From positions 1 to 33,848 of the forward strand of contig MNWR01000081.1 in NCBI GenBank assembly GCA_001872725.1: 33,848 nucleotides of DNA. Direction: 5' to 3'. The stretch is from Proteobacteria bacterium CG1_02_64_396. Its GTDB lineage: Bacteria; Pseudomonadota; MNWR01; CG1-02-64-396. A model generated the notes under the pieces. That model searched no databases, was not told where the DNA came from, and saw nothing but the letters and a program-made list of their open reading frames with translations. The position numbers and the translations under genes are program-made. Shown piece after piece: positions 1-33,848 of this stretch (positions within the stretch are counted from its first letter, which is position 1; every line of letters begins with the position of its first letter).

Positions 1-1
1 T

Positions 2-118
2 CGCGTCGCCTCTATCTTCCCCAATCCAGACGCGTGCCTACGCCTGGTCAGCGCACTCCTCGCCGAATTCGACGAGGAGTGGATGGCCGGCAAAATCTAC
101 CTGAACTTCAAAATCTGA
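2..118 (+). mobile_element. IS256-family (mutator-type) transposase, C-terminal fragment
   Basis: The first 38 codons of the window read RVASIFPNPDACLRLVSALL, then a short tail with EEWMAGKIYLNF and a stop. The pattern IFPN..-C-LRLV-aLL-E-.EEW-.g-.YL is the hallmark C-terminus of IS256/mutator DDE transposases, which insert by a cut-and-paste or copy-out route. The catalytic domain lies outside the window, so whether the copy is intact cannot be judged. A probable terminal repeat follows about 25 nt after the stop, as expected for the right end of such an element. Confidence 0.75.
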
Positions 119-144
119 ATCCCGTGGCTTAACAGAAAAAACCA

Positions 145-172
145 GGACTTTTTACAGAAACAATGTTGCACA
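145..172. repeat. Probable right terminal inverted repeat of the IS256-family element
   Basis: The stretch starting GGACTTTTTACAGAAACAAT, just after the transposase stop, resembles IS256-family ends, which typically carry a G-rich outer edge and a TTTACA core. The matching left end is outside the window, so the repeat and any 8-bp target duplication cannot be verified. The chromosome proper probably resumes near position 175. Confidence 0.45.
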
Positions 173-180
173 ATCATTAG

Positions 181-414
181 GGTGAAGCCAAGCCAGACAC
201 CAAAGGCGAATGCTTGTATGTCGACAAAGGTTGGTGCGTTGGGGCGTTCATCGTGCAAAATCGAGGAGAACGTCGATGGTGTTCGCGACCTCTTTTCCTT
301 CAAGGTCGGTATCATGCGGTTGGCCGATGACGGGAAGATGTCGAAAAGATGAACAGATGTTCATGAACAACACTTCAGATGCTTTTCTCTCGGAACCATG
401 GATACCATCAAATC
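181..414. other. Non-coding gap between IS end and response regulator
   Basis: No convincing gene is seen here. A 72-codon minus-strand frame crosses from the IS end into this gap and has no recognisable motif. The right part holds overlapping palindromes (see 351-368) and should contain the promoter of the two-component operon, although no clear -35/-10 pair is visible. Confidence 0.4.
351..368. promoter_or_regulatory. Overlapping GAAC/GTTC palindromes, candidate operator
   Basis: GAACAGATGTTC (351-362) is an inverted repeat with 4-bp arms and a 4-bp spacer, and it overlaps the perfect palindrome GTTCATGAAC (359-368). They sit 47 nt before the response-regulator start. They could bind the regulator itself or another dimeric repressor. 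GAAC-N4-GTTC also matches the Gram-positive type LexA box, but nothing else supports LexA here. Confidence 0.3.
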
Positions 415-1098
415 ATGCGCATACTCGTTATCGAAGATGATCGTGAGACGGCTCGCTTCCTGACCAAAGGTTTGAGGGAGAGCGGCCATGTTGTCGACCA
501 TGCGGCCGACGGAGAAGACGGACTGCATCTGGCGCGGGAGGGGGACTACGATCTGCTCATCGTCGACCGGATGCTGCCGGGGCGCGATGGCCTGTCGGTC
601 ATTACCGCACTGCGCCAGGATGGGATCGAGGTTCCGGTCTTGATTCTGAGCGCCTTGGGGGAGGTCGACGACCGGGTGCGGGGTTTGCGGGCCGGGGGCG
701 ACGATTATCTGACCAAGCCCTACGCCTTTGCTGAACTGCTGGCCCGACTTGAGGTTCTGGCCCGGCGGCGGGGGAGCGGTGGAGAGACCAAACTCAAGAT
801 CGCCGACCTTGAGATGGATATTCTCTCGCGCACCGTCAAACGCTCGGGAACCCCTATTTTGCTTCAACCCAAGGAATTTCAGTTGTTGGAATTCCTCATG
901 CGCCACGCCGGACAGGTGGTGACCCGCACCATGCTGCTTGAGAAGGTCTGGGACTACCACTTCGACCCCCAGACCAACGTTATCGACGTGCACATCAGCC
1001 GTCTGCGCCGCAAGCTCGACCGCGACTTTTCCCCCCCTTTGTTACACACCGTCCGGGGTGCCGGGTATTTGCTGCGCGATGATTCCGCGCATCCTTAA
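415..1098 (+). CDS. OmpR/PhoB-type response regulator (heavy-metal CusR/CopR-like)
   Basis: Cytoplasmic DNA-binding response regulator of 227 residues. The receiver domain spans about 1-115, with acidic pocket E7-D8-D9, phospho-acceptor D51 (LLIVDRMLPG), S79 and invariant K101 (DYLTKPY). A winged-helix DNA-binding domain follows at about 125-222, with the family signature VIDVHISRLRRKLD. The start at 415 gives the standard MRILVIEDD beginning; an upstream in-frame ATG at 379 would add 12 residues atypical of the family. No good Shine-Dalgarno is visible. Its 3' end overlaps the histidine kinase by 20 nt, so the two form one operon and are partners. The sequence style is that of metal- or envelope-stress regulators, but the signal is unknown. 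Confidence 0.93.
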   Translation: MRILVIEDDRETARFLTKGLRESGHVVDHAADGEDGLHLAREGDYDLLIVDRMLPGRDGLSVITALRQDGIEVPVLILSALGEVDDRVRGLRAGGDDYLTKPYAFAELLARLEVLARRRGSGGETKLKIADLEMDILSRTVKRSGTPILLQPKEFQLLEFLMRHAGQVVTRTMLLEKVWDYHFDPQTNVIDVHISRLRRKLDRDFSPPLLHTVRGAGYLLRDDSAHP

Positions 1099-2485
1099 AA
1101 CCAACGCCTTTCGGCTGGCGATCCTCTACGCCGCGTTTTTCGGCGCCTCGGTCCTCGCCCTGCTTTCCTACCTCTACTGGGATACCGTTCGCCACATGGA
1201 TCACACCGTGGCGAACGATATCTCCACCGAAATGGGTTTCTTACAGCACCGTGCCGAGCTCTTTGGCATCGACGATCTGGCCGACGAGATCGCCCGCCGC
1301 TCGGCCCCCTCCGGCACCACCGACCACCTTTACCTACTCAGCGCCCCCGACGGCCATATTGTGGCCGGCAATCTGCCCGGCTGGCCCGACATCGAGACAC
1401 TCGAAGACGGGATGGTCCATTTCTCGTTGCGCCAAGAGTGGGAACACGAGGACGAACAACGGCGTAGAGAGCCCCACCCGGTGCAGGGGGTGGTTGCCTC
1501 CCTGCTGGGGGGAGGCAAGCTGCTGGTCGGGCGCGATACCCATGAGCGGCAAGAGATCCAAGAAAACACCCTGCGCACCATGGCTGGAGCGATGGGGGCG
1601 ATGCTGGTGGTGGCGCTGGTGGTGGGGGGGACGCTCAGCCGGGGGGTGTTGCACCGGTTGGAAACCGTCAATCTGGCCATTCGCGGCATCATGGAGGGCA
1701 ACCTCAAACGGCGACTGCCCCTGGACGGCAGCGGCGATGAGGTCGACCGCTTGCTGACCAGCCTGAACGCCATGCTGGAGCGGATCGACCGATTGATGGA
1801 GGGGATGCGCAACGTGACCGACAACGTTGCCCATGACCTGCGCACGCCACTGAGCAGAATGCGCAGTCGCATGGAGCTGGGGTTGATGGAGGTCCACGAT
1901 GCCAACGAACTGCGGTCGATCCTGGACGAAACGGTGACCGATTTAGAGGGGGTGATCGCCACCTTCAACGCCCTGCTTGCCATCGCCCAGGCCGAGTCGG
2001 GGGCGGGGGGGCCGAAGGTGACCATCGACCTCAACGCTCTGGTCGAGGATGTGGGGGAGCTCTACGGCGCCCTGGCCGAGGAGGAGGGGGTCGACTTCGA
2101 GGTCAAAGAGGATCCGGGGCTGACCCTGCAAGGCAACCGCCATCTGCTGGCCCAGGCGCTGGGCAATCTGCTCGACAATGCCATCAAATACACCCCGTCC
2201 GGGGGCCAAGTCAGGCTCGGTGCCTGGTCGCGGGGGGGGAAGATCGTGCTTCAGGTGTCCGACAGCGGCCCCGGCATTCCCACCATCGACCGGGAGCGGG
2301 TGCTCGACCGCTTCACGCGGCTTGATGCCAGCCGCACCACCCCCGGCAACGGTTTGGGTCTGAGCATGGTGCGGGCCGCAGCCCTTTGGCATGGTGCCAA
2401 ACTTGAACTGAGCGATACCCATCCCGGCCAACCCCAGCCAGGGTTGACGGTCACTCTGGTGTTTTCGGGGCCTGACAAATCATAG
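1079..2485 (+). CDS. Membrane sensor histidine kinase (heavy-metal-sensor type)
   Basis: Inner-membrane kinase of 468 residues that should phosphorylate the preceding regulator. It has a first membrane helix at about 12-33, a periplasmic sensor segment at about 34-165, a second helix at about 168-190 and a HAMP domain at about 190-245. The HisKA domain has phospho-acceptor H252 in NVAHDLRTPLSRM. The ATPase domain shows an N box around N367 (LLDNAIKYTP), G1 box DSGPGIP (395-401) and G2 box GNGLGLS (423-429). The start at 1079 overlaps the end of the regulator, giving translational coupling, and yields a normal N-terminus; the frame stays open upstream but only inside the regulator gene. The sensor has two close His residues near the first helix (RHMDH) and a His/Glu-rich stretch around 120-133, compatible with metal sensing (inference). 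The stop lies 8 nt from the stop of the convergent MipA gene. Confidence 0.93.
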   Translation: MIPRILKTNAFRLAILYAAFFGASVLALLSYLYWDTVRHMDHTVANDISTEMGFLQHRAELFGIDDLADEIARRSAPSGTTDHLYLLSAPDGHIVAGNLPGWPDIETLEDGMVHFSLRQEWEHEDEQRRREPHPVQGVVASLLGGGKLLVGRDTHERQEIQENTLRTMAGAMGAMLVVALVVGGTLSRGVLHRLETVNLAIRGIMEGNLKRRLPLDGSGDEVDRLLTSLNAMLERIDRLMEGMRNVTDNVAHDLRTPLSRMRSRMELGLMEVHDANELRSILDETVTDLEGVIATFNALLAIAQAESGAGGPKVTIDLNALVEDVGELYGALAEEEGVDFEVKEDPGLTLQGNRHLLAQALGNLLDNAIKYTPSGGQVRLGAWSRGGKIVLQVSDSGPGIPTIDRERVLDRFTRLDASRTTPGNGLGLSMVRAAALWHGAKLELSDTHPGQPQPGLTVTLVFSGPDKS

Positions 2486-2493
2486 GGGTGGGA

Positions 2494-3339
2494 CTACTTC
2501 CCCGAGGCCAAATCGAGGCTGTTCACCCGTTCGTCCGATTGCCACGGCAGCCAGATCAGCAGCGCTCCGACGGTGAGGTTGGTGTTGCGTTTGACCAGGG
2601 GGGAGTCGCGCACCACGCCGGGGGCCAGGGTGCGGATCTTGGTGAAACCCTTGATCCAGAGGTGGTTGCCCAACGGTAGGTCGCCGGTGACGTAGGCAAA
2701 CAGGGAGTGCAACCCAGACCCAGAGGTGTAGGTGGCCCGCTCGGCGGTCGCCTGGGCGGGGGCGACCCCGTAGTAGGTTTCAAGGTAGCGCTGCGAGGCG
2801 ACGAGCATCCCGACATCGAGTCGCAGTTTCCAGTTGTCCTCTTGGCTGTCGAAACGGGCGGTGTAGCGCGGCTCAAGCACCCAGCCGTACCCCCGCCCTT
2901 GAACATCAAAGACCCCCCGTACCGGAATACGGACGATCCGCTCGACGGCGGCGGCGTCTTTCGAAATGCGGATATTCAGCCGCGGCCCCGCCTCCATTGT
3001 GAGGGGGAGCGCCGACATCCCGGCCCTGGCCCGGTTGGCCCCGCCGGAGACCGGCATCCCCGCCGAGAGCCCCACGTCGAGCGACACCCGCCCCCCATCG
3101 ATCACCAATCCTCGCGCCCCATCCCGGTCGAGTTTGAACCGCTCCCCCCGGTAGATGAGGTAGGGCAGCGGCAGCGCCACCGTGTAGGACTGATCGCTGC
3201 CCATGTAGTGGGGGATCGCGGTTGCCCCCAGCATCATTCCCGCCTCCCATAGCGGCTGTGCCCGTTCGTCGGCCCAGAGTTGGGGGGCGGCGAGCAGGGG
3301 GAGCAGGGCGATCAGGCAGCGACGGAGCAACGGCGGCAT
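2494..3339 (-). CDS. MipA/OmpV family outer-membrane protein
   Basis: Predicted outer-membrane beta-barrel of 281 residues. A signal peptide covers about 1-23 (basic start, hydrophobic core, LWA cleavage site). The mature part shows the MipA/OmpV pattern: early GAT-IP-Y-GSD, alternating strands, and a terminal region with NLTVGALLIWLP. MipA was described as a scaffold between lytic transglycosylase and penicillin-binding protein; many paralogs are of unknown role and respond to two-component systems. The start MPPLLRRCL was chosen because it begins the signal peptide; the frame is open further upstream but that stretch lacks family resemblance. It converges on the adjacent two-component operon with only 8 nt between stops, so the two transcripts may read into each other. 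Regulation by that system is plausible but not shown. Confidence 0.85.
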   Translation of the reverse strand: MPPLLRRCLIALLPLLAAPQLWADERAQPLWEAGMMLGATAIPHYMGSDQSYTVALPLPYLIYRGERFKLDRDGARGLVIDGGRVSLDVGLSAGMPVSGGANRARAGMSALPLTMEAGPRLNIRISKDAAAVERIVRIPVRGVFDVQGRGYGWVLEPRYTARFDSQEDNWKLRLDVGMLVASQRYLETYYGVAPAQATAERATYTSGSGLHSLFAYVTGDLPLGNHLWIKGFTKIRTLAPGVVRDSPLVKRNTNLTVGALLIWLPWQSDERVNSLDLASGK

Positions 3340-3483
3340 GGGGGATTCTATCGTGGTCAGTGGGGGGGACGCGGGCCATCGGCAAAGCACGGGCCAGTAT
3401 ATCGGATTGGATGAAACCTGGGGTGCGTCCCCCAACACCGGGGGGACTGTTGCACTTTTCGACAGCAGCGAGGCGATGAAACG

Positions 3484-4380
3484 ATGACGTTTTCGGTGGC
3501 CGGGATTGAGATCGCCCCTTGGATTCCTGTGGTTTGGGGGGTGGTGGTCGGCTTGGCGTATTCCCTGGTCGGGGCGGCGGGGGGGATCCTCGCCTCGGTC
3601 GGGTTCATCTCGGTCATGGGGGTCGCCCACGCCAACATGGTTAAACCGATGGCCCAGATTCTCACGCTGGTCACCCCCTTGGTGGCGGTGCCCGGCTATG
3701 TGCGCCAGGGGCGGCTGGTGCTGTGTGTGGCGGTGTTGCTCGGTCTGGGTGGGGTGGTGGGGGCTCTGGTCGGTTCGACTTTATCGGCCACCTATCTGTC
3801 GGACCTTTCGGCCTTCAAACCGGTGTTTGGCCTGTTTACCCTGGCGGTGGCGGGGCAGATCGCCTGGAGCCTGCGCCCCAACCGCACGGCGGGCAAAGGG
3901 GGGCGTGCCGCCGCCCGTTTTGAGGCTCATTTGGCCCAAGGGGGTGACCCCAAGGCGATTGGGGTGGAACGGTTGCAGTGGGGTTTGAAACGGCTCGATT
4001 TCACCTTCGCCGGAGAGCGTTTCGCGTTTTCTCCCTGGTTGCCGATTCTGGCCGGGATGCTCATCGCGGTGGTCTCCTCGGCGCTGGGGGTGGGGGGCGG
4101 TTTTCTGCTCGTCCCCTTTATGGCCTCGGTGATGGGGTTGCCGATGTTCGTCATCGCCGCCACCGCCGCCACGGCGGTGGTGATCTCCTCGCTCACCTCG
4201 GTGGCCAACTACCTGCGTTTGGGGGTTGATCTCGACTGGACCCTGCTGGGCTTGACCCTGCTCGGGGTGGCGGTCGGCTCCTGGCTTGGCCCCCGACTGA
4301 GCCGCTTCATGAAGGAGCGTTGGCTCAAGGGGTTCCTGACCCTGGTGCTGTTGGGGATCGGGCTGCGTTATCTGCTGTGA
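3484..4380 (+). CDS. TauE/SafE-family sulfite exporter-type permease
   Basis: Integral inner-membrane protein of 298 residues with about eight hydrophobic segments arranged as two homologous halves. Each half has a glycine-rich signature, LVGAAGGILASVGFISVMG near the start and SSALGVGGGFLLVPFMASVM after the middle, typical of TauE/SafE (formerly DUF81) transporters. Family members export sulfite, sulfoacetate or other organosulfur anions; the substrate here cannot be deduced. A hydrophilic loop of about 55 residues (135-190) splits the halves. The start ATG follows a GAGG about 10 nt upstream. It is divergent from mipA across 144 nt, which must hold both promoters. Confidence 0.88.
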   Translation: MTFSVAGIEIAPWIPVVWGVVVGLAYSLVGAAGGILASVGFISVMGVAHANMVKPMAQILTLVTPLVAVPGYVRQGRLVLCVAVLLGLGGVVGALVGSTLSATYLSDLSAFKPVFGLFTLAVAGQIAWSLRPNRTAGKGGRAAARFEAHLAQGGDPKAIGVERLQWGLKRLDFTFAGERFAFSPWLPILAGMLIAVVSSALGVGGGFLLVPFMASVMGLPMFVIAATAATAVVISSLTSVANYLRLGVDLDWTLLGLTLLGVAVGSWLGPRLSRFMKERWLKGFLTLVLLGIGLRYLL

Positions 4381-4456
4381 ATCCCCCTTGTTCCCACCCC
4401 GCCACAGGGGCATCCTGATTTCATGCCGCCATGAGACAACCACGGGAGGGGGAGCC

Positions 4457-6010
4457 ATGATCGAGACCATGAAAAAACTACGTAGCGCGTTGATCGCCGA
4501 TCTGCCGCAGCGGCGCACCCACATCGAGGGGTTGTGGAACAACCTGGAGGGGGAGGGGGCGCTGCACGAGCTGCGCCGCGCGCTCCACGACCTGGCGCTG
4601 ACCAGCCGTTGGCTCGGCTTGGGGGAGGTCGCCGATGCCGCGCTGTCGCTGGGGGGGCGGATCGAGAAGGGGCCGCCGGGTGGCAAACCCGACCCCACCG
4701 CCCTGGCCGATTTCGAGCAGATGCGGCAGGCGTTGGAGGCGGGGGCCAAGGCGACCCTGCGCGGCTTTCGCCCCAAGGGTGTGAGCAGCGATGTCGGGGG
4801 CGACTGGATCGCCCTGTTCGATCCCGAGGATCGCTTCGGCCACGACCTGGTGGCCCCCTTGACCCGCGCCGGGTTTCGCCCCGAGGTCGTCGACGATCCG
4901 GCGTCGGCCCATCGGTATGAAGAGCCCCCCAAGGCGGTGGTGTTTCAGGTCGACGTCGACCGGGCCGCAAGCCAGGGGGAGGAGCTGGCGGGACTCTGGC
5001 CGGGGGCTCCGACCTTGGCACTGGCCAGCGGCGCCGGGTTTGCCGACCGGTTGGCCGCCATTCGGTCTGGCGCCAAGGCGGTTTTTCCCATCCCCCTCGA
5101 TTTTGGCCAGTTGACCGCCGCTCTGGGGCGCTGGACCCGCCACCGCCACTCGGGCAACCCCTACCGGGTGGCGCTCGTTTCGGGCGATCCCATGGTGCGC
5201 ACCCTGCTGCACAAGGTGCTGACCAGCTTTGGTCTTCAGATCGTCACGGTTGAAACCGCCGAGGGGTTGCTCGATCCCCTGCGGGCCGATCCCCCCGATT
5301 TGGCCCTGGTCGATCGCTACCTGCCCGAGTGCGACGACCTCGCCCTAGCGATCCTGGCCGATCAGGCGGCGCTGAGTACCCCGATCCTGTCGTTCAGCGC
5401 CCTGGGGGGCGATCCGATCCCCTTCATGGGGGGATTCCAGCGGTTGGCCTTGCCGGTGGGGCTCGATCTGCTTGCCACCGAGGTGGAGCAAGCGGCGGTC
5501 CGCGCCCGTGCGGCGGCAGCGTTGCAGGCCCGCGACCGACTGACCGGATTACTCAACCGCGACCACGTACTGGAATTGCTTGAATCGGAGGTCGACCGGG
5601 CGACCCGGCATCAAGAACCTTTGGCGCTGGCGATCCTCGATCTGGATCGCTTCAAGCAGATCAACGGTTTGTACGGCAGCGCCGTGGGGGATCAGGTGAT
5701 GATGGCGCTGACCAACCTGTTGCGGGTGCGGATGCGCCGCTCCGATCTGGTGGGCCATTTCGGCGGGGGATCCTTCGCGGTGGTGCTGCCCGATACCGAC
5801 ATCGAAACCGCGCGGCGGGTGATGGAGGGGGTGCGGGAACGTTTTGTGGACCAACCTCACCATTCGGGGCGAGGCTCCTTCCACGCCTCCTTCAGTTGCG
5901 GCATCGCCCCCTTCCCCCAAAACCCCACCCCTGCGGCGCTCGAAGAGGCGGCCAAGGGGGCGCTGGTGGTGGCCAAGCAGCGGGGCCGAGATCAAGTGTT
6001 GATTGCTTAA
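4457..6010 (+). CDS. HPt - receiver - receiver - GGDEF protein with degenerate GGGSF motif
   Basis: A 517-residue soluble signalling protein. Residues about 1-100 form an HPt-like helical domain with candidate phospho-His H44 (ALHDLALTSRWLGLGEV). Residues about 106-215 resemble a receiver without a phospho-acceptor. A second receiver at about 236-350 has D286 in LALVDRYLP, with a degraded Lys region (RLALP). The GGDEF domain (about 355-517) keeps LTGLLNRD, metal-binding DLDRF and an RxxD inhibitory site (RRSD), but the signature is GGGSF (436-440) instead of GG(D/E)EF. Loss of the acidic residue and E normally abolishes diguanylate cyclase activity, so this is probably a c-di-GMP receptor or regulatory protein rather than an enzyme (inference). 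Start supported by a strong GGGAGGGGGA ribosome site. It precedes apaG by 23 nt. Confidence 0.88.
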   Translation: MIETMKKLRSALIADLPQRRTHIEGLWNNLEGEGALHELRRALHDLALTSRWLGLGEVADAALSLGGRIEKGPPGGKPDPTALADFEQMRQALEAGAKATLRGFRPKGVSSDVGGDWIALFDPEDRFGHDLVAPLTRAGFRPEVVDDPASAHRYEEPPKAVVFQVDVDRAASQGEELAGLWPGAPTLALASGAGFADRLAAIRSGAKAVFPIPLDFGQLTAALGRWTRHRHSGNPYRVALVSGDPMVRTLLHKVLTSFGLQIVTVETAEGLLDPLRADPPDLALVDRYLPECDDLALAILADQAALSTPILSFSALGGDPIPFMGGFQRLALPVGLDLLATEVEQAAVRARAAAALQARDRLTGLLNRDHVLELLESEVDRATRHQEPLALAILDLDRFKQINGLYGSAVGDQVMMALTNLLRVRMRRSDLVGHFGGGSFAVVLPDTDIETARRVMEGVRERFVDQPHHSGRGSFHASFSCGIAPFPQNPTPAALEEAAKGALVVAKQRGRDQVLIA

Positions 6011-6033
6011 AATCAGGTTGAACGAGGAGGCCC

Positions 6034-6417
6034 ATGAGTACCGAATTCAACGGCCGCATCGAGGTTCAGGTTGTTCCCCACTACCTTGAAGACCAATCGG
6101 CCCCCGACGAAAACCGTTTCGCCTTTGCCTACACCGTCGACATCGTCAACCGGGGGGAGCGGGGTGCCCGCCTGATCGACCGCCATTGGGTCATCGTCGA
6201 CGGCGCCGGGAGCACCCGCGAGGTGCGGGGCGAGGGGGTGGTGGGGGAGCAGCCTCATCTAGCGCCGGGCCAGCGGTTTCGCTACACCAGCTGGGTGGTG
6301 ATCGAGACCCCGGTCGGCAGTATGCAGGGCAGCTACGGCATGCACGACGAATCGGGCACCCGCTTCGAAGCCCCCATTCCCCCGTTCACGTTGGCGGTTC
6401 CCGGTTTCTTGAACTAA
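6034..6417 (+). CDS. apaG: ApaG (CorD) family protein
   Basis: A 127-residue single-domain protein with a fibronectin type III-like fold, normal family length. Diagnostic features are the YTVDIVNRG strand, the glycine-rich GEGVVGEQPHLAPG motif and the SWVVIETPVGSMQGSY block. ApaG is linked to cobalt/magnesium homeostasis and to Ap4A levels in enterobacteria, but its biochemical role is unclear. A good GAGGAGG ribosome site lies just upstream of ATG. It probably shares a transcript with the GGDEF-like gene 23 nt upstream; this is not its usual ksgA-apaH setting. Confidence 0.95.
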   Translation: MSTEFNGRIEVQVVPHYLEDQSAPDENRFAFAYTVDIVNRGERGARLIDRHWVIVDGAGSTREVRGEGVVGEQPHLAPGQRFRYTSWVVIETPVGSMQGSYGMHDESGTRFEAPIPPFTLAVPGFLN

Positions 6418-6450
6418 ACCGAGGGTTAGAAACCTGGTCGGACGTGAGCG

Positions 6451-6468
6451 TCCTGCATGGATGCAGGA
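6451..6468. repeat. Perfect inverted repeat TCCTGCAT-GG-ATGCAGGA
   Basis: An 8-bp perfect palindrome arm pair with a 2-nt centre, 34 nt after the apaG stop. No T run follows on either strand, so it is not a standard intrinsic terminator. It could be an RNA-stabilising hairpin or a REP-like element. Confidence 0.6.
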
Positions 6469-6481
6469 GCAATTACCACGT

Positions 6482-6591
6482 AGGAGGCCACCCCGTGGCC
6501 GAACCCAAGCAGGAGGCCACCCCGTGGCCGAACCCAAGCAGGAGGCCACCCCGTGGCCGAACCCAAGCAGGAGGCCACCCCGTGGCCGAAC
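6482..6591 (+). repeat. 29-bp tandem repeat, 3.8 copies, each with palindrome and SD-GTG module
   Basis: Units start at 6482, 6511, 6540 and 6569; the last is cut after 23 nt. All copies are identical. Each begins AGGAGGCCACCCCGTGGCC and ends GAACCCAAGC. Within it, GGCCAC-CCC-GTGGCC is a 6-bp-stem hairpin, and AGGAGG followed 7 nt later by GTG looks like a ribosome site plus start codon. The array sits in the 301-bp gap between convergent genes. There are no spacers, so it is not CRISPR. Confidence 0.95.
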
Positions 6592-6718
6592 TACGACCTC
6601 GCTACCGCTTTGCTCCCACCCCCCGAGAAATGTCCGTTCAACCCGTGCTTTTCTTGTTTTGCCGTGTTCGTGCGTGGTGCGTCTTTCGTGGCACCGGGGG
6701 GGAGTGCCCCCTTTGCCC
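6592..6718. other. Gap between the tandem repeat and the GGDEF-EAL gene stop
   Basis: No RNA or known element is recognised. A frame opened by the repeat GTG codons (6495 or 6582) stays open to a stop at 6720-6722, giving 75 or 46 residues with four Cys near its end but no recognisable family. A GC-rich stem around 6696-6713 with a short T run could weakly terminate the rightward transcript. Confidence 0.3.
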
Positions 6719-9355
6719 TTAACGCAACCGAGGGTGCCAAGCGGGCATCTTCCACTGCGGGGGGGTGCGGAGCAGGTTTTCCATTTGGTCGCTGGGCAAA
6801 GGGGTGCTGAACAAAAAGCCCTGCACCTCGTCGCAGCCCAGCCTTCCCAATACCGCCAGTTGTTCCGGAGTCTCGACCCCCTCGGCGATCACCGTTAGCC
6901 CCAGACTGTGCGACATGCCGACAATGGCGTCGACGATGGCCCGGCTTTCCCGCTCTTGGGTCAAATCGACGATGAAGGATTGGTCGATTTTCATGGTGTT
7001 CAACGGGAAGCGGCGTAGGTAGCCCAGCGAGGAGTACCCGGTGCCGAAGTCGTCGATGGCGACCTTGACCCCGAGCCGATGCAGCGCCTCTAACGTTTCA
7101 AAGCTGTGCTGCACATTCTCCATTGCCATCCCCTCGGTGATTTCCAGTTCGAGCAGATGGGGGGGGATGTTGGTCTCTTCGATAACCTGGGCAATCGTCT
7201 CAAGCAGTCCCGCTTCGGCAAATTGCCGGGGCGACAGGTTGATCCCCATGGTCAGGGGCGGCAGCCCCGCATCGAGCCAGCGGCTTAGCTGGGCGCACCC
7301 CTCCTTCAGCACCCAGGCTCCCAACGGCAGGATCAAACCCGACTCCTCGGCGTGGGGGATGAACACCTGGGGGGGGGTCAAGTCGTGCAGGGGGTGGATC
7401 CAACGCACCAGCGCCTCGACCCCAACGATGCGCCCGGTCTCAAGATTGATCTGGGGCTGGTAGTACAGGACGAACTGGTTTTCGCTCAACGCCAGGGCGA
7501 TCTCGGAATCGAGCCGGACCCGGGCCATCGCCGACTCCCCAAGTTCTTTGTAGAAGAACTGATAACGCTGGCGACCCAGCTTGCGGGATTCGTCGAGGGC
7601 GGCGGCCGCCTGTTGCAACAGCAGGTCGGGTTGTTGCCCATCTTGAGGGTAGAGGCTGATGCCGATGTTGGCCTCCAGGCGCAGATGCAGCCCCTGAACC
7701 CGGACCGGTGTGGTCAGGTTGTTGAGGATCTGCTGCGCCAGCTCCTCGACCTCCAACTGGCTGTGGACCGGTTGCAGCACAATGGCGAAGTCGTCCCCAC
7801 CGGTACGGGCGACCAGATCCTGGGGACGAACGGCCCGTTGAATCCGCCGCGCCGCCTCTTGCAACAGCCGATCCCCCGCCTCATGCCCCACCGAATCGTT
7901 AATCCGTCTGAACCCAGCCAAATCGAGCGCCAGCAGCGCCGCCCAGCCCCCCTCGGCCTGGGCCTTGTCGAGGCTGGTTTCTAGGCCGTGGCGCAGCATG
8001 ACCCGGTTGGGGAGGTGGGTCAGCTGGTCGTAATGCGACAGGAAGTCGACCGCCTCTTGGGCCTGCTGGTGCTCCTGCTGGGCTGCTAGAGTGTGCAGAC
8101 CGAAGGCCAGATCGCCCCCCATCTCTAAAAACAGGTCGATCTCCTCGGCGCTGAAGGCATGGGGCAGGTGGTTGTGGATCCCCATCATGCCAATGATTCG
8201 CGCCTCCCGGCGCAGCGGCATCACCAACATGGAGCGGAAACCGAGACGTTGCCCCTGTTCTTGTAATCCTGTGGGATCCTCGCCGTCGGGAAGATCCTCG
8301 ATCACCAAAGGGGCCTTGTCGCGCCAGCAGCGCCAAATCGGGTGGTCGGGGTTTTGTTCCGGGTCGGGCATCTTGTAGCTCTGCCCTTCTTTGAAGTGTT
8401 GCCGACTACAGGCCACCAGCGCAGGGAACGGAGCATCCGGTCGGGGGAGCAGGGCGATCCAGGCGATGGTTTGCTGCCCGATGTCCACGATGCTGGAGCA
8501 GACCCCTTCGATCAGCTCCTCGTCCCGGTCACTCCACACCAACATCTGGTTCACCGCGCTTAAGGTGCGCAGCGAACGGTTGGTCAGCACCAGGCGGTGG
8601 GCGGTGCGTTGTTCCTGTTCCAGCTTGGTTTGCAACCGCCGCGAGAAAAAGCCGATGCCCAGCATCCCGACCAGCCAAAGTAGGGAGTGGCCCAGCCCGA
8701 CCGCCAGCATGTGGGCGTTGGAGATCGCCTCATGGGGGGCCATCGAGGCGGAGGTGCTGATGCCACCACGGATGTCGCCGACCTTGTACCCCTGGGCCTC
8801 GTGGCATTTGAGGCAGGGTTTTTCGGTGACCAGGGGGCGCATGAGACGCAGATAGCGCTGGCCGTCGATGTCGGAGATTTCCATGACCTCTTTGGCGCCA
8901 CGTTCGAAGGCTCCCAGCGCCTTGCGCTCCCAAGGATCGGGCGCGTTTTCGGGGCGGATCGGTTTAAGGCTGGTGATGTGGGCGTGGATGCCAAATTTTT
9001 TAGAGGTCTGCTCAAACACCTGCCGGGTCATGTAGGAGGGGTTGACCAGGGTGAGATGGCGTCCCGAGGGGGTGTCGATGTCGCGCTCGGGCACTTTGAG
9101 GTAGGGGTTGGGGGGGGTGTCGGGGGAGACTTCGACATAGACCCCGCCGTGGTGGGCGTTCCAGTCGCGGTAGGCCAGATCCTTGATGAAGTAGGCCTGA
9201 ACCTCGCGGGCCGCCATGTCGACCGCCTCTTCCCGTTCGAGCAGTATGTTCCAGCCCATCGATACAGAGGCCAGGGCGCTCCAGCCCGCGACCATCCAGC
9301 CGGTTCCTTTGGCGAAACGCGTGCTGAGCATGGCGGGTGGAATGGGGGTCGTCAC
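6719..9355 (-). CDS. Heme-type sensor (DUF3365) - GAF - GGDEF - EAL cyclic-di-GMP protein
   Basis: Membrane-bound 878-residue signalling protein. A first membrane helix at about 20-38 is followed by a periplasmic Tll0287-like/DUF3365 domain (about 40-205) with an intact c-type heme motif CLKCH (181-185) and the family blocks [16 protein letters not shown] and GDIRGGIS. A second helix lies at about 214-238. Then come a GAF-like domain (about 265-425), a GGDEF domain with GGDDF (519-523), and an EAL domain with intact EAL (647-649), [24 protein letters not shown] and QGFLFS. It likely tunes c-di-GMP in response to redox state or a ligand at the heme. The start is uncertain: GTG at 9355 or ATG at 9331, neither with a clear ribosome site. 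It is divergent from the Lon-like gene. Confidence 0.92.
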
Positions 9356-9447
9356 AGGGCGGTTGGTCCAAAAGGCCGAGGTGTTCCGTCACCGGGATGG
9401 GGTAAGGTTGCGCCTAATTTTTTTAATCATACCCGACAGGAGGGGCG

Positions 9448-11808
9448 ATGCCTCTGATCCTGCTTGAGCCATACCAGTTACGTCAAACAATCGATCCCAC
9501 CGCATTAGGTTTTACCTCGACCGGTCAACTGAATCCCCGTATCGAGGATTGGATCGGCCAGCCCCGGGCCGAGCAGGCGGCCCGTTTTGGGCTGAATCTC
9601 GATGCTCCCGGTTACAACCTGTTTGTGCTCGGCTCCGAGGGGAGCGGCCGCTCCTCTTTGCTGTGCCGGGCGATGGAGCAAACCGCGGCCACCCGCCCGG
9701 TCCCCCCCGATTTGTGTTTTCTGCCCAACTTCGCAAATCCCCAAGCCCCCCACGCCCTGCGGCTCGATCCCGGCGCCGCAAGCCGCCTGAAGGGGGGGCT
9801 GACTGCGGGCTTGAGCGCGCTGCGCATTGCCATCGAGCGGGCGCTGCGCCATCCCGATTATCGCGATCAAAGCGAGGCGCTGCGTGGCGTGTTAGAGGCG
9901 ACCCAAGGGGAGGCATTCGAACAACTGACCCAGCTCGCCCGCTCTTTGGGATTCGGGGTGCACCAGGAGGAGGGCAAAATCGTCTTCACCACCGCCGAGG
10001 GGGAGGAGAGGAGTCCTCCCCCGCCGGGCGAGGAGGGGACCCTACGTCGGGCGACCCGCGCCTACTTCGATAAGATCGCCCCCCTCGAAAGCCGCCTCAA
10101 CGCCGATCTTGAGCGGCTCAAAACTGAGGTCTGCACCCCGGTGGTGGCGGCGATGATCGCAGCCCTGCCCCGCAGCACCATTGGCGGGGCCGATCTAGAG
10201 CGCTGGCTGGCTTTGATGCAGGCCGACCTGCTCGGTCGCCTGGATCTGCTCGAAGAGCCGGTTGAGGCGGGGGAGCCCGACCTCTTGGCCCCCCTCTACG
10301 GGGTCAACGTGGCGGTCGACAACGGCGATCTCAACCATGCCCCGGTGGTGATCGACGACGACCCCTCCTACCGTAGCCTGTTCGGGGGGATCGAGTACGA
10401 GCCTCGCCCCGAGGGGTTGGTCGCCGACTGGCGGCAGATTCAGGCGGGGAGTCTGCTACAGGCTCATGGTGGTTTTGTGATGCTGCATCTGCGCGATCTG
10501 CTGCGCGATCCGGCGGTGTGGGAAAAACTGCAACGGGTCCTGCGTTCGGGCCGGTTGAGCATCGAAGAGCCCAGCGCCCTGTCCTCCCCCCTGCCGGTGG
10601 TCGGGCTCAAACCCGAGCCGGTGGCGGTGGCGGTGAAAATCGTTCTGATCGGCTCCCGGGATGCCTACTACGACCTGCTCGAACTCGACCCCGAGTTTCT
10701 GCGCCACTTCCGGGCCAAGGTCGACTTTGCCGACGAGCTCCCCTCGACCATCGCGACCTGGCAGGCCTGCGCCCGTTTTGTGGCGGGGGTGTGCGTGCGG
10801 GCGGCCATGCCCCATGCCGACGCCCCTGCGGTCGCCCTGATGCTTGAAGAGATGATTCGGGCCAGCGAAGACCAGCACAAAATCAGCGCCCGCTTCGCCG
10901 ACCTTGAGGGGCTGGCGATCGAAAGCGGCGCCTGGTGCCGCGCCCGTAAGGGCAACCTCATCACCCGCGCCGACGTCGAGGGGGCCTTGGCCGGACGGCG
11001 GCAGCGGCACGGCGATTCCGAGGAACACTCCCGGCAAAGTGTGTTGGAGGGGGTTCATCTGGTGGCGACCGAGGGGCGAATGGTCGGGATGGTCAACGGT
11101 CTGGCCGAAATCGACATTGGCGATGCCCGCTTCGGCCACCCAATGCGGATCACCGCAAGGGTTCATCCCGGCGACGACGGGGTGATCAACATCGAGCGGG
11201 AGGTCGAGCTCTCCGGTCCGATCCACGATAAGGGGATGCTCATCCTTCAGGGTTACCTGGGGGCGACCCTGATCGCCGAGGCCCCCTTTTGCCTGAACGC
11301 CACCCTGGTGATGGAACAGGAGTACGGCGGGGTCGAGGGGGATAGCGCCTCGGTGGCCGAGTTGGTGGCGCTGGTGTCGGCGTTGTCGGGGGTGGCGGTG
11401 CGCCAAGAGGTGGCGGTGACCGGCGCCCTCGATCAATACGGCCAGGTGCTGCCGGTGGGGGGGGTGAACGAGAAGATCGAGGGGTTCTTCCGCATCTGCC
11501 AGGCACGGGGGCTGAGCGGCGATCAAGGGGTGCTGATTCCGGCGGCCAACCTGCGCCACCTGATGCTCGACCTTGAGGTGGTGGCGGCGGTGGCGGCGGG
11601 CGATTTTCACATCCACGCCATGGAGCGGGTCGAGGAGGGGATCGAGCTGCTCACCGGCATCGCGGCGGGTCATGGTGGGGAGGGGGAGGCCGACGAAGAG
11701 ACGATCTTCGGCCGCGCCCTCAAAACCCTGCGCACCTTCCGCCGTGCCTGTCATCACGACAAGGAGCGACGGGGCGATGCGCGGGAGTGGGGACGGCCAA
11801 GGCGGTGA
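9448..11808 (+). CDS. Lon-like ATP-dependent protease (LonB-like, AAA_32 class)
   Basis: A 786-residue ATP-dependent protease of the family with an N-terminal ATPase region and a C-terminal Lon protease domain, as in E. coli YcbZ-like proteins. The P-loop GSEGSGRSS (62-70) has Arg at the usual Lys position. A long insertion with charged helices covers about 120-270. The AAA core (LFGGIEYE, GGFVMLHLRDLL, HFRAKVDF) spans about 310-530. The protease domain, from about 550, has the Ser-Lys dyad S633 (EGDSASVAEL) and K676 (GGVNEKIEG). It should degrade selected or misfolded cytoplasmic proteins. A strong AGGAGGGG ribosome site precedes the ATG. The last 50 residues are charged and lack resemblance to the protease core. 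Confidence 0.92.
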   Translation: MPLILLEPYQLRQTIDPTALGFTSTGQLNPRIEDWIGQPRAEQAARFGLNLDAPGYNLFVLGSEGSGRSSLLCRAMEQTAATRPVPPDLCFLPNFANPQAPHALRLDPGAASRLKGGLTAGLSALRIAIERALRHPDYRDQSEALRGVLEATQGEAFEQLTQLARSLGFGVHQEEGKIVFTTAEGEERSPPPPGEEGTLRRATRAYFDKIAPLESRLNADLERLKTEVCTPVVAAMIAALPRSTIGGADLERWLALMQADLLGRLDLLEEPVEAGEPDLLAPLYGVNVAVDNGDLNHAPVVIDDDPSYRSLFGGIEYEPRPEGLVADWRQIQAGSLLQAHGGFVMLHLRDLLRDPAVWEKLQRVLRSGRLSIEEPSALSSPLPVVGLKPEPVAVAVKIVLIGSRDAYYDLLELDPEFLRHFRAKVDFADELPSTIATWQACARFVAGVCVRAAMPHADAPAVALMLEEMIRASEDQHKISARFADLEGLAIESGAWCRARKGNLITRADVEGALAGRRQRHGDSEEHSRQSVLEGVHLVATEGRMVGMVNGLAEIDIGDARFGHPMRITARVHPGDDGVINIEREVELSGPIHDKGMLILQGYLGATLIAEAPFCLNATLVMEQEYGGVEGDSASVAELVALVSALSGVAVRQEVAVTGALDQYGQVLPVGGVNEKIEGFFRICQARGLSGDQGVLIPAANLRHLMLDLEVVAAVAAGDFHIHAMERVEEGIELLTGIAAGHGGEGEADEETIFGRALKTLRTFRRACHHDKERRGDAREWGRPRR

Positions 11809-11843
11809 GGGGGAACGACAGGTTTTTCACAAGCCGCTTCATC

Positions 11844-11867
11844 GGGGCGCGTCTCCGGGCGCGCCCC
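11844..11867 (+). terminator. GC-rich hairpin between Lon-like gene and mutM, possible weak terminator
   Basis: GGGGCGCG (11844-11851) pairs with CGCGCCCC (11860-11867) across an 8-nt loop, followed by TTATT rather than a full T run. It lies 35 nt after the protease stop and 25 nt before mutM. It could end part of the upstream transcription or simply be a stabilising stem. Confidence 0.5.
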
Positions 11868-11892
11868 TTATTCCGGTAGTCATGGAGTCCCC

Positions 11893-12711
11893 ATGCCCGA
11901 ACTGGCCGAAGTCGAAGTCACCCGCCGCCAACTCCTGCCGCTGCTCGGATTGACCGTGGCTTGCGCCGAAAAGCTGAGCGACAAAAACCTGCGTCTGCCG
12001 CTGGGGAAGGGGGATTTGGGGCGGTTGAGCGGAGCCCGCCTCGACGCCATCGACCGCCGGGGCAAATACCTGATCTGGCACTTTTTGGGGGCCGATGGCG
12101 TGCCGCTTGAAATGGTGGTCCACCTGGGGATGAGCGGCAAAACCCTGCTTGATGCCGCCGATGCCAGCCCCCACGACCACCTGCGCTGGCATTGGTCGCA
12201 AGGGGCAACCCTGACCTACCGCGACGTGCGCCGCTTTGGCTTTGTGGCGGTGGGGGATGTGGGACTTGGGACCGAGATGACCGCCACGATGGGGCCGGAG
12301 CCGTGGGACGAAACCTGGGCCGCCCAGGTGGCGGCGAAAGCCAAGAAGGGGAGTCGCAGCGTCAAGGCGCTGCTGATGGATCAAAGCGTGGCGGCGGGGC
12401 TGGGGAACATCTACGTCTGCGAAGCCCTTTTTGCGACCGGCATCCACCCCGAAACCCCGGCCTACAAACTGAAGAACAAACAGATCGAGGCGCTGCACGA
12501 GGCGGTGCAAGGGGTGTTGGAGCGGGCCATTGCGGCGGGGGGCTCCTCGATCCAGGACTTCAAGGCGGCCCACGGTAGCCCCGGTTACTTCCAGCTCGAA
12601 CTCAAGGTCTACGGGCGGGCGGGGGAGGGATGCCCGGCCTGTGGGGAGGAAATCCGGGCGATCAAGCAGCAGGGGCGCACCACCTTTTTTTGCGCCAGAT
12701 GCCAGCGGTAG
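11893..12711 (+). CDS. mutM: Formamidopyrimidine-DNA glycosylase (Fpg/MutM)
   Basis: Base-excision repair enzyme that removes 8-oxoguanine and formamidopyrimidines and nicks at the abasic site. The 272-residue length is normal. The Pro following Met1 is the Schiff-base nucleophile, followed by the catalytic Glu; the usual PELPEVET reads PELAEVEV here. The conserved Lys (K58 counting Met) lies in RRGKYL, the lesion-recognition and H2TH helices carry MDQSVAAGLGNIYVCEALF, and the C-terminal zinc finger is C247-x2-C250-x16-C267-x2-C270. A GGAG lies upstream of ATG. It sits 84 nt after the Lon-like gene and may be partly cotranscribed. Confidence 0.96.
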   Translation: MPELAEVEVTRRQLLPLLGLTVACAEKLSDKNLRLPLGKGDLGRLSGARLDAIDRRGKYLIWHFLGADGVPLEMVVHLGMSGKTLLDAADASPHDHLRWHWSQGATLTYRDVRRFGFVAVGDVGLGTEMTATMGPEPWDETWAAQVAAKAKKGSRSVKALLMDQSVAAGLGNIYVCEALFATGIHPETPAYKLKNKQIEALHEAVQGVLERAIAAGGSSIQDFKAAHGSPGYFQLELKVYGRAGEGCPACGEEIRAIKQQGRTTFFCARCQR

Positions 12712-12732
12712 TCGGGTTCAACCGCCGCCAGC

Positions 12733-12902
12733 TCACCCCCTAATTCTGCCTGCCAGTCGTACCTCTTGGGCCGCTTCGGTGGTCTTGAGCAGCAGGATGA
12801 TGAAGTGTTCTTCGGCTTCGAAACGCCAGGGGTTGGGCCAGATGGGAATGGTGGGGGGGGGTCTGTGGCGGCGTTGAGCCGAACCTCAAGGGCGCTCTTC
12901 AC
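12733..12902 (-). pseudogene. Frameshifted gene remnant, possibly the C-terminal region of IleRS
   Basis: On the minus strand a frame from GTG at 12902 reads KSALEVRLNAATDPP, then enters a run of nine C (plus-strand G 12853-12861). One inserted or two deleted bases would join it to a second frame reading IPIWPNPWRFEAEEHFIILL, then a KTTEAAQEVRLAG tail and a stop at 12733. Both halves look protein-like and are interrupted only at the homopolymer. The arrangement (ALEVRL, then EEHFIILL-KTTEA) resembles the end of isoleucyl-tRNA synthetases (SLEAEVTLY...ELRFLLITSEA), but this is by eye only. It could equally be an unrelated decayed gene or a sequencing slip in the C run. Confidence 0.35.
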
Positions 12903-12918
12903 CGCCCCAAAACATTAG

Positions 12919-13092
12919 GGAAGCGCTGATTTAATGGCGCTTCCGAGCGACCCACAGATGGGCCGCCAAAATCAGGAACGGCAGTAACTGATTTTGCAAG
13001 CGAAGCAAAAACCATCGCCGCCTCATGGCGCCTACTGTTGGTTTTTGCGAAGCGTCGCTGAAAAAGGCAGGGGGCCTTTATTCAGCGTTTCC
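12919..13092. mobile_element. MITE-like element bounded by imperfect inverted repeats
   Basis: The left end GGAAGCGCTGATTTAA (12919-12934) is matched in inverted orientation by TTTATTCAGCGTTTCC (13077-13092), 13 of 16 bases. Nested inside is a stem, GCAAAAACCA (13005-13014) with TGGTTTTTGC (13039-13048), whose loop holds a GCC/GGC sub-stem. The left end also forms a hairpin, GGAAGCGC (12919-12926) with GCGCTTCC (12937-12944). No transposase is encoded. The right end abuts a minus-strand P-loop NTPase frame exactly after its Walker A Lys-Thr, suggesting insertion or deletion at this edge. No clean target duplication is visible. Confidence 0.55.
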
Positions 13093-13337
13093 TTGGTTTT
13101 GCCGCTGCCCCACGCCCCGAAGCCCCCGATCACCAGGGGCTCGCCCGGTTGGTCGGCACGCAGGTGGCGTGTGAGGGCGTCCAACAGCCCTGGACGTAAT
13201 GCTTCATCCCGAATAGCAGAGGTTCGCGTTTTTTGGGTACTTCCCGTGCGCCCATCCCAACCCCCGTTCCCAAGCCGCTCCCTCCCCCTCGTGAGGTGAT
13301 GGGTTCCAAACCTATCCGTGGCGGTGGGCGGCGTCAT
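13093..13337 (-). pseudogene. Truncated KAP-type P-loop NTPase, N-terminal remnant
   Basis: The minus-strand frame encodes LRPGLLDALTRHL, then GEPLVIGGFGAWGSGKT, which is the hallmark beginning of KAP-family P-loop NTPases (hydrophobic strand, G-x-WGSGKT Walker A). The similarity stops right after the Walker A motif, where the MITE-like element begins, and the frame only runs on into element DNA. Residues before about 35 look non-homologous, so the true start is unclear. KAP NTPases are membrane-associated and often linked to phage defence; no partner genes are present, so this is a relic. Confidence 0.5.
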
Positions 13338-13385
13338 GGGGTGGATGGGCGGCCCCTCCCTGGGCCTCGTTCCCTCCGCTTGGGG

Positions 13386-13655
13386 TTACTCCTTCTCAAG
13401 CTGTCCGTCGCGAATGATCACCCGGCTGTCGGAGTCGGTAATGTCGATCTCACCGACCCCCTCGACCTCAAGGGTGCAGGACCAGCAAATGCTGTTTCGG
13501 GTGGTGTTGCCCGAAATCGAGCCGCTGGTGGTGCCGCCGTCGTGGATCTTGATGTTGTAGCTGCGGCTGTCTTTGTTGACCAAGTCGGCGGCGGCCATGG
13601 CGGTGGTGGGGATGACGAGGGCCGCGAAGGCCAGGGCTGGGATGATGCGCATCAT
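13386..13655 (-). CDS. Small secreted protein with CWSC motif, unknown function
   Basis: An 89-residue precursor (88 if the second ATG is used). A signal peptide (MRIIPALAFAALVIP...AMA) is cut at about residue 22 and leaves a mature domain of about 67 residues. The mature part is rich in Asp, Ser and Thr and predicted to be beta-strand (YNIKIHDGG, SGSISGN, LEVEGVGEI, RVIIRDGQL), with two Cys in CWSC that could form a periplasmic disulfide. Two adjacent ATGs follow AAGGAG at 3 and 6 nt; the second spacing is more usual. I do not recognise a named family. It appears to be a periplasmic or secreted single-gene unit. Confidence 0.75.
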   Translation of the reverse strand: MMRIIPALAFAALVIPTTAMAAADLVNKDSRSYNIKIHDGGTTSGSISGNTTRNSICWSCTLEVEGVGEIDITDSDSRVIIRDGQLEKE

Positions 13656-13761
13656 GCACTCCTTTGAATTCGAGTTCGGAGGGTACGTTCTTTTGGGGAC
13701 GGGATGGCGGGGGGCCGGATTGGTACACCCGCTGGATTGAAGATTTCGCGGGCGATGATAT

Positions 13762-14088
13762 TTAGGGGCCGTTTTCAAGTAGTTCCAACACCTGCCCCGC
13801 CACCCCGTCGTCGCGCAGACACATGACGGCGGCGACGAGTTGAGGCGGGGCGCGGTTGATCGTGAGTTGGTTGGCCAGTGCCTGGATTTGCGCATGGCGT
13901 GGCGTTGGGGGGCTTTGTAGGGTGGCCAGTAGAAAGGCGCGGATCTTGGGGTTTTCTTTGGCCATGCCCATCAACTCGATGAAGCCGTCGATCTCGGCGA
14001 TGGACTGCTTACGTGCTTTCATGGCAAGGGTTTCATCGCGCTGGAATAAGGGTGCTGACGGCGGGGATGGAGTAGGGAGCAACGGCAT
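13762..14088 (-). CDS. Hypothetical protein, helical, unknown function
   Basis: A 108-residue predicted cytoplasmic protein with no membrane segment or recognised motif. After a Pro/Ser-rich first 20 residues it is helical: KQSIAEIDGFIELMGMAKEN, PKIRAFLLATLQ, HAQIQALANQL, PPQLVAAVMCL and VAGQVLELLEN. An AGGAG lies 5 nt before the ATG at 14088; a shorter product from the ATG at 14022 is possible. It lies about 100 nt upstream of the small secreted protein gene, in the same direction. Confidence 0.65.
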   Translation of the reverse strand: MPLLPTPSPPSAPLFQRDETLAMKARKQSIAEIDGFIELMGMAKENPKIRAFLLATLQSPPTPRHAQIQALANQLTINRAPPQLVAAVMCLRDDGVAGQVLELLENGP

Positions 14089-14130
14089 GGAGGCTCCTGA
14101 ATGTTCCGTGTTCCCGAAAAATGAGGAACC

Positions 14131-14670
14131 TCATCCCACCAGATCGAGCGGCCCTCGATAGCGGGTCGCCCGCTGCATGCCCCCCATTGTCTTTTCATTC
14201 AGGGTGACCATGGTGTAGGGGCCTTGGATGTTGCGATTCCAGGTGCAGGTTAGCCCTCGAAGGTTGGCCGGTTTGAAGCCGTACTGGCAGAAATCCTGGG
14301 CGGTGGGCTCCAAGGCGACAACAAAATGGCAACCCAACTGGGCGATGGTTTGAAGGCTCTGTTCCAGCAAACACCCCCCCACCCGTTGGGATTGGCGGTC
14401 GGGATGAATCGCCATAAACCGCACCCCCATTCCCCCGATGATGCCGTGCATCCCCCCGGTGACCCCATGTTCGGTTTCGAACCAAACCGGATTGAAGAGG
14501 ATGTGCCCAACGAGTTTTTCACCTTCAAATGCAACCAGTGAAACCCGGTTGGCGCAGGTAGAAGTCAGCGACTGCCCCGCCTCATCGGCTTGTTTGGGTG
14601 AAAAAGCCAGACGATGCAGAAAACGGATCGCATGGAGGTCTTGGGGCTCTTCGGGGCGGATGGCGAACAT
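14131..14670 (-). CDS. GNAT-family N-acetyltransferase (YhbS-like)
   Basis: A 179-residue acetyltransferase using acetyl-CoA. The GNAT core is visible: N-terminal IRPEEPQDLHAIRFLHR, the strand VSLVAFEGEKLVGHILF, motif A MGVRFMAIHPDRQSQRVGGC (acetyl-CoA pyrophosphate loop, R-x-x-G-G) and the later strand FVVALEPTAQDFCQYGF typical of YhbS-like members. The substrate is unknown. The ATG at 14670 follows AGGAG by a normal spacing; the upstream open frame has no family resemblance. It stands alone, 42 nt upstream of the hypothetical gene and about 170 nt downstream of the hydrolase. Confidence 0.85.
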   Translation of the reverse strand: MFAIRPEEPQDLHAIRFLHRLAFSPKQADEAGQSLTSTCANRVSLVAFEGEKLVGHILFNPVWFETEHGVTGGMHGIIGGMGVRFMAIHPDRQSQRVGGCLLEQSLQTIAQLGCHFVVALEPTAQDFCQYGFKPANLRGLTCTWNRNIQGPYTMVTLNEKTMGGMQRATRYRGPLDLVG

Positions 14671-14839
14671 GATGGGCTCCTGCCGTGGGTATTGTTCGGA
14701 GATTTCGGAGTGGCGCTCTGGTCGGTCATGGCCGACATGACTGGACGGTAGAACCTCAGCCGGGTGAGGTAAATGACGCAGCCCGGCAGGTGTGATGGAA
14801 ACCACACGTCCTGAGGTCGGGTTTGGTGGTGGGTAACGC

Positions 14840-15619
14840 TTACGCGCCGAGAAATCGCTCAAGGCAGGAGGCAAAAGCCTCCGGTGCCTCCAGCGGCCAA
14901 GCGTGGCGGGTGTGCGGGATCAGGGCAAAAGAGCCGTGAGGAAGTCGGTTGGCGTTGGCTTGATGCTGGGCCGGATCGGCGTAGTCGTGCTCGCTGGCGA
15001 TCACCAGGGTGGGGCGGTCGATTTCAGGCAAGCGGTCGGCCATGCTCCAGGCTGCGATACCCCTTAAGGTGGCGAGGTAGGCGCGGGGATCGTTGCTTGA
15101 TAAACGTGCCGCAGTGGCACGTCGCAGCATGATTTGGTCGGGTTTGGGGAACAGCCTTCGGGCCAGCCAGCGCCCGGTCATTTTCATTCCCAGCAGCCGA
15201 ACCAAACCGATGCGCCACCATGCCTCGAAACGGCGCCGCAGGGTGGTTGCGCGATAGTCCGCCAGGGCGTTGACCACCACCAGTCGGCGCATCGAATCGG
15301 GTCGGTCGAGCGCCAGTTGCCAAGCCACCATCCCCCCCAACGAAAACCCCGCCACGTCGACCGGTCCGAGGTTCAAATCGTCCAGCAGGGCAGCAACATC
15401 GGTGGCCATTAGGGCGATGCTGTAGGGGGGCGGCGGCTTGTCGCTTTGGCCGTGGCCCCGCAGGTCGCAGGTGACGACTTGAAAGTGGGGGGTCAGCAGG
15501 GGGACAACAGGGGTCCAATCTTCAAGGCAAGATCCAAGACCGTGGAGAAGCAACAGCGGTCGACCCTGGCCTTGCACCTCAAACCGCATGGCGATGCCGT
15601 TGGCTTGGCGCAGCGGCAT
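14840..15619 (-). CDS. Alpha/beta hydrolase
   Basis: A 259-residue alpha/beta-fold hydrolase. It has the oxyanion loop motif LLLLHGLGSCLEDW, the DLRGHGQSDKP block, nucleophile S93 in GFSLGG, catalytic acid D212 (ASEHDYADP) and H239 (HTRHAWPLE). This is the architecture of small esterases, the 3-oxoadipate enol-lactonase and BioH-like families; the exact substrate cannot be told. The start ATG follows a G-rich GGGGGAA. It lies just after a terminator for the upstream CZB gene, so it probably has its own promoter. Confidence 0.88.
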   Translation of the reverse strand: MPLRQANGIAMRFEVQGQGRPLLLLHGLGSCLEDWTPVVPLLTPHFQVVTCDLRGHGQSDKPPPPYSIALMATDVAALLDDLNLGPVDVAGFSLGGMVAWQLALDRPDSMRRLVVVNALADYRATTLRRRFEAWWRIGLVRLLGMKMTGRWLARRLFPKPDQIMLRRATAARLSSNDPRAYLATLRGIAAWSMADRLPEIDRPTLVIASEHDYADPAQHQANANRLPHGSFALIPHTRHAWPLEAPEAFASCLERFLGA

Positions 15620-15634
15620 GATGTTTCCCCCAAC

Positions 15635-15657
15635 AAAAAGCCCCCCATGTGGGGGGC
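15635..15657 (-). terminator. Intrinsic terminator of the CZB-protein gene
   Basis: Read on the minus strand: GCCCCCCACATGGGGGGC (7-bp G/C stem, 4-nt loop) followed by TTTTTG. It lies about 30 nt after the stop of the CZB gene and just before the hydrolase start. Confidence 0.85.
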
Positions 15658-15687
15658 CATTCGCGATTCGAACCGTCCGGCGAGTGA

Positions 15688-16155
15688 TTACCGCAGAGCC
15701 TGGAAGGTGGCGTCGTCCATGGCCAGAATCACCCCTTCGAGGGCATCGAGTTTTTTGGAGATCTCCATCGAGGTCTCCTTGAGAAAATGAAATTTCTCAC
15801 GGGCTTGGTTGCGATGTTCGTCGCCAGCATCGGAGGTGGAGCCGAACAGCTTTTGGAACAGGGTGGTCTTTTCTTTGTGATTGTTCTGGAACAGCAGGGT
15901 GAAGATCTCAAGGTACTGACCGTGCAGCTTCTCGTGACTCTCAGAGATCGCTTGGTATTCGCGTAGATGCGATAACATCTGGCCGTCGCCGAAGTACCAC
16001 TTCCCAAAGGTGCACTCGGTTTCGTTGATCGGCACCTGCTCTTTTTGGAGCGGCATCCCTTCGATGATGGCCCGGGCGTTGGAAACCCAGCCAATGTGTG
16101 CGCGCTTGGCGTCCCGCAGTTTCCAAACCACATCCATCTTGTCGCGTGTAGGCAT
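15688..16155 (-). CDS. Stand-alone CZB (chemoreceptor zinc-binding) domain protein
   Basis: A 155-residue cytoplasmic protein made of a CZB domain and a short tail. The 3-His/1-Cys zinc set is complete: H20 (AHIGWV), C48 (ECTFGKWYFGDG), H74 and H78 (ESHEKLHGQY). CZB domains usually sit at the C-terminus of chemoreceptors or on diguanylate cyclases such as DgcZ, where Cys oxidation (hypochlorous acid) or zinc controls output. Here no output domain is attached; the tail (about 95-155) is helical and charged. It may act in trans on a receptor or a c-di-GMP enzyme such as those encoded nearby (inference). AAGGAG lies 6 nt before ATG, and an intrinsic terminator follows. Confidence 0.88.
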   Translation of the reverse strand: MPTRDKMDVVWKLRDAKRAHIGWVSNARAIIEGMPLQKEQVPINETECTFGKWYFGDGQMLSHLREYQAISESHEKLHGQYLEIFTLLFQNNHKEKTTLFQKLFGSTSDAGDEHRNQAREKFHFLKETSMEISKKLDALEGVILAMDDATFQALR

Positions 16156-16324
16156 GGCATGCTCCTTCGGTTGTTGGGGTAGGGGGGGCGGTCACCGGGC
16201 GATCATATTCGACGTTTTCTAATCGTGCATCGAATCGCTGGTACGACCAGAACATGATTTTCAGATGATGCTCTTGGAGCAACCGCAAAGCAGGTGACGC
16301 CAAGTCTTGATTTTTTCAGCAGAC

Positions 16325-16361
16325 AAAAAAAGCGCGCCCCGGCAAGCCAGGGCGCGCTTTT
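16325..16361 (-). terminator. Intrinsic terminator of the nitrogen operon (after glnA)
   Basis: On the minus strand AGCGCGCCC pairs with GGGCGCGCT across 10 nt, followed by seven T. A few T residues also follow on the plus strand, so it could work in both directions. It lies about 50 nt after the glnA stop. Confidence 0.9.
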
Positions 16362-16387
16362 CGATAAAACCGCCAGGGAGGGGAAGA

Positions 16388-16406
16388 GCCCCTCCGACGG
16401 AGGGGC
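16388..16406. repeat. Perfect hairpin just downstream of the glnA stop
   Basis: GCCCCTCC-GAC-GGAGGGGC: an 8-bp perfect stem with a 3-nt loop, 5 nt past the glnA stop and ahead of the main terminator. Without a T run it is more likely a 3' end stabiliser for glnA mRNA than a terminator. Confidence 0.7.
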
Positions 16407-16411
16407 CTCGA

Positions 16412-17827
16412 TTAGACCGAGTAGTAGAGCTGATACTCGACCGGGTGAGGCACGGTGCGAACCTTCTGCTCCTCTTCGCGCTTGAGGGCGATGTAGGAGT
16501 CGATGGTGGTCTTGCTGAACACGCCGCCCTGCAGCAGGAAGTCGTGGTCGGCCTCCAGCGCGTTGAGCGCCTCGGTCAGTGAAGTGGCGACGTGGGGGAT
16601 GTTGGCTTGCTCTTCGGCAGGCAAGTCGTAGAGGTTTTTGTCCATCGCCGGGCCCGGATCGATCCGGTTTAGGATACCGTCCAGACCGGCCATCATCATG
16701 ACGCTGAAGGCCAAGTAGGGGTTGGCGGTCGAGTCGGGGAAGCGAACCTCGATGCGACGCCCCTTGGGGTTGCCGGAGGCGGGAATGCGGATCGAGGCGG
16801 AGCGGTTGCGACCCGAGTAGGCCAGCAGCACTGGGGCCTCGAAATGGGGGACCAGACGCTTGTAGGAGTTGGTCGACCCATTGGTGAAGGCGTTGATCGC
16901 CTTGGCATGTTTGATGACGCCGCCGATGTAGAACAGCGCCAGTTCGGACAACCCGGCGTAGCCATTACCGGCGAACAGGGGCTTGCCGTCTTTCCACAGC
17001 GACTGGTGGACGTGCATGCCGGAACCGTTGTCGCCGTACATGGGTTTGGGCATGAAGGTGGCGGTGCGGCCAAACTGATGGGCCACGTTGTGCACCACAT
17101 ACTTGAACCATTGCAGGTTGTCGGCGGTTTGCAGCAGGGTGTCGAAGCGGAAGTCGATCTCGCACTGGTTGGCGGTGGCGACCTCGTGGTGGTGGTACTC
17201 AACGTGCAGACCGACCTGACCCATCACCTCGCACATGGCGTTGCGGATCTCGTGGCTCGAATCCACCGGAGGCACAGGGAAGTAACCACCCTTGACGCCG
17301 GGACGGTGACCCATGTTGCCCGACTCGTACTCCTTGGCGCTGTTCCAGGCCGCCTCTTCACTGTCGATGCGGAAGAAGACGTGGCCCATGTCGGCACCGA
17401 ACCGGACGTCGTCGAACAGGAAGAACTCCGACTCGGGGCCGAAGTAGGCGGTGTCGGCCACACCGGTCGACTGCAGGTAGGCCATGGCACGCTTGGCGAT
17501 GGCGCGAGGGTCTTTCTCGTAGCCTTCACCGGTGTAGGGATCCCGAATGTCGCAGGTCATCACCAGGGTGGGGGCCTCGAAGAAGGGGTCGATCATCGCG
17601 GTGCCGGCATCGGGGATGTACAACATGTCGGAGTTGTGGATGTCGCACCAACCGGCAATCGAGGAGCCGTCGAATCCCAGACCGTCCACGAAGGTGTCTT
17701 CGGTGAGCATGTGGATGGGGGCGGAGATGTGCTGCCATTTGCCGCGGCTGTCGGTGAAGCGGAAGTCGACGAACTTGACGTCGTGTTCCTTGATGAGATC
17801 AAAAACCTTGCTGACTGCGTCGGACAT
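16412..17827 (-). CDS. glnA: Glutamine synthetase, type I (beta subtype)
   Basis: Dodecameric ATP-dependent enzyme that makes glutamine from glutamate and ammonia. At 471 residues it has the normal GSI length and blocks: [23 protein letters not shown], the metal/ATP region [31 protein letters not shown]400 in [10 protein letters not shown] is the adenylylation site of the GSI-beta class, so activity should be controlled by GlnE under PII direction. The ATG at 17827 follows GGAGGAG; the upstream in-frame codons lie in the spacer. It is the last gene of the porin-glnK-nadE-glnA transcript, 63 nt after nadE, and is followed by a terminator. Confidence 0.98.
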
Positions 17828-17890
17828 CGAGGTCTCCTCCAATGTTGGATGGGTGAAAGGCCCGGAACTAAACCTAGGGACCAAGGGGGG

Positions 17891-19531
17891 CTAGTTACGC
17901 CCCCCCAGGAATCGTTGAGCAATCGGATAACGGCGATCCCGCCCAAATGCGCGTCGACTAACTTTGACGCCAGGGGCTGCCTGCCGCCGTTTGTATTCGT
18001 TGATATCGACCAAGCGCACGATGCGGTGCACCGTCGCGTGGTCGAACCCCTCGGCAATGATCGCCTCGGGGGGCATATCCTGCTCCACATAGCGTTTGAG
18101 GATCGGATCCAAAACAGCGTAGGGGGGCAGGCTGTCTTCGTCTTTTTGGTCGGGTCGCAGCTCGGCGCTAGGGGGGCGGATGATGATCCGCTTGGGGATA
18201 ACCCCATCCAACCTATGGTTCAACCGCGCCGCTATGGCAAAGACTTCGGTCTTCCACAAATCCTTGATCGGATTGAAGGCCCCGGCCATGTCGCCGTAAA
18301 GGGTACAGTATCCGACCGCGACTTCACTCTTATTCCCGGTGGTCAGCGCCAGCGCGCTGTGCCGGTTCGACCAGGCCATGACCATCAAGCCACGCAATCG
18401 AGCCTGAATGTTCTCGGCGGTTGTCCCTCCGACGGGCTCGGGCCAGAGCATTCCCAGGCTTTGACTCAAGGTCGCCATCGCAGGCTCGATGGGGATGATT
18501 TCGGTGTGGATTCCTAGGTTGCTCCCCAACGCCAGGGCATCCTCAATCGAAATCGCCGCCGTGTAGGGGGAGGGAAGAATCAGCCCCGTAACCTGTTCGG
18601 CCCCCAACGCCTGAACCGCCAGCGTGGCCACCACCGCAGAGTCGATCCCCCCCGACAGCCCCAGAACCACCTTGGAGAACCCGGTCTTACCCACGTAATC
18701 GCGCAGCCCTAAAACCGTCGCCTCGATCAACCGGTCGGTTGGCTCAGGAATGGGGGCCAGCGGCGCACGAGGGATGATTGTTCCGTCGGGGGCGATCTCG
18801 ATGTCGAGTTGCGCCTCGGCAAATTGGGGGGCCAGCGCCCGCAGAGTGCCGTCGCCACCCAGCACGCAGCTGCCTCCATCGAACACCAGCTCGTCCTGCC
18901 CCCCCACCGGATTGACGTACAGGATGGGCAGCCCGGTTTCGGCGACTCGCTCCTCTAATATCGCCCGGCGCTCCTCCCATTTGTCGACATGGAAGGGGGA
19001 GGCGTTGAGGTTGACGATCCACTGGGCCCCCGCGCGGACGCAATCCAATGCCGGACCTCGGTTATGCCAAACATCCTCGCAGATGGTCACTCCCACCTGC
19101 CAACCACCCACCTCAATCACCACCGGTTGGTCGCCCGGTTGAAAGACCCGGGCCTCGTCAAACACCCCGTAATTGGGGAGTTTGCGCTTGGCGTAGAGAT
19201 CAACGACCTCCCCGCCCCGCAGGACCACTGCTGCGTTGTAGGGCAGCCCCTCGCGGCAAGGCCAAGGGGTGCCCACAACGGCGGTCATATCGGGGGGGAT
19301 CTGAGCGGCCAGATGGGCGATGCCGTCGCAGCAAAGGGCAAGAAAGTCACCCCGAAGCACCAGATCCTCGGGGGGATACCCAGACACCGCCAATTCTGGG
19401 AACAGGATCAAACCAACCCGGTCGCAGCGTGCCTGAGCAACGGCCTGCGCCATGGACGCGACGTTGCCCGCCACGTCCCCAACGACGGGATTGGATTGAA
19501 CCAGACGAACCTTCAGCGGCGTGGATGACAT
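17891..19531 (-). CDS. nadE: Glutamine-dependent NAD+ synthetase
   Basis: Makes NAD+ from nicotinate adenine dinucleotide using glutamine amide nitrogen and ATP. The N-terminal nitrilase-type glutaminase (about 7-255) has E46 (FPELAVSGY), a Lys in YAKRKLPNYGVFDE (K115) and nucleophile C151 (GVTICEDVW). The C-terminal synthetase domain (about 265-546) has the PP-loop LGLSGGIDSA (SGGIDS 293-298), TGNKSEVAVGYCTLYGD, and RPPSAELRPDQKDEDSLPPY. Length 546 is normal. Its start is 4 nt after the glnK stop, so the two are translationally coupled; the ribosome site is weak, consistent with coupling. Being tied to PII and glnA links NAD synthesis to glutamine supply. Confidence 0.97.
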   Translation of the reverse strand: MSSTPLKVRLVQSNPVVGDVAGNVASMAQAVAQARCDRVGLILFPELAVSGYPPEDLVLRGDFLALCCDGIAHLAAQIPPDMTAVVGTPWPCREGLPYNAAVVLRGGEVVDLYAKRKLPNYGVFDEARVFQPGDQPVVIEVGGWQVGVTICEDVWHNRGPALDCVRAGAQWIVNLNASPFHVDKWEERRAILEERVAETGLPILYVNPVGGQDELVFDGGSCVLGGDGTLRALAPQFAEAQLDIEIAPDGTIIPRAPLAPIPEPTDRLIEATVLGLRDYVGKTGFSKVVLGLSGGIDSAVVATLAVQALGAEQVTGLILPSPYTAAISIEDALALGSNLGIHTEIIPIEPAMATLSQSLGMLWPEPVGGTTAENIQARLRGLMVMAWSNRHSALALTTGNKSEVAVGYCTLYGDMAGAFNPIKDLWKTEVFAIAARLNHRLDGVIPKRIIIRPPSAELRPDQKDEDSLPPYAVLDPILKRYVEQDMPPEAIIAEGFDHATVHRIVRLVDINEYKRRQAAPGVKVSRRAFGRDRRYPIAQRFLGGRN

Positions 19532-19535
19532 CAAA

Positions 19536-20824
<1,289 letters not shown>

Positions 20825-20884
20825 GATGGTAAACCCTTGGGGTGATGAATCATGGGACAGAAACAGGTCGGTGGTTGGCGGTGC

Positions 20885-20899
20885 GCGAAATGCGTGCCA
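20885..20899 (-). promoter_or_regulatory. Sigma-54 (RpoN) promoter of the nitrogen operon
   Basis: On the minus strand TGGCACGCATTTCGC matches the -24/-12 consensus TGGCACG-N4-TTGC except for one base (T to C in the -12 box). GG and GC have the exact 10-nt spacing. It lies about 60 nt before the porin start, so transcription should begin near 20873. An activator such as NtrC is expected; I saw no clear NtrC site. Confidence 0.75.
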
Positions 20900-21101
20900 T
20901 CCCTTTTAAATGACCTGCGCTTCATCACGCGGTGAGTGTCTCTGTATATTGCGAGGGCAATTTTCCGTCCAGTTTTGTCAGGGTTGCGACATTGGGGCAT
21001 GCGCTACCCCCAAAGTTGACCACGACCGCCCCCCTCCCGACAATGCCGCCCCTTGTCGATCCCCTCTGTGCCCGAACATTGTGATTCTGGCCACCTTATA
21101 A

Positions 21102-21178
21102 GCCCCCGTAGCTCAGATGGATAGAGCGTCCCCCTCCTAAGGGGAAGGCCACAGGTTCGAATCCTGTCGGGGGCACCA
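21102..21178 (+). tRNA. tRNA-Arg (anticodon CCU), CCA encoded
   Basis: A 77-nt cloverleaf: acceptor GCCCCCG pairs with CGGGGGC, D arm GCTCAGATGGATAGAGC, anticodon stem TCCCC/GGGGA with loop CTCCTAA (anticodon CCT, reading AGG), T arm ACAGGTTCGAATCCTGT, discriminator A, and genome-encoded CCA. The next gene starts 4 nt after the CCA. Confidence 0.97.
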
Positions 21179-21181
21179 CCA

Positions 21182-23209
21182 ATGCCCATGACTCCGGACG
21201 CCATCGCATCCTTCCTCGCCCCCAAGGGGCCGCTTGCCCGAGCTGTGGCCCGTTTCGAGCCCCGTGCCGGTCAGGTCGACATGGCCCAGACGGTTGGCCG
21301 GGCCATCGAGTCCGGCGGCCACGTGGTCATCGAGGCGGGGACTGGAACCGGTAAAACATTCGGTTACCTGGTGCCGGCACTGTTGGCGGCCCGCGGTCCG
21401 GTGGTGGTTGCCACCGCCACCCGTACCCTGCAAGACCAAATCTTCGAAACCGATCTGCCCCGACTGTTGCCGCTCTTCCCCGGCATCAAAGCGGTTCGTC
21501 TCAAGGGGCGGGCCAACTATCTGTGCCCCTTTCGGATGAAACAGTGGGTCGCCACCGTCGATGTCCGGGTGATGACCCTTGAGGAGCGGCTGCGCCTGCG
21601 GGGCTTGATCGATTGGAGCAGTCGCACCGTCGAGGGGGATCTGGCCGAGTTTCACGATCTGTCGGAGGAGGATCCCTGGCGGCGCTCGATCACCAGCACC
21701 CGCGAAAACTGTTTGGGAAGGGAATGCCCCGATTTCGTCGAATGCCCCTTCAACCGGGTGCGCCTGGCCGCCATGGAGGCGGGGTTGATCGTCACCAACC
21801 ACCATTTGCTTTTGGCCGATCTAGCCCTGAAAGAGGGGCGGTTCGGGCAGATTCTTCCCGAGGCTGCAATGGTGGTGGTCGATGAGGCCCACAACCTGCC
21901 CCCCCTGACCTCGGTGGTCTTTGGCGATTCGGTCTCAACATGGCAAACCCGAGATCTGATCGGCGATCTGCGCAAGCTCGGCATTGAGGCGGGGGTTGAT
22001 GAGGTTGTACTGCGCGAGGCCGACCGGGTTCATCAGGCCACCGAAGAGGTGATTCACGCTTGGCCGAGCGGGGTGGAGGAGGGCAAGGAGGAGATCGGAT
22101 TGCTGCGCGAGCGACTGCCAAAGTTGCCCGAGGCGCTCGGAGATTGGCACCAAGCGCTGAGCGATCTGGCCGATCTGCTCGACCGGCGCAAAGAGGGGGC
22201 CGAAGAGATCGCCAAGCTGGCCGAGCGGGGGCAGGAGCTTGCCGATCGGGTCGGGAGTCTTTCCCAGAGCAGTACCCGGCCCGAGGTGGTTCATTGGGCC
22301 GAACGGGGTGCCCGGTCGGTGATCCTACACGGCCATCTGGTCGAGGTGGCCGGGGTACTTCGTCAGACCTTGTTTGCCCGCTACCCCACGGTGGTGATGA
22401 CCTCGGCGACCCTGACCACCGCCGGAAAATTCGACCACTTTTTGATCACCGTGGGGCTCGACCGGGAAACGACCCCGACCTTGGTGGTTCCTGGTAGCTT
22501 CGATTACCCCAATCGTACCGTTCTGTATTGTCCGCCCGATCTGCCCGACCCCAAGGATCCCCGCTACATCGACCAATTGCTGCCTCGTATGGGGGAATTG
22601 GTTCGGGCCACCGAGGGGCACGCGTTGCTGCTCTTCACCAGTCATCGCCACTTGACCAAGGCGCGGGCGTGGTTCGAAACCCAGGATTGGGACTTCCCCG
22701 TCCTGGCGCAAGGGCAAGGGTCGCGCCGAGCGCTGCTGGAGCGGTTCCGGGCCACACCCGAATCGGTGTTGCTGGCGACCGGCAGTTTCTGGGAGGGGGT
22801 CGACATTCAGGGGCGCAGTTTGAGCTGCCTCATCATCGACAAACTTCCGTTCCCCTCGCCCGACGACCCGGTGCTGAGAGCGCGCATGGCCCAGGTCAAG
22901 GAGCGGGGGCGCAGCGACTTTGTCGACGTGATGATTCCGCTGGCGGTCACCCAATTGCGGCAGGGGGCCGGAAGGTTGATGCGCCACAGCAACGACTTCG
23001 GGGTGTTGATGATCTGCGATCCCCGACTGCGCCGTGCCAATTACGGCCGCATCTTCATCGAATCGCTCCCCCCCATGAAACGATTGGGACATCTGGCGGG
23101 GGTGGCGCGCTGGTACGAGGGGATCGTGGCCGAACACGAAGCGGGCGACGCGGGGAGTGAGGCCGACAGGGGAGGCGGGGACGTTGCGGGCGGGGGGCCG
23201 GACGGTTAA
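21182..23209 (+). CDS. DinG/YoaA-type ATP-dependent DNA helicase (XPD-like, iron-sulfur)
   Basis: Superfamily 2 5'-3' DNA helicase of 675 residues. Walker A is GTGTGKT (53-59), DEAH is at 234-237, and later motifs are VMTSATL, GSFWEGVDIQG and RQGAGRLMR. Four Cys that can hold a 4Fe-4S cluster are present: C115 (NYLCP), C177, C182 and C188 (CLGRECPDFVEC), as in XPD and DinG. These helicases unwind R-loops and repair intermediates. The start is ATG at 21182 or the in-frame ATG at 21188. There is no Shine-Dalgarno: the only upstream DNA is the tRNA 3' end, 4 nt away, so the mRNA made by tRNA processing would be nearly leaderless. The last 25 residues are Gly/Asp-rich and dispensable-looking. Confidence 0.95.
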   Translation: MPMTPDAIASFLAPKGPLARAVARFEPRAGQVDMAQTVGRAIESGGHVVIEAGTGTGKTFGYLVPALLAARGPVVVATATRTLQDQIFETDLPRLLPLFPGIKAVRLKGRANYLCPFRMKQWVATVDVRVMTLEERLRLRGLIDWSSRTVEGDLAEFHDLSEEDPWRRSITSTRENCLGRECPDFVECPFNRVRLAAMEAGLIVTNHHLLLADLALKEGRFGQILPEAAMVVVDEAHNLPPLTSVVFGDSVSTWQTRDLIGDLRKLGIEAGVDEVVLREADRVHQATEEVIHAWPSGVEEGKEEIGLLRERLPKLPEALGDWHQALSDLADLLDRRKEGAEEIAKLAERGQELADRVGSLSQSSTRPEVVHWAERGARSVILHGHLVEVAGVLRQTLFARYPTVVMTSATLTTAGKFDHFLITVGLDRETTPTLVVPGSFDYPNRTVLYCPPDLPDPKDPRYIDQLLPRMGELVRATEGHALLLFTSHRHLTKARAWFETQDWDFPVLAQGQGSRRALLERFRATPESVLLATGSFWEGVDIQGRSLSCLIIDKLPFPSPDDPVLRARMAQVKERGRSDFVDVMIPLAVTQLRQGAGRLMRHSNDFGVLMICDPRLRRANYGRIFIESLPPMKRLGHLAGVARWYEGIVAEHEAGDAGSEADRGGGDVAGGGPDG

Positions 23210-23302
23210 AGTCCGGCGCTTTCCGCAAGGTTTGGTTTGGACCCCCCATGCCGTCGCTTTTGGCGGTTGAAGAATTGAGTTCGAGAGGCTTGAGACAAGG
23301 CG

Positions 23303-23635
23303 ATGATTACCGAGGATGTCGTGCTGAGTGCCACCCAATACGGCAAGAAGTACACCTGCTACCAATGCCATCAGGCGTTCTACGACCTCAACCCCGAGGG
23401 GAGCTCCTCCATCGAGGCCATCTGCCCGGTTTGCAACGCCAACCAGAAGGATGCCCCCATCCCTGCCTACATGGGTGGGCGTCGCCGTAAGGTGGTGCTG
23501 GAGGAGGCGGTTGCCGAGGTTGAAGACAAGGATGACGACGATGAGGATCTGGACGTCGACGCCGACCTCGATCTGGATGCCGAAGACGATGCAGGCGATG
23601 TGGACGAGCCCGAGAGCGAGGAACCTGCGGTTTGA
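23303..23635 (+). CDS. FYDLN-acid (TIGR02300) family protein
   Basis: A 110-residue protein with an N-terminal zinc-ribbon-like part, CYQC (19-22) and CPVC (about 41-44), around the family signature FYDLN. A strongly acidic tail of about 45 residues (runs of Asp/Glu) follows. The family is common in Alphaproteobacteria and relatives and its function is unknown; the fold suggests a small zinc protein that may bind a nucleic-acid partner (inference). AAGG lies about 5 nt before ATG. A strong terminator follows. Confidence 0.9.
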   Translation: MITEDVVLSATQYGKKYTCYQCHQAFYDLNPEGSSSIEAICPVCNANQKDAPIPAYMGGRRRKVVLEEAVAEVEDKDDDDEDLDVDADLDLDAEDDAGDVDEPESEEPAV

Positions 23636-23667
23636 TTTTGGGGTTCCCGCATTGTGTATGATCGATG

Positions 23668-23700
23668 GAAGGCCCGGATTTCCCGGGCCTTCTCCCTTTT
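23668..23700 (+). terminator. Intrinsic terminator after the FYDLN-acid gene
   Basis: GAAGGCCCGG (23668-23677) pairs with CCGGGCCTTC (23683-23692) across 5 nt, followed by TCCCTTTT. It separates the helicase/FYDLN unit from lepA. Confidence 0.85.
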
Positions 23701-23729
23701 AAGTCGTCTCTTCCCCCCTTCGGTATCCC

Positions 23730-25535
23730 ATGGTTTTCGAAACCATCCGCAATTTCTCCATCATTGCCCACATCGACCACGGCAAATCGACCCTGGCCGA
23801 CCGTTTGATCGAGTTCACCGGCTCGCTGGAACAACGCAAGATGAAGGCCCAGGTTCTCGATAAACTGGATCTGGAGCGGGAGCGGGGGATCACCATCAAG
23901 GCGCAGACCGTCCGGCTCATGTACCCCGCCCAGGACGGCAAGACCTACCAGCTCAACCTGATCGACACCCCCGGCCATGTCGACTTCACCTACGAGGTCA
24001 GCCGTTCGCTCGCCGCCTGCGAGGGGGCGCTGCTGGTGGTCGACGCCTCCCAGGGGGTCGAGGCTCAGACCCTGGCCAACGTCTACCTGGCGTTGGAGCA
24101 CGATCTAGAGCTGATTCCGGTGCTCAATAAGATTGATCTGCCCGCAGCCGATCCCGAAGGGGTGGCCCAGCAGGTGGAGGATCTGGTCGGCCTGTCGAAG
24201 GAAGAGACAATCCGCGCCAGCGCCAAAAGCGGCATCGGCATTCGCGATATTTTAGAAGCGGTCATTCACCGCCTACCCCCCCCGCAAGGGGATCTCGATG
24301 CTTCGCTCAAGGCGTTGATCCTCGATTCTTGGTTTGATCCTTACGTCGGCACCATCATGGTGGTGCGGGTCTACGACGGCCGGGTCGCCAAGGGGACCAA
24401 GATCAAGATGATGGCGGCTGGGGGGGTGTTTCAGGTCGAGAGCGTTGGCATCTTTACCCCCGAATCCCAGGTTTTGGCCGAACTCAAGGCGGGTGAGGTC
24501 GGCTTCATTATCGCCGGGATCAAACAGGTGGCCGACTGTAAGGTGGGCGACACCGTCACCCGGGCCGACAGACCCACCAGCGAGCCTTGCCCCGGTTTTG
24601 CCGAGGCCAAGCCGATGGTTTTCGCCGGGCTCTACCCGGTCGATTCAGCCCAATACAGCGACCTGCGCGAGGCGCTTGAAAAACTGACCCTGAACGATGC
24701 GGCTCTGGCTTGGGAGCCGGAGACCTCGGCGGCGCTGGGGTTTGGTTTTCGGGTCGGCTTTTTGGGGCTGCTCCACATGGATGTCACCCAGGAGCGGCTG
24801 GAGCGGGAGTACAACCTTGAGCTGATTACCACCGCCCCCACCGTGGTCTACGAGGTGGTGTTGACCGACGGCACCAGCATCGAGGTCGACAATCCGGCCG
24901 ATTTGCCCGATCCGGGGCGGATCGACCACATCCTGGAACCCTTCATCACCGCCAATATCTTCCTGCCCAAGGATTACCTGGGGGCGGTGATTGCTCTGTG
25001 CGAAGAGCGGCGAGGCATCCAAAAAGACCTTGCCTTCATCACCGAAACCCGGGTGCAACTCAGTTACCAGTTGCCCTTCAACGAGGTGGTCCTCGATTTC
25101 TTCGACCGGCTGAAATCGATCACCCGTGGTTACGCCAGTCTCGATTACGAACCCCTCGATTTTCGTCCCGGCGATCTGGTTAAACTCGACATTCTTATCA
25201 ACGGCGAGCCGGTCGACGCCCTGTCGATCATCGTCCATAAAGACAAGGCCTATTACCGAGGCCGCGAGCTGGCTGCCAAGATGAAGGAGCTGATCCCCCG
25301 GCAGATGTTTGAGATCGCCATTCAGGCGAGCATAGGCAGCCGGGTGGTAGCCCGCGAGACGGTGAAGGCACTGCGCAAAAACGTGTTGGCCAAGTGCTAT
25401 GGCGGCGATATTTCGCGCAAGCGCAAGCTGCTTGAAAAGCAGAAAGAAGGCAAAAAGCGGATGAAGCAGGTGGGGAACGTCGAAATTCCTCAAGAGGCCT
25501 TCCTGGCCGTCCTTCAACTTGGGGAGGATCGTTGA
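23730..25535 (+). CDS. lepA: Elongation factor 4 (LepA)
   Basis: Ribosome-associated GTPase of 601 residues that acts in back-translocation or 30S biogenesis. The G domain has AHIDHGKST (13-21), the [11 protein letters not shown] switch, DTPGHVDF and NKIDLPAAD. Domains II, III and V and the LepA-specific C-terminal domain follow ([60 protein letters not shown]). The start ATG at 23730 has no evident Shine-Dalgarno. It leads the lepA-lepB-rnc-era-recO-pdxJ-acpS cluster. Confidence 0.98.
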
Positions 25536-25598
25536 TCCCCCCTACCGAGCCCCTCGATAGGGCCTCATCGCGAACAAACTTGAATACATAGGTAGGGC

Positions 25599-26360
25599 AT
25601 GGACTGGATCGTACTGTTGATCGCCATCGTTGTGGTGGCTGCGACATGGCTGGCCGTCGACCGCATCGCCAGGGCGTTGCGCCGCCCCGACCGGCACAAA
25701 TCCTTCGATTGGATCGAGGCGCTGCTGGTGGCCGGGATGATCGCCCTGGCGATCCGTACCTTTTTGGTCGAACCCTTCCGCATCCCCTCCGGATCGATGA
25801 TTCCCACCCTGCTGGTGGGGGACTACATCTTCGTCAACAAGCACTCCTACGGCTTGCGGGTTCCCTTCACCGACACCTGGTTGCTCGACGATCACCAGCC
25901 CCAGCGGGGCGAGGTCATCGTTTTTCGCTACCCGCGCGAGCCCGACAAAGACTTCATCAAGCGGATCGTCGGCCTGCCGGGCGACACGGTCGAATACCGC
26001 AACAAACGGGTCTATGTGAACGGGCAAGAGGTCGGCGCCAACCCGAGCGGCCACTTCCGCTACCTCGATCATTACGGCCGCCCCATCGACACCGCCTCTT
26101 TTCAAGAGGCTCTGCCCGAGGCGGCGCCCCATACCTTGATCCTCAATCCCAAGGCGTTTGCCGACGACCGCGGCCCCTTCCATGTCCCCCCCGACCACTT
26201 TTTCGTTATGGGTGACAACCGGGACGACTCCAACGATTCGCGCTATTGGGGTTTTGTCCCCAAAGCCAACCTGATCGGTCGGGCCGAGATGGTTGGGTGG
26301 TCGTGGGATCACCTGGATGGGGGGTTGCGTACCGACCGCTTTTTCGTCCCCATCAAGTGA
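25599..26360 (+). CDS. lepB: Signal peptidase I
   Basis: Inner-membrane serine protease of 253 residues that removes signal peptides from exported proteins. Two hydrophobic segments (about 3-20 and 38-55) anchor it. The catalytic Ser66 lies in PSGSMIPTL and Lys121 in DFIKRIVGLPGD. Box E GDNRDDSNDSRYWGFVP and terminal GRAEMVGWSWD complete the family pattern. Its stop shares one base with the rnc start (TGATG), so rnc translation is coupled. Confidence 0.97.
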   Translation: MDWIVLLIAIVVVAATWLAVDRIARALRRPDRHKSFDWIEALLVAGMIALAIRTFLVEPFRIPSGSMIPTLLVGDYIFVNKHSYGLRVPFTDTWLLDDHQPQRGEVIVFRYPREPDKDFIKRIVGLPGDTVEYRNKRVYVNGQEVGANPSGHFRYLDHYGRPIDTASFQEALPEAAPHTLILNPKAFADDRGPFHVPPDHFFVMGDNRDDSNDSRYWGFVPKANLIGRAEMVGWSWDHLDGGLRTDRFFVPIK

Positions 26361-27025
26361 TGGCGACCCCCCGTATCGATCCTGCGGGTTTCCACAATCC
26401 GGCCTTGTTTCGCCAGGCGGTGACCCACCGCTCCGCCGAAAATCTGCCCCACAACGAGCGGCTTGAGTTCCTGGGAGATGCGATACTCAACACCACCATT
26501 GCCGAGGCGCTCTACCGGGTCGAGCCCCCCATCGCCGAGGGGGCGATGTCGCGGATGCGGGCCCAGTTGGTCTGCCGCGAAACCCTGGCCGAAATTGCCC
26601 GCGAGGTCGGCATGGGGCCTCATTTGGTGCTCGGGCCGACCGAAGAGCACGACAAAGGGCGGTACAAACCTTCGATTCTGGCCGATGCCTTAGAGGCCTA
26701 CCTTGCCGCCGTGCGGATCGACCGCGATTTGGCCACCGCACAAGGGTTGATTCTGGCCTGGTGGGGCGAACGGTTGCAGCCCGCCGCCCTGGCCAGGCTG
26801 GTGAAGGACCCCAAAACCCAATTGCAGGAATGGCTCCAGGGGCAGGGGCGCCCCCTGCCCGAATACCGGATCGAGCAACCGGGGGGGAGCGATCACAAAC
26901 CGCTCTTTCGCGCTTCGGTCTGGATCGACGGGGCCGAGGTGGCCCAGGCGACTGCCGGCAGCAAACGCAATGCCCAACAAGAGGCGGCCCGGTTGGCGCT
27001 GGAACTGATCGAAGGCCACTCATGA
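26360..27025 (+). CDS. rnc: Ribonuclease III
   Basis: Double-strand-specific endoribonuclease for rRNA processing and mRNA turnover, 221 residues. The RNase III signature NERLEFLGDAIL (E36, D40) and the second metal site ADALEAYLAAV (D109, E112) are intact. A dsRNA-binding domain lies at about 148-219 (DPKTQLQEWLQ, ATAGSKRNAQQEAARLAL). The ATG at 26360 overlaps the lepB stop; the rnc stop overlaps the era start by ATGA. Confidence 0.97.
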   Translation: MATPRIDPAGFHNPALFRQAVTHRSAENLPHNERLEFLGDAILNTTIAEALYRVEPPIAEGAMSRMRAQLVCRETLAEIAREVGMGPHLVLGPTEEHDKGRYKPSILADALEAYLAAVRIDRDLATAQGLILAWWGERLQPAALARLVKDPKTQLQEWLQGQGRPLPEYRIEQPGGSDHKPLFRASVWIDGAEVAQATAGSKRNAQQEAARLALELIEGHS

Positions 27026-27939
27026 GCGACTTAATGAATACCCCCAACCCCGATTTCCGCGCCGGTGCCATCGCCCTGCTGGGTCGTCCCAACGCCGGCA
27101 AGTCAACGCTTCTGAACCGTTTGGTCGGGCAGAAGATCGCCATCACCACCCCCAAACCGCAGACCACCCGTAACCGCATCACCGGGGTGGTGCACCGCGA
27201 GGGGGGGCAATTGGTTTTGGTCGATACCCCCGGTCTGCACAAGGCGCAGTCGCGGCTGCACCGCATGATGGTGGCCACCGCCATGCGGGCCGCGGAAGAG
27301 GTCGATCTGGTCGCTTTTCTGGTCGATGTGGCTCAAGGGGTGAGCGAATACGACAAGGTGCTGCTCGACCGGCTGACCAAGGGGGGGCGCCCCTTGACCA
27401 TCCTGCTCAACAAGGTCGACCGAGTCGCCAAACCCAAATTGCTGCCGCTGCTGCTGGAATTGGGCAAACGTTACCCTCAGGCGACCCTTTACCCCCTGTC
27501 GGCCCTGAAGGGGGACGGCGCCGAGGGGTTGGTCGACTTGTGGATTTCGGCGCTTCCTAAGTCGCCCCCGATCTTCCCCGAGGATCAAATCACCGACGTC
27601 ACCTTGCGTTTCCTGGTCTCGGAGATCGTGCGCGAGAAGCTTTTTCTCATTCTGCAGGAGGAGCTTCCCTACTCGGTGGCGGTGGAGGTCGAGAAATTCT
27701 CGGAAGGGGCCGAACGTACCGAAATTTCTGCCACCATCTGGGTCGCCAAAGACAACCACAAGGGGATGGTCATCGGCAAAGGGGGGGCTGTACTCAAGGA
27801 TGTGGGGGCCAAGGCTCGGGCCGATATCGAGGAGCTGCTGGAGCGTCCGGTCTTCTTGGAACTTTGGGTCAAGGTCCACGCGGGGTGGGACGAGCGTGGC
27901 CATCTGTTGGCCCAGTTGGGCTTCATGGACGGCGCTTGA
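27022..27939 (+). CDS. era: GTPase Era
   Basis: Essential 16S rRNA/30S-maturation GTPase, 305 residues. The G domain has GRPNAGKST (21-29), PQTTRNRI, DTPGL, NKVDR and SALKG. The C-terminal KH domain carries VIGKGGAVLKDVG. The start overlaps rnc by 4 nt. Its stop TGA is overlapped by the TTG start of recO. Confidence 0.98.
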   Translation: MSDLMNTPNPDFRAGAIALLGRPNAGKSTLLNRLVGQKIAITTPKPQTTRNRITGVVHREGGQLVLVDTPGLHKAQSRLHRMMVATAMRAAEEVDLVAFLVDVAQGVSEYDKVLLDRLTKGGRPLTILLNKVDRVAKPKLLPLLLELGKRYPQATLYPLSALKGDGAEGLVDLWISALPKSPPIFPEDQITDVTLRFLVSEIVREKLFLILQEELPYSVAVEVEKFSEGAERTEISATIWVAKDNHKGMVIGKGGAVLKDVGAKARADIEELLERPVFLELWVKVHAGWDERGHLLAQLGFMDGA

Positions 27940-28592
27940 GCCGCAAAGAGGAACTGGACGGTTTCGTCCTGGAGCGGGAGTCGTTTGGCGAGATCCAGCT
28001 TCTGCTCACCCTCTACACCCGCCTGCACGGTCGGGTCAAAGCGGTTTTGTACGGCAGCGGTGGACGCCGCGATGCCCTGCTTCACCCCGCCAACCGGGTG
28101 TTGGTGTGGGGGGCGATGGGGCATCACCGATTTTTGATCGAAGAGGTGGAGCTGGGGCTCGAGGGCATCGCTTTGGCCGACCCCGCCAAGGGGCGGGCCT
28201 GGGGACGCCTGCTGGCACGACTGTGTCACCCGCAGCTGGTGGATTGGCACCCCGATGCCGGTCTGTTCGATTTGATCGCCGCCTACCACCTGTCGCTACT
28301 TGAGGGGCGAGGGGGGGAGCAGGTGAGCCATCGCCTGGCGTGGCGGCTGCTTCAGGCCGCTGGACAGGCCCCCGATTTAACCCGCTGCGTGCGATGCGGC
28401 GCCCCGTTGCACGATGACCCGCCCCCCGGATTGCTGCGTCAGGGGTTGGGCTGCCCCCGTTGCGCTTCCCAACCGCTGGCACCCCACCGGTGGCGAGCCC
28501 TGCGCAATCTGGTCGAGGGGGGCACAGGCGAAGGGGCCGCCGAGGTGCTGCGCCACTGGGTTGGGCAGGCTTTTGAGGACCGCACCCTGTAA
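27936..28592 (+). CDS. recO: DNA repair protein RecO
   Basis: Recombination mediator that loads RecA with RecR, 218 residues from TTG. The N-terminal OB fold is seen in DGFVLERESFGEIQLLLTLY, TRLHGRVKAVLYGSG. A four-Cys zinc site follows (CVRCGAPLHDDPPP, CPRCA), then a helical C-terminus. The chosen start is TTG at 27936, which overlaps the era stop as TTGA and gives the normal N-terminus. GTG at 27885 or ATG at 27864 are possible but would extend deep into era with unrelated sequence. Confidence 0.92.
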   Translation: MSRKEELDGFVLERESFGEIQLLLTLYTRLHGRVKAVLYGSGGRRDALLHPANRVLVWGAMGHHRFLIEEVELGLEGIALADPAKGRAWGRLLARLCHPQLVDWHPDAGLFDLIAAYHLSLLEGRGGEQVSHRLAWRLLQAAGQAPDLTRCVRCGAPLHDDPPPGLLRQGLGCPRCASQPLAPHRWRALRNLVEGGTGEGAAEVLRHWVGQAFEDRTL

Positions 28593-28615
28593 ACACGCTT
28601 ATTTGAGGCAACGCC

Positions 28616-29350
28616 ATGATTCAACTGGGCATCAACATCGACCATGTCGCCACCCTGCGCCAAGCCCGGGGCACCCGTTACCCCGATCCGGTCGAGGCTG
28701 CCTTTCGTGCCCAGAAGGGGGGGGCGGATGGGATCACGGTTCATCTGCGTGAAGACCGCCGCCACATCCAAGAGCGGGATGTTCTGCTTCTGCTCGACAC
28801 CATCGAGGTACCGCTGAATTTAGAGATGGGGGCGACCGAAGCGATGCTCGCCTTCGCCTGCGCCCATCCCCCTGCCGAGTGTTGTTTGGTCCCCGAAAAA
28901 CGTGAAGAGCTGACCACCGAGGGGGGGCTGGATGCCGCCGGTCAAATCTCTCGTTTGCAAGAGGCGATTGCCGCCTTGAGCGCGGTCGGCAGCCGGGTCA
29001 GTCTGTTTCTCGATCCCGATCCCCGCCAGTTGGCCGCCGCAGCGGCGGTCGGCGCACCGGTGGTCGAGCTGCACACCGGACGTTACGCCGATGCCACCAC
29101 CCCCGCTGAGAGGGCCCGTGAATATGAGGCGCTCTACCAGGCCGCCGAAGAGGGGGTGCGGCTGGGCTTGACCCTCCATGCCGGTCATGGACTAACCCAT
29201 CACAACGTCGCCCCCATCTGCCGCCTACCCGGCATCAAGATGCTCAATATCGGCCATGCCATCGTCGCCCGCGCCGTTATGACCGGCATGGAGGAATCGG
29301 TGGCCAGCATGAAGCGGATCATGATCGAGGCCGCAAAGGGGGGGGCGTGA
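28616..29350 (+). CDS. pdxJ: Pyridoxine 5'-phosphate synthase
   Basis: Last step of DXP-dependent vitamin B6 synthesis: condenses 1-deoxyxylulose-5-phosphate and 3-amino-2-oxopropyl phosphate. The 244-residue TIM barrel starts [20 protein letters not shown]. Active-site residues H43 ([11 protein letters not shown]), E70 (LNLEMGAT) and H191 ([11 protein letters not shown]) are present. GAGG lies before ATG. Its stop overlaps the GTG start of acpS (GTGA), the classic pdxJ-acpS pair. Confidence 0.98.
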
Positions 29351-29742
29351 TTCGGGCGGTCGGAACCGACTTGGTACCGGTGGCACAGATCGCACGCTGG
29401 TGGGGCCGTTTTCCTGAACGGGCGGCCAGGCGGCTGTTCACCGATGCAGAACAGCACCGTTTTGCCGGGATGGTTCCGGCCCGGTTGCACGAACACATCG
29501 CCGGACGTTTGGCGGTTAAAGAGGCGGTCTTTAAATGTTTGGAGGCGCCTAAGGGGATCGGTTGGCGCGACGTGGCGGTTTTGGGTGGACGGGGAACCCC
29601 CCCGAGCATCGAGCTCTTCGGGGTGGCCCAGGAGACGTTTCAAGCGGCGGGTGGGGGGATTTGGCACGTCTCGATCAGTCACGCCGCCGGAATGGCCACC
29701 GCCGTGGCGATTTGGGAACAACGGGGGCAAAACGATGGGTGA
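29347..29742 (+). CDS. acpS: Holo-[acyl-carrier-protein] synthase
   Basis: Transfers 4'-phosphopantetheine from CoA to acyl carrier protein, 131 residues. GTDLV with D8, [10 protein letters not shown] with E59, and the terminal [10 protein letters not shown] are the family marks. The start is GTG, overlapping the pdxJ stop. It ends 8 nt inside the glutaredoxin-like gene. Confidence 0.95.
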
Positions 29743-29971
29743 GGGGGGGGTGGTGCTGCTGGGGCGCGAGGATTGTCATCTCTGCCACGAAGCCCGTCAG
29801 GTGCTGGAGTGTATGGGGCTGACCTTCTCCGAGATCGACATCGACACTGACCCCGATCTGGTCGCACGTTGGGGATGGGAAATCCCGGTGTTGCTTGATG
29901 CTGCCGGGGCGGTCATCGCCAAACACCGTTTCGATGCTGTTGCCATTGCACTTTTGCTTGAAGGGGGTTAA
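29735..29971 (+). CDS. Glutaredoxin-like protein (DUF836/Grx-type)
   Basis: A 78-residue thioredoxin-fold protein. The redox motif EDCHLCHEA (CxxC) lies at about 14-17, after VVLLGRE, followed by FSEIDIDTDPDLVARWGWEIPVLL with the cis-Pro (IPVLL). This is the short glutaredoxin-like family that often follows acpS or pdxJ-type genes; partners are unknown. The start overlaps acpS by 8 nt, with a G-rich site upstream. Its stop TAA overlaps the stop of the convergent HD gene (TTAA), so the two cannot be separated by a terminator. Confidence 0.88.
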   Translation: MGEGGVVLLGREDCHLCHEARQVLECMGLTFSEIDIDTDPDLVARWGWEIPVLLDAAGAVIAKHRFDAVAIALLLEGG

Positions 29972-31620
29972 CCCCCGCGGATGCTCTCTTCCACATCTTC
30001 GGCGTACAGCGACTTGGTAATGAAGATCAGTGGGGTTTTGCTCAGGTCGATGGTCCGTGGAATAGAGAGCTTTTGTTTGGCCTCGTTGTAACGCACCTCG
30101 ATCCTGGGGCGTAGCGGCGAGTCCCGATAGGTTTGAACCACCCGTCCCACCTCTTTGGTGTTGAGCTGGACGTAAGTCCCCATCGGGAAGACCGAGATGT
30201 TGTTGATGAGCCCCTTGACCTGCCTCGGGTCGAACACCCCTTTGAGTTCGCGCACAATCCGCTGCACCGCTTCGACCGGCAGTAAACGCTTGCGGTAGGG
30301 GCGGGGATGGATCATTGCCTCGAAGGTGTCGATCAACCCGATCAACCGCGCAGCCGGATGGATCGCCTCGCCGGTTAGATGGGCCGGATAGCCCGAACCA
30401 TTAAATCGCTCTTGCTCCTGAACCACCAATGCGGCCAATTCCGGCTCGTCGGGATAAATGGTTCGGACCAGATCCTGGGTCTCCAAGGGGTGGAGCTGCA
30501 TCATCTCCCGCTGTTGCTGACTGAATACCCCCCGCTCCACCAACAACCCCACCGGAAGACGTGCCATCCCCAGGTCGTGAATAGCTGCCGCCCGCACCGC
30601 AAGCCTCAGACTATGGGGATCAAGGACCTCCATCCCCACCTTGTAGACATAAAAGGTGACGTTGAGCAGATGCAGCGTCAGATCCTCCATGATTGCCCTG
30701 TCGTTCTCTCCCTGAACGGGGGGAAGGGCCAGCTTCTCGATGGGATTTTCAAGCAGGATCTGCTCCAGGGTTTGGATCTGATCCGGCTGTTTCTCAAGCA
30801 AGCTGAGCAGTTGATCCACCACCGGCAAAAAGGCGCCGTGGGGGATGATCTCCCCCCGATGGATAGCAAGCAGCAGGGCAATCAACTGCTGGGCAAAGGC
30901 CGAAACCAACCCCTCGATGGAGTGGGGAAGCCCCTCTGGGCCGACAATTTCCCAGATGGCCAACGCCTGTTCTTCAGGGGTTTCCGGGATCGGCGGCAAT
31001 ACGACCGCAGAGGGCGCTGGAGGGGGGACCTGTGGGGGAGACGATTGCTGGGGCTCAACTTGAGCTGGGGCGCTGCCAAACAGGGTGGTGCGTCGTGGAG
31101 CGGCCGGTTCAACCGTTGGAACCTCCGCTGCATCATCGTGGGGGGACGTTCCACCGAACAGGGTTTCGGGCAGTCCGAAGGGGTGAGGAATCACCGCAGC
31201 GGTTTTTAGAGGGGCTTCTGGCTTGTGGGTAGCAGTTGGAGAGGCTTGAAAAATAGGCTGCTCGACCGGGGCAGCGACGATGGGTGGTGGTTCTCGCCGC
31301 GACGGGGCGCGGCTTGTTGGGGCGTCAAACAGGGGGGGCGGGGTTTGCGACGTTTGGGGATGGGCGGCAATACCTGCGTCCCAATCCTGAACAGTATGTT
31401 GTTGGCTCGGGTTGTCCCTATCCGATTGGGGCTCGGGCGAGAACAACCCCTCTTCGGACTCCAGGGGTTGCGGTCCGGGTTCATCTGCAAAAAGGGCGGA
31501 CCAATCCTCCTGCCCCTGCTCGGGGGCTACCACCGCCCGGAGGGGCGTCTGAGTGTTGGCATCGGCAGGGTTTTCACCCTCGAACAGCCAATCACGAAGG
31601 CGCAGGGTTGGCTTGGCCAT
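29968..31620 (-). CDS. HD-GYP-type domain protein with long disordered N-terminus
   Basis: A 550-residue cytoplasmic protein. Residues 1-215 are Pro/Ala/Ser/Gln-rich and disordered, with six LF motifs (12, 43, 59, 97, 154, 180) in acidic or small-residue contexts. A helical link (215-310) precedes an HD-type domain: H317, H348-D349 (AAIHDLGMARLP), H377 (LHPLETQDL), and QERFNGSGYP (402-411 region). Typical HD-GYP proteins have HDiGK and HHER; here Lys is Met and HH is Gln-Glu, so phosphodiesterase activity may be altered or lost. A C-terminal beta-rich segment (NNISVFPMGTYVQLNTKEVG) is usual for this subfamily. It starts inside the upstream AAA ATPase gene (29-nt overlap), so the two are coupled. 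Confidence 0.88.
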   Translation of the reverse strand: MAKPTLRLRDWLFEGENPADANTQTPLRAVVAPEQGQEDWSALFADEPGPQPLESEEGLFSPEPQSDRDNPSQQHTVQDWDAGIAAHPQTSQTPPPLFDAPTSRAPSRREPPPIVAAPVEQPIFQASPTATHKPEAPLKTAAVIPHPFGLPETLFGGTSPHDDAAEVPTVEPAAPRRTTLFGSAPAQVEPQQSSPPQVPPPAPSAVVLPPIPETPEEQALAIWEIVGPEGLPHSIEGLVSAFAQQLIALLLAIHRGEIIPHGAFLPVVDQLLSLLEKQPDQIQTLEQILLENPIEKLALPPVQGENDRAIMEDLTLHLLNVTFYVYKVGMEVLDPHSLRLAVRAAAIHDLGMARLPVGLLVERGVFSQQQREMMQLHPLETQDLVRTIYPDEPELAALVVQEQERFNGSGYPAHLTGEAIHPAARLIGLIDTFEAMIHPRPYRKRLLPVEAVQRIVRELKGVFDPRQVKGLINNISVFPMGTYVQLNTKEVGRVVQTYRDSPLRPRIEVRYNEAKQKLSIPRTIDLSKTPLIFITKSLYAEDVEESIRGG

Positions 31621-32419
31621 GGGGAACGATCCCCTCTTCTTCCAGTACCCTAAGTACTGTGTCTTGATCGATAACCTTAGCCTGAAGGCTCATGCCCAAC
31701 AGCAAGGCCAAATCGCAAATGTTGTTGATGATCCTGGGGATGCCGTTGGCGGCTCGGTGGATCAGTTCAACCGCCGAGCGGGTAAACAGGGGACGGCTGC
31801 CACCAGCGATTTTCAGGCGGTGGACGATGTAGCGGGCGGTCTCCATAAAATCCATGGGATGGAGGTGGTATCGAATTCCGATCCGCTGCGAAAACTGCGG
31901 TATCGCATCGATCATGCCACGCAGCTCGGGTTGCCCCACAAACAGAAGTGTCATCAAGAAACCGGATTCATCCTGTTCGTTGAGCAGCAATCGGAGCTCT
32001 TCGTAGACCTCTGGATCGTTGATGACTTGTGCTTCGTCAAGCACCACAACCGTGTGGCGCTCCCTGTGGTGATTTTCTTGGGCGACCTTGCGCAGGCCGC
32101 GCAGGGCGCTGAGTTTGTCGTGGCAATCGCTCGAAAATTGGTGACAGATCTCTTGTAAAAGATCGGAGGCCGATAATTTTGGGTAGGTGACGTTCGCCAG
32201 GTCGATCCGCATTTCGGCCATACGTGCGATCATGGCTCGGATCACGGTCGATTTACCGCAGCCGACATCTCCGGTCAGTAAAAATGCCCCTTTACGCTGT
32301 GTGACCGCATACAGCATGCGGGCCAAAGCCTCTTCGTGCTGCTGAGAGCGGAAGAAAAACTCAGGCCGACCCACGTTCTCAAAGGGGGGGCGTTGTAGTC
32401 CCCAATAACTCAAATACAT
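31592..32419 (-). CDS. ExeA/MshM-like AAA ATPase
   Basis: A 275-residue AAA ATPase without a peptidoglycan-binding tail. It begins MYLSYWGLQRPPFENVGRPE, the characteristic opening of the ExeA/GspA/MshM family (a similar opening occurs in exosortase-system ATPases). Walker A is GDVGCGKST, Walker B VVVLDEAQ, and sensor/arginine features are FVGQPELRG and ANGIPRIINNICDLAL. Relatives help type II secretion, MSHA pili or polysaccharide systems assemble in the envelope. The ATG at 32419 gives the family N-terminus; an upstream in-frame ATG at 32506 adds 29 unrelated residues. A good sigma-70-type promoter lies upstream. The HD-GYP gene is next on the same transcript. Confidence 0.9.
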   Translation of the reverse strand: MYLSYWGLQRPPFENVGRPEFFFRSQQHEEALARMLYAVTQRKGAFLLTGDVGCGKSTVIRAMIARMAEMRIDLANVTYPKLSASDLLQEICHQFSSDCHDKLSALRGLRKVAQENHHRERHTVVVLDEAQVINDPEVYEELRLLLNEQDESGFLMTLLFVGQPELRGMIDAIPQFSQRIGIRYHLHPMDFMETARYIVHRLKIAGGSRPLFTRSAVELIHRAANGIPRIINNICDLALLLGMSLQAKVIDQDTVLRVLEEEGIVPHGQANPAPS

Positions 32420-32521
32420 GACAGCCTCGTCCTTCGAAGCAGCGAATTGGAGGAGCCCCGGGGGTGGGTGAATACGTCTTTGGGCAAGGGCGGTAATGTA
32501 CATCACGAATCAAGTGGGTGT

Positions 32522-32550
32522 GTTATAGGCCATATAACTCTTGTTTTCAA
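32522..32550 (-). promoter_or_regulatory. Sigma-70-type promoter of the ATPase/HD-GYP operon
   Basis: On the minus strand TTGAAA (32545-32550) and TATAAC (32522-32527) are separated by 17 bp. Transcription should begin near 32515, leaving about 95 nt of leader before the ATPase start. Confidence 0.65.
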
Positions 32551-32704
32551 GGTCTTGTGGGTACATCCTAATGCTGTTTCTACTTTTAGGCATGCGAGTG
32601 GGATGGCAATCGAAAATGGAGCGGGGTTGCCATGGTGGACTCTGTCTCCCAAGGTTTTCCGTAGTCCGGACGTTCGACGCCCATTGATATAAAAGGGGTT
32701 TCAG
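32551..32704. other. Divergent upstream region of the FG-GAP lipoprotein gene
   Basis: AT-richer than its surroundings. AATATATAA-type patches such as GATATAAAA (about 32687-32695) sit too close to the ribosome site to be an ordinary -10 box. The promoter of the lipoprotein gene is not identified. Confidence 0.3.
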
Positions 32705-33848
32705 GTGCGTTTTCTGCGCGTGACATGGCCGGTCGTACTGGCTGCGGTTTTGTTGGCAGGGTGTTACCCCACTCTGCCGAGGCCGACGATGGAGGATCCA
32801 TCGCGTGGGAACACAGCCAGTCGTTGGACCGATTTCGCCCCACAATTGGGGGAGAAGGTTAAGGCGATTGCGGTGGGCGACCTGAACCGGGACGGTCTGC
32901 TCGATTTGGTGGTTGGTTCCGAGCAAGGGCCCGAGGCGGTGCAGATCTGGATGAATGTCGATGGCACCACGTGGCGTCCCGGGAATCGTTTTCCGGTGGA
33001 CGCCACGGTCATTAGCTTGGCCCTCGGTGATATCGACGGCGACGGTGGTTTGGATCTGGCTGTGGGGGTGGAGGGCAATACCACAGGTTTATTGCTCTGG
33101 CGCAACCAAGATTTTGGACGGCGGTGGCACCCCCTGGAAAGTCCGGCGCGGGTGGGGCGTTATCCGCAAATCGCCTTGGCTGACATCAACCGCGATGGTC
33201 GTCTCGACCTGATCGCCCCTAATGCCACCCGCAGCCAGGAGGGGGGCATTCAGGTGTGGCCCAACGTGGGGCAAGGGCATTGGGGGAGCAACATTGGCCC
33301 CGCCGTTACCGGGTTATTCCACGGGGTGGTTGTCGACGACATCGATGGCGATTCGGTCCCCGACTTGGTGGCCACCGCAGGGGGAAACGACGGAGGGCTA
33401 TTTCTGTGGCGTGGCTATGGGGACGGTCGTTGGCAGGTGCGTCAACGTTTGGCGGAGGGTGATTTGGTTCAGGTGATCCCCGCCGACATGGACGGGGATG
33501 GACGTCTGGATCTGGTAACGACCGCATATATGGGTGGAGTGCGCTTGTTCCGTCAGGGGGGGGATTCGCCTTCCGGTTGGGAGGAGAAGATCTTAACCGT
33601 CAACGGCAGCTTCGGCCCGCTGGGGGTTGGCGATTTAGATCGGGACGGCGACCTGGATGTCCTGGCAGGCTCGATTTCAGGCCAGGGGCTCTGGCAGTGG
33701 CGCAACGACGGTGGTCGTTTCCAGCGCGTCGATATGGGGTTGCCCGACCGGGGCATTGTGGACGATTTAACCCTGGCCGATGGTTCGCGCAACCAACGGC
33801 TCGATGTATTTGCCGTGTTCCATAGGGATGGCCTTTCGGTGTTGTCCG
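32705..33848 (+). CDS. FG-GAP/VCBS repeat lipoprotein (runs off the window)
   Basis: At least 381 codons with no stop before the end of the window. The start is GTG with AAGGGG about 7 nt upstream. A lipoprotein signal peptide ends in LLAGC with lipidated C20, so the mature protein should be membrane-anchored on the periplasmic or outer face. After a short linker come at least six calcium-binding loops spaced about 45-60 residues: DLNRDGLLDLVVG, DIDGDGGLDLAVG, DINRDGRLDLIA, DIDGDSVPDLVA, DMDGDGRLDLVT, DLDRDGDLDVLAG. They form blades of an integrin-like beta-propeller, likely a seven-bladed one. The role is probably adhesion or carbohydrate/protein binding; the partner is unknown. It is divergent from the ATPase/HD-GYP operon. 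Confidence 0.88.
   Translation, partial: MRFLRVTWPVVLAAVLLAGCYPTLPRPTMEDPSRGNTASRWTDFAPQLGEKVKAIAVGDLNRDGLLDLVVGSEQGPEAVQIWMNVDGTTWRPGNRFPVDATVISLALGDIDGDGGLDLAVGVEGNTTGLLLWRNQDFGRRWHPLESPARVGRYPQIALADINRDGRLDLIAPNATRSQEGGIQVWPNVGQGHWGSNIGPAVTGLFHGVVVDDIDGDSVPDLVATAGGNDGGLFLWRGYGDGRWQVRQRLAEGDLVQVIPADMDGDGRLDLVTTAYMGGVRLFRQGGDSPSGWEEKILTVNGSFGPLGVGDLDRDGDLDVLAGSISGQGLWQWRNDGGRFQRVDMGLPDRGIVDDLTLADGSRNQRLDVFAVFHRDGLSVLS

Follow-up and report, generated by a model that had tools for sequence, protein, structure and literature searches.

A putative NifA-type upstream site and a probable sigma-54 promoter in front of genes for PII, NAD synthetase and glutamine synthetase in a proteobacterium with nitrogen fixation genes

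The analysed stretch of DNA, called the window in the following, comprises 33,848 nt (contig MNWR01000081.1 of Proteobacteria bacterium CG1_02_64_396). On its minus strand lie four closely spaced genes. The first (20824-19910) encodes a protein of 304 aa with a signal peptide, a Ser/Thr-rich linker and a C-terminal part distantly resembling TorF porins. It is followed by a gene for a PII signal protein, probably of glnB type (19874-19536; GTG start, Tyr51 and Asp54 present), by nadE for a glutamine-dependent NAD+ synthetase (19531-17891; NF010588, 695 bits, cut-off 479) and by glnA for a type I glutamine synthetase (17827-16412; TIGR00653, 663 bits, cut-off 429). The gaps of 35, 4 and 63 nt given for this four-gene unit in the preliminary description were confirmed from the open reading frames. 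The single intrinsic terminator of the operon, at 16361-16325 on the minus strand, also proved to be real and strong, since the 98-nt stretch around it folds at -52.9 kcal/mol (z -5.0). From this arrangement we infer that the four genes are co-transcribed. The nadE gene encodes the only full NAD synthase of the genome, as two weaker matches in other open reading frames cover less than one third of the profile, and glnA encodes the only glutamine synthetase.

The region 3' of glnA (16319-16390, minus strand) gave a full-length match to the Rfam family of the suhB/mmgR sRNA, below threshold with 33.5 bits (gathering 41), and an unpaired CCCCUCCCU stretch precedes the terminator within it. In E. 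coli, the sRNA GlnZ is annotated just after glnA. The match could reflect a 3'-UTR sRNA or could be driven by the terminator.

Two gene names required revision. The product of the first gene, previously called a porin, matched no protein family at any level, it did not match the TorF profile TIGR02001 at E values up to 10 and a plasmid search with it gave no match. The C57 TorF paralogue, which itself matches TIGR02001, shares 24% identity with its C-terminal part over 143 aa (E 0.002 in a single comparison), and the structure prediction for this part reached a mean pLDDT of only 31. In view of this weak TorF similarity the porin label is unproven and amounts to a guess. For the second gene, glnB-type fits better than the earlier name glnK, because the gene is linked to glnA and nadE while an amtB-linked glnK sits elsewhere, on contig C57. 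No amtB adjoins the PII gene of the window, its neighbours being nadE and glnA. In a phylogenetic tree the window PII grouped with nadE-linked PII proteins and E. coli GlnB, with a support of only 79/81, and the amtB-linked paralogue grouped with GlnK.

The first amtB of the amtB–TorF–glnK–amtB unit on contig C57 (L079 2376-6556, minus strand) is preceded at 40 nt by a sigma-54-like site, AGGCACGCCGATTGC, and three ACGACA repeats stand directly before this site. A further, weakly PII-like protein is encoded on contig C52 (L080 4477-6724, minus strand), where its neighbours are a CBS-domain-like protein and a transporter of the membrane; the same contig bears an IscA-NifU-NifS-like cluster (gene names assigned by eye) with its own sigma-54-like site.

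Upstream of the first gene, TGGCACGCATTTCGC occupies positions 20899-20885 of the minus strand and reads as a sigma-54 promoter of the -24/-12 type, TGGCACG-CATT-TCGC, with a predicted transcription start at about 20873. As had been claimed, the element differs from TGGCACG-N4-TTGC at a single base: 10 of 11 consensus bases are kept, GG (-24) and GC (-12) are 10 bases apart and the spacing is exact. The distance of about 60 nt to the first gene was likewise found, with 60 nt between the motif and the ATG at 20824. Thirteen of the 15 bases are identical to the glnAp2 promoter of E. coli (TGGCACAGATTTCGC), and the sole deviation from the consensus, TCGC for TTGC (giving TTTCGC), is exactly the -12 box of glnAp2.

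The motif is not enriched genome-wide (33 sites with at most one mismatch, compared with 43 for a reversed control pattern), and by itself it is therefore no evidence. Three such sites occur in the window, and Markov-simulated sequence of the same composition contained about 56 sites of equal quality (10/11, GG and GC kept) per 3 Mb, counting both strands. What makes the element credible is its position together with the resemblance to glnAp2; on the right strand of the 277-nt intergenic region only about 0.003 such sites are expected by chance. A weight matrix built from 10 other local promoters, which we judged to be overfitted in the spacer, scored the window site low (7.5, as against 13.9-20.3 for its members). 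Given the presence of rpoN, the position, the glnAp2-like -12 box and the sigma-54-type promoters before amtB-glnK and the nif genes, the four-gene unit is very probably driven by this promoter, a reading which is well supported.

Two other promoter-like elements lie nearby. A second sigma-54-like site with one mismatch, TGGCACGTCGTGTGC, is located within the start of the first gene (20775-20789, minus strand), 110 nt downstream of the first. A sigma-70-like element, TGGACG-17-TATACA (20943..20971, minus strand), is weak (8/12) and scored no better than chance in a simple scan; it is listed as a candidate housekeeping promoter because some such promoter is needed.

The genome (2.94 Mb in 109 contigs) is the only representative of its order and class among the genomes compared. 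It encodes both regulators on which the earlier proposal depended, RpoN (PF04552, 222.7 bits) and NtrC (TIGR01818, 588.8 bits, cut-off 558.6), the latter with NtrB just upstream, and a search for the sigma-54 activator domain gave nine strong matches. NifA was found as well (TIGR01817, 677 bits, cut-off 529), NifL, NifH, NifE, NifV and NifB all scored above their cut-offs, and two large open reading frames downstream of nifH look, by eye, like nifD and nifK. By its gene content, the organism is a diazotroph. Divergently from nifH lies draT (PF07357, 360 bits; L103 8944-9861, minus strand, contig C108), and nitrogenase is probably switched off by ADP-ribosylation in this organism.

The preliminary description had proposed RpoN/NtrC control of nadE. 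Its sigma-54 part is well supported and rpoN and ntrBC are present, but the DNA lends no support to NtrC as activator. When the region upstream of the promoter was scanned for sites of the form TGCACC-N5-GGTGCA, the best reached 8/12, which equals shuffled sequence. In the positive control, E. coli glnA, the known sites were found with 11/12. The region before the genome's own amtB-glnK operon likewise yielded no site above the shuffle background. The power of this test is thus low should NtrC recognise a divergent consensus in this organism, as it may.

A different upstream element was recognised while the sigma-54 sites of the genome were read, when palindromes of the type TGTCGC-N4-GCGACA were seen before nifV and others. 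TGT-N10-ACA is the form recognised by NifA (PMC2820453). In the window, a putative NifA-type upstream activator sequence (UAS) of this form, TGTCGCAACCCTGACA, is present at 20976..20991 on the minus strand, 76 bp upstream of the promoter. This spacing falls within the 45-103 bp that separate UAS and sigma-54 site at the nif promoters of the same genome (nifH 86 bp, nifE 45, nifL 103, nifV 72, nifB 97); a gene for a SIR2-like protein has such a pair as well, 61 bp apart.

When the nif UASs were modelled without the window site, 20976-20991 ranked first in the window (15.2, next best 11.3); the nifH UAS scored 15.0 and the others 19-23. The site is imperfect, matching the local consensus at 10 of 12 positions, and lies below all nif UASs except that of nifH. 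The pattern TGTCG-N7-GACA, loosened to take in the window site, which had itself been spotted after the nif sites, occurs at 14 places in 2.94 Mb compared with three matches for a reversed control, and nine of the 14 are followed, at a distance of about 40-110 bp, by a correctly oriented sigma-54-like site. Pairs of UAS and sigma-54 site of this quality numbered zero and one in two simulated sequences of 3 Mb. Judged from these elements, NifA appears the likelier activator of the window promoter, by a modest lean, and NtrC a rather doubtful one.

Further genes of the genome have a NifA-type UAS in front of a sigma-54 site. One encodes a protein of 200 aa without family match (L106 6324-6926, minus strand, contig C73); its sigma-54 site is accompanied by two NifA-type UASs, both near-perfect, at 55 and 94 bp, and the gene is a candidate for an unknown gene of the nif regulon. 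The SIR2-like domain protein mentioned above (L104 3412-4269, minus strand, contig C108) and a GlpC/GlcF-like Fe-S protein, the latter with the UAS 44 bp upstream of its sigma-54 site (L107 2901-4253, minus strand, contig C51), are encoded by others.

We compared the locus with its relatives and with published systems. PII genes adjoining nadE are common, with 1300 such islands described (PMC7196632), and the window contains such a pair, since a PII gene (P-II match) stands beside a glutamine-dependent nadE (NF010588) with a gap of 4 nt. Among the 29 best nadE relatives, the window left out, PII adjoins nadE in 12, and six of these 12 also have glnA, in the order nadE–PII–glnA; nifH is present in the genome of one of these relatives. 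A scan of genome contigs revealed two distant nadE loci with neither PII nor glnA nearby. No sigma-54 site (at least 9/11, with UAS) was detected before the unit in any of the 12 related nadE-PII loci, so that placing nadE under sigma-54 does seem to be uncommon, as had been stated beforehand.

The window differs from the related loci with glnA, in which nadE is the leading gene and a sigma-54 site upstream of the unit is lacking, and from the published PII–nadE islands (PMC7196632) by the order porin-like gene–PII–nadE–glnA and by its sigma-54/NifA-type promoter. With E. coli glnAp2 it shares the -24/-12 element including TCGC, and glnA in the unit; unlike there, NtrC-type sites are lacking, a NifA-type UAS is present, and the porin-like gene, PII and nadE precede glnA. 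The combination of a TGT-N10-ACA UAS and a sigma-54 promoter corresponds to the type of promoter found in the nif island of Pseudomonas stutzeri (PMC2820453), although the window promoter serves genes of nitrogen assimilation and NAD synthesis instead of nitrogenase and its UAS is less perfect. Similar to nlmA–glnK–amtB of Herbaspirillum (PMC3023670), a gene for a membrane-associated protein precedes PII under nitrogen control, which in the window is predicted; there, however, amtB takes the place of nadE and glnA, and the first gene of the window is only weakly TorF-like. The parts are thus known, and the variant would consist of nadE occupying the third place of a unit whose promoter is of the NifA type. 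A full-text literature search, mostly of journals outside subscription, retrieved no paper that describes NifA as a regulator of nadE or NAD synthetase.

The sequence itself shows the genes, both DNA elements with the distance between them, and the presence of rpoN, nifA, nifL, nifH, draT and ntrBC. For this organism we infer that NifA binds, that the operon is induced, that PII contacts NadE and that DraT is linked to the process, as parts of the following scheme. At low levels of fixed nitrogen and oxygen, NifL would release NifA. Bound to TGT-N10-ACA at 20976-20991, NifA would reach RNA polymerase–sigma-54 at the promoter (20885-20899) by looping and would open it. The operon would thereby be switched on at the same time as the nif promoters. 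More glutamine synthetase would be made alongside nitrogenase and would capture the new ammonium, and NAD synthetase and its PII partner would increase as well. When ammonium returns, PII relieves glutamine-dependent NadE of feedback inhibition by NAD+; DraT spends NAD+ under the same condition, and according to the authors the PII–NadE pair keeps NAD+ balanced (PMC7196632). In the organism studied here, PII would likewise lift the inhibition of NadE, at the time when DraT would spend NAD+ and nitrogenase would be turned off. The published idea of NAD+ balance fits here, as the genome has draT and combines nadE, PII and glnA in one unit. With only one copy each of nadE and glnA, control cannot rest with NifA alone and another promoter must serve ammonia-grown cells; basal glnA and nadE expression may come from the weak sigma-70 site or from NtrC acting at an unrecognised site.

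Sigma-54 promoters are classical for both glnA and PII genes, and those of glnA are classically targets of NtrC. The locus might represent this classical case, an operon of the glnB–glnA type under an NtrC/sigma-54 promoter in which nadE is carried along, with NtrC~P binding sites unlike the enteric consensus and TGT-N10-ACA arising by chance. The genome does encode ntrBC, with NtrC above the curated cut-off, E. coli glnA uses the same -24/-12 type and the Herbaspirillum nlmA-glnK-amtB operon is NtrC-dependent (PMC3023670). As pairs of UAS and promoter are rare by chance and no NtrC-like site rose above the shuffle background, a result of low power if the local consensus differs, we consider this reading rather unlikely, but NtrC may act at the operon promoter in addition to NifA.

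Still less probable, to a degree that we regard it as improbable, is that the -24/-12 match itself arose by chance, that a sigma-70 promoter expresses the operon and that nadE is without transcriptional nitrogen control. Such a view would agree with the lack of genome-wide enrichment of the motif, with the need for the single-copy genes nadE and glnA at all times and with the absence of sigma-54 sites from related nadE-PII(-glnA) loci. It has to account, however, for the combination of position, strand, start-codon spacing, glnAp2-like -12 box and upstream UAS, and the best sigma-70-like site is poor (8/12). Slightly favoured on balance is that the sigma-54 promoter links the synthesis of glutamine and NAD with nitrogen fixation, its activator being NifA and possibly also NtrC. 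To the narrower proposal we assign chances just short of even: in an operon shared with PII and the sole glutamine synthetase, the single NAD synthetase of a diazotroph would be a direct target of NifA acting via sigma-54, and NAD+ capacity would thus grow along with nitrogenase and stand ready for DraT once ammonium is back.

The discoverers of the PII–NadE interaction argued that in diazotrophs the NAD+ supply must match DraT activity (PMC7196632), and the arrangement described here points to a joint rise of NAD supply and nitrogenase. If NifA control holds true, a transcriptional layer would be added to the action of PII on the NadE protein, the coupling of NAD+ and DraT would become directly testable, and the NifA regulon would extend from nitrogenase to cofactor supply.
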